From Synechococcus sp. WH 7803 (GTDB lineage Bacteria; Cyanobacteriota; Cyanobacteriia; PCC-6307; Cyanobiaceae), in contig CT971583.1 in the NCBI GenBank assembly GCA_000063505.1, positions 1,457,918 to 1,521,917 on the forward strand: DNA of 64,000 nucleotides. Reading direction: 5' to 3'. The notes under the pieces were generated by a model. The model searched no databases. It saw nothing but the letters and a program-made list of their open reading frames with translations, and was not told where the DNA came from. Made by a program: the position numbers and the translations under genes. Shown here piece by piece: positions 1-64,000 of the stretch; the stretch's first letter is position 1; each line of letters opens with the position of its first letter.

Positions 1-141
1 AGGGCCTTTGAGCGATGTGCTCACAAGCCAAAGCAGCGGCACCAAAACCACCAAAGCCAACAGGATCAGCAAAAGCAGCTGAAGCACTGAGCGCGGGGTG
101 GTGCGGTCCTTCGCCAGGGCGGGGGGCTGGTGACGGGCCAT
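1..141 (-). CDS. ABC sugar-type transporter permease, N-terminal fragment
   Basis: Only the first 47 codons are in the window; the gene runs off the left edge. The protein begins MARHQPPALAKDRTTPRSVL and goes straight into one hydrophobic segment (about residues 20-41, LLLLILLALVVLVPLLWLVSTSLKGP). A basic N-terminus, one membrane helix and the ending W-L-V-S-T-S-L-K are typical of MalG-type permeases, the second inner-membrane subunit of carbohydrate ABC importers. The ATG lies only four bases after the leuA stop on the same strand, so the two could be co-transcribed. The family call rests on a short piece and is moderate; a membrane protein is certain. Confidence 0.6.
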   Translation of the reverse strand, partial: MARHQPPALAKDRTTPRSVLQLLLLILLALVVLVPLLWLVSTSLKGP

Positions 142-145
142 CGAG

Positions 146-1768
146 TCAGAGGGTCGGGCTGGCGTCCAAAGGCGTGGCATCCCGCTGGGGATGAAGGGTT
201 GGGTTCAAAGACCCGGCCACCAGGCGATTGAGGGCATTCACAAAGGCCTGAGCGGCGGCGACCACCACATCGGTGTCGGCAGCATGGCCGGAAAAGAGCT
301 GACCGTCACGCCGCAGCCGGATCGTGACCTCGCCCATGGCATCGATGCCCTCGGTGACGGACTTCACCGAAAACTCCACCAGTTCGTTGGGCTCCCCGGC
401 CAGGGCATTGAGGGCACGGCACACCGCATCCACAGGGCCTGTGCCGATCGCAGCCTCGCTCTGTTCTTGGCCCTCCTCATCGAGCAGGGTCACGGTGGCT
501 GTGGGCTGCAGACTGCTGCCGCAGCTCACCTGCACCAACTTGAGCTGATAACGGGCATCGGGTTGTTGCACCTGCTCGCTCACGATCGCCTCAAGGTCGC
601 GATCGGTGATGTCGCGCTTGCGATCGGCCAACTCCTTGAAGCGGGCGAAGGCATCGTCGAGGTCTTCGCGGCTGAGGTCGTAGCCGAGTTCCTCGAGACG
701 GGCACGCACCGCGCTGCGGCCGCTCAGCTTGCCAAGGGAGATGCGGTTATCGGTGAGACCAACCGTGCGGGCATCGACGATCTCGTAGGTGAGGCGGTTT
801 TTGAGAACGCCGTCCTGGTGAATGCCTGATTCATGGGCAAAGGCATTCGCACCCACAATCGCCTTGTTGGGCTGAACCACCATGCCGGTGAGGTTGGAAA
901 CCAGACGCGACGTTTTGGTGATCTCCTCGGTGCGCACACCTGTTAAGGGGGTGGGGGAGTCTTCCGCTCGGCCGAAAAAGGGATTGAAGTAGCGGCGGCG
1001 GACGTGCAACGCCATCACCAGCTCTTCGAGCGCTGCGTTACCGGCGCGTTCGCCGATGCCATTGATGGTGCACTCCAACTGGCGGGCCCCGTTCTTCACA
1101 GCCTCCAGGAAGTTGGCCACGGCCAGGCCTAGGTCGTTGTGGCCATGCACCGACAGCACCGCCTCACTGATGTTGGGCACGTGCTGGTCGATCCCAGCGA
1201 TCAAGGCGCCGAACTCGGCCGGTGTGGTGTACCCCACCGTGTCGGGGATGTTGATCGTGCTGGCACCAGCGTTGATGGCCGCTTCGATCACGGCGTAAAG
1301 GAACTCGGGATCACTGCGACCGGCGTCCTCGCAGGAGAACTCCACGTCGTCGACCAGAGAGCGGGCGTAGGCCACCATCTCGGGCACGATCGCCAACACC
1401 TCCTGGCGGCTTTTGCGCAGTTTGTGCTCGAGGTGAATGTCGCTCGTGGCGATGAAGGTGTGAATGCGGCGGCGCGGTGCAGGGGCCACCGCATCAGCGC
1501 AGGCCTTGATATCCCCGCGGGAGGCGCGGGCCAGGCCGCAGATGATCGGCCCCTGCTCTCCACCCACCTGCTGGGCGATGCGCTGAACGGCATTGAAGTC
1601 GCCAGGGCTGGCAAAAGGAAAGCCCGCTTCGATCACGTCGACGCCAAGGCGCGCCAGCTGCTGGGCAATGGCCAGCTTTTCTTCAAGGTTGAGGCTGGCG
1701 CCCGGCGACTGCTCACCATCCCTGAGGGTGGTGTCGAAGATCAGAACGCGGCCTGGATCATGGGCCAT
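146..1768 (-). CDS. leuA: 2-isopropylmalate synthase
   Basis: Condenses acetyl-CoA with 2-oxoisovalerate, the first committed step of leucine synthesis. The 540-residue protein has the HMGL-like TIM barrel with the signature [12 protein letters not shown] at residues 12-23, the metal-binding H-G-H-N-D-L-G near residue 210 and G-E-R-A-G-N shortly after. The C-terminal third (about 390-530) is the LeuA regulatory domain that usually binds leucine, so feedback inhibition is expected. Length is normal for the bacterial family. The ATG at 1768 puts the first strand ([13 protein letters not shown]) at the usual place. Twenty-five bases upstream is an 18-bp element that also occurs before ntrC. Confidence 0.95.
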
Positions 1769-1793
1769 GGCAACAGCCTCGACGCGATTTAGT

Positions 1794-1811
1794 CGGAATG
1801 ACTATGAGTTA
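1794..1811 (-). promoter_or_regulatory. 18-bp element upstream of leuA, identical to one upstream of ntrC
   Basis: Read on the minus strand the sequence is TAACTCATAGTCATTCCG, identical over 18 bases to 46238-46255 before ntrC. At leuA it sits in a symmetrical setting: GACTA, five bases, TAGTC, five bases, GACTA. A possible -10 box (TAAACT) lies just upstream. The core ATAGTCATT resembles the Fur/PerR half-site pattern ATAATnATT, but only loosely. Regulatory function is inferred from identity and position. Confidence 0.45.
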
Positions 1812-1850
1812 GTCCAGTTTAGGGGAGAGGACTAGGGCCAACCCAGGGAA

Positions 1851-3464
1851 ATGGACCAGATGCCGGGTACATTCGACCCACTTCGCAGGGGGATGGTGGC
1901 CAACGGTGCTCTAGCGCTCGTTCTCCACGCCCACCTGCCCTACGTGCGCGGAGCTGCACCGCAGTCGCTGGAAGAGGACTGGTTCTTTCAGGCCCTGATC
2001 GAGTGCTACCTACCGCTTCTGGACACCCTGGAGGCAGCGGCTGCCGATCCTCTCCAGGAGGCCCGGCTCACCATGGGCCTGTCGCCCACCTTGCTCTCGC
2101 TCCTGGCCGACCGCACCCTGCAATCGCGGTTTCCCGCCTGGGTTGAGGCCCGGCTGACGCTGCTCAAGCAGGCACCTGACGATCGCGAGGAGGCCGCCAG
2201 CGACCTCGGACTCTCGTTTCAAAAGCACCTGCAAGCCTGGAAAGACTGCGACGGCGATCTGATCAGCCGCTTCGCGGCTTTGCAGCGGCAGGGAGTGCTG
2301 GATCTCCTCACCTGCGGCGCCACCCACGGCTACCTGCCCCTGCTGCGCGAGCATCCGGAAACCGTGCGCGCCCAACTGCGCACAGCCGTGCGCGAGCACC
2401 ATCGCCTGATCGGCGAGCGACCGCTGGGGATCTGGCTGCCGGAATGCGCGTATTACGAGGGCCTCGACCGCTGGATGCGGGATGCCGGCCTGCGGTATGC
2501 GGTGCTGGATGGCCATGGCCTGCTCCATGCAGAGCCCCGTCCGCGTTACGGCGTCTACGCCCCGATCGTGAGCCAACAGGGTGTGGCCTTTTTCGGGCGC
2601 GACAGCGATGCCACCCTGCCGGTGTGGTCCGCAAGGGACGGCTATCCCGGTGATCCCCTGTACCGGGAATTCCACCGAGACCTGGGCTGGGATCTGCCCG
2701 CAAAACAAATCGAAGCCCATGGCTTGCCCACGGGGCGTCCGCTCGGCCTCAAACTGCATCGGGTGAGTGATCCAAGCGGGGGGCTTGATGGCAAGTGCCC
2801 CTATGAACCGGAGAGAGCCCGCCAGCGCACGCAGGACCATGCCAGACACTTTCTGCAGGGCCGGCGCGAACAGCTCGAGCGCTTGCAGGCGGGCATGGCG
2901 ATCGAGCCTCTCCTGGTGGCACCGTTCGATGCCGAACTGTTTGGCCACTGGTGGTTTGAGGGTCCGCACTTTCTGCGGGAGCTCTTCCGTCAGGGGCCTG
3001 CTGCAGGCGTGCGCTTCACAAGCCTGCGCGGGGTGCTGGCCAGCAGCCCGAACCTGCAGCTGTGCGCTCCCTGCCCGTCCAGCTGGGGACGGGGAGGATT
3101 CCACGATTACTGGCTCAATGAAACCAATGCCTGGATCATCCCGGAGTGGAGCCGGGCCGGGCGGGCGATGGTGGAACGCTGCAGCCGCGGCGTGGGTACT
3201 GAAGCCGATTTGCGTCTGCTCCATCAGGCGGGCCGAGAGCTGCTGCTGGCCCAGTCATCCGACTGGAGTTTCATCCTGCGGGCCGGCACCACCACCGAAC
3301 TCGCCAAGGAAAGGATCGAGCGTCACCTCGCGCGCTTCTGGCGGTTGATGGCGGCCATCGACCGGCGCGAAGACCTGCCCGAGCATTGGCTGGAGGACGT
3401 GGAAGCCGAAGATGCTCTGTTTCCTCTGATTCAGCCGGCCGACTGGCGGAAGATCGGAGACTGA
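1851..3464 (+). CDS. Glycoside hydrolase family 57, 1,4-alpha-glucan branching type
   Basis: Predicted cytoplasmic enzyme of glycogen metabolism, transferring alpha-1,4 chains to alpha-1,6 positions. The GH57 signatures are present: L-H-A-H-L-P-Y-V-R at about residues 25-33, W-L-P-E-C-A-Y with the likely nucleophile Glu198, and P-F-D-A-E-L-F-G-H-W-W with the likely acid/base Asp360. The C-terminal helical region (W-I-I-P-E-W then W-S-F-I-L) fits the DUF1957-type branching enzymes. At 537 residues it has normal length. An alternative ATG at 1893 starts just before the first conserved motif. It is divergent from leuA, and its last 34 bases overlap the end of the convergent crtL. Branching rather than amylase activity is inferred from family resemblance. 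Confidence 0.85.
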   Translation: MDQMPGTFDPLRRGMVANGALALVLHAHLPYVRGAAPQSLEEDWFFQALIECYLPLLDTLEAAAADPLQEARLTMGLSPTLLSLLADRTLQSRFPAWVEARLTLLKQAPDDREEAASDLGLSFQKHLQAWKDCDGDLISRFAALQRQGVLDLLTCGATHGYLPLLREHPETVRAQLRTAVREHHRLIGERPLGIWLPECAYYEGLDRWMRDAGLRYAVLDGHGLLHAEPRPRYGVYAPIVSQQGVAFFGRDSDATLPVWSARDGYPGDPLYREFHRDLGWDLPAKQIEAHGLPTGRPLGLKLHRVSDPSGGLDGKCPYEPERARQRTQDHARHFLQGRREQLERLQAGMAIEPLLVAPFDAELFGHWWFEGPHFLRELFRQGPAAGVRFTSLRGVLASSPNLQLCAPCPSSWGRGGFHDYWLNETNAWIIPEWSRAGRAMVERCSRGVGTEADLRLLHQAGRELLLAQSSDWSFILRAGTTTELAKERIERHLARFWRLMAAIDRREDLPEHWLEDVEAEDALFPLIQPADWRKIGD

Positions 3465-4684
3465 GCGGAAGAAACGCCCAGCACCAACCCCCGCCGCAAC
3501 TCCCAGGGGGACAACGCAAACAAGCGCAGCATCACCGCCATCAAGCGCGGCAAAGGAAGCGTGTTGGTGAGGAAGCCAAACCACTCCTCCCGCGGCAGCG
3601 AAAAGAAGGTGGCGAAGTGGGTGCGCAACAAGGTTTCGTTGAAACCCATCAAGCGGCCCAGGCCGAACTGATAGAGCTGATGGCGCAGCACCAACTCCAT
3701 CGGCCAAAGCTCTTGCCAGCCCCGTTGCGCCAAGGCCGCTGAGCCCAGGCTTGGATTGGCAAGGGCTTCCGCTAACGCCTGAGCCAGGTCCGGCCCGCGC
3801 CGCAGCAGTGCTCCCACCATGTAGCCAGAGGCCGGATGCACCATGCTCGCGGCACCCCCAAACGCCAACACCGGCTGACGGAGATCCGGCAGCGGCAGGT
3901 TCATCGGGAAGAGGCAGAACTCCTCATGGATCACCTCGGTAATCTCCACGCCGCGCAGTTCCAAGCGCTGCTGCAGCCGTTGCTTGAGCACGTCGTAGGG
4001 CACACCCGGTGCCAAGGCGAGCGAGGTTTCTTCCACGAAGAACACGCCATCGCCCAGATCCATCGCATACAAAAACGTGGGTGGTTCGCTGCGCTGCTGC
4101 TCACTGAGGTGATCGCAGCGGTAGTCCATCAGCACAAACCGGCCTGATTCAATCGGCGGTTTGGAGAACCGACCCACCACGCCGTAGGCCGCCTGGCCCG
4201 CCACCGGCCCTTGATCCGGGCGGCGAATGTGGGGCGTGCGCGAACCGGAGGCATCAATCACCAACCGCGCTTGCAATGTGGTTCCCGACACGCAGCTGAC
4301 GCTGGTGGTTGCACCGTTCAGCTCCACCCGTTCGGCCGTGTCTTGATGCCAAACCACGCCGTCGGCCCGCTCCAGCCAATACCGCTGCAACGCGGCCCGA
4401 TCGAACAAGCCGTAGTCGATCCCGTGGGCATGGCTCTGATCCTGAACCGTTGAGCCGCCGTCGCCGAAATAACTAACGGTGTCACTCCAGCGGTGCTCCA
4501 GCAAGTGCTCGAGACCTACCGCTTTGAGTTCATCGGCCCAGATGCCGTAGGTGTTCGGCCAGGGATCGTTGACCGGGTCGGGAGCGATGCCGGCAACCGC
4601 CACGCCGCGTTGGTTCAGTTCCGAGGCGATGCAGAGGGCAGCAGGACCGCCTCCCAGCACCAGCACATCCACCGGCTCAACCAA
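3431..4684 (-). CDS. crtL: Lycopene cyclase, CrtL type
   Basis: FAD-dependent cyclase converting the linear ends of lycopene into rings, making beta-carotene (and precursors of zeaxanthin) in the membrane. The 417-residue protein opens with the dinucleotide-binding motif V-L-G-G-G-P-A-A (residues 9-16), then the family motif D-P-W-P-N-T-Y-G-I-W at about 36-46 and F-L-Y-A-M-D-L-G-D-G-V-F-F-V-E-E-T near 200, characteristic of plant/cyanobacterial CrtL. It starts at TTG, two bases after the gyrA stop, so translation coupling to gyrA is likely. The beta-cyclase call is favoured because such genomes always need one; an epsilon-cyclase paralogue cannot be excluded by eye. Confidence 0.85.
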   Translation of the reverse strand: MVEPVDVLVLGGGPAALCIASELNQRGVAVAGIAPDPVNDPWPNTYGIWADELKAVGLEHLLEHRWSDTVSYFGDGGSTVQDQSHAHGIDYGLFDRAALQRYWLERADGVVWHQDTAERVELNGATTSVSCVSGTTLQARLVIDASGSRTPHIRRPDQGPVAGQAAYGVVGRFSKPPIESGRFVLMDYRCDHLSEQQRSEPPTFLYAMDLGDGVFFVEETSLALAPGVPYDVLKQRLQQRLELRGVEITEVIHEEFCLFPMNLPLPDLRQPVLAFGGAASMVHPASGYMVGALLRRGPDLAQALAEALANPSLGSAALAQRGWQELWPMELVLRHQLYQFGLGRLMGFNETLLRTHFATFFSLPREEWFGFLTNTLPLPRLMAVMLRLFALSPWELRRGLVLGVSSAQSPIFRQSAG

Positions 4685-4686
4685 GG

Positions 4687-7335
4687 TCAGCTGTCCTGAT
4701 CAGAGCTGGGCTCAGCAGCATTGGAGTCTGCACCGACAACAGGGGCATCACTGGCCTCAGCGTCAGCCTCCTCCTCGTCGGATTCGGCTTCCGGCGGCAC
4801 CAACACCACCTCTGAGAGACGATCGCCCTTGTCAAGCCGCTGCAGACGCACCCCTGTGGCCGCCCGTGACTGCTGGGGAATGGAATCGGCACTGGTGCGC
4901 ACAATCACGCCCTTCTCACTCACCAGCAACACCTCTTCGCCAGCGCCAAGCACGCGCAGACCCACCAAGGCATCGGCTTCAGTACGGAACTTCATCGCCC
5001 GTAGGCCCATGCCCGCCCGCTTCTGAAGACGGAACTGGGTGACGGGCACGCGCTTGCCCAAACCGGAGGCCGAAGCCACCAGCACCCAGGGACCATCGCT
5101 GACGTCCCCGGTTTCATCCTCACCGGAGTCGTCCTCGCTGCTCTGGGCCACCCGATCAGCCAGCTCCACCGGCAACACATCCATGCTCACCAGAGCATCA
5201 CCGTCGCGCAGATTCATCGAGCGCACGCCGCGGGCCGTGCGCCCGAGGGGCCGGAGCTCATCGTCGCTGAGGCGGAAGTGAATGGTCATACCGGCCCGTG
5301 AGCCGATCAGCACGCTGTCGCCTGGCACCGCCAGGCGCACCCAGGTGAGCGCATCGCCTTCCTCCAGGCCGATGGCGATCAAACCGTTGGAGCGGATGTT
5401 GCTGAAGGCGGACAGGCGCGTGCGCTTGATGAAGCCCCCTTGGGTGAGCATCAACAGATCGGTGTCGTCGTTGAACTCCGACACCGCCAGCAGCGAGGTG
5501 ATCATCTCCTCGCGGGGAATCGGCAGCAGCTGCACCACCGGGGTGCCCTTGGCGGTGCGGCTGCACTGGGGCACCCGATAGGCCGGCAGGGCATAGGACA
5601 CGCCCCGGTCGCTGAACAACAACAAGGTGTCGTGGTCGTTGCAGCCGATGAACAGCTTCACGGCCTCCTCCCCCTGGCTGCGGGTGCCCGCCTTGCCGCG
5701 GGTGCCGCGGCTGGTGGCTTCAAATTCGCTCACCGGCATGCGCTTGAGGTAACCGGTTTCGGTGAGCAGCACCACGGAGCGCTCATTGGCGATCAGGTCG
5801 ATGTCATCCAGACCACCCCCGAGATCAAGAATTTCAGTGCGCCTGGGAATGGCATGGCGATCGCGCAACTGGCCCAGTTCGTCCTGGATGATTCCGAACA
5901 CCCGCTCGCGCCGGCCAAGGATGTCCTTGTAGTCGGCAATCTTGACGACCAGATCCTCATGCTCCAGCCGGATCTTGTCGGCCTCCAGAGCCGTTAGCCG
6001 GCGCAGTTGCATCTGCAGGATCGCGTCCGCCTGCACGTCAGACAAACCATGACGCTCCTGCAGTTGTTGGCGTGCAGTCGCCGTATCGGGAGCAGCCCGG
6101 ATCAAGGCAATGATCGGGTCGAGCTGATCGAGGGCCAGCAGCAAGCCCAGCAGGATGTGGTCCCGCTCTTCGGCCTTGCGCAGGAAATAGCGGGTGCGCC
6201 GTTCGATGGTCTCGACCCGGAAGTCGAGGAACACCTCGAGCATCTTGCGCAAGGTGAGCAGGATCGGCTCTCCGTTCACCAGCGCCAGCATGTGGGCGCT
6301 GAAATTGCTCTGCAGTGGGGTGAGTTTGTAGAGGTTGTTCAGCACCACCTGGGGATAGGCATCCCTTCGCAGCTCCACCACGATGCGCATGCCATCGCGG
6401 TCGCTCTCATCGCGGATGTCTGAAATCCCCTCGAGCTTCTTGTCGTTCACCATCTCGGCGATGCGCTCAATCATCGCCGCCTTGTTGGTCTGATAAGGCA
6501 GCGCTGTGATGATCACGGCATCACGGTCCGGGCGACCAGGAACCTCAAGGGTCTCGATCGCAGCCACGCCGCGCATGGTCACCGAACCGCGCCCGCTCAG
6601 GTAGGTCTCCTTGATGCCTGTGCGGCCAAGAATCTGCCCTCCCGTAGGGAAGTCCGGTCCAGGGATCAGAGCCATCAACTCCTGATCACTGAGTTCGGGG
6701 TTCTCGATCAGTGCCAGCAAGCCGGCGATCAACTCACCGAGGTTGTGCGGAGGGATGTTGGTGGCCATCCCCACGGCGATGCCCGCTGAACCATTCAGCA
6801 GCAGCTGAGGAATCCTTGACGGCAACACCGTGGGTTCCTGCTGAGAGCCATCGAAGTTGTCGACGTAATCGACCGTCTCCGCTTCGATGTCTTCCAGCAG
6901 GCTGTCGGTGGTAAGTGCCTTCAGCCGCGATTCGGTGTAACGCATGGCCGCCGGCGGATCGTTGTCCACCGATCCGAAATTGCCATGGCCGTCGATCAGC
7001 GGCATCGACATGGAAAAGTCCTGGGCCATGCGCACCAGGGCGTCGTAAACCGCCGTGTCGCCGTGGGGGTGGTACTTACCGAGCACCTCACCCACCACAC
7101 GGGCGCACTTCCGGTAAGGCCGGTCGCTGGTCAGACCGAGCTCGTACATCGCGTAAAGAATGCGCCGATGCACGGGTTTGAGGCCATCGCGAGCATCGGG
7201 CAACGCCCGGCCCACGATCACGCTCATCGCGTACTCGAGGTACGAGCGCGACATTTCATTGCGCAGATCCGTCTGGATGATCCGATCGTCGGAATCTCCG
7301 GGACCACCACTGCCGGGCCCCATTGGATCCGCCAT
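4687..7335 (-). CDS. gyrA: DNA gyrase subunit A
   Basis: Type IIA topoisomerase subunit that cuts and rejoins DNA during supercoiling. Visible are the N-terminal [19 protein letters not shown], the active-site tyrosine block A-A-M-R-Y-T-E-S-R, and a C-terminal beta-pinwheel region with repeated G-Y-L-K-R-M / G-V-S-Y-A-L-type blades, ending in an acidic tail rich in Glu, Asp and Ser. The GyrA box is a variant (S-R-G-T-R-G-K-A-G rather than Q-R-R-G-G-K-G), so a ParC-like role is conceivable. I chose the ATG at 7335 (MADPMGPG) over an upstream in-frame start because the extra residues are not protein-like. About 882 residues, normal for the family. Confidence 0.9.
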
Positions 7336-7471
7336 ACAAGACCTAAGCGCCGTAGACCACTTTATCGCGCCCTCGGCGAGCCACAACCACGCTGGTTTTC
7401 GTTTGCTTGCGCTGGGAAATCAGCGGCCAAGACGCCCTTACCATTTCCCGATCCCATAGATCCCGCAGTCG

Positions 7472-8026
7472 ATGGCGTCTGAGACACCCTCTGAAGCAAA
7501 GCCTTCCCAAGCCGACATCACCGTGCTGGGCCAAGAGGAGGTTCAGAACGCCACTCCGGCTCCCGATCCAGCTCCGGCTGACGTTGTCGATCCCGCTGAA
7601 GCTCCGGCTCCAGTTCCAGCTCCGGCTCCCGAGCTGACCTCGCCCTCGATCGCCGAACGCGTCAGCGTTCCGGCAACACCACCCAGCGGCGACACCTCTG
7701 AAGAAGGCGGTGAATGGGACCTGCTCAGCACCAAGGTTCGCCAGTGGTGGGGTGAGCACGATCTCGCCGATCAGTGGCAGCGGCTGCGCAGACCGCTTCT
7801 GATCACGGCAGCGCTGATCGCCTTCATTCTCGTGCTCAGAATTTACGGCGGGGTCCTCGATGCCATTGCCACGATTCCGCTCGCGCCAAGGCTTTTCGAA
7901 CTGGTGGGCGTGATTTACGCCACCTGGTTTGCCGCCACCCGTCTGGTCCGAAGCGAGGAGCGCCGCAAAATCGGCAGCGGGCTCGGCGATCTCTGGAGCA
8001 GCGTTCGCGGCAAGTCATCCAGCTGA
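7472..8026 (+). CDS. CAAD-domain / CURT1-like thylakoid protein
   Basis: A 184-residue protein with a low-complexity Pro/Ala-rich N-terminal half (residues about 30-60, alternating A-P-A-P-V-P-A-P) and a C-terminal CAAD domain: an amphipathic helix W-D-L-L-S-T-K-V-R-Q-W-W, then two membrane helices (about 111-130 and 138-160), then a basic tail. In cyanobacteria and chloroplasts this domain (CurT/CURT1) bends thylakoid membranes. The proline-rich stretch is encoded by imperfect GCTCCGGCTCC repeats at about 7555-7636, so its length probably varies among strains. It lies alone between the divergent gyrA and guaB3. Domain recognition is good; the curvature role is by homology. Confidence 0.75.
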   Translation: MASETPSEAKPSQADITVLGQEEVQNATPAPDPAPADVVDPAEAPAPVPAPAPELTSPSIAERVSVPATPPSGDTSEEGGEWDLLSTKVRQWWGEHDLADQWQRLRRPLLITAALIAFILVLRIYGGVLDAIATIPLAPRLFELVGVIYATWFAATRLVRSEERRKIGSGLGDLWSSVRGKSSS

Positions 8027-8072
8027 CGGCGGCGATCCTCCGCGCCACCGATTGGTAGCTTGATCACACTCT

Positions 8073-9248
8073 GTGACGACTGCGGTGGACATTCAGCTCG
8101 GACGCTCCAAGGTTGTACGCCGGGCCTATGGCATCGATGAGATTGCCCTGGTTCCGGGCGGTCGGACCGTGGATCCCGAGGTCACCGACACCCGGTGGAC
8201 GCTTGGTGGAATCGAGCGGGAAATCCCGATCATCGCCAGCGCCATGGACGGCGTGGTGGACGTTGAGATGGCAGTGAAGCTCTCCAAACTCGGCGCCCTT
8301 GGCGTGCTCAACCTCGAAGGTGTTCAAACCCGTTACGACGACCCCAACGATGCCCTCGATCGCATCGCGTCCGTCGGCAAAGACGCTTTCGTGCCGCTCA
8401 TGCAGGAGCTCTACAGCGAGCCCGTGCAGGAGCGTCTCATCCGCAAGCGCATCCAAGACATCAAGGCCCAGGGAGGAATCGCCGCCGTCAGCGGCACCCC
8501 GGTTGCCGCCATGCGCTTCGGCAAAGCCATTGCCGAGGCCGGTGCCGATCTGTTTTTTGTTCAGGCCACGGTCGTGTCCACGGAGCACATCGGTCCGGAA
8601 GGACGCGAAAGCCTGAACCTTGAAGCCCTCTGCCGGGACATGGGCGTGCCGGTTGTGATTGGAAACTGCGTCACCTATGACGTGGCCCTCCAGCTGATGC
8701 GCGCTGGTGCTGCAGGCGTGATGGTGGGCATTGGCCCAGGTGCAGCCTGCACATCGCGGGGCGTTCTCGGTGTTGGCATTCCCCAGGCCACCGCGGTTGC
8801 CGATTGCGCCGCTGCTCGTGCCGACTACGAACAGGAGAGCGGCCGCTACGTGCCGATCGTTGCCGATGGCGGAATCGTCACCGGAGGCGACATCTGCAAA
8901 TGCATTGCCTGTGGCGCCGATGCCGTGATGATCGGCTCGCCCATCGCCCGGGCGGAGGAAGCCCCAGGGCGCGGATTCCACTGGGGCATGGCCACACCCA
9001 GCCCAGTACTGCCGCGGGGCACCCGCATCAATGTGGGGAGCACGGGAAGCCTGGAGCGAATCCTGCGGGGGCCAGCCAAGCTCGATGACGGAACCCACAA
9101 CCTGCTCGGCGCTCTGAAAACCTCCATGGGGACACTTGGTGCCCGCACCATCAAAGAAATGCAATCGGTGGAGGTGGTTGTAGCCCCGTCCCTGCTCACT
9201 GAGGGCAAGGTGTACCAGAAAGCCCAGCAACTGGGCATGGGCAAATAG
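8073..9248 (+). CDS. guaB3: GuaB3-family IMP dehydrogenase-related protein
   Basis: A TIM-barrel protein of 391 residues without CBS domains, as expected for the short GuaB3 group common in cyanobacteria and actinobacteria. It contains the start [13 protein letters not shown], the N-A-D/IMP-binding block [18 protein letters not shown] with the putative catalytic Cys, and the phosphate-binding [11 protein letters not shown]. It is predicted to oxidise IMP to XMP for guanine nucleotide synthesis. Start is GTG. A hairpin followed by a weak T tract lies about 100 bases after the stop. Confidence 0.88.
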
Positions 9249-9344
9249 TCACAAGTCTCACCACGAGACACATGACGCAAAAGCAAGACACGCGGTACTC
9301 TCAAGGTGTGCGGGCGTATGCCCACACACTCCTCACACCCCCCG

Positions 9345-9370
9345 GCCCGACGCGTTCGGGCTTTCTGTCT
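9345..9370 (+). terminator. Probable intrinsic terminator after guaB3
   Basis: GCCCGA, a five-base loop and TCGGGC form a perfect six-base-pair stem, followed by TTTCTGTCTT. The U tract is interrupted, so efficiency is uncertain. A second imperfect stem (GTGTGCGGGC / GCCCACACAC, 9306-9329) lies just upstream. Confidence 0.5.
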
Positions 9371-9418
9371 TCTTCAGTCATCCATCACAGTTCAAACGCT
9401 GAGAGATGACAATGAGCG

Positions 9419-9438
9419 GCAACCAAGAAAACGGTTGC
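9419..9438 (+). other. Hairpin in the trxA leader region
   Basis: GCAACC, an eight-base A-rich loop and GGTTGC pair perfectly, ending 29 bases before the trxA ATG. The position suggests a leader RNA structure or an operator at the trxA promoter. No function can be assigned from sequence alone. Confidence 0.35.
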
Positions 9439-9467
9439 TAAATTTCGCCTATCTCGACTGCCACTGA

Positions 9468-9791
9468 ATGTCCAGCGCTGCCGCTGTTACCGACGCTTCA
9501 TTCGAACAGGACGTCCTCCAAAGCGACGTTCCCGTGCTCGTTGATTTCTGGGCTCCCTGGTGTGGCCCTTGCCGGATGGTGGCTCCCATCGTTGATGAGA
9601 TCTCCAAGGAATTCGAGGGCAAGATCAAGGTGTTCAAGCTGAACACCGATGAGAATCCCAACGTGGCCAGTCAGTTCGGGATCCGCAGCATCCCCACCCT
9701 GATGGTGTTCAAGGGTGGCCAGAAAGTAGACACGGTTGTGGGAGCTGTTCCCAAGGCGACCCTCTCTGGCACGATTGCCAAATATCTCTGA
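9468..9791 (+). CDS. trxA: Thioredoxin
   Basis: Small cytoplasmic disulfide reductase of 107 residues. The active site W-A-P-W-C-G-P-C has its redox cysteines at 32 and 35; the cis-proline segment (R-S-I-P-T-L-M-V-F) and the C-terminal helix are in place. It should receive electrons from a thioredoxin reductase and reduce enzymes such as ribonucleotide reductase and peroxiredoxins. The ATG at 9468 gives the usual N-terminus. The hisH reading frame begins immediately at or after its stop. A separate thioredoxin domain exists in NtrC later in the window. Confidence 0.95.
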
Positions 9792-9799
9792 GTTCACCA

Positions 9800-10444
9800 C
9801 TGGCTTCAACCACCGTTGGCCTCATCGATTACGGGATGGGGAACCTCCATTCCGTTACCAAGTGCTTTGAGCGGCTCGGACAGTCACTGACGCCAGTTCG
9901 CTGCTCAGGCGACCTTGCCAACTGTGATGCGCTCATTCTTCCAGGCGTCGGATCCTTCGACCCGGCCATGGAGCAACTGCGCAGCACAGGGTTGATTCCT
10001 CACCTCCAAGAATGGGGCCAGGCTGACCGCCCGCTCCTAGGTATCTGCCTTGGTCTGCAGCTTCTGTTCGAACGCAGCGAAGAGGGTGAGTCGCCGGGTT
10101 TGGGGCTCTTCAAGGGCAGCGTCTGCCGGCTGCCGAGCGGCCAGGGTGAACGCATCCCCCACATGGGCTGGGGGAAATTAGATCACCGCCATCCCTGCCC
10201 GCTCCTGCCTGCAGGAGCCGAGAATCCCTGGGTGTATTTCGTGCATTCCTTCGCAGCCCACCCCGCTCTGGAGCAGGATCGGGCCGCTGATGTGGGATTC
10301 GGAAACGGCGTTGCCACGGCCATGGTTTGGCATGGGAGGGTCGGCGCCTGTCAGTTCCACCCTGAAAAATCAGGGCGCGCCGGCGCTGAACTGCTGAAAC
10401 GCTGGCTCCTGTGGCTTCAGGCGGGGGCGCCGTTGTCAGCGTGA
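9800..10444 (+). CDS. hisH: Imidazole glycerol phosphate synthase, glutamine amidotransferase subunit
   Basis: Class I glutaminase that feeds ammonia to HisF in histidine synthesis. The nucleophile block L-L-G-I-C-L-G-L-Q and the catalytic His-Glu pair in C-Q-F-H-P-E-K-S-G are present. The conserved first strand V-G-L-I-D-Y-G-M-G-N-L lies partly upstream of the first ATG in frame (9836), and no ATG, GTG or TTG occurs in frame before it. A CTG at 9800 (giving L/M-A-S-T-T-V-G-L-I-D) or a CTG at 9788 overlapping the trxA stop are the only plausible starts; I give 9800. Enzyme identity is firm, the start is not. The stop overlaps the GTG of rsmD by four bases. Confidence 0.88.
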   Translation: MASTTVGLIDYGMGNLHSVTKCFERLGQSLTPVRCSGDLANCDALILPGVGSFDPAMEQLRSTGLIPHLQEWGQADRPLLGICLGLQLLFERSEEGESPGLGLFKGSVCRLPSGQGERIPHMGWGKLDHRHPCPLLPAGAENPWVYFVHSFAAHPALEQDRAADVGFGNGVATAMVWHGRVGACQFHPEKSGRAGAELLKRWLLWLQAGAPLSA

Positions 10445-11061
10445 GCAGCGCCCAGCTGCGGATGATCGGTGGTCGACGCCTGCGCAGTCCCCAGGGTCAG
10501 GGAACACGCCCCACCACAGCGAGGGTGAGGGAAGCCTTGATGAACATGCTCGCTGGTGTGTTGGAGGACGCGCACTGGCTTGATCTCTTCAGCGGCAGCG
10601 GCGTGATGGGCTGCGAAGCGATTCAACGGGGGGCCTCCAGAGTTTGGGCCGTTGAAAACAACGCACGCATCGCAGCGATTTGCCGCCAGAACCTGGAACT
10701 GGTCGCAGCATCGAGGAAGGAGCCAATCGAGATTCGCGTGATCCGCAAAGATCTGATGCCCTGGCTCGAGGCTGGTCGCCCTGAGAACGTCGAGCCCTTC
10801 TCGCTCGTGTATGTCGATCCTCCCTATGCAGCAGGCCAGTATCAAGCCACCCTCGAAGGTCTACGCACGAGGAACTGGCTCAGCAACGATGCCCTTGTGA
10901 TTTGCGAACATGCCAGTCACGACCGCTTGGATCCACCACCCGACTGGACTGAAGTGGATCGCCGACGCTACGGAACCAGCGCGCTGCTGTTTCTCAGCCC
11001 CCGAGAGCACTGCCGCGGCGGTACTGATTCCAAGCAGCCACAAACAGGCCCAGAAGGGTGA
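10441..11061 (+). CDS. rsmD: 16S rRNA (guanine966-N2)-methyltransferase RsmD
   Basis: SAM-dependent methyltransferase acting on the small ribosomal subunit. It carries the RsmD opening [22 protein letters not shown], the SAM-binding [13 protein letters not shown] and the catalytic D-P-P-Y. The GTG at 10441 overlaps the hisH stop (GTGA), typical of a coupled pair; an ATG further upstream at 10411 would overlap hisH more deeply. The last 68 bases are antisense to petG, so the C-terminal tail after the family core (roughly the last 22 residues) is shared coding DNA. Confidence 0.88.
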
Positions 11062-11107
11062 CCGGGATCAGCCCGAGAACAATGCCGCAGAGAAGGGGTT
11101 CGATCAT
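10994..11107 (-). CDS. petG: Cytochrome b6f complex subunit PetG
   Basis: A 37-residue single-span membrane protein, [20 protein letters not shown] followed by [12 protein letters not shown], which matches the highly conserved PetG of cyanobacteria and chloroplasts nearly residue for residue. It is one of the four small subunits at the rim of the b6f complex and is needed for its assembly. The gene is antisense to the end of rsmD by 68 bases and divergent from the cytochrome gene at 11155, leaving only 47 bases for both promoters. Confidence 0.93.
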
Positions 11108-11154
11108 CAGGTCGCGCCCGGTTGATTGATTCAGCACAATTGTTCCATGCACTC

Positions 11155-11550
11155 ATGGCCTCTGTGACGGTTCCGTCATCAACTGCTGCACCAGCAGATC
11201 GCAAACGCGGCTTGGTTTCGGCACTCGTTGCCGTAGCCGGGGTCACCGCTCTGGTGATGCTGGTGTGGTTGTTCGGGGTCAACCGTCTCGACCCCTACAG
11301 CAAGGCAACCCTGTCCCTGAGTGGTGAGGTATCCCATGGAGGTCAACTCTTCCGCATCAACTGCGCCGGTTGTCACGGCATTGCAGGCCAGGGTCTGGTG
11401 GGGCCAAACCTTCAGGGGGTCTCGGCGAAGCGATCGGATCGTTCGATCATTCATCAGATCGTGAGCGGAGAAACGCCACCGATGCCTCGCTTCGAGATCG
11501 AACCCCAGGGCATGGCCGATCTGCTCAGCTATCTCAAGACCGTTACCTAG
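11155..11550 (+). CDS. cytM: Membrane-anchored c-type cytochrome, CytM-like
   Basis: About 131 residues: a short basic N-terminus, one hydrophobic segment (about 20-42) acting as signal or anchor, then a single haem domain with C-A-G-C-H and a downstream axial methionine in P-P-M-P-R-F. The phrases N-C-A-G-C-H-G and V-S-G-E-T-P-P-M-P and the motif M-A-D-L-L-S-Y-L-K at the end fit cytochrome c-M better than cytochrome c6. In Synechocystis CytM affects respiratory electron flow. I chose the ATG at 11155 over an upstream in-frame start at 11122 that adds no conserved sequence. The location beside petG suits an electron transport role. Confidence 0.72.
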   Translation: MASVTVPSSTAAPADRKRGLVSALVAVAGVTALVMLVWLFGVNRLDPYSKATLSLSGEVSHGGQLFRINCAGCHGIAGQGLVGPNLQGVSAKRSDRSIIHQIVSGETPPMPRFEIEPQGMADLLSYLKTVT

Positions 11551-11555
11551 AACTC

Positions 11556-12290
11556 TTGGGTCTTACCGTTGTTTTGGTAGAGCCAGCGGGCCCTCTCAAC
11601 GTGGGCAGCGTGGCCAGGTTGTGCGCCAATTTCGGAATCAACGACCTAAGGCTTGTCGCCCCGCGCTGCAACCCCAACGATGCGCAAGCCCTGCGCATGG
11701 CCGTGCATGGGCAAACGGTGCTGCACCAGGCCAGCACCTTCACAACGCTCCTTGAGGCCCTCAGCGATTGCCAGCGCGTGGTGGCCAGCTGCGGGCGCAT
11801 CGACCATGGCGACATCCCCCTGCAAACAACGGATCAGGTGATGCCCTGGGTTGGAGAAGGCCTGAAGAGCGGCGCTCAGGTGGCCCTGGTGTTCGGTCGT
11901 GAAGATCGCGGCTTGAGCAATGAGGAGTTACTGCTCAGCCATCGCGTGGTGCGCCTGCACACAGTCGATCACTACCCGTCGCTGAATCTCTCCCATGCTG
12001 TGGCGATCGTGCTGCACGACCTCCAGCGCAGCAGGATCGGTGCTGCAGCGGACGATCAACAGGCGCTGCAGGCATCAGAAGCAGCGGCACCACCCCAGCT
12101 GGAGGCTTGCCTGAGGGACGCCGAGGCGCTGCTTCTGGACGTGGGGTTTCTGCTGCCTCATACCGCCAAAGCGCGCATGGCGAAGATCAAAGGCCTCCTG
12201 CGGCGAGCCAGCATTCAGGCCCAGGAACTCGCCATGCTCCGCGGCATGGTGCGTCAACTGCGCTGGGCGATCCGTTGCCACCGCCCGTAA
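11556..12290 (+). CDS. TrmH/SpoU-family RNA methyltransferase, TrmJ-like
   Basis: SPOUT-fold 2'-O-methyltransferase for tRNA or rRNA. The family motif 1 appears at the very start (V-V-L-V-E-P-A-G-P-L-N-V-G-S-V-A-R), motif 2 as V-A-L-V-F-G-R-E-D-R-G-L-S-N-E-E and motif 3 as Y-P-S-L-N-L-S-H-A-V. The arrangement and the helical C-terminus resemble the TrmJ/LasT group. The TTG at 11556 begins two codons before the first strand, six bases after the cytochrome stop, and is preferred over a long upstream extension that only reads through the cytochrome gene in another frame. The exact RNA target cannot be told from sequence. Confidence 0.82.
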   Translation: MGLTVVLVEPAGPLNVGSVARLCANFGINDLRLVAPRCNPNDAQALRMAVHGQTVLHQASTFTTLLEALSDCQRVVASCGRIDHGDIPLQTTDQVMPWVGEGLKSGAQVALVFGREDRGLSNEELLLSHRVVRLHTVDHYPSLNLSHAVAIVLHDLQRSRIGAAADDQQALQASEAAAPPQLEACLRDAEALLLDVGFLLPHTAKARMAKIKGLLRRASIQAQELAMLRGMVRQLRWAIRCHRP

Positions 12291-12314
12291 TCTCTGGTTT
12301 TCCAGCGCAGCCCC

Positions 12315-13460
12315 TTGTCCTCCAGTCGATCCAGTCGCCAGTCCTCGGGCTGGGGTCGCCCGCTGCGGTTGCTGCTCAGACTCATCCTGATGGGCGTCGG
12401 ACTCGGCGTGATCACTGGCTCTCTGCTCAAACTGGCGGGCCCGGCGGTGCAGAGGGGGGAGCTCACCCTGCCGACGTGGATCAGCCTTCCAGGGTCCCCG
12501 CGCAGCGCTGAAACGAAAGCCGGATCGCCAACCCCAGCGCCCAAGCAAGCCAAGCGCACCCAATCGCTCGGACGATTTCAGACCAACAATGAGCTCAAGG
12601 CCCTGAGTGATCGCTGGAAACAACTGGCGGCAGGCCAGCCGGATCTCACGGTGAGCGCCTTCATGCTGGTGCTCGATGACGGCCGCTATGCCCAGCTGGC
12701 TCCTGACACGGCCTTGCCAGCAGCCAGCTCCATCAAGACACCGATCCTGCTGGTGACCCTTGAGGAACTGGATGCCGGAAAGCTCAGCTGGAACGAACCG
12801 CTGCAACTCAGCAAAGCCGTGGTGGGCGGCGGTGCGGGATGGATGGCCTCCAAGCCCCTCGGCACCCGCTTCCCAACCCATGAGGTGGCCACGGAAATGA
12901 TCCGAGTGAGCGACAACACGGCCACCAACCTCCTGATTGAACGGCTTGGGGGCAAAGAGGCCCTCAACGCCCGCTTCAATGCCCTGGGCTTGAGTGCCAC
13001 TGCAGTGAACAACTGGTTGCCCGACCTCAAGGGAACCAACACCACCAGCGCAAGGGATCTGGCACGCTCCATCGCCCTGGTCGACACCGGCGAAGCCCTG
13101 TCGATCCGCAGCCGCGATCTCTTCCGTGAGGTGATGGGCACCTCGGTGACCAACACGCTGCTGCCCAAGGGCCTGCTGCGAGGACTCGGCGGTCAACAGG
13201 GTGCACCCGACGACAGCCTGATGATCAAGGGATACCGGGTGCTCAACAAGACCGGCGACATCGGCATCGCCTACGCCGACGCGGGGCTGATTGAACTTCC
13301 TGATGGCAGCAGGGCCGTGGCCGCGTTTCTGGTGAAAGGCCCCTTCAATGATCCCCGTTCCACCGAACTGATCCGCAAGCTGGCTGCCGCCATGGCGCCG
13401 GTTCTCAAACCCAAACCCGCGGTGACCCGTAACACCGCCGCCGCCAGCATCAACCCATGA
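12315..13460 (+). CDS. Class A beta-lactamase-fold serine hydrolase, probably not a lactamase
   Basis: An exported or membrane-anchored protein of 381 residues: basic N-terminus, one hydrophobic segment (about 19-38), a linker, then a penicillin-interacting fold. The three signature elements are visible: S-x-x-K with Ser138 and Lys141, S-D-N at 199-201, and K-T-G at 312-314. The omega-loop Glu (E166 with ExxLN in true class A enzymes) is not recognisable; the equivalent stretch reads N-W-L-P-D-L-K-G. This suggests a peptidase-like or acyl-enzyme-trapping role in cell wall metabolism. Start is TTG. It overlaps the following DUF3370 gene by four bases (ATGA). Confidence 0.78.
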   Translation: MSSSRSSRQSSGWGRPLRLLLRLILMGVGLGVITGSLLKLAGPAVQRGELTLPTWISLPGSPRSAETKAGSPTPAPKQAKRTQSLGRFQTNNELKALSDRWKQLAAGQPDLTVSAFMLVLDDGRYAQLAPDTALPAASSIKTPILLVTLEELDAGKLSWNEPLQLSKAVVGGGAGWMASKPLGTRFPTHEVATEMIRVSDNTATNLLIERLGGKEALNARFNALGLSATAVNNWLPDLKGTNTTSARDLARSIALVDTGEALSIRSRDLFREVMGTSVTNTLLPKGLLRGLGGQQGAPDDSLMIKGYRVLNKTGDIGIAYADAGLIELPDGSRAVAAFLVKGPFNDPRSTELIRKLAAAMAPVLKPKPAVTRNTAAASINP

Positions 13461-14848
13461 CCTGTTTTCACTCCCGGCGCGCTCTGACGGCCCTCACCCT
13501 GCTGGTGTTGCCCTGGCTCGGCGCACCGGCCGTGGCCGATGCCCCCCAGGCGGTGATCCGCAGCCAGCAGGTGCGGGCCCTGCCTGGCCAGCTGGATGAG
13601 GTGCTGGTGGTGAACGACAACAACCCGGAACTGATCACCGGTGAGGGCATCCTCGTGTCCACATTCCGCCAACCACCTGGCCTCGATCTGGCGTTGAACG
13701 GTCGCTTCGACCTCTTCAGCCATCACGTGTTTGCAGGCAAAGACGACGAAGAGACGTCCACCCTCTGGCTTGCAGTGCTGGCGCAACCGATCGGTGATGC
13801 AGCGGTCACCCTGGAGCTGCTGGGGGGCAGCACCTCCCTGTCGCAGGCCACCCGCAAGGGCCAAACGGCAGCTCCCTTCCTGCCCCTGCCTGCGCTGATG
13901 AGCGAAAGCGGAACCCCCATCGCTGCCGGGCCTGGAAGCCGCGTTGCGGGCGACATCCTGCGCGGTGAGAGCGCGCCGGAATTGCCGGAGTCTTGGCGCA
14001 TCGCCCCTGGGTCGGCCAGTGCCCTCGTGGTGCTGCCGATCCCGGTGGCAGGGCTTGACCCGCTTCTGAACGGCCGCAACCTGCAAATGCGCCTGCAGAG
14101 TTCCGGCCCCGTGCATCTGGCCACGGTGGCCGCCTATGGCGAAGGGGAGCGGGCACCAACGCTCAGCCGTTTGCAGAACCTGCTGGCCTCAGGCCAACAG
14201 AGCCCGAAGGAGCACAGCCCCACCCCTCGCGGCAGCAAGGGAAACATCATCTACTCACGGGTGAGCGGCGTTCAGATCGGCTCCACCTGGACGGCCACGC
14301 TCACCGATCCAGGATCCACGGATCTGGCCTTGAGCGGCAAGCCAGTGTCCTGGCCGATCAGCAGCCTGGAGAAGGGCGACCTGCAAACGGGCCAGGTGCA
14401 AACCGCCGAACTCAAGGTGTTTGATGACGGCACCGCTTGGGCCGCCCATGGCAACTACGGAGTGGAATACGACCTCACCCTTCCCCTGAAGAATCGAGGC
14501 GCCACACCCCGCACGGTGGCTTTAGCCCTGGAATCACCCGATAAGAACGGAAGCAACAGCAAGCAGCTGCGTTTTGGTGGCGGCAACAGCAGCCCAGTGA
14601 TGTTCCGCGGACCGATTGAAGTGCGCGGCCTGGACGATGCGCAGGGGCAGGCGCAAGGCAGGCGGCGATTCCACCTGGTGTTGCGCCGCGGTCAGCAGGG
14701 CCCGGAACTCGGTCGGGTCACCCTGGCGCCTGGCGAACGACGCCAGGTGCGAATCCGGCTGGTGTACCCAGCGGATGCAACCCCACCACAGGTCTTGACC
14801 CTCCTGCCTGTGAAACAATCCTCAACAGCTTTAAACAGTCGTCCGTGA
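13457..14848 (+). CDS. DUF3370-family secreted protein
   Basis: A 463-residue protein with a signal peptide (residues 1 to about 27, ending A-V-A-D-A) and a body that matches my knowledge of the cyanobacterial DUF3370 family: Q-Q-V-R-A-L-P-G-Q-L-D, N-N-P-E-L-I-T-G-E-G-I-L. No catalytic motif is visible. It is likely periplasmic or cell-surface. It is coupled on both sides: ATGA overlap with the beta-lactamase-fold gene and GTGA overlap with chlI. The function is unknown; the pairing with a wall-type serine hydrolase hints at an envelope role. Confidence 0.75.
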   Translation: MTCFHSRRALTALTLLVLPWLGAPAVADAPQAVIRSQQVRALPGQLDEVLVVNDNNPELITGEGILVSTFRQPPGLDLALNGRFDLFSHHVFAGKDDEETSTLWLAVLAQPIGDAAVTLELLGGSTSLSQATRKGQTAAPFLPLPALMSESGTPIAAGPGSRVAGDILRGESAPELPESWRIAPGSASALVVLPIPVAGLDPLLNGRNLQMRLQSSGPVHLATVAAYGEGERAPTLSRLQNLLASGQQSPKEHSPTPRGSKGNIIYSRVSGVQIGSTWTATLTDPGSTDLALSGKPVSWPISSLEKGDLQTGQVQTAELKVFDDGTAWAAHGNYGVEYDLTLPLKNRGATPRTVALALESPDKNGSNSKQLRFGGGNSSPVMFRGPIEVRGLDDAQGQAQGRRRFHLVLRRGQQGPELGRVTLAPGERRQVRIRLVYPADATPPQVLTLLPVKQSSTALNSRP

Positions 14849-15933
14849 GTTCACCGCGCAAGCGCAGAGTCTTCCCGTTCACCGCCGTGATCGGCCAGGA
14901 GGAGATGAAGCTTGCTCTGCTCCTCAATGTGATCGATCCCCGCATCGGCGGCGTGATGATCATGGGCGACCGTGGCACGGGAAAATCCACCACGATCCGA
15001 GCCCTGGCCGATCTTTTGCCGGGCATCGAGGTGGTCGCCGGCGACCCTTACAACAGCTCCCCCAGCGATCCCGATCTGCAAAGCAGTGATGTGCGCCAGC
15101 GCCTGGAACATGGTGAAGCCCTCAGCACCGAGGAGCGTCAGGTGCCCATGGTGGATCTGCCTTTGGGCGCCACCGAAGACAGGCTCTGCGGCACGATCGA
15201 CATTGAGAAAGCGCTCAGTGAAGGGGTTCGCGCTTTTGAACCCGGTCTGCTGGCCAAAGCGAACCGAGGCCTGCTGTACGTCGATGAGGTGAATCTCCTC
15301 GATGATCATCTGGTGGACGTGCTGCTCGATTCAGCGGCCTCGGGCTGGAACACCGTGGAACGGGAAGGGGTTTCGGTACGTCACCCGGCCCGCTTTGTTC
15401 TGATCGGATCCGGCAACCCCGAAGAAGGTGAACTGCGCCCCCAGCTGCTCGACCGCTTCGGCATGAGCGTGGAGGTGCGCACCGTTCGCGATCCTGAGCT
15501 GCGTGTTCAGGTGGTCGACCAACGAACGGCATTCGACACGGATCCCGACGGGTTCTCCACCGCCGTCGAGGAAGGACAGCAAGCCCTGCAGCAAAGCGTT
15601 GTCGAGGCGCAGCAGCGCCTCGACCAGGTCGAGATCGACGACGACCTGCGGCTGCGGATCTCCGCCGTTTGCGGCGAGCTGGATGTGGATGGCCTGCGCG
15701 GCGACATTGTCACCAACCGCGCCGCCCGAGCCCTTGCCGCCTTCGAAGGCCGCACGGAAGTCAGCGAAGACGATGTGGCCCGCGTGGCGTCCTGCTGCCT
15801 GCGTCACCGTTTGCGCAAGGACCCCCTCGAGCAGATCGATTCTGGCGATCGGGTGGTGAAGGTGTTCTGCAAGGTGTTCGAGCGCAGCGAAAGCGACGAT
15901 CGCAACGCGTTCGAGCTGGCTCTGGCAGCCTGA
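14845..15933 (+). CDS. chlI: Magnesium chelatase ATPase subunit I
   Basis: AAA+ subunit of the enzyme inserting Mg2+ into protoporphyrin IX, the entry to chlorophyll synthesis. It has [12 protein letters not shown] at the start, Walker [10 protein letters not shown] at about residues 41-49, the ChlI-specific P-Y-N-S-S-P-x-D-P insertion, Walker [14 protein letters not shown] and the sensor region I-G-S-G-N-P-E-E-G. At 362 residues it is a typical length. The GTG start overlaps the previous stop by four bases. Confidence 0.95.
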
Positions 15934-15954
15934 GCCCACCGGAGAGCTGTCCCC

Positions 15955-16419
15955 GTGCGCATTCTCGGCATCGACCCCGGGCTCGCACGGGTGGGCTACG
16001 GCGTGATCGAGACCGCAGGGAGGGAGCAAACCATGCTCGATTGCGGAATCATCCGAACCGATTCAGGGCGTCCGGAGGGTGAGCGCATGGTGGAAATCGC
16101 CAGGGATCTGCGCCAGCTCATCCGAGCCTGGAAGCCGGAGCTGGCCGCTGTGGAGAAATTCTTCTTCTATCGCTCCAGCAACACGATTGCCGTTGTTCAG
16201 GCCCGCGGCGTGGTGATCATGACCCTCAGCCGATTCGGGCTGCCGATCGTGGAATTTCCGCCGATGCAGATCAAGCAAGCCCTGACGGGCCACGGGCATG
16301 CAGACAAAGATGAGGTGCTCGAGGCGGTGATGCGCGAACTGTCGCTGGAGACCCCGCCAAGACCGGATGATGCGGCTGACGCCCTGGCCGTTGCCCTCAC
16401 GGGTTGGTTTCAACGCTGA
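15955..16419 (+). CDS. ruvC: Holliday junction resolvase RuvC
   Basis: Endonuclease that resolves four-way DNA junctions during recombination with RuvAB. The acidic catalytic residues are present: Asp in G-I-D-P-G-L-A-R-V-G-Y-G at the start, Glu in A-V-E-K-F-F-F, and the two Asp in P-R-P-D-D-A-A-D-A-L-A-V-A. The 154-residue length is normal. The start is GTG at 15955, 21 bases after chlI. It is followed three bases later by the cyclo-ligase gene. Confidence 0.95.
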   Translation: MRILGIDPGLARVGYGVIETAGREQTMLDCGIIRTDSGRPEGERMVEIARDLRQLIRAWKPELAAVEKFFFYRSSNTIAVVQARGVVIMTLSRFGLPIVEFPPMQIKQALTGHGHADKDEVLEAVMRELSLETPPRPDDAADALAVALTGWFQR

Positions 16420-16422
16420 CCG

Positions 16423-17019
16423 GTGATGCCGATGAACACCTGCAAGCGGGAGTTGCGCCGCCTGTACCGGCAGCGGCGCTCGCAGGCTCTGCGCGACAAC
16501 CCCAATCTGCAGGCAGGGGTCGCCCAACAGGTTCTTGGAGCAATCCGCGCCCGGCATGCCCTCAGTTCACTCCAGGGATACATCGGTCTGTACTGGCCTC
16601 TGCCGGGGGAGGTGGACTTAACGGTGCTGCGGCCCTGCTTGGTGGAGGAGCTGAGGCTGACCCTGGCCCTGCCGGCTGCCGATGGCCAGGGGCATCTCAG
16701 CTACCACCCCTGGGGTACTGAACCCTTGATCGACGACGGATGTGGCATTCCGGCTCCTCTGAATCAGCCTCCTCTGACGGCGGATCAACTGGATCTGCTG
16801 CTGGTTCCGGCCCTGGCTGTGGATCGCGATGGTGTTCGTCTCGGCTACGGCGGGGGGTACTACGACCGCCTCAGAGCCCAACCTCTCTGGTGCGAGGTGC
16901 CAGCCCTGGTGGTGCTTCCCGACGCCTGCATCAGCCCAGAGCGGTTGCCACGCGATCCCTGGGATCGCCCATTCGATGGATGGGCCAGTGAGCGGGGCGT
17001 TTGTAAGGTCGAAGAGTGA
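16423..17019 (+). CDS. 5-formyltetrahydrofolate cyclo-ligase
   Basis: ATP-dependent enzyme of one-carbon metabolism converting 5-formyl-THF into 5,10-methenyl-THF. The family signatures are an N-terminal basic helix (K-R-E-L-R-R-L-Y-R-Q-R-R), Y-W-P-L-P-G-E-V-D, and the nucleotide/folate loop R-L-G-Y-G-G-G-Y-Y-D-R-L near residue 145. The length of 198 is normal. The start is ambiguous among GTG 16423, ATG 16426 and ATG 16432. The stop overlaps a small downstream gene by GTGA. Confidence 0.88.
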   Translation: MMPMNTCKRELRRLYRQRRSQALRDNPNLQAGVAQQVLGAIRARHALSSLQGYIGLYWPLPGEVDLTVLRPCLVEELRLTLALPAADGQGHLSYHPWGTEPLIDDGCGIPAPLNQPPLTADQLDLLLVPALAVDRDGVRLGYGGGYYDRLRAQPLWCEVPALVVLPDACISPERLPRDPWDRPFDGWASERGVCKVEE

Positions 17020-17225
17020 GATCCCAAGGCAATCCGGTGAATCCAAACCCTTCGGTCAGCCCGGCATTGCGCCAGCAGAACTGCTCGGATCCGCATCAGC
17101 TCACCCTTGCCCAGAGAGTGATTGCCCGTGAACTGAGCGAGCGAGGCCAGAGTCAGCCGCAGGCGGTGGAACTGATGCTGAATGCCATGGGGCGCATGTT
17201 CCGCGCCGTGGCGCGCCAATCCTGA
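17016..17225 (+). CDS. Small conserved-looking hypothetical protein (69 aa)
   Basis: Starts at a GTG that overlaps the cyclo-ligase stop by four bases. The second half (L-T-L-A-Q-R-V-I-A-R-E-L-S-E-R-G-Q-S-Q-P-Q-A-V-E-L-M-L-N-A-M-G-R-M-F-R-A-V-A-R) is predicted as two amphipathic helices with a basic end. There is no signal peptide or membrane segment. I do not recognise a family. Coupling and coherent helices favour a real gene. Confidence 0.6.
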   Translation: MRSQGNPVNPNPSVSPALRQQNCSDPHQLTLAQRVIARELSERGQSQPQAVELMLNAMGRMFRAVARQS

Positions 17226-17280
17226 GGCCCCCTCTTGCCTGAGGCCCTGATCAGCCGCAGGATGGGGACTCCAGACCCGG

Positions 17281-17754
17281 ATGCCCATGCCCCTGTGGCC
17301 CCGCCTTTGCGCCCTGTCTGCCGTTGCCGTGATCTCCGGACTGGTTCAGCCGCCATCGGCTGATGCCCACGGCGTGGAAAGCAGTTTGCGCTACCTCGAT
17401 GGACAGCTCGAGCTGACCAGCAGCTTCTCAACAGGTGAGCCTGTGGAAGGGGCTGTTGTGAGGCTCCTTCAAGCGGACGGCAGCGCTGGCGAAGAGCTCG
17501 GCACGATCAACGCCGACGGACGCCTCCAGCTGCAGCTCCCGGCCGTGGAGGATGGGCTGGTGGACCTTCAGGTGGACGGGGGCCCTGGCCACCGCGACTA
17601 CCTCACGCTTCCGCTTCAGCGAGGGGTGGTGAACCTCGACGAGGTGGTAGAGAGCCCACAGCCTCTGCCCTGGATCGCCTGGCTGTCCGCGCCGGCCCTG
17701 GTCGGCGTGGTGTGCACGATCGCTAAGGTTCGAGGCCACGACCGCCACCACTGA
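17281..17754 (+). CDS. Secreted or membrane-tethered beta-sandwich protein, unknown function
   Basis: A 157-residue protein with a signal peptide (about 1-29, ending A-D-A), a short beta-rich body (E-L-T-S-S-F-S-T-G-E-P-V-E-G-A-V-V-R-L-L-Q-A-D-G) resembling a carboxypeptidase-regulatory or Ig-like fold, and a C-terminal membrane helix (about 130-150) followed by a His/Arg tail. Such proteins sometimes accompany metal uptake (NikL/CbiL-like accessory proteins), but nothing nearby supports that. It lies between a small hypothetical gene and sufE, 7 bases before the latter. Confidence 0.6.
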   Translation: MPMPLWPRLCALSAVAVISGLVQPPSADAHGVESSLRYLDGQLELTSSFSTGEPVEGAVVRLLQADGSAGEELGTINADGRLQLQLPAVEDGLVDLQVDGGPGHRDYLTLPLQRGVVNLDEVVESPQPLPWIAWLSAPALVGVVCTIAKVRGHDRHH

Positions 17755-17761
17755 ATCGGCT

Positions 17762-18223
17762 ATGGCAGACCAAGGCAACGCGTCGACCCGCTATGGCAGC
17801 GCTGCCCTGGATCAGCTCACCGATCGCCTAAGTGGCACGCCAGACCCACGCAAACGTTACGAATACGTGCTGTGGCTGGCCAAAAAACTGCCGGCGATGC
17901 CCGTTGAGCTTCAAACCGAAGAGCGCAAGGTGAAGGGATGTGTGTCCCAGGTGTTCATCGCCTCCGACCTGGTGGATGGACGCCTGCGCTGGCAAGGAGA
18001 CTCGGACGCCCTGATCACCAAAGGACTGCTGGCGCTTCTGATCAAAGGATTGACAGATCTCACTCCAGCGGAGGTGATGGCTGTGGACCCAGGGGTGATC
18101 GCTGCGACCGGCCTGCAGGCCAGCCTGACGCCGTCACGCGCCAACGGTTTTCTGAACATCCTGCGCACCATGCAGGCCCAGGCCGAAGCGCTCACGTCCA
18201 ACCCTGGATCCACCGCTGCCTAA
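17762..18223 (+). CDS. sufE: Cysteine desulfuration protein SufE
   Basis: Sulfur acceptor that takes persulfide from SufS and passes it to the SufBCD scaffold for Fe-S cluster assembly. The active cysteine is Cys60 in V-K-G-C-V-S-Q-V-F, and the flanking L-T-D-R-L helix, Y-E-Y-V-L-W-L-A-K-K-L-P and N-G-F-L-N-I-L at the end are family features. The length of 153 is slightly longer than E. coli SufE. The suf operon itself is not in the window. Confidence 0.93.
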   Translation: MADQGNASTRYGSAALDQLTDRLSGTPDPRKRYEYVLWLAKKLPAMPVELQTEERKVKGCVSQVFIASDLVDGRLRWQGDSDALITKGLLALLIKGLTDLTPAEVMAVDPGVIAATGLQASLTPSRANGFLNILRTMQAQAEALTSNPGSTAA

Positions 18224-18258
18224 AGTCGGGAGTTCACCGCAGTTAACGGACCCGCCCC

Positions 18259-19575
18259 ATGGCGACAAGGATCGGCATTGGCCTGCTCGGCCTCGGAACC
18301 GTCGGCGCCGGTGTCGCCACCATTCTCACGAGTCCTGAGGGTCGTCACCCCCTGATCGCCGAGCTGGACCTCGTGCGTGTCGCCGTGCGCGACCTCAACC
18401 GTTCCCGTCCGGTCGCCATCCCCCAGGAGAAGCTCACCACCGACCCGGAGGCCGTGGTGGACGACCCCGAGGTTCAGGTGGTGGTGGAGGTGATGGGCGG
18501 GATTGAGCCGGCTCGCACCCTGATCATGCGCGCGATCGCTGCCGGCAAGTCGGTGGTGACCGCCAATAAAGCAGTGATCGCCCGCCATGGCGAGGAGATC
18601 GCCTCGGCCGCCGCTGCTGCCGGGGTGTATGTGCTGATCGAAGCCGCCGTTGGCGGCGGCATTCCCATCATCGAACCGCTCAAGCAGTCTCTGGGCAGCA
18701 ACAGGATCAACCGCGTGAGCGGGATCATCAACGGCACAACCAATTACATCCTCAGCCGCATGGCGGATGAGGGGGCTGACTACTTCGCCGTTCTCAAGGA
18801 CGCTCAGGACCTGGGCTACGCCGAAGCCGATCCCGCTGCGGACGTTGAGGGGCATGACGCCGCAGACAAAATCGCCATCCTTTCGGGCCTGGCCTTTGGT
18901 GGCCCCATCGATCGTGACGCCATTCCCACCAGCGGGATCAGCAACCTGCAGAGCAAGGATGTGGACTACGCCACCCAGCTCGGATACGGCGTCAAGCTGC
19001 TGGCGATTGCAGAGCGGATTGAAAGCAGCAGCGACGCCTCTCCAGCACTGCCCCTGGCCGTGCGCGTGCAACCCACCCTGGTCCCGAAAGAGCACCCCCT
19101 GGCTGGGGTTCACGGCGTGAACAACGCCATCCTCGTGGAGGGGGATCCGGTGGGACGGGTGATGTTCTACGGACCTGGCGCTGGATCGGGGCCCACCGCC
19201 TCCGCGGTGGTGGCCGACATCCTCAACATCGCTGGAATCCGTCAGCTCAATGCCGCGCCTGGCGGCCTCGATCCTCTCCTGGCAGCCAGCAGCTGGCGCG
19301 CCTGCCGCTTGGTGCAAGGGGGAGAGATCCGGCAGCGCAATTATGTGCGTTTCAACACAGATGACGCCCCCGGAGTGATCGGCCGAATCGGCAGCTGCTT
19401 TGGCGATCAACAGGTTTCCATCCAGTCGATCGTGCAGTTCGATGCCAGCGACGAAGGCGCCGAAATCGTTGTGATCACCCACGAAGTGAGCAGCGGAGCG
19501 ATGCAGAAAGCGTTGAGCGCGATCACAGCCCTACCGGAAGTGCGCCTCCTGGCCTCCCACCTGGGCTGCCTCTGA
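18259..19575 (+). CDS. hom: Homoserine dehydrogenase
   Basis: NAD(P)-dependent reduction of aspartate semialdehyde to homoserine, leading to threonine, methionine and isoleucine. The protein of 438 residues has the Rossmann motif G-L-L-G-L-G-T-V-G-A-G-V at about 9-20, V-T-A-N-K-A near residue 97, the catalytic segment G-T-T-N-Y-I-L and D-P-A-A-D-V-E-G-H-D-A-A-D-K, and a C-terminal ACT domain (about 350-430) for threonine feedback. No aspartokinase is fused. The ATG at 18259 is 35 bases after sufE. Confidence 0.95.
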   Translation: MATRIGIGLLGLGTVGAGVATILTSPEGRHPLIAELDLVRVAVRDLNRSRPVAIPQEKLTTDPEAVVDDPEVQVVVEVMGGIEPARTLIMRAIAAGKSVVTANKAVIARHGEEIASAAAAAGVYVLIEAAVGGGIPIIEPLKQSLGSNRINRVSGIINGTTNYILSRMADEGADYFAVLKDAQDLGYAEADPAADVEGHDAADKIAILSGLAFGGPIDRDAIPTSGISNLQSKDVDYATQLGYGVKLLAIAERIESSSDASPALPLAVRVQPTLVPKEHPLAGVHGVNNAILVEGDPVGRVMFYGPGAGSGPTASAVVADILNIAGIRQLNAAPGGLDPLLAASSWRACRLVQGGEIRQRNYVRFNTDDAPGVIGRIGSCFGDQQVSIQSIVQFDASDEGAEIVVITHEVSSGAMQKALSAITALPEVRLLASHLGCL

Positions 19576-19621
19576 CCCCTGGCGGACAACCCCCGACATA
19601 GGGCAAAGTCGTAAGAACCAT

Positions 19622-19652
19622 CACAGAGCGGGTCTGCATTCGCAGATCTGTG
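19622..19652 (+). other. Bulged 11-bp hairpin between hom and a small gene
   Basis: CACAGA pairs with TCTGTG, and inside it TCTGC pairs with GCAGA around an ATTC loop, with a five-base bulge (GCGGG) on the left arm. It ends 13 bases before the ATG at 19666. There is no T tract, so it is not a standard terminator; a leader structure is possible. Confidence 0.4.
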
Positions 19653-19665
19653 CTGCAAACCGTTC

Positions 19666-19908
19666 ATGCCGAACGAAACCACCGTCCTGATCGGGCAACG
19701 CTGCGAGCAGCTCGAATCAAGACCCCTCATGAGCCTTCACCAGGGCGACTGCATCCGGCTTCACAGCAACAACGGGGTGTTCCAAGTGATTGGCATCGAT
19801 GGCGATCACGATCGCTGCTGGGTGCGCCAATGGCCTCTGGAGCCCAAGGGGTCGCCCGTGTTCGAGGTGCCTCTCGATCAGATCCACAGCGAATCCGGCA
19901 TCGATTGA
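19666..19908 (+). CDS. Small hypothetical protein (80 aa), beta-rich
   Basis: An 80-residue soluble protein with no signal or membrane helix. The middle (G-D-C-I-R-L-H-S-N-N-G-V-F-Q-V-I-G-I-D-G-D-H-D-R-C-W-V-R-Q-W-P) alternates like a small SH3-type barrel. Codon use matches the neighbours. I do not recognise a family. It lies between hom and a peptide-type ABC binding protein, after a strong hairpin. Confidence 0.6.
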   Translation: MPNETTVLIGQRCEQLESRPLMSLHQGDCIRLHSNNGVFQVIGIDGDHDRCWVRQWPLEPKGSPVFEVPLDQIHSESGID

Positions 19909-19948
19909 GGCCTTAAGGCCTTTGAATGGCCGGGTCTGCCTCCCAGGC

Positions 19949-21565
19949 GTGAGCGAATCCAGCACGACAGGCCGCGGCCCCACCGCGTTTCCTTGGATCA
20001 AGGGCTCGTTGACCCTCCTGGGGACCCTGGCGCTCTGTATCGGCCAGACGGCCTGTCAGCCCAGCCGCACCAGCGACCGCCTCATCGTGGCCAGCGCAGG
20101 GCGGATCAGCGCCCTCGATCCGGCACGCGCCAACACCTTCGGAGCCCTGCAGCTGCTGAGTGCCATCGGAGACACCCTCTACAAGCGCTCAGCCAATGGA
20201 GACCTGCAACCCTCCCTGGCTTCCGCGCTGCCTGAGATCAGCGCCGACGGACGCACCATCACGATTCCGCTGCGTGAGGATGTTCTCTTCCACGACGGCA
20301 CCCGCTTCGACGCGGAAGCGATGGCCTTCAGCCTGCGCCGATTTCTGCGCATCGGACGCCTGAATTACATCGTGGGCGGTCGCATCACCGCAGTCGAGAC
20401 CCCGAAACCCTTCCAACTCCGCCTTCAGCTCAGCCGCCCGTCCACCTCCCTGGTGAACCTGCTGACCTCCACCAATCTCACGCCGGTGTCCCCCACCGCC
20501 TATAGCGATTACGCCAATCGCGCTCTCAACGATCGCTTCGTGGGCACTGGGCCCTACCGCCTGACCCATTTCAGAGCGGTTGAGCAGCGCCTGGAGCCGT
20601 TCGACCAATACTGGGGAGAGCCACCGCGCAACGCGGGGCTCGAAATGATCTACCTGAGCAATTCCACGGCTCTCTTCGGCGCCATGCGCAGCGGCGAAGT
20701 GGACGTGCTGCTCTCGGATGCCATCGACGAAGATCAGCGCCTGGCCTTGAATCGCCTCGCCGACAAGGGGACGCTGCGTGAGGGCAAAGGGCCGGCGTTG
20801 GTGATCGGTTACATCACCCTGCTGAGCAACGCCCCTCCGTTCCAGGACCCAAGGGTGCGCAGGGCCATGGCCCTCAGCCTCGACCGCGACCTCATCAGCC
20901 AAAGGGTGAGCCACGGGCTGCGGCCGCCCTTGCGCTCGCTTGTTCCACCGGGTTTGGCGGGGGGAGAGGGTGACCCCTGGCCCAGCCTCAACATCGCCAA
21001 GGCGCGAACCCTGCTTCAGGACGCCGGGTACTGCAACGGTCGGGTGCTCTCAGTTCCCTTCACCTATCGCTCCAATGTGCCGGCGGACCGTTTGATGGCC
21101 CTGATCTGGCAGACGCAGCTGCAGCGCGACCTGCCCGACTGCCTGGCGCTCGACCTCGATGGTGTGGAATCGACCACCGTGTATCGCCAGCTTGGTGATG
21201 GAGCCTTTGCTGCCGTGATGCTGGATTGGCGGGGGCCCTATCCCGATCCCGAGGCCTACCTGTCCCCGTTGCTGAGCTGCGATGTGTCCAGAGGGTTCAT
21301 CTGCGAACGCGGTGAAGCCGCGAAGAGCGGCAGCTTCTGGACCGCACCGGGGCTCGATCAAGCCCTGCAGCAATCCGATCGCAGCCGCGGCCGCAAGCGC
21401 CTTCAAGACCTCGATGTCATCGAAACGCAGGCCGCTCAGGGAGCGGCTTACATCCCCGTTTGGCTGGTCACAGCCCGGGCCTGGAGCCAACGCGGGGTGG
21501 CCACGCCGGAATTCGACGGCAACGGACAGGTCAAGCTGGCCCAACTTGAGGAGGTGCCTCAATGA
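19949..21565 (+). CDS. ABC transporter substrate-binding protein, family 5 (peptide/nickel type)
   Basis: A periplasmic solute-binding protein of about 538 residues. The N-terminus has a hydrophobic stretch ending in G-Q-T-A-C, a possible lipobox, so it may be a lipoprotein. The body shows the family 5 pattern: I-S-A-L-D-P-A-R-A-N-T, L-Y-K-R-S-A-N-G-D-L-Q-P-S-L-A, F-H-D-G-T-R-F-D-A-E-A-M-A-F-S-L, G-T-G-P-Y-R-L. The GTG at 19949 is chosen; a longer frame begins inside the preceding small gene and is unlikely. It overlaps the permease gene by four bases (ATGA). The substrate is unknown. Confidence 0.85.
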   Translation: MSESSTTGRGPTAFPWIKGSLTLLGTLALCIGQTACQPSRTSDRLIVASAGRISALDPARANTFGALQLLSAIGDTLYKRSANGDLQPSLASALPEISADGRTITIPLREDVLFHDGTRFDAEAMAFSLRRFLRIGRLNYIVGGRITAVETPKPFQLRLQLSRPSTSLVNLLTSTNLTPVSPTAYSDYANRALNDRFVGTGPYRLTHFRAVEQRLEPFDQYWGEPPRNAGLEMIYLSNSTALFGAMRSGEVDVLLSDAIDEDQRLALNRLADKGTLREGKGPALVIGYITLLSNAPPFQDPRVRRAMALSLDRDLISQRVSHGLRPPLRSLVPPGLAGGEGDPWPSLNIAKARTLLQDAGYCNGRVLSVPFTYRSNVPADRLMALIWQTQLQRDLPDCLALDLDGVESTTVYRQLGDGAFAAVMLDWRGPYPDPEAYLSPLLSCDVSRGFICERGEAAKSGSFWTAPGLDQALQQSDRSRGRKRLQDLDVIETQAAQGAAYIPVWLVTARAWSQRGVATPEFDGNGQVKLAQLEEVPQ

Positions 21566-22581
21566 GTCGCGGACGCGAACTGCTGCGCTACGCCAGCACG
21601 CGCCTGGCCCTGGCGCCGGTGATGCTCTGGCTGATCTCCACCCTGGTGTTTCTGCTCCTGCGGGTCGCTCCTGGCGATCCTGTGGATGCGGTGCTGGGAA
21701 GCCGCGCACCGGAGGACGTGAAAGCTGAACTGCGCGCCCAGCTTGGCCTCGATCAGTCCCTGGGCAAGCAATACCTCGATTTCCTCCGGGACCTCCTGCA
21801 TGGCGATCTGGGCCGATCGCTGATCGATGAAAACCCCGTCACCGCAATCATCGGCAGGGCCCTACCCGCCAGCTTGGAGCTCAGTGTCACCGCCTTGTTG
21901 GTCGCGGCAGTGGTGGGACTCGCCGTGGGTTTCACCGCCATTGCCCGATCGGAAGGACGCCTGGATCTTGCCGGCCGTTTCTACGGGATCGGCACCTACG
22001 CCTTACCGCCTTTCTGGGTGGCGATGCTGGCCCAGCTTCTGTTCGCCGTGGTGCTCGGCTGGTTGCCGGTGGGCGGGCGTTTTCCCCCGGGGATGGTGCC
22101 GCCCGAGGGAAGCGGCTTTCTGATTGCCGACAGCCTGTTCAGCGCTGATTGGCGCGCGTTGCAGGGAAGCCTGCGCCACCTGGTGCTCCCAGCCTGCACG
22201 TTGGGGCTGCTGTTGAGCGGTGTGTTCACCAATGCCTTGCGCCTGAATCTCAATCGCAGCCTGCGTTCCGATTACGTGGAAGCGGCCCGCAGCCGCGGAC
22301 TGACGGAGACCCAGGTGGTGCTTCGGCACGCCCTGCCCAATGCCCTGCTCCCGGTGCTGACCATCGCCGGCATCACCGTGGCGTCGCTGATCGGTGGCGC
22401 GCTGTTGATCGAAGTGACGTTCTCCTGGCCGGGGATCGCCTTGCGTCTGCAGGAAAGCATCAACCAACGCGACTACCCCGTTGTGCAGGGAATCGTGGTG
22501 GTGGTGGCCTCTTTGGTGGTGTTGGTGAGTGTGGCGGTGGATCTGTTGGTGGCCCTTCTGGATCCTCGGGTGCGGTACTGA
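21562..22581 (+). CDS. ABC transporter permease, DppB/OppB type
   Basis: A 339-residue inner-membrane permease with six hydrophobic segments. It has the N-terminal block V-F-L-L-L-R-V-A-P-G-D-P-V-D-A-V-L-G and the ATPase-contact loop E-A-A-R-S-R-G-L-T-E-T-Q-V-V-L-R-H-A-L-P-N-A-L-L-P, both typical of the first permease of peptide/nickel importers. It is coupled to the binding protein. The partner permease (DppC) and ATPases are not beside it, so it must either use distant subunits or work as a minimal system. Confidence 0.9.
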   Translation: MSRGRELLRYASTRLALAPVMLWLISTLVFLLLRVAPGDPVDAVLGSRAPEDVKAELRAQLGLDQSLGKQYLDFLRDLLHGDLGRSLIDENPVTAIIGRALPASLELSVTALLVAAVVGLAVGFTAIARSEGRLDLAGRFYGIGTYALPPFWVAMLAQLLFAVVLGWLPVGGRFPPGMVPPEGSGFLIADSLFSADWRALQGSLRHLVLPACTLGLLLSGVFTNALRLNLNRSLRSDYVEAARSRGLTETQVVLRHALPNALLPVLTIAGITVASLIGGALLIEVTFSWPGIALRLQESINQRDYPVVQGIVVVVASLVVLVSVAVDLLVALLDPRVRY

Positions 22582-22695
22582 GGCAGCCAGCACTGCGGCC
22601 CATCCATCAGCAAAATCTCAGCGAAGCTTCAGCACCAGCTTGCGTCAGGGGGGAGGCATCCCCTGCACCATTCCGGCAGAACCACCCGGTCAACG

Positions 22696-22932
22696 ATGCA
22701 ACGCCCCCGACTGTCGGAAGCCGAAGCGTTCGCCATGGCATGCCTGATTTATGAAGACCTGAAGGGTCCTGCACCACACCTGACACCTGATGCTCAACAG
22801 TCAGATCTGAGTCCTCTGGGGATTTACAGATTGCGGGATGGGCAGTCCCTGCCAATCCTGGAAATGAAGCTGGCCCAGCTGCAAGCCAGATGCTCAAGGC
22901 TTCAATCCAGCAAGCGTGCTGCTCCCGCTTGA
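22696..22932 (+). CDS. Small hypothetical protein (78 aa)
   Basis: Begins MQRPRLSEAEAFAMACLIYE and continues to a Leu/Gln-rich helix near the end. No signal peptide, no membrane helix, no recognised family. Its last 31 bases overlap the end of the convergent hydrolase gene. The predicted helices and composition are plausible for a real cytoplasmic protein, but there is no independent support, so confidence is limited. Confidence 0.45.
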   Translation: MQRPRLSEAEAFAMACLIYEDLKGPAPHLTPDAQQSDLSPLGIYRLRDGQSLPILEMKLAQLQARCSRLQSSKRAAPA

Positions 22933-24470
22933 TTCAGGCGATAGAGATGCAGGGCCCCCACCTGAAGATGTTCGGCGTCTGCTTCTGCACGCTTCACCCG
23001 ACGACCGCTTTCCAAAGCTTCGAGAAAGCGCAGAATTTCCTGTTTCAGCAGAGCCTGCACCTGAAGCGGTTGCACACCGACGAACTCCTCCCCGAGCTGG
23101 AAGAGATCGTCGCCCTGGCCACCGCTTTGCCCCTCCACGCGCACCGGCGAAAAATGGCTGGCGCCCTCCACCAGCACAGCGCGCGTGCCGGGATTGGCCG
23201 GCAATGCCCGCAGGAGCCCGAGCTGTTCGCTGAGGGGAGGTGTGATCAAATCCAGAGAGCCACCGCTGAGCAACACGGGAACATCGCTGGCAACAGGCAC
23301 GCGCCGCGGCCAGAGCAGGCTTCCGAAGCTGTTGAGGCCCACCACCCCCGCCAGTGACGCTGGCGGCGGAAAGCCTGGCAGCGCCACATCCTGGATCTGG
23401 CACTGCAACAGCCGGGAGAGATTGCTGAGCGGCAGGTCATCCATCACCGTTCGGCAGCGTCGTCCCAGCCCTTGCTCAGGCTGGGCTCCACTGGCGAGAA
23501 AAGCCGTCAATGCACCGAGGGAGTGCCCCACAAGCACCAGTTGATCCCCCGAAAGCGGCAGATCTCCCCTCCCCTGCGCCGACAGCACCTCCTGCAAATC
23601 GCGCAAACGCTCTGGAAGCACTTCCGCTCCCGGCGGCGGACGCCTGCCCTCCAGAAGGGCCTTCACCGCCACCGCATCACTGCCCGGGTGTTCCAGCACA
23701 ACCACAGGCCAGCCGTTGCGGCTGAGCGCTCGCCCCAACCAAGCGAAGTGGTCAGGGCTTCCGCCCAGCCCCGGCATCAGCACCAGCCAGGAGCGGCGTT
23801 GGCCTTCCAGCGCTGCATCGGGAAGCCAGAGCTGCAGTTGAAGATCACGCTCGCGATGGGGCACCGGCAGAGCCAAGCGTTCGAGCCGGCCATCAGCGGC
23901 CGCCGGCCATTCCCTGGCTTGCGGCAGGGATTGCGGGGACAGCGGCTGGCGTCCCAGACGCTCCACCAACAGCTGCTGACGCTCGAGCTGCAGCCGCCAA
24001 CTGGCCGCCACCTCCAGCAGCGCATCAAGATCGAGGCGCACCTTCTTGGCTGGGAGTGCCTCCAGCAACTCGAGCGTGGTCACCTCCGGACGCTGCGCAA
24101 GAAGCTCTTCGAGCGTGGTCTGAACCGTCAGGCCCGTGGTTTCGTCATCCACCTGCACCAGATCACCCACCTGATCCAACAACTGCCGCCCCGCCCAGCT
24201 GTTGAGGATCTGCCTGGCCATGCTGCTGTCGTTGATCAAGGGCGCCTGCAGCAGATCGATCACCCCTTTCCTGCTTTCGGCCTCAAGCAGGTTGAACCAA
24301 ACGCCCAACTCAGACGAACGGGCCCCACCACTGCGCACCCAGGCACCGAGATCGTCGATGGAAATCGGCAACGCCATTCCATCCAGCCGAACCTCCAGCT
24401 CACCAGCTGCCTGGACGGGTCGCGGAGAGGCAGCCCAGAGCAGCAGACTGCTGAACAGTCCAACAGCCAT
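22902..24470 (-). CDS. Exported alpha/beta hydrolase with N-terminal DUF1400-like region
   Basis: About 522 residues from the ATG at 24470, which gives a clean signal peptide (M-A-V-G-L-F-S-S-L-L-L-W-A-A-S-P-R-P-V-Q-A). The N-terminal 150 residues look like the cyanobacterial DUF1400 domain (I-S-I-D-D-L-G-A-W, helical repeats), followed by an alpha/beta hydrolase: oxyanion strand W-L-V-L-M-P-G-L-G-G, nucleophile elbow V-G-H-S-L-G-A-L, and a late histidine in E-G-A-S-H-F. A lipase/esterase or dienelactone-type activity in the periplasm is likely; the substrate is unknown. A longer in-frame start at 24572 would overlap the divergent MFS gene. Confidence 0.8.
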   Translation of the reverse strand: MAVGLFSSLLLWAASPRPVQAAGELEVRLDGMALPISIDDLGAWVRSGGARSSELGVWFNLLEAESRKGVIDLLQAPLINDSSMARQILNSWAGRQLLDQVGDLVQVDDETTGLTVQTTLEELLAQRPEVTTLELLEALPAKKVRLDLDALLEVAASWRLQLERQQLLVERLGRQPLSPQSLPQAREWPAAADGRLERLALPVPHRERDLQLQLWLPDAALEGQRRSWLVLMPGLGGSPDHFAWLGRALSRNGWPVVVLEHPGSDAVAVKALLEGRRPPPGAEVLPERLRDLQEVLSAQGRGDLPLSGDQLVLVGHSLGALTAFLASGAQPEQGLGRRCRTVMDDLPLSNLSRLLQCQIQDVALPGFPPPASLAGVVGLNSFGSLLWPRRVPVASDVPVLLSGGSLDLITPPLSEQLGLLRALPANPGTRAVLVEGASHFSPVRVEGQSGGQGDDLFQLGEEFVGVQPLQVQALLKQEILRFLEALESGRRVKRAEADAEHLQVGALHLYRLNQAGAARLLD

Positions 24471-24508
24471 CCTTCGTCCTGTTAAGCGTCCTCCCAAGGC
24501 CAAGGCCA

Positions 24509-25792
24509 GTGCACTGGTGGAACCAGTTTCCCGCATCTCTGCAGGAAGTGGCATCCATCCGTTTGCTGGCATCCCTCGGCGCAGGGGGAGTCATCTACAT
24601 GACGCCGATGGTTTTTCATCAGGCCAGCTTCACCGCCATTCAAGTCGGCCAGGGACTTGCGGCTTCTGCGCTGATCGGTACTGCGGCAAGGCTGATGAGT
24701 GGGGTGCTGCTCGATCGGGGCCTGTCTTGTTCCTGGCCAGTACGCGCCGCCGCCATTCTCGCGTTTCTGGCTGATCTGGTGCTGTTCCAAGCCCAGGGTT
24801 TCAACGGCTACCTCGCGGGCCAGTTGCTGATTGGCATTGCCGCTGGGTTGTATTTCCCAGCGATTGAACTGGCCGTTCCCCTCAGCTGCACAGGGTTCAA
24901 CTCCAGCCGCGGCTATGCCCTTGCACGCAGTGCCGACGCCCTCGGCGTCGCCGTCGGAGCCTTGATTGGTGCGCTGGTCACCGCCTTGGGGCTCATCCGT
25001 GCGGTGTATCTGGTGGAGGCGGCAGCTGTGGTTCTGATGTTGGTGGTGCTCAGCCTGCGCCCCCTTCCAGATGGCCGTGCCGCTCTGCTGCATCCCGCCG
25101 AAGAAGACCCAGCCGACAGGGATGCCGCTTCAGATGGCTGGCAATGGCTGCCTCCTTTGATGCCGGTGCTTGCGGTGAGCATTGTGGCAACCGGGATCAT
25201 TGCGCTCATGCAGAGCGCCCTTCCCCTCGATCTGGTGCGCGGCGGCATGGCCAGAGCACCCCTGAGCGAAGCCTGGAGCGGCGCACTGATCGCGCTGCAG
25301 CTGGCACTGCTTGTGACGCTGCAATGGCCCGTTGGCAACTGGGTGGCCCGTCGCAGCCTGCGTTTTGGGCTTGGAATGGGGCTTGGTGGGTTTGTGCTGG
25401 GGTGCCTTTTGTTGGCCGCTTCCGCTCTCTGGAGTGGCGGCATCGCCCTCATTGCATTGGCGATGCTGCCGATTGCCTTCGGGGAAGCTGCCTTCCTTCC
25501 CACCGCCGCCGAAGCGATGGTGGAAGAAACGCCCCTTCAACATCGCGGGCTGGCCATGGCGCTGTTTTCCCAGTGTTTTGCCATTAGTGCCACTGGAGCT
25601 CCACTGATGGCAGGGTTCCTGCTCGATCGCCAGGGCCATGGCTTGCTGCTCTGGGTCCTGATGGCGTCGGTGTGCCTGCTGATGGTGCCGCTGCTCAAAA
25701 CCGTGAGGCCCCGCTATACACCAGGGTTGAGCGCCATCCCCCTGGAGAAGTCCAACGATGTCTCGAGCCCGAGAACTGCTTCGCTCCGTTAG
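24509..25792 (+). CDS. Major facilitator superfamily transporter
   Basis: A 427-residue membrane protein with about 12 hydrophobic segments in two halves separated by a hydrophilic loop (about 185-210, R-P-L-P-D-G-R-A-A-L-L-H-P-A-E-E-D-P). The segment G-T-A-A-R-L-M-S-G-V-L-L-D-R between helices 2 and 3 matches the MFS motif A region. The start is GTG. The substrate cannot be read from sequence. The end overlaps the COQ4-type gene by 35 bases, so the two are probably translated together. Confidence 0.82.
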   Translation: MHWWNQFPASLQEVASIRLLASLGAGGVIYMTPMVFHQASFTAIQVGQGLAASALIGTAARLMSGVLLDRGLSCSWPVRAAAILAFLADLVLFQAQGFNGYLAGQLLIGIAAGLYFPAIELAVPLSCTGFNSSRGYALARSADALGVAVGALIGALVTALGLIRAVYLVEAAAVVLMLVVLSLRPLPDGRAALLHPAEEDPADRDAASDGWQWLPPLMPVLAVSIVATGIIALMQSALPLDLVRGGMARAPLSEAWSGALIALQLALLVTLQWPVGNWVARRSLRFGLGMGLGGFVLGCLLLAASALWSGGIALIALAMLPIAFGEAAFLPTAAEAMVEETPLQHRGLAMALFSQCFAISATGAPLMAGFLLDRQGHGLLLWVLMASVCLLMVPLLKTVRPRYTPGLSAIPLEKSNDVSSPRTASLR

Positions 25793-26435
25793 GAATCTTT
25801 CAATCATCCGTGAGATGGCCGCCAGTGAAGGTGGCCTTCAGAGCGTCGGTGATTTGGTCGACAACTTCATCGACAGCGAGGCGATGGTGGTGTGCGTGGA
25901 GCGCTTCAAGGCTTTGCCGGGAGGTGCGGAGATGATCGAGCAGCGCTATCCACCCTTCCAGCCCGATCTTGCTGCGCTGGAAGCGCTCCCAGAGGGAAGC
26001 CTGGGCCGGGCCTACGCGGGCATGATCCGCAAGCTTAACTACGACCCCGACTTTTTTCGCCCTCGGGACACCAGCAGTGAAGCGCTCTGGCTGACCCAGC
26101 GGATCGCCACCACCCACGACCTCCATCACGTGATCGGCGGCTTCAACACGCAAAGCGCTGGTGAGTCGGGCGTGTTGGCGATCACAGCGACGCAGATCGG
26201 CTTTCCCGCCTACGTGCTCATCAATACCCTGGCGTGCTTCCGCGCCTTCCGCTTCGCCCCAGCCAACCTGGCCGGCGTGAGCCGGAGCATTGCCTTCGGC
26301 AACCGCATCGGACTGGAAGCCAAGCCCCTGGTGCTGCAGCGCTGGGAAGAAGCCTGGGAGAAGCCTCTGCACCAGTGGCGGCAGGAGCTGGGTGTTCACA
26401 GCGCAGAAGGGGAAGCCTTCGGGGCGGTGTACTAA
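25758..26435 (+). CDS. COQ4-family protein
   Basis: A 225-residue soluble protein with the COQ4 zinc motif H-D-x-x-H-x11-E fully intact: His120, Asp121, His124 and Glu136 in T-H-D-L-H-H-V-I-G-G-F. Other family features are G-S-L-G-R-A-Y-A-G-M-I near 87 and D-T-S-S-E-A-L-W-L-T-Q-R. In mitochondria and some bacteria COQ4 acts in ubiquinone head-group processing (C1 decarboxylation/hydroxylation). Cyanobacteria make plastoquinone instead, so a plastoquinone-related step is a possibility, not a demonstrated fact. The start ATG lies inside the end of the MFS gene; the end overlaps the convergent SemiSWEET gene by four bases. Confidence 0.85.
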   Translation: MSRARELLRSVRNLSIIREMAASEGGLQSVGDLVDNFIDSEAMVVCVERFKALPGGAEMIEQRYPPFQPDLAALEALPEGSLGRAYAGMIRKLNYDPDFFRPRDTSSEALWLTQRIATTHDLHHVIGGFNTQSAGESGVLAITATQIGFPAYVLINTLACFRAFRFAPANLAGVSRSIAFGNRIGLEAKPLVLQRWEEAWEKPLHQWRQELGVHSAEGEAFGAVY

Positions 26436-26701
26436 CGCTCGCCGCGCAGGAGGCGATGGCGGATCTTCTTCTGCAGCACGAAGGCTGCCGGAATGAAGGT
26501 GAGGCCATTGGCCACGATCAAAGGACCATTCCCCGTGAGGCAGCCGAACACCCCCCAGATCGCCACACCGGTGGTGAACAGGCCGTACATCGAGAGCGAA
26601 ATCGAGCGCGTGTCATCCAGTCGCAGGGTTTTGATCGCCTGAGGGAAGAAACTGATGGTGGTGAGGGCTGCAGCGGTGTAACCGATCGCATCCACGTCCA
26701 T
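26432..26701 (-). CDS. SemiSWEET-type sugar transporter
   Basis: An 89-residue membrane protein with three hydrophobic helices and the PQ-loop signature in helix 1 (S-F-F-P-Q at residues 17-21), followed by T-R-S-I-S-L-x-M-Y and a second-helix G-V-A-I-W-G-V-F-G. This is the bacterial half-size SWEET fold, which dimerises to move sugars by facilitated diffusion. Length is normal. It is convergent with the COQ4-type gene. The sugar is unknown. Confidence 0.88.
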   Translation of the reverse strand: MDVDAIGYTAAALTTISFFPQAIKTLRLDDTRSISLSMYGLFTTGVAIWGVFGCLTGNGPLIVANGLTFIPAAFVLQKKIRHRLLRGER

Positions 26702-26752
26702 GGCATGAGGGATCGGCGAGATCCATAAACTGCCGCCAGTCTTGCCGCAGCC

Positions 26753-27127
26753 ATGGCGTTCTCTCGCTCAACAGTGCAAATCCTGGCGGGGGCTTCGAGC
26801 GCACTCGCGCTGCTGGCCAGCAGCATCGGGGAGCTTGCTCAACCCGTTCAGGCTGCCGACAGCGACACCCGCCAGGCTCTGGTGGGACTGGCTGCCTATG
26901 CCGAATGCAAGGTGCTGCACGCTGGCTACAGCCGGGAGAGGGCGCAGGCGATCGTGCAGAGCGGCATCCAAAGCAACGGTTGGCAGCAGCAGGCTGACTG
27001 GTTGAAATCGCCGCAAGCCATCCGGGTGGTGGCCCTCACCAGCGAAGCCATGAACAAAACCTGCGACGACTTCGATCAGAACAGCCCTGACTTCATCCCA
27101 GCGATGAAAGCCCTCGATGCGCTGTGA
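26753..27127 (+). CDS. Secreted small hypothetical protein (124 aa)
   Basis: Has a clear signal peptide (about 1-34, ending P-V-Q-A-A) and a helical mature part of about 90 residues with two cysteines (in A-E-C-K-V and K-T-C-D-D), which could form a periplasmic disulfide. No recognised domain. It is divergent from SemiSWEET and convergent with ychF, 18 bases apart. Confidence 0.65.
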   Translation: MAFSRSTVQILAGASSALALLASSIGELAQPVQAADSDTRQALVGLAAYAECKVLHAGYSRERAQAIVQSGIQSNGWQQQADWLKSPQAIRVVALTSEAMNKTCDDFDQNSPDFIPAMKALDAL

Positions 27128-27145
27128 CGGAAGGATTGAACGTGA

Positions 27146-28237
27146 TCACACGTTGAAGAGGAATTCCATCACATCCCCCTCCTCCACCACGTACTCCTTC
27201 CCTTCACTGCGCAGCCAACCCTTATTGCGCGCTTCAACGAGAGAACCGGCCTCCAGCAGTTTGTCGGTGCTGATCGTCTGCGCTCGGATGAAGCCCCTTT
27301 CAAAATCGGTATGAATCACACCTGCAGCCTGCGGTGCGGTCATGCCGGCCTTGAAGGTCCAGGCGCGGGTTTCCTTCTCCCCGGTGGTGAAGTAGGTGCG
27401 CAGCCCCAGAAGCTGATAGGTCGCCCGGATCAGGCTTTGCAATCCCCCCTCGTTCACCCCCAGGCCATCGAGGTAGTCCTGACGCTCCTCATCCCCGAGC
27501 TCGATCAGTTCTGCTTCCACCTGGGCTGAGATGCGCACGGTTTCGGCGCCCTCCTTGGCCGCCAACGCCACGATCTCCTCACAGAACCCATTGCCGCCCG
27601 CCAGATCGTCTTCGCTCACGTTGGTGGCATAGATGATCGGCTTGGCCGTGAGCAAGCCCAGGGGTTTCAGCATCAGCGCCTCCTCCTCGCTGAGTTCCAC
27701 ACTGCGGGCGGCACCACCTTGCTCAAGCACCGCTTGGATGCGCTCGAGAGCCGCATCTTCAATCTGGGCTTCCTTGCTGGTGCGCATCTGTTTCTTGAGG
27801 CGCTCCCGCCGCTTCTCAAGCTGCGCCAGGTCGGCCAGGCCCAATTCAAGGTTGATCACTTCCGCATCCCGGGCTGGGCCAACCGCCCCGGACACATGAA
27901 TGACGTCGTCGTCTTCAAAACAGCGGATCACGTGCACGATCGCGTCCACCTCGCGGATGTTGGCGAGGAATTTGTTACCGAGTCCCTCGCCCTGGCTGGC
28001 GCCCTTCACGAGCCCAGCGATGTCCACGAACTCCATCCGCGTGGGGATGGTCTCCGCACTGCTGCTGAGATCAGACAGCAACTCCAACCTGGAATCCGGG
28101 ACGGCCACCGTGCCGACATTGGGCTCGATGGTGCAGAACGGAAAGTTGGCCGCCTGCGCCTGCGCGTTGGCCACCAAGGCATTGAACAGAGTGGATTTGC
28201 CCACGTTGGGCAGTCCGACGATTCCGGCTTTAAGCAT
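27146..28237 (-). CDS. ychF: Redox-regulated ribosome-binding ATPase/GTPase YchF
   Basis: Obg-family P-loop NTPase, universally conserved, associated with ribosomes and stress. The protein of 363 residues starts with the G1 loop [16 protein letters not shown], has G3 [20 protein letters not shown], a coiled-coil insertion (about 130-165), and a C-terminal TGS domain ([12 protein letters not shown]). YchF members characteristically prefer ATP. Length and start are as in E. coli. Confidence 0.95.
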
Positions 28238-28322
28238 GCCGGCGAATCTATCGGCAGGGCTGCGGCTTACACGGTTGCGCCGCCTACGCGCGAGACTGCG
28301 TTACGAAACATGTTCAGGGGCC

Positions 28323-29495
28323 ATGGGCAGCCAGAAGAGCGAGACCTCCGCCGGGGCCACGCACGCAGCCCTCAGGCCGCTCACCCGCCTCAGCGGCATC
28401 AAACGGCGACGACAACGCCTGATCGCTGCTGCAGCTGTCGTTCTGGTTGTCGGTGGCGGGGCCCTGATCTGGAGCCGTGGAGCCGGCACAGGACGGCGCC
28501 AACTGGCGGACTACACCGCCACCGCAAAACGGGGGACCCTTCCGGGCGTGATTACTGCCAGTGGTGAATTGGAGCCCATCCGGCGCGTGAATGTGAGCCC
28601 CAAGCGTCAAGGCCTATTGGATGCCCTGTATGTGGATGAAGGCGATGCGGTCACCAAGGGGCAGGTGCTGGCCCGCATGGACAGCGGAGACTTCACCGAT
28701 CGCATGGATGAGCTCTCGGCCCTCGAACGTCAGGCCAGGGCGGACTTCGAGGCGAAACGGGCCGACTACATCCGTTATCAAAAACTCGAAAACAGCGGAG
28801 CCATCAGTGCCTCGGATCTGGATGGCTACCGCGCAGCCTTCCTGAGCAGCAAGGAAGCGCTCACGGCCGCCAGGGAACGCATTCAGCAGCGCGATGTGGA
28901 AGGGAACGAACTCCTGATCCGAGCCCCCTTCAGCGGTGTGATCACCGAACGGTTCGCTGAACCAGGTGCCTTCGTGACTCCCACCACCACGGCATCAGCG
29001 AATGCCGGAGCCACCAGTTCCTCCATCGTTGAGCTCTCCGAAGGTTTGGAAGTGGCAGCGAAAGTGCCTGAAAGCGACATCGGTCGCATCCGGATCGGCC
29101 AAGACGCCACGGTGCGTGTGGATGCCTTCCCCGATCAGCGCTTCCCTGCCCGGGTGAGGGATATCGCTCCGCGGGCCGAGAAAACCGACAACGTGATTTC
29201 CTTTGAGGTGGAATTGACCCTGATCGATCCACCCCCAACCCTGCGCATCGGCATGACGGTGGACGTGGATTTCCAGACGGGTCGGACCGCTGAGAGCACC
29301 CTGGTTCCCAACGTGGCGATCGTGACCGAAAACGGCCAACCCGGCGTTCTGCTCGTTGGCAAGGATGACCAGCCCCGCTTCCAAGCGGTGGAACTGGGCT
29401 CCAGCAGCGGCGGCCAGAGTGCGATTCTCTCGGGGGTGAAACCTGGCTCCAAGGTGTTCATCGACCTTCCGCCCTGGGCGAAGAAGCGCGACTGA
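28323..29495 (+). CDS. HlyD/RND-type periplasmic efflux adaptor
   Basis: A membrane fusion protein of about 390 residues: basic N-terminus, one membrane helix (about 31-46, [16 protein letters not shown]), the lipoyl half-motif [14 protein letters not shown], an alpha-helical hairpin (about 130-190), the second lipoyl half I-R-A-P-F-S-G-V-I, then beta-barrel and membrane-proximal domains. I used the ATG at 28323; open frame upstream of it is antisense to ychF and not protein-like. No inner-membrane pump or MacB ATPase lies next to it. Confidence 0.85.
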
Positions 29496-29519
29496 TCGAG
29501 ATCCGACCTGCCCGAATCC

Positions 29520-32510
29520 ATGCCTGAAACCCTCGAGAAACCCCTGCTGTTGCTTGTGGATGGCCACTCCTTGGCCTTTCGCAGTTTCTATGCCTTCAGC
29601 AAAGGCGGTGAGGGTGGACTGGCCACAAAAGATGGCCGGCCCACCAGCGTGACCTACGGCTTTCTCAAAGCCCTGCTCGACAACAGCAAGGGACTGAAAC
29701 CGGAAGGGGTGGCGATCGCCTTCGACACCGCTGAACCCACCTTTCGCCACCAAGCCGATGCCAACTACAAAGCCCATCGCGATGTGGCCCCCGAGGTGTT
29801 CTTCCAAGACTTGGATCAACTGCAGACGATCCTGCGCGAACGTCTGAAACTTCCCCTCTGCCTGGCGCCTGGCTACGAGGCCGATGACGTGCTGGGAACC
29901 CTGGCCAACCGGGCTGCCGGCTCAGGCTGGCGCGTGCGCATTCTCAGCGGGGATCGGGATCTTTTCCAGCTGGTGGATGACCAGCGGGACATTGCCGTGC
30001 TCTACATGGGTGGCGGTCCGTATGCCAAGAGCAGCGGGCCCACCCTGATCAACGAAGCCGGCGTGGTGGCCAAGCTGGGCGTGATGCCCAACAAGGTGGT
30101 GGACCTCAAAGCCCTCACCGGCGACAGCTCCGACAACATCCCTGGTGTGAAGGGGGTCGGCCCCAAGACCGCCATCAATCTGCTCAAGGAAAACAACGAC
30201 CTCGACGGCGTGTATCGCGTGCTGGAGGAAGTGGAAGCCGAGGGGCCCAAGGCCAGCCGCGGTGCCGTGAAAGGTGCACTCAAGGGAAAGCTCAGCGCCG
30301 ACCGCGACAACGCCTATCTCTCCCGCCATCTCGCTGAAATCCTCGTCGACATTCCCCTGCCTGAGGAGCCTGTCCTGGAGCTGGGACCGGTGGATGGTGA
30401 AGGTCTGGAGGAGCAGCTTCAAGACCTGGAGCTCAACAGCCTGGTCCGTCAGATCCCGAGCTTCGTGGCCACCTTCTCCAGCGGCGGACTGACGGCGAAC
30501 GCCCATCTGCTGGAGGAAGCAACCGCCAAAAAAGCAAAAGGAGCACCATCCAAGGCTGGCGTTGCGGAATCTGGAGAAGCGGGCACGGATCCAGCCGCAA
30601 CTGGGGTGACCAGCCCCTCCACCCGACCCGAGCTCGCGCCGCAGGTGGTGAGCACCCGGGAGCAACTGCAGAGCTTGATGCAGCAGCTGATGGGATGCAC
30701 CAACCCCTCGGAGCCGGTGGCTGTGGACACCGAAACCACGGATCTGAACCCCTTCAAAGCCCAACTGGTGGGCATCGGCGTGTGCTGGGGAGCCGGCCTC
30801 AGCGATCTGGCCTACATCCCCGTGGGACACACAGATCCCGCGCTAACCCAGCTGCCGCTGGAGGTGGTGTTGGAGCAACTCGCCCCCTGGTTGAGCAGCC
30901 CCAGCCATCCCAAAGCGCTGCAGAACGCCAAATACGACCGCCTGATCCTGCTGCGTCACGGCCTGGTTCTCGGCGGCGTGGTGATGGACACGCTGCTGGC
31001 GGATTACCTGCGCGATGCCGCGGCCAAACACAGCCTCGATGGGATGGCCGAGCGGGATTACGGCATCACGCCCACCCTCTTCAGTGACCTGGTGGGCAAG
31101 GCCAAAGACGGCAAGGCCAGCTGCTTTGCCGAGGTTCCCAGCGATCAGGCAGCGCTCTACTGCGCCATGGATGTGCACCTCACCCGCAGGCTGGCGATTG
31201 ATCTGCGCCAGCAGCTCCAGGCCAGCGGCGAGCAGCTCACCAACTTGCTCGATCAGGTGGAACTGCCGTTGGAGCCGGTGTTGGCCTTGATGGAGGCCAC
31301 CGGCATCCGCATTGATCTCTCCTATCTCGACACCCTCTCCAAGGAGATGGGCGAGACCCTGACGCGGCTTGAGGCCGATGCCAAGCAAGCGGCCGGCGTG
31401 GACTTCAACCTGGCATCTCCCAAACAACTGGGAGAGCTGCTCTTCGAGACGCTGGGGCTTGACCGCAAGAAATCACGCCGCACCAAAACGGGCTACAGCA
31501 CCGATGCCACGGTGCTGGACAAGCTTGCGGACGACCATCCGGTGGTGCCTCTGGTGTTGGAGCACCGGGTGCTGAGCAAGCTGAAAAGCACCTACGTGGA
31601 TGCGCTGCCCCAATTGGTGGAGGCCGAAACCGGCCGCGTGCATACGGATTTCAACCAGGCCGTGACGGCCACAGGCCGGCTCAGCAGCAGCAATCCCAAC
31701 CTCCAGAACATTCCCGTTCGCACCGAGTACAGCCGCCGGATCCGCAAAGCCTTCCTGCCCCAGGAGCACTGGACCCTGCTCAGTGCGGACTACTCCCAGA
31801 TCGAGCTGCGCATCCTCACCCACCTCTCCGGGGAGGAGGTGCTGCAGCAGGCCTACCGCGATGGCGACGACGTGCATGCCCTCACTGCACGGCTCCTGCT
31901 TGAGAAAGACGACGTGAGCGCCGATGAGCGCCGGCTGGGCAAGACGATCAATTTCGGGGTGATCTACGGCATGGGCGCCCAGCGCTTCGCGCGCGAAACC
32001 GGGGTGAGCCAAACAGACGCCAAGGAGTTCCTCAGCAAATACCGGGAGCGGTATCCCAAGGTGTTCGCCTTTCTGGAACTGCAGGAACGCCTGGCCTTGA
32101 GCCGTGGCTATGTGGAGACAATCATGGGCCGGCGCCGACCCTTCCACTTCGACCGCAACGGTCTTGGCCGTCTTCTTGGCAAGGATCCGTTCGAGATTGA
32201 TCTCGATGTGGCTCGCCGCGGCGGCATGGAAGCCCAGCAGCTGCGCGCCGCGGCCAACGCACCGATTCAAGGCTCGAGTGCCGACATCATCAAGCTGGCG
32301 ATGATTCAGCTGCAGGCTGCTCTTCAACAACACTCCCTACCCGCACGCCTGCTGCTGCAGGTGCACGATGAACTGGTGCTGGAGGTGGAGCCTTCGGCTT
32401 TGGACGACGTGAAAGCTCTGGTGGTCTCCACCATGGAGAAGGCCGTGGAGCTGAGCGTGCCCTTGGTGGCTGAAACCGGCGTCGGCAGCAATTGGATGGA
32501 AGCGAAATAG
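29520..32510 (+). CDS. polA: DNA polymerase I
   Basis: Full-length family A polymerase of 996 residues. The N-terminal 5'-3' nuclease shows [14 protein letters not shown] and [11 protein letters not shown]. The proofreading domain keeps its acidic residues ([18 protein letters not shown]), so it should be active. The polymerase has motif [13 protein letters not shown], motif [15 protein letters not shown] and motif [11 protein letters not shown] low-complexity Ala/Gly linker (about 320-370) separates the nuclease and exonuclease domains. It functions in repair and Okazaki fragment processing. Confidence 0.97.
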
Positions 32511-32568
32511 CGGTCCTGCAACGGGTCCCGGGCTCCCGTTAGGCCGTAGCCTCGCCCTCAGATCCCGA

Positions 32569-34068
32569 ATGCCTGTGTCCCTGCGGTTCACCAACACGCT
32601 CACCCGCCGCACGGAACCGTTTCAGCCCTTGAAGGATGGGCAGGTGAGCATCTACTGCTGCGGCGTAACGGTCTACGACCTGTGCCACCTGGGCCATGCC
32701 CGCAGCTACATCAACTGGGACGTGCTGCGCCGGTATCTGATCTGGAGTGGCTACGCCGTCACCTTCGTGCAGAACTTCACCGACATCGACGACAAAATCC
32801 TCAAGCGTGCGGCGGAGGAGGGTTCGTCGATGGAGGCCGTGAGTGAGCGCAATATCGACGCGTTCCATGCGGACATGGATGCCCTGGGCATCCTTCGTCC
32901 CGATCGCATGCCCCGAGCCACCCGCTGCCTTGAGGGGATCCGCACCCTAATCGCTGAGCTCGAGGCCAAGGGTGCGGCCTACTCCGCCGATGGCGATGTG
33001 TATTTCGCAGTGATGAAACACGCCGGCTACGGCAAGCTCAGCGGCCGCGACCTCGCCGACCAGCAGACCAACGCGGACGGACGCGTGGCTGATGCCGAAG
33101 AAGCACGCAAGCAACACCCCTTCGACTTCGCCCTCTGGAAGGGAGCCAAGGCCGGTGAACCCAGCTTCCCCTCACCTTGGGGCAATGGCCGGCCTGGCTG
33201 GCATATCGAGTGCTCCGCCATGGTGCGCGAGGAGCTCGGCGACACCATTGACATCCACCTCGGGGGTGCCGATCTCGTGTTCCCCCATCACGAAAATGAA
33301 ATCGCCCAATCCGAGGCCGCAACCGGCCAGGAGCTGGCGCGCGTGTGGCTGCATAACGGCATGGTGAATGTGGGCGGGGAAAAAATGAGCAAATCACTCG
33401 GCAACTTCACCACCATCCGCGCCCTGCTGGAGAGTGGCCTATCGGCCATGACCCTGCGGCTCTTTGTGCTCCAAGCCCATTACCGCAAGCCGCTCGATTT
33501 CACCGCCGAGGCCCTGGAGGCCGCAACGACCGGTTGGAAAGGGCTGAACGCAGCACTCAGCCTTGGGGATCTTCACGCCGAAGCGCTGGGATGGACGCCT
33601 GCAGAGCCGATGGGCAACGACGCCGTTGTCGCCTCGGAGTCCTCTGCCATCGACACGCTGCTCAGCGCCCGGCAGCGCTTCAGCGCGGCCATGGACGATG
33701 ACCTCAACAGCTCCGGTGCGCTTGCGGTGCTTTTTGAGCTGGCCCGTCCTTTGAGGGCACTGGCCAATCGCCTCGACCGCGGCGACGCTCCGAACCACAA
33801 CGACGATGACGGCCAGGAGCTTCTGCAGCGCTGGTTGCTGCTCAGGGAGCTTGCAGCTGTTCTAGGGCTAAGGCTGGAGCACCCCTCAGCCCCCGAAGAA
33901 GAGTCCGACCTCGACAGCCAGTCCATCGAAGCCGCGATTGATGCGCGCCGGCTGGCCAAACAGTCGAAGGACTTTGCGGAAGCGGATCGGATCAGAGCGG
34001 AGCTCAGCGCCCAGGGCATCGAACTGATCGACAAACCCGGCGGCATCACCGAATGGCGACGGGGCTGA
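32569..34068 (+). CDS. cysS: Cysteinyl-tRNA synthetase
   Basis: Class I aminoacyl-tRNA synthetase of 499 residues. The zinc site that selects cysteine is visible as Y-C-C-G-V-T-V-Y-D near residue 28, W-H-I-E-C-S-A-M and H-H-E-N-E. The HIGH motif is H-L-G-H and the KMSKS loop is [11 protein letters not shown]. The C-terminal helical anticodon-binding part ([28 protein letters not shown]) is intact. The ATG at 32569 follows polA by 58 bases. Confidence 0.97.
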
Positions 34069-34078
34069 CGGGCAGAGC

Positions 34079-34324
34079 TCAGGACTTGCGCTGCTGATTG
34101 GCCATCATCGCTTCGATCTTGCGGATTCTCGTGAGAGTGGTGGTCCAAACCTCAAGCCGAAAGCGTTGATCGCCAAGCGTGGGATCAGCGGGATCGGCAG
34201 CCTCGATCCAAGCCTGCAGTGCCTTGATCTTGGCTTCCGGGTTTTCCCTGGCTTCGAAGGCATCCCACAACTCCCGTTCCAGCCGAGCGCGCTCGATGAA
34301 GTTCCAGCGTTTGAGCCAGAGCAT
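34079..34324 (-). CDS. Small helical hypothetical protein (81 aa)
   Basis: From the ATG at 34324 the protein reads MLWLKRWNFIERARLERELW and continues with charged helices and an aromatic/Arg-rich end (E-V-W-T-T-T-L-T-R-I-R-K-I-E-A-M-M). The open frame extends much farther upstream, but that part is antisense to the DUF2721 gene and not protein-like. No membrane helix or known motif. It is convergent with cysS. Composition and compactness support a real gene of unknown function. Confidence 0.6.
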   Translation of the reverse strand: MLWLKRWNFIERARLERELWDAFEARENPEAKIKALQAWIEAADPADPTLGDQRFRLEVWTTTLTRIRKIEAMMANQQRKS

Positions 34325-34411
34325 GGGAAAACCTGCATCAGGGCACCTGTCTACCGGATTCAAGCCACGATCAGACTTAGGTTCTGGGGAAAGGAAGGTT
34401 GTTGATCGCCC

Positions 34412-34825
34412 ATGCAGCCGGAAAGTCTCTCCAAAGCAATCCAGCTGTCTGTTGCCCCGGTGTTCCTGCTGGCGGGAATTGGAGCACTCATGAATGTTCT
34501 CTCCGGACGCTTGGCGAGGATCGTTGATAACGCCAAGCAGTTGCGCCTCACCGCCGATGCCGGAGGTGACGTGGATGAACTGGAGCGACGACTGGCCAGG
34601 CGCCGCATGCAACTGGTGATCCGCTCGATCGAGCTGCTCACCGCCGCCACGCTGCTGATCGCCGCCATGGTGGCCGCCATGTTCCTGAGTGTGATTTCCA
34701 GGGTGAACCTCACCTTGGTGGTGGTGCCTCTGTTCATCGCCTCGATGGGGCTGGTGATGCTTGCAGCGATGTTCTTTCTCAGGGAGGTGCGCCTGGCCTC
34801 TGCGCTGCTCAACCGGCTGCTTTAA
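34412..34825 (+). CDS. DUF2721-family membrane protein
   Basis: A 137-residue protein with three hydrophobic segments: Q-L-S-V-A-P-V-F-L-L-A-G-I-G-A-L-M-N-V-L (about 11-30), then a basic amphipathic stretch with D-N-A-K-Q-L-R-L, and two more helices at about 75-95 and 102-122. The pattern S-V-A-P-V-F-L-L-A-G-I-G-A and R-L-A-R-I-V-D is the DUF2721 signature as I know it. Function unknown. Confidence 0.75.
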   Translation: MQPESLSKAIQLSVAPVFLLAGIGALMNVLSGRLARIVDNAKQLRLTADAGGDVDELERRLARRRMQLVIRSIELLTAATLLIAAMVAAMFLSVISRVNLTLVVVPLFIASMGLVMLAAMFFLREVRLASALLNRLL

Positions 34826-34845
34826 ACCCGCGGATTGCCCACCGC

Positions 34846-36192
34846 TCAGGCTGCGTAGGACCAGTTGCGCAGCAGATCCACCGTGCTGATCAGCAAGCCG
34901 GCGGCGATCACCACCGGTGAGATCCATCGCAAGCAGAACATCAGCACCCGTCTGAGCAGAGGTGAAGCGGCGGCGCTCTGCTGGAGATCCTCCAGAAAGA
35001 GATTGGGCACGACCCAGCCCATCAGCACAGCAATCAGCAAGCCACCAGCGATCAACAGCACACCGCCGAAGAGGGCATCCATTGTTTCCAGTACTTCCAG
35101 GCTCATGCTGGCCGGGATGCCAACGACAAAAATCACAGCGGCACTCACCCAGGTGGCCTTGCCGCGGCTCCAGCTCAAGCGATCCATCAGGGACGACACC
35201 GGCACCTCCAGCAGGGACACCGCGGAGGTGATCGCCGCCAGATAGGCCAAGGCAAAAAACAGCACAGCCACCACCCGGCCTGTCTCCCCGATCGATGACA
35301 GTCCCGTGGGTAAAGCGATGAAGATGGCTCCAATCGTGGAGTCGCTCACCACTTCGCCGAGGTTGAAGCTGATCACCACAGGGAAGGTGAGCATGCCGGC
35401 CAGCAACCCCACGGCTGTGTCCAGACCCACCACAGCCACGGCTTCCTGAGGCAGGGGCGCCTTGCGATTGAGATAAACCGAATAAGCAAGAATCGAACCA
35501 ATGCCCGTACCGATCGAGAAGAAGGCCTGACTGAAGGCATTGCGGATGGTGCTGATGTTCATCAGCTCCTCCCCATCCCAGCGCAGCAGAAAGGTGCGGT
35601 AGCCCTCACCAGCACCTGGAAGCGTGCTGGCCCAGATCGCCAGACCGATCAGCAGAAGCAAAAGCAGCGGCAGGGCCCAACGCGAGAGCCGTTCGATACC
35701 CGCCTGAACACCGGCTGCCACCACAAGAGCCGTGAGCAAGAGGCTGATGCCCTGACCGGCCAGCGCACTGTTGCCCCCGCTGATGGAGTCGAAGAACGCA
35801 TCAGCAGCCTGCTTGTTCTCAGGCAGACCAACCTGAAGCGCATGCACGAGGGTGTGCCCCGTCCATCCCATCAAGACGGCATAGAAGGCCAGGATTCCGC
35901 AGGAGGCTGCGATAAACATCCAGCCCATCGGCCACCAAGCCTTGCCAGCCGCTTTGCTGGGAGCCAGCAAAGGACTGCTGCCTGTCGTGCGGCCCAACAC
36001 CATTTCGGCCACCAGCACAGGCAAGCAGATCAGCCCCACGATCAGCAGATAGAGCAGCACGAAGCTGCCTCCACCACCCTGGGATGCGCGGTAGGCGAAC
36101 CCCCAAAGGTTGCCCAGGCCCACGGCACTGCCGGCAGCCGCCAGCACGAACCCGAAACCAGACTTCCACTGCTCCTTTCTCACCGCCGCCAT
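34846..36192 (-). CDS. Neurotransmitter:sodium symporter (NSS/SNF) family transporter
   Basis: Sodium-coupled amino acid type transporter, about 448 residues with 11-12 hydrophobic segments. Helix 1 has the family block [24 protein letters not shown], which carries the unwound Na+/substrate site, and helix 6 has [14 protein letters not shown] chose the ATG at 36192, which leaves 60 bases to the divergent dxr; an upstream TTG at 36243 would add 17 uninformative residues. The substrate is unknown. Confidence 0.87.
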
Positions 36193-36252
36193 GAACGTGC
36201 TGTCCAGCCCTCTCGGCGGAAGTTTGCCAGCATCCGGAATCAAAGTGGGAGG

Positions 36253-37530
36253 ATGTCACCACTTGCCGGGATCCGTGTGAAAGCCATCAGCGTGCTGGGC
36301 TCCACCGGCTCAATCGGTACCCAGACCCTCGACATCGTCGAAGACTTCCCTGAGCAGTTCAGGGTTGTGGCCCTCTCAGCCGGCCGCAATCTCTCCCTGC
36401 TCGTGGAGCAGATCCAACGCCACAGCCCCGAGCTGGTCGCTCTGGCTGACGAAGCCTTGCTCCCTGAATTGGAGCAGCGCCTCCGGGCCCTGCCAGCTGA
36501 ACACCAGCCGCGGTGCAAGCCTCAGCTCGTGGGAGGTCCCAGCGGGCTGAACGTGGCGGCCTCCTGGGACACAGCCGACCTTGTGGTGACTGGGATTGTG
36601 GGCTGCGCAGGGTTGTTGCCCACCCTGGCCGCCATCCGCGCTGGCAAGGATCTGGCCCTGGCCAACAAGGAAACCCTGATCGCAGCAGGCCCGGTGGTGC
36701 TGCCGGAGCTCAAAAAGAGCGGCAGCAGGCTGCTGCCTGCGGATTCCGAACATTCGGCCATCTTCCAGTGCCTGCAGGGAACCCCCTGGGCTGAAAACGC
36801 CCGCCTCTCCACCGGTGTGCCCACGCCAGGCCTGCGGCGCATCCAGCTCACGGCCTCCGGTGGTGCCTTCCGCGACTGGGCCGCAGCCGACCTTGAGAAC
36901 GCCACTGTGGCCGATGCCACCTCCCATCCCAACTGGAGCATGGGCCGCAAGATCACCGTGGACTCCGCCTCCTTGATGAACAAGGGACTGGAGGTGATCG
37001 AAGCCCATTACCTTTTCGGGCTGGATTACGACCACATCGAAATCGTGATCCACCCCCAGAGCATCATCCACTCGATGATCGAGCTGGCGGATTCTTCAGT
37101 GCTGGCCCAGTTGGGCTGGCCCGATATGAAGCTGCCGATTCTTTACTGCATGAGCTGGCCATCCAGGCTGGAAACCCCGTGGAAACGCCTCGATCTCACC
37201 CAGGTGGGACAGCTCACGTTCCGAAGCCCCGATCCCGCCAAATATCCCTGCATGGAACTGGCCTACGCGGCGGGCCGTGCCGGTGGCACCATGCCAGCCG
37301 TGCTGAATGCGGCCAATGAGGAGGCAGTGGCTCAGTTCCTCGAGGAACGCATCCATTTCCTCGACATTCCCGATCTGATCGAAGCAGCCTGCGAGCGCCA
37401 CAAGGTCGATCGCATCGACCACCCCCAGCTCGACGATGTGCTGGCCGTGGATCAATGGGCGCGCCTGGCCGTGCGTGAGCAGGTGGCCCGGGGCACCCAG
37501 CGGATGTCGATGGCGGCGGTGGCTGCTTGA
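36253..37530 (+). CDS. dxr: 1-deoxy-D-xylulose 5-phosphate reductoisomerase
   Basis: NADPH-dependent second enzyme of the MEP isoprenoid pathway, feeding carotenoids, phytol and quinone tails. Visible: the Rossmann loop [14 protein letters not shown] near residue 15, [11 protein letters not shown], the catalytic [11 protein letters not shown] and [11 protein letters not shown], and the C-terminal helical domain. ATG at 36253 is one option and GTG at 36277 the other; both keep the nucleotide-binding loop. About 425 residues. The stop overlaps the TTG of the ferredoxin-like gene. Confidence 0.95.
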
Positions 37531-37919
37531 TCAGCCATCACCTGCTGCTCTGCGCCACAGCCTCCAAAGCGAAGTGCTGCGATCCAGCCACAGGACTCGA
37601 AACCTGGAATGCGCTGAAGCGCCTCGTGCGGGAGATGGGGCTCGATGATCAACAGCGCCCAGAAGGAATCGTTCTACGCAGCAAAGTTGACTGTCTGAGG
37701 GTGTGCGAACGCGGGCCAATTCTGGTGGTTTGGCCTGAAGGCATTTGGTACGCAGACGTCACCGCAGACAAGATGGAGGCGATTCTTCACAGGCACATCA
37801 TTAACAATCAACCCATTGAGGAGTGGATTTATAAAACCACCCCATTCCAAAACCATTCACTTCAATCTGCTTCACAAGTAAGCACAACAAACATCGCGAC
37901 CGTCAACACAGAACACTAA
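37527..37919 (+). CDS. Thioredoxin-like (2Fe-2S) ferredoxin with AT-rich C-terminal tail
   Basis: A 130-residue protein. The first 100 residues match the small thioredoxin-fold ferredoxin family: [14 protein letters not shown] then [20 protein letters not shown], giving the cysteine ligands, and [11 protein letters not shown] near the end. The last 25-30 residues (after F-Q-N-H) are Ser/Thr/Asn-rich, encoded by visibly AT-richer DNA, and probably not part of the fold. The TTG start overlaps the dxr stop. The electron partner is unknown. Confidence 0.78.
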
Positions 37920-38026
37920 CGATTAATCCGCCCGGACAATCAATCCGTACCAGCACACGAATCAACGACTCCCAAACCCGAAACCACGGAACAGCTCGCC
38001 CAACCACTAGAGTCTTAAGCAAATCT

Positions 38027-38051
38027 AAAGCACCTTCTTCCGGTGCTTTTT
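38027..38051 (+). terminator. Intrinsic terminator after the dxr-ferredoxin pair
   Basis: AAAGCACC, a loop of TTCTTCC type and GGTGCTTT form a stable stem followed directly by a T run (38047-38051). It lies 107 bases after the ferredoxin stop. The T run overlaps the first possible TTG of the desaturase frame (38050). Confidence 0.8.
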
Positions 38052-38064
38052 GGCAGGCATTCTT

Positions 38065-39222
38065 TTGGCATCTGCATCCAGCGCGACCTTCACCACGCGC
38101 CCATCAACACCTTCTTTCAATCGCATTACCTCAAGAACGGCCTACCCAAGCAAGGCCGAGCTCCTCAATGCCTTGCCAGCAGAGCTGACTCAATTCAACC
38201 CCATCAAAGCGTGGGGGAGCCTCATCATGTCGGTAGGCCTGTCTCTCGCTGCTTTGGGGATCGGCAGCCAAATCCCCCTCACCCTCCTGGCCACTCCGCT
38301 GTGGGTGCTTTACGGCATTGGCTGCGGCACCATCGCCATGGGCTGTTGGGTTTTAGCGCACGAATGTGGCCACAATGCGTTCCACCCAAACCGACGCATT
38401 GAGGGAGTCGTTGGTTTCCTGCTTCACAGCGCACTGCTGGTGCCTTATTACAGCTGGGCGCGGAGCCACAGCGTTCACCACGCTCACTGCAATCACCTTG
38501 AGCAAGGAGAAACCCACGTCCCTCCGCGGGCCTCATCGACTCTTGGGCAAATCACAGAACAACTCAAAAAAATGCTGAACCCAACCTTGTTTGGGATCAT
38601 TTCCCTGTTTAATCATCTGGTGATCGGTTGGCCGCTCTACCTCCTTTTTGGAGCGACAGGTGGAGAGGATTACGGTTTTCCCACGTCTCATTTCTGGACC
38701 GGTCATCCATTCGCGAACGGCCAACGAAACCTGTTCCCCGAAGCATTTCGCAAGTTGATGGTTCGCTCCAACATCGGCTGCCTGGTGATGCTCATCTTTC
38801 TGATCATCGCCGCAATGCACTCATCTGCACTACGTGTGATGTGCGTGTATGGGTTACCTTATCTTGTGATCAATCTTTGGCTCACCACATACACCTGGTT
38901 GCAGCACACTGACCAGAACATTCCTCACTTTTCCAATACAACGTGGTGTTGGGCAATGGGAGCACTGCAAACGATTGACCGCCCCTATGGCCCCGTACTC
39001 AATCTGCTGCACCATGGCATCGGTTCAACCCATGTTTGCCACCATGTGAACTCCGCCATTCCTCACTACAACGCCTGGAGGGGTACCGCTTTACTCAGAC
39101 AACGATTCCCTGAGCTGGTGCTCTACGACGCCACGCCAATCCCCGAAGCTCTCTGGAGAATCGCAACGAAATGCGGCGGGGCTGTGTATGAAAACCCTCA
39201 GGACAAAGCCTATTACTATTAA
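38065..39222 (+). CDS. Membrane fatty acid desaturase, FAD2 (omega-6/delta-12) like
   Basis: Di-iron membrane desaturase of about 385 residues, with the three histidine boxes intact: H-E-C-G-H at 99-103, H-S-V-H-H at 135-139 and H-V-C-H-H at 323-327. The sequences around the boxes (L-V-P-Y-Y-S-W-A-R-S-H-S-V-H-H; I-P-H-Y-N-A-W) and the aromatic C-terminal Y-Y-Y end resemble plant microsomal FAD2 more than typical cyanobacterial DesA. It should introduce a double bond into membrane lipid acyl chains. The start is unclear: the TTG at 38050 lies in a terminator T run, so I used TTG 38065; an ATG at 38227 has a good Shine-Dalgarno but would remove a conserved N-terminal segment. DNA here is more AT-rich than the neighbours. 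Confidence 0.82.
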   Translation: MASASSATFTTRPSTPSFNRITSRTAYPSKAELLNALPAELTQFNPIKAWGSLIMSVGLSLAALGIGSQIPLTLLATPLWVLYGIGCGTIAMGCWVLAHECGHNAFHPNRRIEGVVGFLLHSALLVPYYSWARSHSVHHAHCNHLEQGETHVPPRASSTLGQITEQLKKMLNPTLFGIISLFNHLVIGWPLYLLFGATGGEDYGFPTSHFWTGHPFANGQRNLFPEAFRKLMVRSNIGCLVMLIFLIIAAMHSSALRVMCVYGLPYLVINLWLTTYTWLQHTDQNIPHFSNTTWCWAMGALQTIDRPYGPVLNLLHHGIGSTHVCHHVNSAIPHYNAWRGTALLRQRFPELVLYDATPIPEALWRIATKCGGAVYENPQDKAYYY

Positions 39223-39262
39223 AAAAAATTTGATTCGAAATACTTTAAGGAAGCGAATCAAA
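39221..39262 (-). terminator. Intrinsic terminator for the minus-strand pnt-hydrolase operon
   Basis: On the minus strand TTTGATTCG (complement of 39254-39262) and CGAATCAAA (complement of 39229-39237) form a nine-base-pair stem with a 16-base loop, followed by a run of eight T (complement of 39221-39228). It begins seven bases after the hydrolase stop. The T run overlaps the desaturase stop codon on the other strand. Confidence 0.82.
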
Positions 39263-39268
39263 TGGAGC

Positions 39269-40474
39269 TCATTCAAGCCCTGCGGGATTAATCCCATGCT
39301 TGAACCAGGCACAAGCCAAGCGATCAGACCAACAGCCTTTGCGAACACTGTCACCAGGTGCGTGAAAACCGTTGTGTCCGCCCTTGGCCGTCAACAACAC
39401 CTCAAGCTGTCCACGACGTGACGACAGGCCATCAGTGGCCAAAGCGGTTTGGAGTTGAATCGCAGCGCTCGCCGGCACCCAAGGATCATCCAGGGCCTGC
39501 AAGATCAACGTTGGCGGGAGTGGCACCGACGCCGAGAGAAGACGCGGCAAGGGTGAAGCACCCGCGTAGTAATCATCAACTGACGCGAAGCCCCAACGCG
39601 GTGCGGTGACCGCCTCGTCAAAGGCACGGATCGACTGGGGCGGCTCAACGGTGAGTCGCTGCTGCTCTTGGGCACTGACGCCAAAGGGATCCGCCAACGT
39701 TTGGCGCACAAGGCGCTTCAGAAGCCAACGCTGATACACCCGATTGCGCGGACGTTCGATCGAGGCACTGCAGGCGGAAAGATCCAGGGGACTGCTGGCG
39801 CAGAACAGACCATCCAGCAGCAGGGCATGACCGTCCCAGCCATGGGTGGCTCTCTCCTCCAGGCTGGCCATGCAGGCATTGAGAAGCATGGTGCCCCCCA
39901 GGGACACTCCAGCACCCAACAGGGGCAAAGGCCTGGCTGATGGGGCCAGCGCAGCACACAACTGGCGCGCGCGTTGAATCACTGGCAGAAGATCACTGTT
40001 GCAGCGAGCTGCGTAGGTGCCTCCAGCAAGATGGCGGCCGGGATCGGCTCCGCGCAGATTCAACCTGAGCACCGCGAAGCCGCTGTTCTGCAGCGTGATG
40101 CCAAGACGCCTCAACCCCTCACGGCGACTGGAGCCGCCAAGACCATGCAACAGCAGCACCAGCCCTCGAGGAGGTGCGCCCTGCAGGTCGACGCTGGGAT
40201 CAGGGCGATCCAGGAACGCCAGCACTTCACCAGCGGCTGCGGCACCACTGGCCAAAGCAGGGACAGCGATCGCAATCGGTTCCCCACAGTCGGAGGGAAG
40301 CGCGACCGGGCGAAGCGTATCGCGCAGGGTCTGAAGGTCTCCACCGATCCAGGGAAAACGCTGCTGATAGGGAACAACCCCCAGCTGCCGCAGCAGCTGG
40401 GGGTTGTTTGGATGATTCGCGTGCGCTGCCTTCAAAAGCCGAATGGGGTCGCGCTGATCACTTCTTGCCGACAC
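39269..40474 (-). CDS. YheT-type alpha/beta hydrolase (UPF0017)
   Basis: About 401 residues from a GTG at 40474 that has AAGGAG six bases upstream and overlaps the pntB end by 17 bases. Family features: Q-T-L-R-D-T-L-R-P in the cap, L-L-L-H-G-L-G-G-S oxyanion region, nucleophile elbow G-V-S-L-G-G-T-M, aspartate in L-Q-A-L-D-D-P-W-V-P and histidine in K-G-G-H-N-G-F. Homologues are acyl esterases of the ABHD1/2/3 group. It is co-transcribed with the transhydrogenase genes and ends at an intrinsic terminator. The substrate is unknown. Confidence 0.83.
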   Translation of the reverse strand: MSARSDQRDPIRLLKAAHANHPNNPQLLRQLGVVPYQQRFPWIGGDLQTLRDTLRPVALPSDCGEPIAIAVPALASGAAAAGEVLAFLDRPDPSVDLQGAPPRGLVLLLHGLGGSSRREGLRRLGITLQNSGFAVLRLNLRGADPGRHLAGGTYAARCNSDLLPVIQRARQLCAALAPSARPLPLLGAGVSLGGTMLLNACMASLEERATHGWDGHALLLDGLFCASSPLDLSACSASIERPRNRVYQRWLLKRLVRQTLADPFGVSAQEQQRLTVEPPQSIRAFDEAVTAPRWGFASVDDYYAGASPLPRLLSASVPLPPTLILQALDDPWVPASAAIQLQTALATDGLSSRRGQLEVLLTAKGGHNGFHAPGDSVRKGCWSDRLACAWFKHGINPAGLE

Positions 40475-41876
40475 CGAGCTCCTTGAGCTCGCCCAGCAAA
40501 TCGCCCAGCACCTTCTTGGCATCACCAAACACCATGGAGGTGTTGCCCAGGTCGAACAGGTCGTTCTTGATGCCGGAGTAACCGGCGCTCATCCCCCGCT
40601 TGACAACAAACACGGTGCGGGCCTGCTGCACATCAAGCACGGGCATGCCGTAGAGCGGCGAATTGGGATCGTTCTTCGCCTGGGGATTGACCACATCATT
40701 GGCACCCAGCACCAACACCACATCGGTGGCGGGGAACTCGGGATTGATCACATCCATCTCCTTGAGCTGCTCATAGGGCACATCGGCCTCAGCAAGCAGC
40801 ACATTCATGTGACCCGGCATGCGACCAGCCACTGGGTGAATGGCGTAATCCACCTGGATACCGGCAGCCTCCAGTGAGCGCGTGACCTCCCGCAGGGTGT
40901 GCTGGGCCTGAGCCACGGCAAGGCCGTAACCGGGCACGATCACCACCCGCTCAGCAGCCTCCAGGGTGAGCGCACATTCCTCCACGCTGCAGCTGGTGAT
41001 GTTGGTGTATTCACCACCACCGCCACCAGACGCCGCACTGGCACCCAGCGCACCGCCGAAGAGCACCGACACGAGCGAGCGGTTCATGCCGTTGCACATC
41101 ACCTGGGTGAGGATCAGGCCAGCGGCACCAACCATGGCGCCCGCCACGATCAGCAACTGGCTGCCCACCACGAAACCGGCAGCGGCAGCGGCCACACCGG
41201 AATAGCTGTTCAGCAGCGAAATCACCACGGGCATATCGGCACCGCCGATGGGCAGGGTGACGCCAATGCCCAGCAAACCGGAGGCCACCACCAGAAGCCA
41301 CAGCCCCTGGGTGCCATTTCCATCCGTGATCAGCTTGATAGCGGCCACAAGAGAGGCCACAGCAAGAGCGATGTTGACCACGTGACGGGCCTTGCTCTGC
41401 ATCCAGGCTGGCGTCGACAGCCAGCCCTGGAGCTTGGCCATGGCCACGATCGAGCCCGTGAAGGTGATCGCACCCACGAACACGGAAATCACGATGGACA
41501 CCACGGCCACCAGTCCCGCGGCCTCGAGCTGCAGCGGGAAGAAGGCGGCGGCGAGGGCCACCAGCAGCGACGACATGCCGCCGCAGCCGTTGAACAGCGC
41601 CACGGTTTCCGGCATGGACGTCATCGGAACCCGCTGCGCCGTGATGGCACCGAGAACGCCACCGATCAGCGTGCCGATGATGATCCACGTCCAGGCAGCA
41701 GCAGAAATCCCTGATGTGCCCAGGTAGTTGATCAGAAGGCCAAGAACAGCCAGGGCCATCGCCACAGCGGCCAGCTGGTTGGCACTGCGGGCCGAGCGCA
41801 CTTTCGACAGGCCCTTAATGCCCAGGGCGAGCAGCAGAACGGCAACCAGTTCAACGGCGTACTTGAGAAAATCCAT
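40458..41876 (-). CDS. pntB: NAD(P) transhydrogenase subunit beta
   Basis: Membrane subunit (472 residues) of the proton-translocating transhydrogenase that exchanges hydride between NADH and NADP+. It has about eight N-terminal hydrophobic helices followed by the NADP(H)-binding domain dIII (about 290-472) with V-I-V-P-G-Y-G-L-A-V-A-Q-A-Q, Y-A-I-H-P-V-A-G-R-M-P-G-H-M-N-V-L-L-A-E and V-L-V-L-G-A-N-D-V-V-N-P. Starts at the stop of pntAB (TGATG). Confidence 0.95.
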   Translation of the reverse strand: MDFLKYAVELVAVLLLALGIKGLSKVRSARSANQLAAVAMALAVLGLLINYLGTSGISAAAWTWIIIGTLIGGVLGAITAQRVPMTSMPETVALFNGCGGMSSLLVALAAAFFPLQLEAAGLVAVVSIVISVFVGAITFTGSIVAMAKLQGWLSTPAWMQSKARHVVNIALAVASLVAAIKLITDGNGTQGLWLLVVASGLLGIGVTLPIGGADMPVVISLLNSYSGVAAAAAGFVVGSQLLIVAGAMVGAAGLILTQVMCNGMNRSLVSVLFGGALGASAASGGGGGEYTNITSCSVEECALTLEAAERVVIVPGYGLAVAQAQHTLREVTRSLEAAGIQVDYAIHPVAGRMPGHMNVLLAEADVPYEQLKEMDVINPEFPATDVVLVLGANDVVNPQAKNDPNSPLYGMPVLDVQQARTVFVVKRGMSAGYSGIKNDLFDLGNTSMVFGDAKKVLGDLLGELKELGVGKK

Positions 41877-42181
41877 CAGCGGTTCTCCTTGCGGGCGGGC
41901 TTACGGCTGAACATGGCCAGCATGCGATCGGTGACCAGGAAGCCCCCGATGACATTGAAAAGGGCAAAACCCAAGGACACGGCGCCGAGGATCAGCAGCA
42001 CCAGGTTGTCCCCGGAGCGGATGATCGCCGTGAGGGCGGCCAGCACGGTGATGCCTGAAATGGCATTGGCCCCACTCATCAGCGGGGTGTGCAGGGTGGG
42101 TGGCACCTTGCCGATCAGTTCCAATCCCAGAAGGCTGCCGAGCAGCAGCACCCAGAGGAACTCCACAAAGCTTGTTTCCAT
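41876..42181 (-). CDS. pntAB: NAD(P) transhydrogenase alpha-2 (membrane) subunit
   Basis: A 101-residue membrane protein with three hydrophobic helices and the family core L-G-L-E-L-I-G-K-V-P-P-T-L-H-T-P-L-M-S-G-A-N-A-I-S-G-I, which in other bacteria is the C-terminal part of PntA. Here alpha is split into two genes, the common cyanobacterial arrangement. TGATG overlaps at both ends indicate translational coupling with its partners. Confidence 0.93.
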   Translation of the reverse strand: METSFVEFLWVLLLGSLLGLELIGKVPPTLHTPLMSGANAISGITVLAALTAIIRSGDNLVLLILGAVSLGFALFNVIGGFLVTDRMLAMFSRKPARKENR

Positions 42182-43320
42182 CAGTTGGCTCCTGGGGTGA
42201 GAACGTCGCTGCGGCGGATGGTGCCGTCCTGACTGATCAGGCAGCCGGCAATGAGCTCATCCTCGAGGTCGAGGTTGAGCTGACCATCCTTGAGGGTTGG
42301 CTGGAGCAGCGCCAGCAGATTTTTGGAGTAAAGGAAGCTGGCGTGGTTGGGTACAGAGCAGGGGAGGTCATTGGCACCGATCAACTTCACGCCCTTGCGA
42401 TCCACGGTTTGAGAGGGCAGGGTGTCGGCGCAATTGCCGCCCTGGGCAACAGCCAGATCCACCACCACAGCCCCAGGACGCATGCGATCGAGCATGTCTT
42501 CACTGATCAGCCGTGGTGCACGCCGACCAGGGACCTGGGCGGTGCAGATGGCCACATCGGCCTCGGAGAGTTGGTCGGACAGCTGCTGACGCTGGGCCGC
42601 GAGAAAGGCATCGGAGGCCTGTTTCGCATAACCACCCGACTCGGCAGGTTTGTCCTCCATCTCGGGAGGATCGATAAAGCGGGCGCCGAGAGATTCCACC
42701 TGCTCCTTCACCGCAGGACGGATATCGCTGACGTAGACCACAGCGCCCAGGCGGCGCGCTGTGGCGACGGCCTGAAGGCCGGCCACCCCTGCACCAAGCA
42801 CCACAACGCGGGCGGGCTGAACCGTGCCCGCTGCGGTCATCAGCATCGGGAAATAGCGATCCAGCGCTGCAGACGCGAGCAACACCGACTTGTAACCAGC
42901 GATGTTGGCCTGTGAAGACAAGGCATCGGCAGACTGAGCACGGCTGATGCGCGGCAACAGCTCAAGGGCCATGGCCGAGAGACCACAACGCTTCAGCGCT
43001 GCGTCGAGCTCGATATTGGCGTAAGGAGCCAGCAAGCCCACCACCAGCGCGCCGCGGCGCAAGCGGCCGAGATCGACAGGGGAAGGGGACTGGACGCACA
43101 GCAGCACATCGGCTTCTCCCCAGGCCTGACTGTCTCCTGGAGTCACCAACTGTGCGCCGGCCTCGGCGTAGGCCTCATCGAGAAAGCCGGACGTCTGTCC
43201 AGCTCCTCGCTCGAGCACCACCCGACAACCGAGAGCGATGAACTTCTTGACGGTTTCCGGTGAGGCCGCGACGCGGGTTTCCCCCACCGCTGTCTCCACC
43301 GGGATCAAAAGTATGGGCAA
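42181..43320 (-). CDS. pntAA: NAD(P) transhydrogenase alpha-1 (NAD-binding) subunit
   Basis: Soluble NAD(H)-binding subunit (379 residues) of the split transhydrogenase. Its N-terminus I-P-V-E-T-A-V-G-E-T-R-V-A-A-S-P-E-T-V belongs to the AlaDH/PNT family, and the Rossmann motif V-V-L-G-A-G-V-A-G-L-Q-A appears near residue 172. The segment Q-V-P-G-R-R-A-P-R-L-I and V-D-L-A-V-A-Q-G-G-N are also conserved. First gene of the pntAA-pntAB-pntB-hydrolase operon, divergent from a hypothetical gene. Confidence 0.95.
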   Translation of the reverse strand: MPILLIPVETAVGETRVAASPETVKKFIALGCRVVLERGAGQTSGFLDEAYAEAGAQLVTPGDSQAWGEADVLLCVQSPSPVDLGRLRRGALVVGLLAPYANIELDAALKRCGLSAMALELLPRISRAQSADALSSQANIAGYKSVLLASAALDRYFPMLMTAAGTVQPARVVVLGAGVAGLQAVATARRLGAVVYVSDIRPAVKEQVESLGARFIDPPEMEDKPAESGGYAKQASDAFLAAQRQQLSDQLSEADVAICTAQVPGRRAPRLISEDMLDRMRPGAVVVDLAVAQGGNCADTLPSQTVDRKGVKLIGANDLPCSVPNHASFLYSKNLLALLQPTLKDGQLNLDLEDELIAGCLISQDGTIRRSDVLTPGAN

Positions 43321-43442
43321 GATCGTGATGCCGCCGACCCAGGCGAGGTTAGGCCGTCGCCGGATTCCGCCTGGATCTTTTCTGAAGATGCTGATCAGCA
43401 GGGTCTGAGGATGGCTATGGAGAGGATCCTGTTTGCAACACC

Positions 43443-44021
43443 ATGGGACTCACCGCGATCGAATGCCCAGACGGCGTCTGTCACAGCCATCACGGCGGGC
43501 ATGCTGTTGAGCGCAACACCATGGAGAGGCTGCTGGCCGAGCATGGCCGTGAATGGTGCGAACGGCTGGCTGAACGCATCTACGAGATGTCTGTAGACAC
43601 CTTTTCCCAGACCGTGATGCCCAGCCTGCATGCCGCCGGCTGGCAGCGACGCCACCTGGACTGGGAATTCAAGCTGAGCGAGCAGGATTCAGAACCTGAC
43701 CGCACCCTCGTGGACGGGATCATCAACGCCACGGAAAGCTTTTTGCGCAGCAGTGAGGTGCACCGCCTGTTCATCCAGGAGCTGGTTCAGGGCACGTTTG
43801 ATGAAGCCTCCGACGACCACCTGCGCAGCCAGGCCGTGCGCCAGCTGATCGATGAAGAGATTCTTGGCCTGCTGGAATCGCAACGAGAGCAGCTTCTTCA
43901 ACGGCTGACCAGCCGTTTGCTGGAGCCCGCAGGAGGACGGACAGACCGTGCCCAACAAGCCGCAGAAGAAGGGCTTGTGGAAGTGGAGCGGCTGCTCTGC
44001 AACCACACCGAATCGCTCTGA
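43443..44021 (+). CDS. Hypothetical protein (192 aa) with Cys/His-rich N-terminus
   Basis: The first 20 residues (C-P-D-G-V-C-H-S-H-H-G-G-H) could bind a metal. The rest is predicted mostly helical and acidic (W-C-E-R-L-A-E-R-I-Y-E-M-S-V-D-T-F, then E-E-I-L-G-L-L-E-S-Q-R-E-Q-L-L-Q-R-L). No membrane helix, signal peptide or family I know. It is divergent from pntAA by 122 bases. Codon use matches the neighbourhood, so a real gene is likely. Confidence 0.65.
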   Translation: MGLTAIECPDGVCHSHHGGHAVERNTMERLLAEHGREWCERLAERIYEMSVDTFSQTVMPSLHAAGWQRRHLDWEFKLSEQDSEPDRTLVDGIINATESFLRSSEVHRLFIQELVQGTFDEASDDHLRSQAVRQLIDEEILGLLESQREQLLQRLTSRLLEPAGGRTDRAQQAAEEGLVEVERLLCNHTESL

Positions 44022-44059
44022 ATCCAGAGGAATCGCACGAACGAGCGACAACGCAGGAT

Positions 44060-44099
44060 CAGGAACTGAATGCCGTCAGAACAACGGCATCAGTTCCTG
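44060..44099. terminator. Long imperfect palindrome between convergent genes, probable bidirectional terminator
   Basis: The arms AGGAACTGAATGCCGT (44061-44076) and ACGGCATCAGTTCCT (44084-44098) pair over 15 bases with one bulged A and a seven-base loop; an outer C-G pair extends it. There is no T run on either side. It lies between the plus gene ending at 44021 and a small minus ORF ending at 44076, partly inside the latter. Confidence 0.5.
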
Positions 44100-44252
44100 C
44101 TCAACCGACTGCGCCATGGGACGGCGGCCCTGGTGATGCAGCAGCCGGGCGCGAAGGATCAGTGGATCCAGATCGCAATCAAGGGGCCAGCAGCGCTCGA
44201 GAGTGCGCCTGGATTCAGGACCGGACATGGGCTTGTAGCGACGTCGGGCCAT
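44076..44252 (-). CDS. Possible small basic protein (58 aa)
   Basis: Reads MARRRYKPMSGPESRRTLER and ends Q-S-V-E-Q-E-L-M-P-L-F. It is rich in Arg, with three cysteines or histidine pairs (C-W-P-L-D-C, L-L-H-H). High third-position GC and sensible composition favour it, but no Shine-Dalgarno is visible, and the plus strand (44070-44282) is also open, so the choice of strand is not secure. This and the hairpin above are all I see in the 327 bases between 44021 and 44349. Confidence 0.4.
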   Translation of the reverse strand: MARRRYKPMSGPESRRTLERCWPLDCDLDPLILRARLLHHQGRRPMAQSVEQELMPLF

Positions 44253-44348
44253 AGCGGAGAAGGGCGAAAACCCGAGGGCTGATGGTCGGAAGGTAAGGGT
44301 GGCGAAAGCGATTGGAATGGTTAGAAAGACCTATCTTTCAAATCCGCC

Positions 44349-45791
44349 ATCACGACGCCGTCCTTTGCTCTCGGTGGCCTTGCACCCGGCCCCACGATCC
44401 GGCCCCGCCAGTGGCAGCAGCAACTGATCCAGCTGCTGCGCCGACGCCTGGATCCGGTTGCTTCAGGATCGCGTGATGTACTGATCCATGCGGGGCCGGG
44501 TGCGGGGAAGACCCTCGGCGCCCTGCTGGCCTTCCAGGCGATGCAGGGGGAGGAACGTCTGCGCCGGGTGCTCGTGTTCTGTCACCGCACCTCAATCCTT
44601 GAGCAATGGCAACGAGCCGCGCAACGCCTGGGACTGCGTCTGGAGCCCTGGAACGGCCCTGGCAGCGCCCCGCTCGAGGCCGATGGTTGGCTGGTGAGCT
44701 ATCAGGGCGCTGGGCGGCAGGCTGAAGCACTCAAGGCCGAGCTGGCCCTTTGGAGCGAAGGCGCCTATCTGGCGATCGCCGACGAAGCCCACCATCTCGG
44801 TGTGGAGCCGGAAGAACCGGATGGGCCGGTGTGGGGGCGCACATTTCTGGGCCTGAGCCAGAGCGCACGGCTGCGGCTGGGGCTGACTGGAACCCCCTTC
44901 CGGGCCGACAACCTGGCGTTCTGCGCCGCCCGGAAAGTGCAAGTGGAAGAAGCCGGTGAGCGGATGGAGCAGATCCAACCGGATCTGAGTGTGGAGCCGC
45001 GGGAACTGATCGCTGCCGGCGATGTGCGACCGCTTGAATTTCGCTTCCAGGACGGCTGGGTGGAACACAGCCAGGAGGGCCAACCCGATCGCGAGGTGTC
45101 GCCCTTGTCGTCTGAGCAGCGGGAGAGCTGGCGGGCACGCAACCTGCGCCGGGCCATCCGCCTGGCAGACAGCAGCAGCATCGCTTTGCAGCTGCTGCTG
45201 CGCGCCCGAACCCAGCTCGAGCGGGTTCGCCAGCACCATCCCCGGGCAGCGGGCCTTGTGATCGCTCGGGACATCGACCATGCCCGAACCATCACCACCC
45301 TTCTCGAGGAGCAGGGTGATCGGGTGGATCTGGTGCATTCCCAGGATCCAAGCGCCTCGGATCGACTCAACGGCTTTGAACGCGGGACTGCGGATTGGCT
45401 GGTGAGCATCGACATGTGCGCCGAAGGATTTGATGCTCCCCGCCTGCGGGTCGTGGCCTATCTGACGACCGTGGCCACCCGCAGCCGTTTCATCCAGGGC
45501 ATCACCAGGGCCGTACGCCTCTGCGGGGAACGGGCCAGCCAAGAAGCGATTCCCCGCGACCCCTCGTTCGTCTTCGCGCCTGCTGACCCCCTGTTGATGC
45601 AGTACGCACGCAACTGGTCGCTGTCTGAGCCCTATCGCATTGCGGCACCCACCCAATCAGATGCTTCTGAAGAGTGCGCGACCGGAGGGGCGTGGCGAGG
45701 GCCGAGCCTGCCCCTGGAAGCCGTTGGCGACGGCGCTGGTGCGGTGATCCGAATGCGAACTCCGGAATTGCCGAAGTTTTTGCAGCGCTGA
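44349..45791 (+). CDS. SF2 DEAD/DEAH-box helicase without a canonical start codon
   Basis: Superfamily 2 helicase of about 480 residues. Motif Q-like R-P-R-Q-W-Q-Q-Q-L-I and Walker A H-A-G-P-G-A-G-K-T (Lys54) lie upstream of the first ATG in frame (44541); DEAH-type motif II is D-E-A-H (145-148), motif III L-T-G-T-P-F-R-A-D, and motifs V/VI are C-A-E-G-F-D-A-P-R and Q-G-I-T-R-A-V-R. The reading frame is open only from 44325 after a TAG and contains no ATG, GTG or TTG before 44541. I give 44349 (ATC, then T-T-P-S-F-A-L-G-G) as a guess. It may act on nucleic acid in repair or restriction-like roles; no nuclease partner is adjacent. Confidence 0.78.
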   Translation: MTTPSFALGGLAPGPTIRPRQWQQQLIQLLRRRLDPVASGSRDVLIHAGPGAGKTLGALLAFQAMQGEERLRRVLVFCHRTSILEQWQRAAQRLGLRLEPWNGPGSAPLEADGWLVSYQGAGRQAEALKAELALWSEGAYLAIADEAHHLGVEPEEPDGPVWGRTFLGLSQSARLRLGLTGTPFRADNLAFCAARKVQVEEAGERMEQIQPDLSVEPRELIAAGDVRPLEFRFQDGWVEHSQEGQPDREVSPLSSEQRESWRARNLRRAIRLADSSSIALQLLLRARTQLERVRQHHPRAAGLVIARDIDHARTITTLLEEQGDRVDLVHSQDPSASDRLNGFERGTADWLVSIDMCAEGFDAPRLRVVAYLTTVATRSRFIQGITRAVRLCGERASQEAIPRDPSFVFAPADPLLMQYARNWSLSEPYRIAAPTQSDASEECATGGAWRGPSLPLEAVGDGAGAVIRMRTPELPKFLQR

Positions 45792-45887
45792 AAACATCTT
45801 CTCGTAAAAAAAAATGCGACGGTCTGCAAATTCAGGCCTGATGGAGCCCCATCAGCATTCAGCCTGGGCACCATCTGGGAGACAGTT

Positions 45888-46136
45888 ATGGACGCAGCTC
45901 TTGAACGTCGCGTCAGCGTTGCCACCTGCTGGGCAACAACCCGGATCGCAGTACTCGACGGCGCTGAGCGCTACGAAGACAGCTATTCATTGACCCAGGA
46001 ATTCCGGGAATGGATCCTCTGCATCGGCGAGCATCCGGAATTGCTTGAAGACTCGGTGATGAGCCTGAAGCAAACCAATGGAAAGCGTCGACTCCGGCGC
46101 GAAGACAACCCCGCAGAAGACACGCTCGAAATCTGA
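45888..46136 (+). CDS. Small hypothetical protein (82 aa)
   Basis: Begins MDAALERRVSVATCWATTRI and ends in a basic-acidic tail (K-R-R-L-R-R-E-D-N-P-A-E-D). No signal or membrane helix. A nine-A run (45806-45814) and a perfect seven-base-pair hairpin (CTGATGG / CCATCAG, 45838-45855) lie in the upstream 97 bases and could be regulatory. Family not recognised. Confidence 0.55.
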   Translation: MDAALERRVSVATCWATTRIAVLDGAERYEDSYSLTQEFREWILCIGEHPELLEDSVMSLKQTNGKRRLRREDNPAEDTLEI

Positions 46137-46237
46137 AGAAATCCTTAAATTGATGGCTTGCGCATCAACGGATTCCACCAATTACTGCTCCCATTGTTGA
46201 AACCACAGCCCAGGGGCACCCTCCAAGCGCGTACACT

Positions 46238-46255
46238 TAACTCATAGTCATTCCG
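46238..46255 (+). promoter_or_regulatory. 18-bp element upstream of ntrC, identical to one upstream of leuA
   Basis: TAACTCATAGTCATTCCG, ending eight bases before the ntrC ATG and directly after a possible -10 box TACACT (46232-46237). The position over the likely transcription start fits an operator. The same 18 bases occur on the minus strand at 1794-1811 before leuA. Confidence 0.45.
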
Positions 46256-46263
46256 CATTAGCC

Positions 46264-47625
46264 ATGGCGGTCGAAAACCTGGTGATCGTGGGGTCAGGCC
46301 CTGCTGGGTACACCGCAGCGATTTATGCCGCTCGCGCCAACCTCAATCCGCTGCTGATCACGGGATTCCAGCGCGGTGGCATTCCCGGTGGACAGTTGAT
46401 GACCACCACCCATGTGGAGAATTTCCCCGGGTTTCCCGATGGTGTGCTGGGCCCTGATCTGATGGACCTAATGAAGGCCCAGGCCGAACGCTGGGGAACG
46501 CGTCTGCTTGAGGCTGACGCAGACCAAATCGATCTGAGCCAGAGGCCTTACCGAATCGAAGCCGACGGCGACACGATCGAAACCCAGGCTCTGATCATCG
46601 CCACCGGCGCGAGTGCCAACCGCCTGAGTCTCCCCAACGAAGAACGCTTCTGGAGCCAGGGAATCAGCGCCTGCGCCATCTGCGATGGCGCCACCCCCCA
46701 GTTCCGCAACGAACAGTTGGCTGTGGTAGGCGGCGGTGATTCCGCCTGCGAAGAAGCTGTTTATCTCACGAAGTACGGCAGCCACGTGCACCTGCTCGTG
46801 CGCTCCGACCGTTTGCGCGCCAGCGCGGCCATGGCCGACCGAGTGCAGGCCAACCCCCAAATCACCGTGCACTGGAACACCCAGGTGGCCGACGCTGAGG
46901 GCGACGAATGGCTCAGTGGACTGCGGCTCCATCGCCGGGACAGCGGCCTGGAAGAGCACCTTCCGGTGCGAGGACTGTTCTACGCCATCGGTCACACGCC
47001 GAACACCGAGTTGGTGCGTGATCAGCTGCAGTGCGATGGCACCGGTTACTTGATCACCCAACCCGGGCGCCCGGAAACGTCAAAAGAGGGTGTGTTCGCG
47101 GCAGGGGATGTGGCGGATGCGGAGTGGCGCCAAGGCATCACCGCTGCCGGCAGCGGTTGCCAGGCGGCCCTGGCTGCCGAGCGCTGGCTCAGCCACAACG
47201 ATCTGGCCCAGTTGGTGAAGCGTGATCAAGCCGAGCCGGCCAAGGCGGACACACCCACAGCCACAGCCGAAACAACGGAAACCAGCTACGACCCCAATGC
47301 GCTCTGGCAGAAGGGAAGTTTCGCCCTCAGAAAGCTTTACCACGACAGCGAGCGACCGCTTCTGGTGGTCTACACATCCCCGAGCTGCGGCCCCTGCCAC
47401 GTGCTGAAGCCCCAGCTCAAGCGTGTGCTCAACGAACTGGGAGGCCGCGCCCAGGGCATTGAAATCGACATCGAAGCCGACCAGGCCATTGCCGAGCAAG
47501 CCGGCGTTAATGGCACGCCAACCGTGCAGCTCTTCTACAACAAAGAGCTCAAACAGCAATGGCGAGGAGTGAAACAGCGCAGCGAGTTCATGGCCTCGAT
47601 CCGCTCACTGCTGCCTGAGAGCTGA
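46264..47625 (+). CDS. ntrC: NADPH-dependent thioredoxin reductase-thioredoxin fusion (NTRC)
   Basis: A 453-residue fusion that uses NADPH to reduce 2-Cys peroxiredoxins. The flavoprotein half has the FAD loop G-S-G-P-A-G-Y-T-A-A-I-Y-A, the redox pair Cys137/Cys140 (C-A-I-C-D-G, where C-A-T-C is more usual), the NADPH loop V-G-G-G-D-S-A-C-E-E-A and G-V-F-A-A-G-D-V-A. After a Thr/Ala-rich linker (about 320-345) comes a thioredoxin domain with C-G-P-C at 375-378. Only cyanobacteria and plastids carry this fusion. Note that it is unrelated to the nitrogen regulator also called NtrC. Confidence 0.95.
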   Translation: MAVENLVIVGSGPAGYTAAIYAARANLNPLLITGFQRGGIPGGQLMTTTHVENFPGFPDGVLGPDLMDLMKAQAERWGTRLLEADADQIDLSQRPYRIEADGDTIETQALIIATGASANRLSLPNEERFWSQGISACAICDGATPQFRNEQLAVVGGGDSACEEAVYLTKYGSHVHLLVRSDRLRASAAMADRVQANPQITVHWNTQVADAEGDEWLSGLRLHRRDSGLEEHLPVRGLFYAIGHTPNTELVRDQLQCDGTGYLITQPGRPETSKEGVFAAGDVADAEWRQGITAAGSGCQAALAAERWLSHNDLAQLVKRDQAEPAKADTPTATAETTETSYDPNALWQKGSFALRKLYHDSERPLLVVYTSPSCGPCHVLKPQLKRVLNELGGRAQGIEIDIEADQAIAEQAGVNGTPTVQLFYNKELKQQWRGVKQRSEFMASIRSLLPES

Positions 47626-47628
47626 GGC

Positions 47629-47898
47629 TCAACGGCGGCGAGGGCCCCCGGGGCGATTGCCACCGGGACGACCACCAGGTGCACCGGCGTTGCGTTCCCG
47701 GTAAGTGATCCGACCTCGGGTGAGGTCGTAGGGACTGATCTCCACCAACACCTTGTCACCGGCAAGCAGTTTGATTCTGAATTTGGTGAGCTTGCCGGCT
47801 GCACGGCAGAGGCATTGGTGACCTGCGGGCTGCTCGAGGGTGACCAGGTAGAACCCGTTGCCCTGCTCTTTTTCAATCACACCCGAGGTTTCAATCAT
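47629..47898 (-). CDS. infA: Divergent translation initiation factor IF-1
   Basis: An 89-residue S1/OB-fold protein. The end L-A-G-D-K-V-L-V-E-I-S-P-Y-D-L-T-R-G-R-I-T-Y-R matches bacterial IF-1 very well, but the first half is unusual: the normal M-A-K-E-D start is replaced by M-I-E-T-S-G-V-I-E-K-E-Q-G, and the middle has two cysteines (H-Q-C-L-C-R-A-A-G-K). A basic Gly/Pro/Arg tail follows the OB fold. It may be a second IF-1 besides the ribosomal-operon copy, which is not in the window. Convergent with ntrC, 3 bases apart. Confidence 0.82.
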   Translation of the reverse strand: MIETSGVIEKEQGNGFYLVTLEQPAGHQCLCRAAGKLTKFRIKLLAGDKVLVEISPYDLTRGRITYRERNAGAPGGRPGGNRPGGPRRR

Positions 47899-48012
47899 GC
47901 GCCGGACTAAACCTGAATCAAGAATGACTGCATTTTAGAAGGCCATCGGCGCTGGCTTCAGTCGCAGCAGCAGACCCCCGTCCCTAGGGTCAGCCTCTTC
48001 GAATCAAGGCCG

Positions 48013-48105
48013 ATGATCCTGCCCCCGCTGACGATGGACCTGGGCCTGCTGATGATTTCGATCGGCGCTGTCAATTTGTGGCGGGCACGACAAAAATCCA
48101 CCTAA
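48013..48105 (+). CDS. Possible 30-aa single-span membrane peptide
   Basis: Reads MILPPLTMDLGLLMISIGAV then N-L-W-R-A-R-Q-K-S-T: one hydrophobic helix and a basic end, the pattern of small membrane proteins. It lies 24 bases before the Nif11-like gene on the same strand. Too short for certainty. Confidence 0.35.
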   Translation: MILPPLTMDLGLLMISIGAVNLWRARQKST

Positions 48106-48129
48106 CCTTCGAAAAAAGCGCCCAAGTCC

Positions 48130-48378
48130 GTGTCTGAGTCAGCCCTGATTGCCTTTGCATCCCTGGTGCAGTCTGATTCCCAGGTGAGAGAGCAGGTGAG
48201 ACAAGCCCCAAGCCCTCAGCACGTGGTGGATCTGGCCAAGGAGCAGGGTCACGAGTTCACCCAGGCCACCATGATGAAAATGCAGGCTGAAAAGATGAAG
48301 CACCTGCACGACGACCATCTGAACGACGCGTCCAGCTGGGGAGAGGCCCTGCTTCTCTGCTTTGGAGGTCATTCCTGA
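48130..48378 (+). CDS. Nif11-like peptide
   Basis: An 82-residue protein with the Nif11 leader pattern: A-F-A-S-L-V-Q-S-D-S-Q-V-R-E-Q-V-R-Q-A then V-V-D-L-A-K-E-Q-G-H-E-F-T-Q-A. In marine picocyanobacteria this family gives the leaders of prochlorosin lantipeptides. Here there is no clear double-Gly cleavage site before a core, only one cysteine (near residue 77), and no modification enzyme nearby, so an orphan Nif11 protein is more likely. GTG start. Its TGA overlaps the CTG start proposed for the next gene. Confidence 0.68.
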   Translation: MSESALIAFASLVQSDSQVREQVRQAPSPQHVVDLAKEQGHEFTQATMMKMQAEKMKHLHDDHLNDASSWGEALLLCFGGHS

Positions 48379-48992
48379 CCCTGCTGCTGCACAAGCCGTT
48401 CGGAGTTCTCAGCCAATTCACCCGGGAGCCGGGAAGCCGCTGGGGCTGTCTGGCCGACTGGGTTGACGTGCCGAATGTGTACGCAGCCGGCCGGCTGGAT
48501 GCCGACAGTGAAGGGTTGCTGATCCTCACCGAGAACGGGCGCCTGCAACAACGGCTGACCGATCCCCGTTTCGGCCACTGGCGAACCTATTGGGTGCAAG
48601 TGGAAGGACTTGCGGACCACGGTCACCTGGCTGCGCTGGAACAGGGGGTGGTGATCAAAGGCCAACGCACCCGGCCGGCCCGTGCGACCAGCCTTGATTC
48701 CAGCTTCTGGTTTGATCTACCGGAGCGGACACCCCCCATCCGCGAGCGACGCACCATCCCCACCTCCTGGCTGAGCATCAGCCTCCGCGAGGGCCGCAAC
48801 CGTCAAATCAGACGGATGACGGCGGCCGTGGGCCTGCCGACCCTGCGTTTGATACGCCGCAGTATCGATTTAATGGACGGGGGCCCGCCTCTCAGTCTTG
48901 AGGGCCTGGCTCCCGGTCAATGGAGACCCGTCAACTCCGCGGAAGAGGAGCGGCTGAAGGCTCTGCTCAAGACCCAGGGAGCACGCCGGTGA
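48375..48992 (+). CDS. RluE/RsuA-type pseudouridine synthase with CTG start
   Basis: Modifies uridine in rRNA (RluE group). About 205 residues: T-L-L-L-H-K-P-F-G-V-L-S at the N-terminus, the catalytic Asp42 in A-G-R-L-D-A-D-S-E-G-L-L-I-L-T, and R-E-G-R-N-R-Q-I-R-R-M-T-A-A-V-G. The first ATG/GTG/TTG in frame is well inside this core, whereas CTG at 48375 has GGAGG six bases upstream and gives the family's expected N-terminus. It overlaps the Nif11-like gene stop (CTGA). Its end overlaps the convergent methyltransferase by 26 bases. Confidence 0.85.
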   Translation: MTLLLHKPFGVLSQFTREPGSRWGCLADWVDVPNVYAAGRLDADSEGLLILTENGRLQQRLTDPRFGHWRTYWVQVEGLADHGHLAALEQGVVIKGQRTRPARATSLDSSFWFDLPERTPPIRERRTIPTSWLSISLREGRNRQIRRMTAAVGLPTLRLIRRSIDLMDGGPPLSLEGLAPGQWRPVNSAEEERLKALLKTQGARR

Positions 48993-49746
48993 GGGTGACC
49001 GCCCGGAACTCAATCCCCTCCACCACCCGCCAGGGCGTGTCGGATCGATCGGCGTAGCCAACCTGCTCAAAACCGAGGGCACGGAAGTCGGCCAGGAAAG
49101 CTTCTTCCAGCCAGGCACCACTGATGCAACCGCTCCAGAGCTCAGGATCCTGCTGAAGGCGCAGCGGCACAGGGCGGTCACACACGATGTCACTGATGGC
49201 CACACGCCCCCCCGGACGCAACACCCGGCGAATGTTGTCCAGCAGCGTGACCCGGGCCGAGGGGTTCACCAGATTGAGCACACAGTTGCTCAACACCACA
49301 TCCACACTGGCGGATGCAATCAAAGGTGAGCCTGATGCCGTTGCAGCATCCAAGGCTTCGATCGCACCTTTCACAAAGCGCACGTTCGCGAATCCGATGC
49401 GGTTGGCCACCACCGGCGCTGCCGCACGGGAGAGGGCCAGCATGTCGTCGTTGCGATCCACGCCGATCACCGAGCCGTTTTCACCCACCACCTGGGAGCA
49501 GATGAACGCGTTCTTGCCGCTGCCGCTTCCAAGATCGAGCACATCGTCGCCGATCTGCACCCATCGGGTGGGGTCGCCGCAGCCATAGTCGCGCTCCACG
49601 ACATCGGCAGGGATCACCTTCAACAGCGAAGCATCAAAGGCGACCGGGGTGCAGAGGCAGGCTTCCTGTTGATGGGCTGCGGCTCCGTAGCGCGATTCAA
49701 CAGCCTGGGTCTGATCCAAAGACGGTCCACAACATTGGTCAGCCAT
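48967..49746 (-). CDS. ArsM-like SAM methyltransferase
   Basis: About 259 residues. The SAM site is V-L-D-L-G-S-G-S-G-K-N-A-F near residue 78, and the N-terminal block V-E-S-R-Y-G-A-A-A with C-L-C-T-P-V-A-F-D and V-V-E-R-D-Y-G-C-G-D-P matches arsenite methyltransferases of the arsenosugar type found in cyanobacteria. The N-terminal Cys pair (Q-C-C-G) and the other cysteines could bind As(III). The ATG at 49746 overlaps the stop of the preceding 71-residue gene (TGATG); an in-frame upstream start at 49785 would run into that gene. Arsenic as substrate is inferred. Confidence 0.72.
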   Translation of the reverse strand: MADQCCGPSLDQTQAVESRYGAAAHQQEACLCTPVAFDASLLKVIPADVVERDYGCGDPTRWVQIGDDVLDLGSGSGKNAFICSQVVGENGSVIGVDRNDDMLALSRAAAPVVANRIGFANVRFVKGAIEALDAATASGSPLIASASVDVVLSNCVLNLVNPSARVTLLDNIRRVLRPGGRVAISDIVCDRPVPLRLQQDPELWSGCISGAWLEEAFLADFRALGFEQVGYADRSDTPWRVVEGIEFRAVTLTGVLPGS

Positions 49747-49961
49747 CAACCCAGGACCTCCTGCAGCTCTCGTGCGGTCATCCATTGACCGTAGTAGTAA
49801 TTGGCGCTGGCTCGGCGGTCGCTGTCTTCCAGGCCATCAAAGGCATCGAAGCCCAAGGTGCGCCAGAGCTCATGACCGCACGTGCGCGTGAGCTCGGTTT
49901 CTGCCTCACGGCAGAGATTGTCGAGCCGTCGCTGCAGATTCTTGACTTGGGCAACCGACAT
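49746..49961 (-). CDS. Small hypothetical protein (71 aa), coupled to the methyltransferase
   Basis: Starts MSVAQVKNLQRRLDNLCREA, predicted helical, then a Tyr-rich stretch (A-N-Y-Y-Y-G-Q-W-M-T-A-R-E-L). It has two cysteines (L-C-R-E and R-T-C-G-H). The stop codon overlaps the ATG of the ArsM-like gene by one base, which argues for joint expression and perhaps joint function. Family not recognised. Confidence 0.62.
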   Translation of the reverse strand: MSVAQVKNLQRRLDNLCREAETELTRTCGHELWRTLGFDAFDGLEDSDRRASANYYYGQWMTARELQEVLG

Positions 49962-50039
49962 AAAACAAAAACAGATCGGGCGGGACCCGACATTAACGAA
50001 AACCAGTACAAATCAACCACTCGCCAGCGGCGGTGAGCA

Positions 50040-51002
50040 TCAGAACGGCAGCTTTTTCTTGGCGTCTTTATCGAGATCTGCCTCCATGGCACGCAAACGC
50101 TTGAGGATCGTGTCGTAGTACTCCCGGATGTACGCCTCCAGACCGGTGACCTCCGAGGCGTCGATGCCGAAATGGGAATAGGTGGACTCCATTGGTGCGT
50201 CGAGGGCTCCGCCGCCACCGGTGACTTCAGCAAACGCCAAACGCTCTGCCACGTTCACCGCAGGCTCGAAGAAGGAACAGGCACCTTCGGTCAATCGCAT
50301 CAACACGGGGGGCACCCGAAACACCCGGGCCGACTTCCCTGAAGCAAGCTCGCAGAGCTGAACCACCTCGCCTGTATTCCAGGCTTTCGGACCGACCACC
50401 GGAAAACTGCCGCGCACCGTTTCCGGATGATCCAGAGCAGCAACCGCAAAGCGGGCCATGTCCTGGGTGTTCATGTAGGCAATCGGTGTGGGACTACCGC
50501 TCACCCAAACGGTCTGGCTTTCCAGCACCGGAATGGCGAACTGGCTGATCACCCCCTGCATGAAGGCAGCACCCTGGAGGATGGTGTAGTCGAGGTCTGA
50601 TTCCTTCAGCAGCGTCTCGGTGCAGTACTTGATGTCCATCAAGGGAACATCACGATGCTTCTCCGCGCCCAGCAGGGAGAGGAAAACAAACCGCTTCACA
50701 CCTGCACGTTCGCAAGCTCTGAGCAGGTTGAGCTTGCCCTCCCAGTCGGTGACGTAGATGCTCTGGGGATCGTTGGGGCGGCTGGTGGCCGCATCGATCA
50801 CCGCATCGACGCCTTCGAGGGCGTAATCGAGGCTGGCCGGCTCGAGCAGATCACCGCGGGTGAGCTCACACCCCCACTCCTGCAGAAACGGGGCCTTGCG
50901 CGGCGATCGCACCATGCAGCGCACATCGTGCCCTTCATCCAAGGCCCGACGGGCAATCTGCCTGCCCAGGGTTCCCGTTCCACCAACCACCAGAACCTGC
51001 AT
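50040..51002 (-). CDS. ycf39: Ycf39-type NAD(P)-binding protein
   Basis: Atypical SDR/NmrA-like protein of 320 residues that in cyanobacteria and chloroplasts (HCF244) works in photosystem II assembly, delivering chlorophyll to nascent D1. It has the Rossmann motif V-L-V-V-G-G-T-G-T-L-G-R-Q-I-A-R at 3-18, R-G-D-L near 50, and the Ycf39-like D-A-A-T-S-R-P-N-D-P and Y-C-T-E-T-L-L-K-E-S-D-L-D-Y-T-I-L-Q-G-A-A-F-M-Q-G. No membrane helix. Co-directional with petM upstream. Confidence 0.88.
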   Translation of the reverse strand: MQVLVVGGTGTLGRQIARRALDEGHDVRCMVRSPRKAPFLQEWGCELTRGDLLEPASLDYALEGVDAVIDAATSRPNDPQSIYVTDWEGKLNLLRACERAGVKRFVFLSLLGAEKHRDVPLMDIKYCTETLLKESDLDYTILQGAAFMQGVISQFAIPVLESQTVWVSGSPTPIAYMNTQDMARFAVAALDHPETVRGSFPVVGPKAWNTGEVVQLCELASGKSARVFRVPPVLMRLTEGACSFFEPAVNVAERLAFAEVTGGGGALDAPMESTYSHFGIDASEVTGLEAYIREYYDTILKRLRAMEADLDKDAKKKLPF

Positions 51003-51056
51003 GGGGCTCGCTCTTCCAAGGCAGGAGCCTAAGGGGCGTCCAACCTTGTTTGAGGA

Positions 51057-51155
51057 TCAGTCCTTCTGAAGCTTCAAGAGCAGGGCACCACCGGCCAGTC
51101 CTACAGGAATCAGCACCCAGAACACCGCTGCAATACCGAAGATCTCCGAAGCCAT
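51057..51155 (-). CDS. petM: Cytochrome b6f complex subunit PetM
   Basis: A 32-residue single-span protein, [20 protein letters not shown] followed by [12 protein letters not shown]. It matches PetM of cyanobacteria, one of the small rim subunits of the b6f complex. It lies 54 bases upstream of ycf39 on the same strand. Together with petG the window holds two of the four small b6f subunits at separate loci. Confidence 0.93.
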
Positions 51156-51194
51156 GGGGGTGTGTTCACGATCAGCACCCATTAAAAGCTGCTC

Positions 51195-52391
51195 TCAGGC
51201 CAGATCGGCACACCGTTGTAACAACACCTTCCATGGCGCATCGGTGCGCAGCTGCCCGGCCATCACGCCACTGGCAACGGCGCTGTAGCCATCCCCCCGC
51301 AACGCCTGCACAAGCCTGCGCAAGGACGGGGGGCCGGCGAGACCCAGGCGTTGCGCCAGCTCATCGGTGGACCAACAACACACTGGCAGTCCAGGATCCG
51401 CCTGCAAGCGCTCAAGCAATCGCCGGCCTTGGGGCGCCAGGGTTTGCGGCATGGACGCACTCAACGTGAGCAGCTCCTGCACGAGCGAGGGCGACTGCAA
51501 TGGACCCAGCCAGAGTGGCCCCGACACCGCCCAGCGCCCGTCCTGTGGATTGCAGGCACAGGCGCGCCAACCGCTGAGCTTCAGCAGAGGTTGAACCGCT
51601 TGATCACCGCACTGCTCACAGCGAGCAAGGAGGCCGAGTTGCGCTTCTGCATCAGCGCCAACGCGCCGCTGCAGGCGCACGGCCAAGCGGAAGGTTCGCC
51701 CATCGCTGAAGCAAGCCAGTGGTTCAAGCCCGCGGCCCAACATCCAGGCCTCCCGGGCCAACGCTGCCAGTTGCAGCCGCAACGCCAGCTCCCAGCTGGA
51801 TGGATGGGCCCGAGCCGCCGCGGCAAACCGGCGCACTGCGGCCGCCCGGTCATGACCAGTGGGCGAGCGGCCATCGGTGCTTGCCAGGATCAAAACCCCG
51901 CCGAAGCGCAGCACCGCCAGCGCCGACTGCAGCAATCCGTTCGGACAACCAAAGGCATCGAGGTCGATCAGATCGAAGCGGCGCTGATCGAGGTAGGCCT
52001 GTAGCAACAAGCGTTCGGCAGGCTGCTGGGTGAGCGTGAGGTCCACCCCGTCATGGCCAGAGAGCGGATTGAGATTGGCCTGGAGGGAGACCCTGCGCTC
52101 GGGATCGGCGTCATTCATCCAGAGCGCAAGGGGATGCGGCGACTGGGGCGCGCTTTCCAGCCCCCAGCGCAGGCCACGGATGCCGCAACCGGCCATGAGG
52201 TCGAGCCAGTGCTGGGGCCCCTGAGCATGGGTGGCCTGATGGGCAGCCAGCAACACGGACAGGTCTCTGGATGGACGGGACTGCGCCCGGAAGAAGCCCG
52301 ACCCCGTCTGCACACAGGCCGCACCTTCGCGATAGTGAGGATCCAGGGAGTCCAGCCGCGTGCCTGCAACCACCCACCAGCCTGCCTCCAC
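51195..52391 (-). CDS. Trm1-type tRNA (guanine26-N2)-dimethyltransferase
   Basis: About 398 residues. The SAM site reads L-D-L-M-A-G-C-G-I-R-G-L-R, the catalytic D-L-D-A-F-G (equivalent to D/N-P-P-F-like motif of Trm1) is followed by G-G-V-L-I-L-A-S-T-D, and the C-terminal part has a Cys pair C-E-Q-C-G and further cysteines (R-A-C-A-C-N) typical of Trm1 zinc binding. Trm1 is usual in archaea and eukaryotes and known in Aquifex among bacteria. GTG 52391 is a guess at the start; the reading frame continues farther upstream. The 5' end overlaps the divergent hydrolase start by about 32 bases. Confidence 0.83.
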   Translation of the reverse strand: MEAGWWVVAGTRLDSLDPHYREGAACVQTGSGFFRAQSRPSRDLSVLLAAHQATHAQGPQHWLDLMAGCGIRGLRWGLESAPQSPHPLALWMNDADPERRVSLQANLNPLSGHDGVDLTLTQQPAERLLLQAYLDQRRFDLIDLDAFGCPNGLLQSALAVLRFGGVLILASTDGRSPTGHDRAAAVRRFAAAARAHPSSWELALRLQLAALAREAWMLGRGLEPLACFSDGRTFRLAVRLQRRVGADAEAQLGLLARCEQCGDQAVQPLLKLSGWRACACNPQDGRWAVSGPLWLGPLQSPSLVQELLTLSASMPQTLAPQGRRLLERLQADPGLPVCCWSTDELAQRLGLAGPPSLRRLVQALRGDGYSAVASGVMAGQLRTDAPWKVLLQRCADLA

Positions 52392-53340
52392 CGGTGCTGA
52401 CTGGGGCGACGCCGGCACCTGGACATGGCAGGGATTTCGGTGCCACTGGCGCGTTCTTGGTGCCAGCAGCGCCCCTGCGCTTGTGCTGCTGCATGGCTTT
52501 GGCGCCAGCAGCAGCCACTGGCGCCACAACGCCGGCCCACTGGCCAACGCTGGGTACCGCGTGTATGGCTTGGATCTGATCGGTTTCGGCCGCTCCGACC
52601 AGCCCGGTCTTCAGCGCCGGATGGCCCTCGACAACCGCTTGTGGGGCCGGCAACTGGCCGCTTTTCTCGAACAGGTGGTGCAGTCACCGGCGGTGCTGGT
52701 GGGCAACTCCCTGGGCGGTCTGACCGCTCTCACCACCGCCGTGCTGGCCCCCCGACTGGTGGCGGCTGTGGCCGCCGCCCCCCTGCCGGACCCAGCCCTG
52801 ATCAAGCCGATTGCCCTGCGCCAGAAGCGAAGGACGAGGCAGCTCAGGCGCGCCACCGTGACGGTGCTGTGCAGGTTGCTGCCGCTGGAGCTGGTGGTGC
52901 CGCTGATCAGTCGCACGCCACTGCTGAAGGCAGGACTGCAGGGGGCTTACCGGCGGCCCATCGGCATGGACAAGGAACTGCTGCGCCTGATTGCGCGGCC
53001 GGCGCGCAGGATCACAGCAGCGCGCGCGCTGCGGGCGATGAGCGTGGGCATGGCCCTGCGCCCGAGAGGCGCCACAGCACCGGCTCTACTGCAGCGGCTG
53101 CGCCAGAGCCCGCAACCCCCGCCCATGTTGTTGCTCTGGGGCCGTGACGATCACTTCGTGCCCTTGCTCCTCGGTGAGCGTGTGCAGAGCGAACACCCTT
53201 GGATTGAGCTCAAAGTGGTGGAGAACAGCGGCCATTGCCCCCACGACGAAACCCCCGAACGGTTTCATCAGGAGCTGCTGCACTGGCTGGACCGTAATTT
53301 GGGACACGAACACGCATCCGGGATCGAGCACCAGGCATGA
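52360..53340 (+). CDS. Alpha/beta hydrolase
   Basis: A 326-residue soluble hydrolase: oxyanion region [13 protein letters not shown], nucleophile elbow G-N-S-L-G-G-L-T, aspartate in W-G-R-D-D-H-F-V-P and histidine in [10 protein letters not shown]. The fold is like the chlorophyll dephytylase and haloperoxidase-type families but no substrate can be assigned. GTG start at 52360, about 80 bases before the hydrolase core. Its stop overlaps ilvH by four bases (ATGA). Confidence 0.83.
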
Positions 53341-53867
53341 AGCACACCCTGTCGGTTCTGGTGGAAGACGAATCCGGTGCCCTCAGCCGCATTGCCGGTT
53401 TGTTTGCCCGGCGAGGCTTCAATATCGACAGCCTGGCCGTTGGGCCAGCGGAAGCCGATGGTCGTTCACGTTTGACGATGGTGGTGGAGGGTGATCAGCA
53501 GACGCTCCAGCAGATGACCAAACAGCTGGACAAGTTGGTGAATGTTCTGCAGGTGCTCGATTTGTCTCAACGCCCCGCAGTGGAACGGGAACTGATGCTG
53601 ATGAAGGTGTCGGCACCCGCCAGTCAGCGCAGCGCCATTCTCGAGCTGGTGCAGGTCTTCCGGGCCAAGGTGGTGGATGTGGCCGACGACGCCCTCACCC
53701 TGGAGGTTGTGGGCGATCCAGGAAAATTGGTGGCGCTTGAACGCTTGATGGCTCCCTATGGCATTCAGGAAATCGCGCGCACAGGCAAGGTCGCTCTGGA
53801 GCGGGCCTCAGGTGTGAACACCGAATTGCTCAAAGCCTCGATCTCAGGCGGGCGTGTTCCCGCCTGA
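53337..53867 (+). CDS. ilvH: Acetolactate synthase small (regulatory) subunit
   Basis: ACT-domain subunit (176 residues) that stimulates IlvB/IlvG and mediates valine feedback in branched-chain amino acid synthesis. The start [36 protein letters not shown] is diagnostic, with the C-terminal domain ([15 protein letters not shown]) also present. The large subunit is not adjacent. Confidence 0.96.
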
Positions 53868-53884
53868 GATACCCAGGATTTGGG

Positions 53885-54574
53885 TCAAAGCCCAGGGGTG
53901 AGCAGGGTGGCTTTGATGATCTTGTCGTCCATACGGATGGCATCCACCACGTCCATGCCTTCGGAGACACGGCCGAAGACGGCATAGCGACCGTCCAGTT
54001 CCGGCAGGGGCTTCAAGGCGATGTAAAACTGCGCGCTAGCGGAATCCGGTGACTGGGATCGGGCCATGGCCAAGGCGCCGCGGGCGTGGCTGAGCTTCAA
54101 CTGCAGCAATTCGCTGGGATTGCTCACCACGCGGCCGTAACGGGGTTGATCCTCACCTTCAAAGGCCACCTCCAGAGGGATGAAGCGGGCCTGGCCGCTC
54201 TCAGGATCGATGAAGCTGCCGGTGCCGTATTGGGCCTTGGGCGTTTGGGGATTACTCGAAGCCGGATCGCCTCCCTGCACCACAAAGGGAACAGGCTCCC
54301 TCACAACGCGGTGAAACACGGTGCCGTTGTAAGTGCCGCGCTTCACCAGATCCACGAAATTGCCGGCCGTGACCGGAGCCGCATCGCCATCCAGCTCGAG
54401 GGTGATCGTGCCGCGGCTGGTTTCCATAGCCACGCTGGCCTTGCCCTGAAGGCAAGGGCTCGAGGCCTGATCACAGCCATCCGGAACGGAGGCGGTGGTG
54501 GTGGTGGCACAGCTCACCAGCAGTGGAACGCAGAGCGCCAGGGTGACCAGGGCTCGCAATGAACGGTTGAGCAT
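53885..54574 (-). CDS. Cyclophilin-type peptidyl-prolyl isomerase lipoprotein
   Basis: A 229-residue protein with a lipobox (L-L-V-S-C-A, Cys at about 22), so it is probably membrane-anchored on the periplasmic side. The cyclophilin core is visible as V-A-M-E-T-S-R-G-T-I-T-L-E-L, N-F-V-D-L-V-K-R-G-T-Y-N-G-T-V-F-H-R-V, V-Q-G-G-D-P and F-G-R-V-S-E-G-M-D-V-V-D-A-I. The length including the lipid anchor is normal for cyanobacterial family members. It lies eight bases after ycf4 and on the same strand. Confidence 0.88.
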   Translation of the reverse strand: MLNRSLRALVTLALCVPLLVSCATTTTASVPDGCDQASSPCLQGKASVAMETSRGTITLELDGDAAPVTAGNFVDLVKRGTYNGTVFHRVVREPVPFVVQGGDPASSNPQTPKAQYGTGSFIDPESGQARFIPLEVAFEGEDQPRYGRVVSNPSELLQLKLSHARGALAMARSQSPDSASAQFYIALKPLPELDGRYAVFGRVSEGMDVVDAIRMDDKIIKATLLTPGL

Positions 54575-54581
54575 GGTGCGA

Positions 54582-55118
54582 TCAGAGTCCCTCGAGATTC
54601 ACGCCCAGAAACCGGGCGAGTTCAGCTCCATCCTGCTCCAGCTGGGCGAGGGGAAGAGGTTCACCCACGCGGGTCAGCGGCATGTCGCGCCGGCCCTGCA
54701 CGCGCAGGGACACGCGCCGGCGCGTGTTGAAGCCATCGCGCACTTCCACCTTCACAGCCTGTACATCCTTTAAAGGGATCTCAACGCTGATCGGCTTGCG
54801 GAATCCACGGCGAGAGATCGTGATCACCCCGGCCTGCTTGTCGAAGCGGTTGGAGCCCGATCCCACATCGATGGCGATCACCGCCCAGAGGTACGTGGCC
54901 AGAAGGGCTGCAGCAATGCTGTAGAGGCCCATCACCAGCCCTTGCGGGACAAACACCAACCCGGCCGGATGTCCCAGGGGTAGCAGGTCCCGGCCGAGAT
55001 AACTGGACAGGGAGGCGAACAGAAAACCCACGCCGCCGATGGTGACCATGGCAGCAACCAGGATGTTGGACAGACGGCGCGATCCCAGCACCGGCTGTTC
55101 GAGCAGTTCAGCGGCCAT
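54582..55118 (-). CDS. ycf4: Photosystem I assembly protein Ycf4
   Basis: A 178-residue thylakoid membrane protein with two N-terminal membrane helices (about 22-42 and 62-85) and a soluble C-terminal part containing the family pattern [21 protein letters not shown] and [12 protein letters not shown]. It helps assemble the photosystem I core. I chose the ATG at 55118, which gives the conventional start; a longer frame upstream is not protein-like. The psbD operon diverges from it. Confidence 0.93.
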
Positions 55119-55339
55119 CGAAGCCTGGAAACAGCGCTCATTGTGAACGCTGATGCCGTGGCGCGGACGGCACGTGCATGACCTGCCACAAAAGGGCCTG
55201 AAAAAACGAAAGAAAGAGCGAAGAAACACTCCGATACAACGGATTTCAGCTGAGAGCGATCAGCCCCGCAGTGCCCGTTGAGATTGTTAAGGTCCCCAGG
55301 TATCCCACAGCCTGCGGGTAACCGCACCGTTCTCCTCTC

Positions 55340-56395
55340 ATGACGATCGCTGTAGGACGCGCGCCTCAGCGGGGATGGTTTGACGTCCTCGATGACTGGC
55401 TCAAGCGCGACCGCTTCGTTTTTGTCGGCTGGTCCGGCATTCTTCTCTTTCCAACGGCCTACTTGGCCATCGGTGGCTGGCTCACCGGCACCACCTTTGT
55501 CACCTCCTGGTACACCCACGGCATCGCCTCTTCGTACCTGGAAGGTTGCAACTTCCTCACCGCTGCTGTGTCCACCCCCGCTGATGCGATGGGTCACAGC
55601 CTGCTTCTTCTCTGGGGCCCTGAGGCCCAGGGCGACTTCGTTCGCTGGTGTCAGCTCGGCGGCCTCTGGGCCTTCGTGGCACTCCACGGCGCCTTCGCTC
55701 TGATCGGCTTCATGCTTCGTCAGTTCGAGATCGCTCGTCTGGTGGGCATCCGCCCTTACAACGCCATCGCCTTCTCCGGTCCGATCGCGGTGTTCGTCAG
55801 CGTCTTCCTGATGTACCCCCTCGGCCAGAGCAGCTGGTTCTTCGCGCCCTCCTTCGGTGTGGCTGCGATCTTCCGCTTCCTCCTCTTCCTCCAGGGCTTC
55901 CACAACTGGACCCTGAACCCCTTCCACATGATGGGCGTGGCCGGCATCCTCGGCGGCGCACTGCTGTGTGCCATTCACGGCGCCACCGTGGAAAACACCC
56001 TGTTTGAGGACGGCGAGCAGGCCAACACCTTCAAGGCGTTCGAGCCCACCCAGGAAGAAGAGACCTATTCCATGGTCACCGCCAACCGCTTCTGGAGCCA
56101 GATCTTCGGAATTGCGTTCTCCAACAAGCGCTGGCTGCACTTCTTCATGCTGTTCGTGCCTGTGATGGGCCTGTGGACCAGCTCCATCGGCATCATCGGC
56201 CTGGCCCTCAACCTGCGCGCCTACGACTTCGTGTCGCAGGAGATCCGCGCTGCAGAAGATCCCGAATTCGAGACCTTCTACACCAAGAACATCCTTCTCA
56301 ATGAAGGTCTGCGTGCCTGGATGGCACCGGCTGACCAGCCGCACGAAAACTTCGTCTTCCCTGAAGAGGTTCTGCCCCGTGGAAACGCCCTTTAA
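55340..56395 (+). CDS. psbD: Photosystem II D2 protein
   Basis: Reaction-centre core protein of 351 residues with five membrane helices. It begins [20 protein letters not shown] and contains the helix 4/5 features ([24 protein letters not shown]) that carry chlorophyll, pheophytin and QA ligands. The upstream 220 bases to ycf4 hold no gene; they should carry the psbD promoter and leader. The stop overlaps psbC by 17 bases. Confidence 0.98.
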
Positions 56396-57767
56396 TTCCG
56401 GTCTTATCGCCACTGGCGGTAAAGACCTCGACTCCACCGGCTATGCCTGGTGGTCCGGAAATGCCCGCCTGATCAACCTGTCCGGCCGTCTGCTGGGTGC
56501 CCACGTGGCCCACGCTGGTCTGATGGTGTTCTGGGCCGGCGCCATGATGCTGTTCGAGGTGAGCCACTTCACCTTCGACAAGCCCATGTACGAGCAGGGT
56601 CTGATCCTGTTCCCCCACGTCGCCACCCTCGGGTACGGCGTTGGACCTGGCGGTGAGGTCACCGATCTCTACCCCTTCTTCGTGGTCGGTGTGCTGCACC
56701 TGATCAGCTCCGCCGTACTTGGCCTCGGCGGCCTCTATCACGCCCTGCGTGGTCCTGAAATTCTCGAGAACTACTCCACGTTCTTCTCTCAGGACTGGCG
56801 TGACAAGAACCAGATGACCAACATCATTGGTTATCACCTGATCCTTCTGGGCGTCGGCTGCCTGCTGCTGGTCTTCAAGGCCATGTTCTTCGGCGGCGTC
56901 TACGACACCTGGGCCCCCGGCGGTGGTGATGTGCGTCTGATCACCAATCCCACCCTGGATCCTGGCGTGATCTTCGGTTATCTGTTCCGCGCCCCCTTCG
57001 GCGGCGAGGGCTGGATCATCGGTGTGAATTCCATGGAGGACATCATCGGTGGCCACATCTGGTTGGGTCTGACCCTGATCTTCGGTGGCATCTGGCACGT
57101 GATCACCAAGCCTTTCGGCTGGGTGCGTCGTGCCTTCATCTGGAACGGTGAGGCCTACCTGAGCTACAGCCTCGGCGCCCTGAGCTTCATGAGCTTCATC
57201 GCCTCGGCTTACATCTGGTTCAACAACACCGCTTATCCCTCGGAGTTCTACGGCCCCACCAACGCCGAAGCCTCCCAGGCCCAGAGCTTCACCTTCCTGG
57301 TGCGTGACCAGCGCCTCGGCGCCAACATCGGTTCCGCCATGGGCCCCACCGGCCTGGGTAAGTACCTGATGCGTTCACCCACTGGTGAAATCATCTTCGG
57401 TGGCGAAACCATGCGCTTCTGGGACTTCCGTGGTCCCTGGCTGGAGCCCCTGCGTGGCCCCAATGGTCTGAGCCTCGACAAGCTGCAGAACGACATCCAG
57501 CCCTGGCAGGTGCGTCGTGCCGCTGAGTACATGACTCACGCTCCCAACGCGTCGATCAACTCCGTGGGCGGCATCATCACCGAGCCCAACTCGGTGAACT
57601 TCGTGAACATCCGCCAATGGCTGGCTGCCACGCAGTTTATCCTGGCCTTCTTCTTCCTGATCGGTCACCTCTGGCATGCGGGCCGCGCCCGTGCTGCTGC
57701 TGCCGGTTTTGAAAAAGGCATCGACCGTCAGGCCGAGCCCACGCTGGCTATGCCCGACCTCGACTGA
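56379..57767 (+). CDS. psbC: Photosystem II CP43 chlorophyll protein
   Basis: Inner antenna protein of 462 residues with six membrane helices, starting at a GTG inside the end of psbD ([18 protein letters not shown]). It has the large lumenal loop with [10 protein letters not shown] and the chlorophyll-binding His residues, and ends in [15 protein letters not shown]. The psbD/psbC overlap is conserved from cyanobacteria to plastids. A strong intrinsic terminator follows. Confidence 0.97.
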
Positions 57768-57798
57768 TCCCCGGAATCATCTCCAACGATCGTCATTC

Positions 57799-57828
57799 AG
57801 CCCCTGCCGAAAGGCGGGGGCTTTTTTT
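57799..57828 (+). terminator. Strong intrinsic terminator after psbC
   Basis: AGCCCCTGCC, a GAAA tetraloop and GGCGGGGGCT form a ten-base-pair stem with one mismatch or wobble, followed by seven T. It is 32 bases after the psbC stop and marks the end of the psbDC operon. Confidence 0.92.
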
Positions 57829-57839
57829 ATTGGATTGGC

Positions 57840-58004
57840 TCATTGCCTACGGGTGGTGTCACCCCCCGTCGCCGGTTGGGCCGGTTCAAAATTCTGAACG
57901 GCATGCCGGTAGGCAAGGCTGAGGGCAATAGCGGCGCCGATCACTACAACAGCACCAACCCCTGCGAGCGCCGCCAAGCGGCCAACGATGGTGCGGAGTG
58001 TCAT
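57840..58004 (-). CDS. Small single-span membrane protein (54 aa)
   Basis: Reads MTLRTIVGRLAALAGVGAVV then V-I-G-A-A-I-A-L-S-L-A-Y-R-H-A-V, a basic start and one long Ala/Gly/Val-rich membrane helix, ending in a Pro/Thr/Arg tail. The plus strand is open over the same region but gives a disordered Arg/Gly product, so I prefer the minus gene. No Shine-Dalgarno is obvious. It is divergent from the TM2-type gene at 58085, with a perfect palindrome between. Confidence 0.6.
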   Translation of the reverse strand: MTLRTIVGRLAALAGVGAVVVIGAAIALSLAYRHAVQNFEPAQPATGGDTTRRQ

Positions 58005-58040
58005 CGAATCAAGGAAGAGCGAAACGTTTGCACAAGCAGG

Positions 58041-58060
58041 GTTAGCAAAATTTTGCTAAC
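58041..58060. promoter_or_regulatory. Perfect 20-bp palindrome between two small membrane protein genes
   Basis: GTTAGCAAAATTTTGCTAAC is its own reverse complement. It ends 24 bases before the ATG at 58085 and is 36 bases from the divergent ATG at 58004, the place for an operator controlling both. A half-copy-like GTTAAC follows at about 58067. It has no T tract, so termination is unlikely. Confidence 0.6.
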
Positions 58061-58084
58061 AGTTGAGTTAACGGCTCTGTCCTG

Positions 58085-58312
58085 ATGACCAAAGCTGAAA
58101 AGCATGCCTTGGTGAAAAGTGCTCTACTCGCCTTCGGTTGGCCACTGGCCTTGAATCATTTTTACGAGGGCGATTCGGGCACAGGCATTGTTGCCGTTCT
58201 TTTAACGTGGATTGCCTGGGCATCGATTGTGGGCATCATCTTCTGGATGATTCCTTTTTTCACAAAGCTCTTCCAATATCTCAAAGAGTTTGAAGGCAAC
58301 AATGGATTTTGA
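58085..58312 (+). CDS. TM2-domain-like small membrane protein (75 aa)
   Basis: Two hydrophobic helices, the first in L-L-A-F-G-W-P-L-A-L-N-H-F-Y-E-G and the second in G-T-G-I-V-A-V-L-L-T-W-I-A-W-A-S-I-V-G-I-I-F-W-M-I. The G-x-x-x-x-H-F-Y-x-G-x-x-x-x-G-I-x-x-L-L-T pattern is that of TM2-domain proteins, although the usual Asp at the end of helix 2 is replaced. Coding DNA here is AT-richer than the neighbours. Function unknown. Confidence 0.62.
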   Translation: MTKAEKHALVKSALLAFGWPLALNHFYEGDSGTGIVAVLLTWIAWASIVGIIFWMIPFFTKLFQYLKEFEGNNGF

Positions 58313-58315
58313 ACA

Positions 58316-58522
58316 TCAGTTCTCGAGAGCGGAATCGAGATAGCGATCGATAATAAAGACGTCACCGGTGATAACTCCAAGACCCCAAAACCAAAAGCCA
58401 CCTGCAATCAAGAGGAAAAGTAAAACAGGCGCGTTGATCGTCAACCGGTGTCGCCCATGAGATCCCTGCAGATTCACGTTTTGATCCTTCGGCAAGGCCA
58501 CCTGTTGGCTCAGCCGGGACAA
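58316..58522 (-). CDS. Small membrane protein (68 aa), unknown
   Basis: A basic N-terminal part (G-S-H-G-R-H-R-L-T-I-N-A-P) is followed by one hydrophobic helix (V-L-L-F-L-L-I-A-G-G-F-W-F-W-G-L-G-V) and an acidic tail. Start TTG at 58522 or GTG at 58498. It is convergent with the TM2-type gene, 3 bases apart, and divergent from 58530. No family recognised. Confidence 0.55.
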   Translation of the reverse strand: MSRLSQQVALPKDQNVNLQGSHGRHRLTINAPVLLFLLIAGGFWFWGLGVITGDVFIIDRYLDSALEN

Positions 58523-58529
58523 TCACACC

Positions 58530-58781
58530 ATGCCAGTGGAGACAGGACCCTGCCGTTTCAGCCAACGCCAGGGGAACGTGGATGTGGCAGGAAGCAATCT
58601 CGTAACCATCACGTCTACGGCTGGCAATCCAACACCTCCTCCTCCGCCACCAGTGCCAGGTGGCATCTCCCATGATGAACCTCTCAGTGGCGACGATCTA
58701 TACGCCGCAGTGATGGCATTTCAGAGTGGAGCTGTTAACAACGCTCACCAAGACAGCGGATCAAGCAACGACGTCAGATAG
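58530..58781 (+). CDS. Possible small Pro-rich protein (83 aa)
   Basis: Contains a Pro block (N-P-T-P-P-P-P-P-P-V-P-G-G) and a helical stretch L-S-G-D-D-L-Y-A-A-V-M-A-F-Q-S-G-A. No membrane helix. Only seven bases separate it from the divergent small gene. Could be real but nothing confirms it. Confidence 0.4.
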   Translation: MPVETGPCRFSQRQGNVDVAGSNLVTITSTAGNPTPPPPPPVPGGISHDEPLSGDDLYAAVMAFQSGAVNNAHQDSGSSNDVR

Positions 58782-58924
58782 CGATGAACCCCCTCAGCAT
58801 GGAAAGCAACGATCCCGATGCCCATAGAGATGATTCACTGGTATCGCTTCCTGAGCATCACGATCCAGTGATCGATCACAGCCTGCTTGGATCCTGATCG
58901 GATCACAGCACAGTCAGCTTCACA

Positions 58925-59527
58925 ATGACCAAAACCTTGCCCATCGCCGAACGGGACGGTGAGCGCTGCGCCGGTCCAGTGCTGATCTCGGGATTCGTGG
59001 TGGGCTTCGGGGTCATTGAACTTGCCACCGGTGCTCTGAACCAGACCAGTCGCTTCAGCCTGCAATTACTGGTTCTGCTGGTGTTGCAACTGATCGGCCC
59101 CATCCTGGTGAGCGTGTTGGCCATGGCCCTGCTGCTCCCCCGCTGGTTGGATCGCGTGGTGCAGCAGGGTTCGAAAGCCTGGCGGCAGTCCGTGCCAGCA
59201 GCAGCACTTGTGGGCTTGTTGTTGATGCTGATGTTTTTTGTGAGCGCGATCGTTGGCGGAGTTCTGGTGACACCACGGGCAGATCTGCTGCGGGAAGCAA
59301 CCGATCTGCTCTCGGGCATCAAACTCCGTGACCTCCTGCGCACTCTGGTGCGCAGTGGTGTGTTCCTTGGCTGCATCTGCGCCTGGTGTCAGTGGCGGGC
59401 ACTGACGGCGCTCAGAAGCGGACGCAGCGAAACACTGATTGTCAGCAATCTGTTGATTGAAGGCCTGACGCTGGCTCTTGCTCTCAAACTGATCTGGGTG
59501 TTGGCGTTCAACGCCCTTGTCCGCTGA
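58925..59527 (+). CDS. Membrane protein, divergent MlaE-like permease candidate
   Basis: A 200-residue protein with five hydrophobic segments. Several stretches line up with MlaE: L-I-S-G-F-V-V-G-F-G-V-I-E-L-A-T with the second helix of E. coli MlaE, L-Q-L-I-G-P-I-L-V-S-V-L with the L-R-E-L-G-P-V-V region, and the C-terminal G-V-F-L-G-C-I-C-A-W to S-N-L-L-I-E-G-L-T-L-A-L-A with the last helices. The charged E-Q loop that meets the MlaF ATPase is missing and it is about 60 residues shorter. It lies 11 bases before an MCE/MlaD gene. The MlaE assignment is an inference from context and weak similarity. Confidence 0.55.
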   Translation: MTKTLPIAERDGERCAGPVLISGFVVGFGVIELATGALNQTSRFSLQLLVLLVLQLIGPILVSVLAMALLLPRWLDRVVQQGSKAWRQSVPAAALVGLLLMLMFFVSAIVGGVLVTPRADLLREATDLLSGIKLRDLLRTLVRSGVFLGCICAWCQWRALTALRSGRSETLIVSNLLIEGLTLALALKLIWVLAFNALVR

Positions 59528-59538
59528 ATCGTTCTCTG

Positions 59539-60402
59539 ATGCCCGCGACCGCACCAGCACACCACCGCGAACGGTTGGTGTTTCTGGCTTCAGGTGGTTT
59601 GTTGCTTGTTGCCGTGCTTGTCGGGCTCGCCCGTGAGCAGCGCTGGGGCACCCGGTTTGTGAACGTTTACCTACTTGCCAGCGACATCAGTGGTCTGCAC
59701 TCCGGTGAAGAGGTGCGCATCTCCGGGTTTCCCGTGGGTCAGGTGGGGGCCTTGGAGCTCAAACCTGATGCACGCGTGCGTGTGCAATTACGGATTGAGC
59801 AAAGCAAAGCCCGGCTGATCGGCCCGGGCAGCAGCGCCCGGTTGGATCAAGAAGGATTCGTGGGCGATCGCTTCATCGCCATCAGTCCTGATCCCCAGAG
59901 CGGTGCCGATGCCCAGGCCCTCAATGGCAGCACCCTCACCTACGAGGAGCCTTTGAACCTCAGCGATGCCCTCGAAGACCTCGCCACAACGCAACAGCAA
60001 CTGCAAGCCACCTTGCAGAACACCACAAACCTCACAGCCAAGAACGGAGATATCAACACCACCCTTACCGATCTGCGCAAGACGCTTCAGAACACCAACA
60101 CGCTCACGGCCACGATCGAACGCGAGGCAGCTGCCACAGCACCGGTGGTGCGTGACTCTCTCCAAGGCGTGAGTCGCAACGTCAGTGAAGTCAGCGCAGA
60201 CACGCGAGCCGCTGAGAGAGAAGCCCAGCAGCTCCTCAAAGACTCACGCCCACTGATCACCAGCACCCTCCAGGAGGTTCGTGAGCTGGCTCAGACCAGC
60301 CGGACATTGCTCAATAGCCTGCTCGGGGTGATGGGCCCGCTGCTTGAGCCCGCCAACCAGAGCAGCAACGAACCGACTGCAGACAAAGGAGAAGACCCCT
60401 AA
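59539..60402 (+). CDS. MCE/MlaD-family lipid transport protein
   Basis: A 287-residue protein anchored by one helix (about 11-31), followed by an MCE domain: T-R-F-V-N-V-Y-L-L-A-S-D-I-S-G-L-H-S-G-E-E-V-R-I-S-G-F-P-V-G-Q-V-G and G-S-S-A-R-L-D-Q-E-G-F-V-G-D-R-F-I. The C-terminal 140 residues are long amphipathic helices rich in Thr/Gln/Asn. MlaD proteins bind lipids and carry them across the periplasm; here the target may be the outer membrane or thylakoid envelope. No MlaF ATPase is next to it. Confidence 0.83.
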   Translation: MPATAPAHHRERLVFLASGGLLLVAVLVGLAREQRWGTRFVNVYLLASDISGLHSGEEVRISGFPVGQVGALELKPDARVRVQLRIEQSKARLIGPGSSARLDQEGFVGDRFIAISPDPQSGADAQALNGSTLTYEEPLNLSDALEDLATTQQQLQATLQNTTNLTAKNGDINTTLTDLRKTLQNTNTLTATIEREAAATAPVVRDSLQGVSRNVSEVSADTRAAEREAQQLLKDSRPLITSTLQEVRELAQTSRTLLNSLLGVMGPLLEPANQSSNEPTADKGEDP

Positions 60403-60424
60403 TTTTGGTTTTTAGAGATAGGCA

Positions 60425-61162
60425 ATGGGTCAGCTCAGTCGACTTGCCACAACTGGATTGGCCTGTTCTTTGCTGACAGCTGTTCCTGCCTTCGCCCAAA
60501 GCAAAGGAATTACCTATCCCAAGGCTGGCATCGTCTGCGATCAGGTCGGCCAGGTCTGCTACGACAGCTACGGCCCCTCGATTGGGATCACCAAGATTTA
60601 CTTCGGCGAGTTCGCCGCTGACCGGCTCAGCCAGAACCGCCGTGGGTCGACCAGCAACGACTTCCGCCTCAGCTCCGGTCAGGCCTGCAGCATCCAGAAA
60701 CGCAAGTGCTGGGACGACGGCTGGAGCCAAGCGAACGTGGCCAAGGGCCTCACCAAGCAGCTCTTCGGCAGCAGCAACAACAATGCCAGTGCCAGCAGCG
60801 GCAATCGCCAGGTCGCCACAGACACGGGCTACTGCAGCCTCAGCCAGAGAGGTCAGCGGGTGTTTGATGGCCCCTGCCAGCTCAAGCAGGTGTCGAAGGG
60901 TGATCGCAACCGCTACAAGATTCAGCTGGAGAACGGCAGCAAGTACGTGTTCAAAGACAACGGCAGCGGCACCTACACCATCACTGATTCCTTTGGTGGG
61001 AGCTGGCCGGTGACCTTCGTGGATCACGGCAACACCGGCGTGTTCCGCTTCGCTGATTACAAGCTTGTGGCCACCCAGAACAGCGGCAGCACAAACCAGG
61101 AAGCCGCAGGAGCTGCTTTGGGTGCGGCCGTGGGCAGCATGCTGAACAACCTGTTCAAGTAA
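60425..61162 (+). CDS. Secreted protein with YcgJ/Fels-1-like domain
   Basis: A 245-residue protein with a signal peptide (about 1-24, ending A-F-A). The first domain (T-Y-P-K-A-G-I-V-C-D-Q-V-G-Q-V-C-Y-D-S-Y-G-P-S-I-G-I-T-K-I-Y-F-G) resembles the E. coli YcgJ / Fels-1 prophage-like family, with paired cysteines. A Ser/Asn-rich linker (about 120-130) leads to a second Cys-containing beta region and an Ala/Gly-rich end. Probably periplasmic. Function unknown. Confidence 0.62.
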   Translation: MGQLSRLATTGLACSLLTAVPAFAQSKGITYPKAGIVCDQVGQVCYDSYGPSIGITKIYFGEFAADRLSQNRRGSTSNDFRLSSGQACSIQKRKCWDDGWSQANVAKGLTKQLFGSSNNNASASSGNRQVATDTGYCSLSQRGQRVFDGPCQLKQVSKGDRNRYKIQLENGSKYVFKDNGSGTYTITDSFGGSWPVTFVDHGNTGVFRFADYKLVATQNSGSTNQEAAGAALGAAVGSMLNNLFK

Positions 61163-62906
61163 GTCGCGTCAACTCCAATCCATCGGCGAGCACCACGCCT
61201 TCCGCTTCAAAGCGGCGCAGCACGCGCAGCTGGAATTCGCGCTCGCTTACCCATTGGCCACCCGATTTGGTGATCAGCAGCACCTCCAGATGGGTGCCGA
61301 GCGGAGTGATCCGGCGCACTCCCCGCAACACGGGTTCGCCAAGCAAGCGGTGATTCCAATCGCTGTCATTCACGAACCGATCGATCTCCTCGCGGATGAG
61401 AGCAATGGCCTGGTCAATGGAGCTCTGGCGATGCGACACCACAAAGGTGACCAAACTGCCTGATCGCAATTTCGTGTGGTTCCGCAGCTGCCGGATCGTG
61501 CTGTTGTCGAGCGTGTCCACCCGCTGATCCAGGCAGCGGATCTGGGTGCTGAACAAGCCCACATCCACCACCTCACCTTCCACGCCATCGATCTCAATCC
61601 AGTCGCCGATGGCATAGCGATCCTCAATCAGCACCAGCATGCCGGCGACAAAGTCGCGCAGGAGTCCCTGGAACACAAAGGCCAGGGCACCCAACAACGC
61701 ACCACCAGCCAGCAGGATCGAAATCGACGCCGTGCGCACGCCAGGGATATCAAGCAACACCCACAGGCCAACCACCAGCAGGCAAGCCACATCGATCAGG
61801 CGATGAATCACCCGCAGCAGACTGCGGTAACGCTGGTCGCGTCGCGCCCGCTCCTGGGCCAGCACATCGACGTTGTCGGCCCATTGGTGCAGCAAAAACG
61901 TGCTCAACGCCCGGCCCAGCAAGCCCACCATCGTCACCACCCCCACCTTGAACAAGGCAAACGACGGTTGCAGCAGCAGCTCGAGCGCCAGGGGGATCTG
62001 CCCGGGAACGGCCATCACGCCGAGGCCAACCATCATCACCAGCAGGAACAGCACCAGCACCATCAGCACCCGGGTGATGGTGTGGGTGAGATGCAGGCGC
62101 ACTTCCAGGGAGCGCACCCGACGCCCCTCCTCGAAGCGCTGGCGTTGCAGACGCGACACCCTGCGCCGCAAAGCACTCCAGGCCAACAGCGACACCGCAA
62201 TCATCCCGAGCAGGAGAAGCTCCACCACCAGGGTGATTCGCCAACGCTGGGCCAGTTGCCTCGGCCGCAGAATTTCGCGGGCATGGTTGATCCGGTTCTC
62301 CAGGATCGTGCGCCAGCGCTTCGCCAACTGCTCGGTGGTGACGCCGTTGATCTCCGCATCGGCCTCTGTAACCGACAGCAGCGGAAAGGCGCGCTTGCGA
62401 TCAGGCAACCGCGCTTCAAGCACCTGATTGCCTTTGCCGTCGGAGACGATCTCAAGCCTGACCGGACGGTCACTCAAGGCCATGCCAGGGCCGAGACCCG
62501 CGGTGCAGACATTGGTCTCGCCGCCCAACACACTGTCGAGCAGCCATTCGCTCAAGCGTTCGCCCTGGCCGCAGAGCTGGTTGGGGTCGTAGAGGAGGCG
62601 CAGGTTGCCTTCGATCACAGCAGCGCGTTGCCGGGCCGCTGGCGATCCGCCATCACTGTTGAGCACCGAGCTGGACACGGTGATCGCCGGCACACCGAGG
62701 ATGTTCACCTTCGCCAGTTCGTACTTGCCAACGGCAAGACCGCGCTCCGGCTGGTTGCGATTCAGGACATCGACATTGAAACCAGGCAGCCCGAAGCCCG
62801 AGGGTCCGCTGGAGGGTGCGGCCAGAGAGGGAATGGCCATGGACAAGACCACGGCCAGCAACGCCACCAGAACTGCTTTGAAAGATCGGCGAAAGCAGCG
62901 CAACAA
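61155..62906 (-). CDS. MscS-family mechanosensitive channel
   Basis: A 583-residue protein: signal peptide (1-30, ending S-L-A-A-P), a periplasmic N-terminal domain of about 200 residues, at least four hydrophobic helices, and the MscS core with pore-lining G-G-A-L-L-G-A-L-A-F-V-F-Q-G-L-L-R-D-F-V-A-G and the beta domain E-D-R-Y-A-I-G-D-W-I-E-I-D-G-V-E-G-E-V-V-D. It should open under osmotic downshock. Its end overlaps the YcgJ-like gene on the other strand by eight bases. Confidence 0.9.
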   Translation of the reverse strand: MLRCFRRSFKAVLVALLAVVLSMAIPSLAAPSSGPSGFGLPGFNVDVLNRNQPERGLAVGKYELAKVNILGVPAITVSSSVLNSDGGSPAARQRAAVIEGNLRLLYDPNQLCGQGERLSEWLLDSVLGGETNVCTAGLGPGMALSDRPVRLEIVSDGKGNQVLEARLPDRKRAFPLLSVTEADAEINGVTTEQLAKRWRTILENRINHAREILRPRQLAQRWRITLVVELLLLGMIAVSLLAWSALRRRVSRLQRQRFEEGRRVRSLEVRLHLTHTITRVLMVLVLFLLVMMVGLGVMAVPGQIPLALELLLQPSFALFKVGVVTMVGLLGRALSTFLLHQWADNVDVLAQERARRDQRYRSLLRVIHRLIDVACLLVVGLWVLLDIPGVRTASISILLAGGALLGALAFVFQGLLRDFVAGMLVLIEDRYAIGDWIEIDGVEGEVVDVGLFSTQIRCLDQRVDTLDNSTIRQLRNHTKLRSGSLVTFVVSHRQSSIDQAIALIREEIDRFVNDSDWNHRLLGEPVLRGVRRITPLGTHLEVLLITKSGGQWVSEREFQLRVLRRFEAEGVVLADGLELTRLT

Positions 62907-62916
62907 GGGTGGGGAC

Positions 62917-63177
62917 TCAGAAACTCATATCGAGCAGGGTATGGCCCTTCGGCGGTTGATGCCTTTGGTCCCCACCGGCTGGCATCCGGAAGCCCTGCAC
63001 AGAACGATTCCAGTCGTCGCTGGATTCAGCGAAGTAAGCCTGTTCAGCGCCAAGACCCAGGGACGCATCGGCCTGATCTGTGGCGCTGATGGCGAGAGGC
63101 TCCATGGCAGAAGCACTGAGGACAAGGGTTCCGGACAGGAGCAAAGCGCCCAGTCCGGGAAGCAGAAAACGATGCAT
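62917..63177 (-). CDS. Secreted small hypothetical protein (86 aa)
   Basis: From the ATG at 63177 it has a signal peptide (M-H-R-F-L-L-P-G-L-G-A-L-L-L-S-G-T-L-V-L-S-A-S-A) and a short charged, Gly/Pro-rich mature part of about 60 residues (R-S-V-Q-G-F-R-M-P-A-G-G-D). No known domain. It lies 10 bases before the MscS gene on the same strand and may be co-transcribed with it. Confidence 0.55.
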   Translation of the reverse strand: MHRFLLPGLGALLLSGTLVLSASAMEPLAISATDQADASLGLGAEQAYFAESSDDWNRSVQGFRMPAGGDQRHQPPKGHTLLDMSF

Positions 63178-63251
63178 GGCCAGAGGTGTGAGGGGGCCTG
63201 CTTTCGCTTTAGCTATGGCAAAAGAAAAATGGCAACACGGCCCATTGACGC

Positions 63252-63827
63252 TTAAAAATCCTGCGGTAACCACTGGCGCAGCAAGGGCAGACTGAGGCCG
63301 ATCACGTTGGAGTAACAGCCGTTAAGGCGCTCAACGACGCACCCGCCTCGTCCTTCCAACGCAAATCCTCCGGCGCATTGCAGTGGCTCACCACTGCTCA
63401 CGTAGGCGTCGATCTCGGCATCGCTCAGATCAGCAAACAACACCCGGGTGGTGATGCATTGGCACTGGCTGGAGATCGCGGTCGTTGACGACGTTGCGAT
63501 CAGGCAATGCCCGGTGTGCAAGTCGCCCCAATGGCCGCGCATCCGTCGCCACCGCGCTTTGGCTTCCTCGGCATCGGCGGGTTTGCCGAACACCTCACCT
63601 TCAAACGCCAGCACGGAGTCACACCCCAACACGGCATGGATGGATGGATCCGTGAGCTGGCCATGCACCGCCTTGGCCTTGGCCTCAGCCAGCAAGCACA
63701 CGAGCTGAGGGGGCTCGGAATGGTGAATGCCGTCTTCATCCACCCCACTCACCTGCACCCGATGGGGGATGCAGGCCTGCTCCAACAGACGACGGCGAGC
63801 CGGGGATGCGGAAGCCAGCAGAAGCAT
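63252..63827 (-). CDS. maf: Maf-type nucleotide pyrophosphatase
   Basis: A 191-residue Maf protein that hydrolyses non-canonical or modified nucleoside triphosphates. The N-terminal signature [16 protein letters not shown] is at residues 3-18, followed by [18 protein letters not shown] and the Y-V[18 protein letters not shown] region near the end. Length and start are as expected. Confidence 0.93.
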
Positions 63828-63875
63828 GGGGCCTCAGAGAACGCTGCAGACCCCGAGAATGACAGCGTCAGCAGC

Positions 63876-64000
63876 ATGCGCGTGATCGCCCAGGACCCCA
63901 GCGAACTCACCCAGCACGCCCTGCGGCGGGCCCGCCAGGCCGTGCGCTGCCTGCCGTTCCGGCGCAGCTTCTACCGGCTCCTGGACGAGAGTGCCCAAAG
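63876..64000 (+). CDS. N-terminal fragment of an unknown protein
   Basis: Runs off the right edge after 41 codons. The sequence (M-R-V-I-A-Q-D-P-S-E-L-T-Q-H-A-L-R-R-A-R-Q-A-V-R) is a basic amphipathic helix with L-P-F-R-R-S-F-Y-R-L. No family can be assigned. It is divergent from maf, 48 bases apart. Confidence 0.4.
   Translation, partial: MRVIAQDPSELTQHALRRARQAVRCLPFRRSFYRLLDESAQ

Follow-up and report, generated by a model that had tools for sequence, protein, structure and literature searches.

In E. coli, infC starts at AUU and is autoregulated by IF3. The pseudouridine synthase gene described here resembles infC in carrying a conserved noncanonical start on a translation-related gene, but infC belongs to an IF3 autoregulation loop, whereas the synthase gene has only infA as a divergent neighbor. 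Described systems of two further kinds share features with it, namely (i) termination-reinitiation at NTGA overlaps (Huber et al. 2019, PMC6728339; PMC12548453), which is similar in its −4 nt overlap and in the coupling of neighboring cistrons, and (ii) the rare bacterial CUG starts (PMC11497404, PMC9845219), which are similar in their initiator codon and in the low efficiency to be expected of it. The overlaps discussed in the available text of the first two papers are of the ATGA/TGATG and NTGA types (PMC6728339, PMC12548453). NTGA is given there as the commonest, with a coupling that needs no strong sequence motif and is lowered by IF1 depletion (PMC12548453); for cyanobacteria, fewer than 10% of gene pairs are given as overlapping, and about 40% of overlaps as having a Shine-Dalgarno motif (PMC6728339). 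A word search did not find "CTG" in PMC6728339 or "CUG" in PMC12548453. According to the accessible parts of the CUG papers, such starts amount to 20 ORFs in 69 genomes (PMC11497404, PMC9845219) and 0.024% of annotated bacterial starts (PMC11497404), the efficiency of CUG initiation in a reporter was 0.86% of that of AUG (PMC11497404), and GUS protein was absent from CUG constructs in tobacco chloroplasts and E. coli (PMC9845219); those parts do not describe coupling to an upstream stop for the reporter constructs. Unlike the NTGA systems, the synthase gene appears to start at CTG and keeps this codon when its upstream partner changes; unlike the rare CUG starts, its CTG is found repeatedly in ten genera of one family, in most cases adjoining or close to an upstream stop. 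No CTG start for this gene or in cyanobacteria was reported in the titles and abstract beginnings of the literature matches listed. CUG starts and coupled overlaps are each known, and their lasting combination in one gene looks new.

The gene lies in the 64-kb window (the whole stretch of DNA analyzed here), where, read from a CTG at 48375..48377 on the plus strand, it occupies positions 48375..48992 as 205 codons plus TGA; this start codon is the one to which the 5'-end comparison of relatives, described below, points. Downstream of infA (the IF1 gene; 47629-47898, minus strand), the plus strand carries, in order, a conserved micro-ORF of 30 codons (48013..48105; product MILPPLTMDLGLLMISIGAVNLWRARQKST), a Nif11-domain ORF (48130..48378), and the synthase. 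The micro-ORF has no family match in Pfam or NCBIfam, and 25 of the 31 loci listed have a relative of it in front of the synthase. The Nif11-domain ORF has a GTG start and 82 codons and matches PF07862 (49.9 bits) and, above the cut-off, TIGR03798 (44.2 bits), the latter over residues 1-68, so that 14 residues remain in which a core peptide would have to lie if the ORF were a RiPP precursor with a Nif11-like leader. As a side observation, infA stands beside the operon with the CTG start, and any link between IF1 and coupling at this operon would be speculation. The window also carries the regulatory RNAs Yfr1 (9308-9364, plus strand) and IsrR (56796-56982, minus strand), beyond which Rfam at gathering thresholds found nothing in the 64 kb. 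An RNA hairpin at the synthase start was considered and rejected (folding z-score, 0.41).

The CTG at 48375 immediately precedes a conserved T-L-L-L-H-K-P-F-G, and a protein initiated there would have the predicted N-terminus (fM)TLLLHKPFGVLSQFTR. Upstream of it, the frame is open for 28 codons, back to a TGA at 48288-48290, and between that stop and a GTG at 48468..48470 (plus strand), 31 codons downstream of the CTG, it contains no ATG, GTG, or TTG. The proposal of the initial annotation that this CTG, and no canonical codon, gives the conserved N-terminus is thereby borne out, as is its estimate that a start at the first canonical codon would remove 31 residues. The two elements that it placed around the CTG are likewise present as described, namely a CTGA overlap (48375..48378, plus strand) with the TGA of the Nif11-domain gene (48376-48378) and a Shine-Dalgarno-like GGAGG (48364..48368, plus strand) separated from the CTG by a 6-nt spacer.

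Read from the CTG, the protein matches PF00849 over profile positions 3-152 of 152 (61.5 bits), contains a PseudoU_synth_2 domain, and includes in its translation the sequence GRLDADSEGLL, a form of the GRLDxDSEGLL motif that we take to hold the catalytic Asp. It passes the subfamily threshold of TIGR00093 (149.3 bits versus a cut-off of 109.3) and misses that of the RluE equivalog NF008487 (175.3 bits versus 284), which is still its best-scoring NCBIfam model; we therefore call it RluE-like rather than a proven RluE. Pseudouridine synthases of the RluE type modify U2457 of 23S rRNA. The nearest solved structures, 2oml and 2olw, are both named ribosomal large subunit pseudouridine synthase E, and they align to the protein from residue 3 on. 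This alignment bears on the possibility that translation begins only at GTG 48468, the earliest canonical codon in frame, and that the 31 codons upstream of it are untranslated; a protein of this form would match PF00849 over profile positions 38-152 only, losing positions 1-37. A second observation concerns how these codons change. Compared with the reference locus, L001, nine of the 29 available relatives showed, over the 30 codons that follow the CTG, synonymous:nonsynonymous differences of 5:0, 11:0, 10:0, 15:2, 15:3, 15:4, 15:4, 12:4, and 14:5 (10:0 in L004 and 15:2 in L006), and the nonsynonymous share was larger in the remainder of the gene than in this segment in all nine. By this measure, the 30 codons from the CTG to the first canonical start evolve as protein under constraint, and we regard a start at GTG 48468 as almost certainly wrong.

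To place the CTG among its relatives, the 5' ends of 101 distinct loci were compared. A strong synthase match was present in 171 of 300 sampled genomes of the family, and synthase matches were present in 57 of 60 relative genomes (in G031, G033, and G036, the match was no stronger than what elsewhere indicates a paralogue). A set of 51 loci was obtained from 60 by removing two without the motif, seven duplicates, and L057 (of another family by name) and by adding L111; a further 50 came from 60 extra loci, hand-picked among the 171 matches for genus coverage, after the removal of two without the motif and eight duplicates of earlier loci. Within the 101, 12 named loci were assigned to the family solely from their names and identity, and eight other named loci matched family genomes. 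In 43 of the 101 loci, the 25 codons preceding the conserved start contain no ATG, GTG, or TTG, and a CTG was found at 0 to −2 in 36 of these 43 and at 0 to −8 in all 43. Across the 101 loci, the NTG codons at 0 to −2 were CTG in 47, TTG in 15, GTG in 11, and ATG in one. As CTG makes up 4.9% of triplets, in any frame, in the DNA just upstream, its presence at the conserved start exceeds chance as far as these counts can tell; the loci share ancestry, however, and so their numbers are not counts of independent events.

The CTG-only loci span ten genera as labeled in the searches (the window's own, g6, g33, g42, g47, g48, g53, g54, g68, and g70), those of g53 and g70 having their CTG 8 or 6 codons upstream, and TTG and GTG occupy the CTG position in other genera. 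Most relatives within the genus have no canonical start that would give the same N-terminus, and the CTG recurs among them. The same CTG is found across many assemblies, including several single-contig genomes, which excludes a sequencing error; the two explanations that the initial annotation had named as fatal to its reading thus both fail. Of the 47 loci that have CTG at 0 to −2, 11 also possess a canonical start within 25 codons; CTG use is therefore not forced in those. Of 52 loci, most of them from other phyla, two lack the motif, two lack a canonical start within 25 codons, and the remaining 48 have one; the 19 loci compared from other families of cyanobacteria include one (L125) whose open frame has no canonical start. 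In this locus, from genome G048, the synthase CTG lies behind AGGAGGGG.

Two loci narrow the choice of start further. In L194, the CTG follows an in-frame stop with the single codon ACC in between, and in L012 the gap is two codons, which leaves hardly any alternative start. The same loci bear on the idea that translation begins at another noncanonical codon upstream, for example, the in-frame CTG at 48357. A CTG does occur in frame at −6 in most nif11-type loci, where conserved nif11 codons for Leu and Cys generate it; in L012, however, a stop divides the upstream CTG from the synthase, and L194 has no room for such a codon between its stop and the CTG. We consider an upstream noncanonical start very unlikely. 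Insofar as sequence can show it, then, the CTG start is real and is kept over a family.

The feature common to the CTG loci is closeness to an upstream stop. The CTG overlaps the nif11 stop by 4 nt in 21 of the 47 loci and the micro-ORF stop by 4 nt in nine, making 30 with a 4-nt overlap with either gene, and in 15 others it lies 3-26 nt after the micro-ORF stop; in relatives without nif11, it is this stop that adjoins the synthase start instead. Altogether, 45 of the 47 have an overlap or a gap within about 30 nt, the other two being L005 (154 nt) and one without assignment. The Shine-Dalgarno 5-mer, by comparison, is found in four of the 47, L001-L004 (the window and its three closest relatives), and a 4-mer in nine more, so that stop proximity, and not a Shine-Dalgarno motif, is what these loci share. 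The "strong" Shine-Dalgarno of the initial annotation accordingly stands as a GGAGG in the window and loses its emphasis, because most CTG relatives lack it. Among loci with a measured distance (five CTG-only and eight canonical loci have none, and 10 with a CTG at the start and a canonical codon farther upstream were set aside), the start lies >30 nt from the upstream stop in one of 38 CTG-only loci (L243, 34 nt) versus 10 of 40 canonical ones (Fisher p 0.007, a value that ignores shared ancestry). These positions at or just after upstream stops support the earlier suggestion that CTG initiation occurs by translational coupling. Coupling to a full-length nif11 does not appear to be strictly required, since L008 and L021 keep the CTG behind a nif11 ORF that appears damaged. 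In L005, nif11 is eroded, and a TTG directly precedes the CTG.

In the same 21 loci, the 4-nt overlap with nif11 leaves the synthase in the −1 frame with respect to nif11, and a −1 ribosomal frameshift could in principle yield a Nif11-synthase fusion with no initiation at all. By eye, however, no slippery heptamer was seen at the junction, and the last nif11 codon of CTG loci varies (TCC, AAC, TTC, or AGC). Moreover, the upstream ORF ends before the CTG in 15 of the 47 loci, the in-frame stop of L194 lies two codons before the CTG, and L025 and L026, with nif11 and a GTG start, have another frame relation. A frameshift origin of the synthase is thus improbable in the extreme.

We consider CUG initiation by termination-reinitiation the best explanation and hold it with good, though not full, confidence. 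Synthesis would be initiated with fMet-tRNA at CUG 48375, by ribosomes supplied mostly by the upstream gene, which would terminate at the overlapping UGA of nif11 and reinitiate on the spot. After termination at this UGA, the CUG would be in or next to the P site of the ribosome, where the initiator tRNA would be used; in the window strain, the GGAGG may help to hold the terminating ribosomes, and in relatives without nif11, the stop of the micro-ORF would supply them. The enzyme would then be expected at a low level tied to nif11. We infer the CUG decoding, the coupling, and the low product level, and the negative results of published CUG reporters slightly lower our confidence in the CUG start. 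Given the poor efficiency of CUG in these reporters, either expression would be very low or the coupled setting would relax codon choice. A gene that keeps CUG across many genera therefore offers a natural test of reinitiation stringency, in which one may ask if ribosomes that reinitiate are less strict about start codons than those initiating de novo.

Why the codon is weak is a separate question from where the protein starts. The CTG may be a neutral by-product, in that coupled ribosomes would tolerate any NTG without the weak codon being favored, and we give this reading about an even chance. In CTGA/nif11 species, replacing the C by any other base would create a canonical start, and for Ser (TCN) the change would be synonymous. 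This third base of the last nif11 codon is invariant in 18 species, but it is one of nine such positions among the 81 third positions of nif11, so its invariance alone is no evidence of selection, and we rejected selection on the C as deduced from it. The TTG and GTG found at the same place in other genera likewise fit neutrality. Against it stands the near-absence of ATG, which occupies the immediate start position in one of the 101 loci, as opposed to 47 with CTG, 15 with TTG, and 11 with GTG; this is suggestive of an avoidance of strong starts.

In a control region of 164 kb (the window plus 100 kb upstream), 141 ORFs are conserved and 129 were testable against genome G021; two of the 129 have 15 or more protein-conserved codons ahead of their first canonical start, a lower bound, since genes with any canonical codon upstream are missed. 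One is the synthase and the other a ResIII-type helicase (44325-45788, plus strand; PF04851 and Helicase_C), 4 kb away with the IF1 gene between them. The conserved N-terminus of the helicase, including its Walker A motif, lies upstream of its first ATG at 44541, and its candidate start is an ATC at 44349. At the fourth codon before a conserved S-F, 30 of 33 loci carry ATC and one each ATT, ATG (L192), and TTC; no canonical start precedes the S-F motif in 26 of the 33, and nine loci share the order TGA-CCG-ATC with five codons to the motif. The helicase thus probably starts at ATC, which we offer as a lead rather than a result. A rival would have it translated from an upstream start through a +1 frameshift at TTT-C or through readthrough of the TGA. 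Across 30 helicase loci, the upstream peptide is joined in frame in seven (six of which have an ATG or TTG in front), +1-shifted in 14, and interrupted by TGA in nine. Under a gene caller limited to ATG, GTG, and TTG, the helicase would lose its Walker A motif, and the synthase would lose its first strand in a large part of the family.

A broader reading, to which we are only tentatively drawn and which we think rather doubtful, is that, in this cyanobacterial family, just-terminated ribosomes reinitiate with relaxed start-codon discrimination, and that the synthase and the helicase belong to a class of CUG and AUC genes that may be kept low by design. Just before the helicase lies a nearly invariant 15-mer, GAATGGTTAGAAAGA (44315-44329), which occurs once each in 31 of 60 genomes; its reading frame is continuous with the helicase in the seven in-frame loci of the 30 above, is +1-shifted in the 14, and is broken by the TGA in the nine. 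It lies inside another gene in G033, G037 has one further match, and in 29 genomes it is positioned, by coordinates, just upstream of the helicase.
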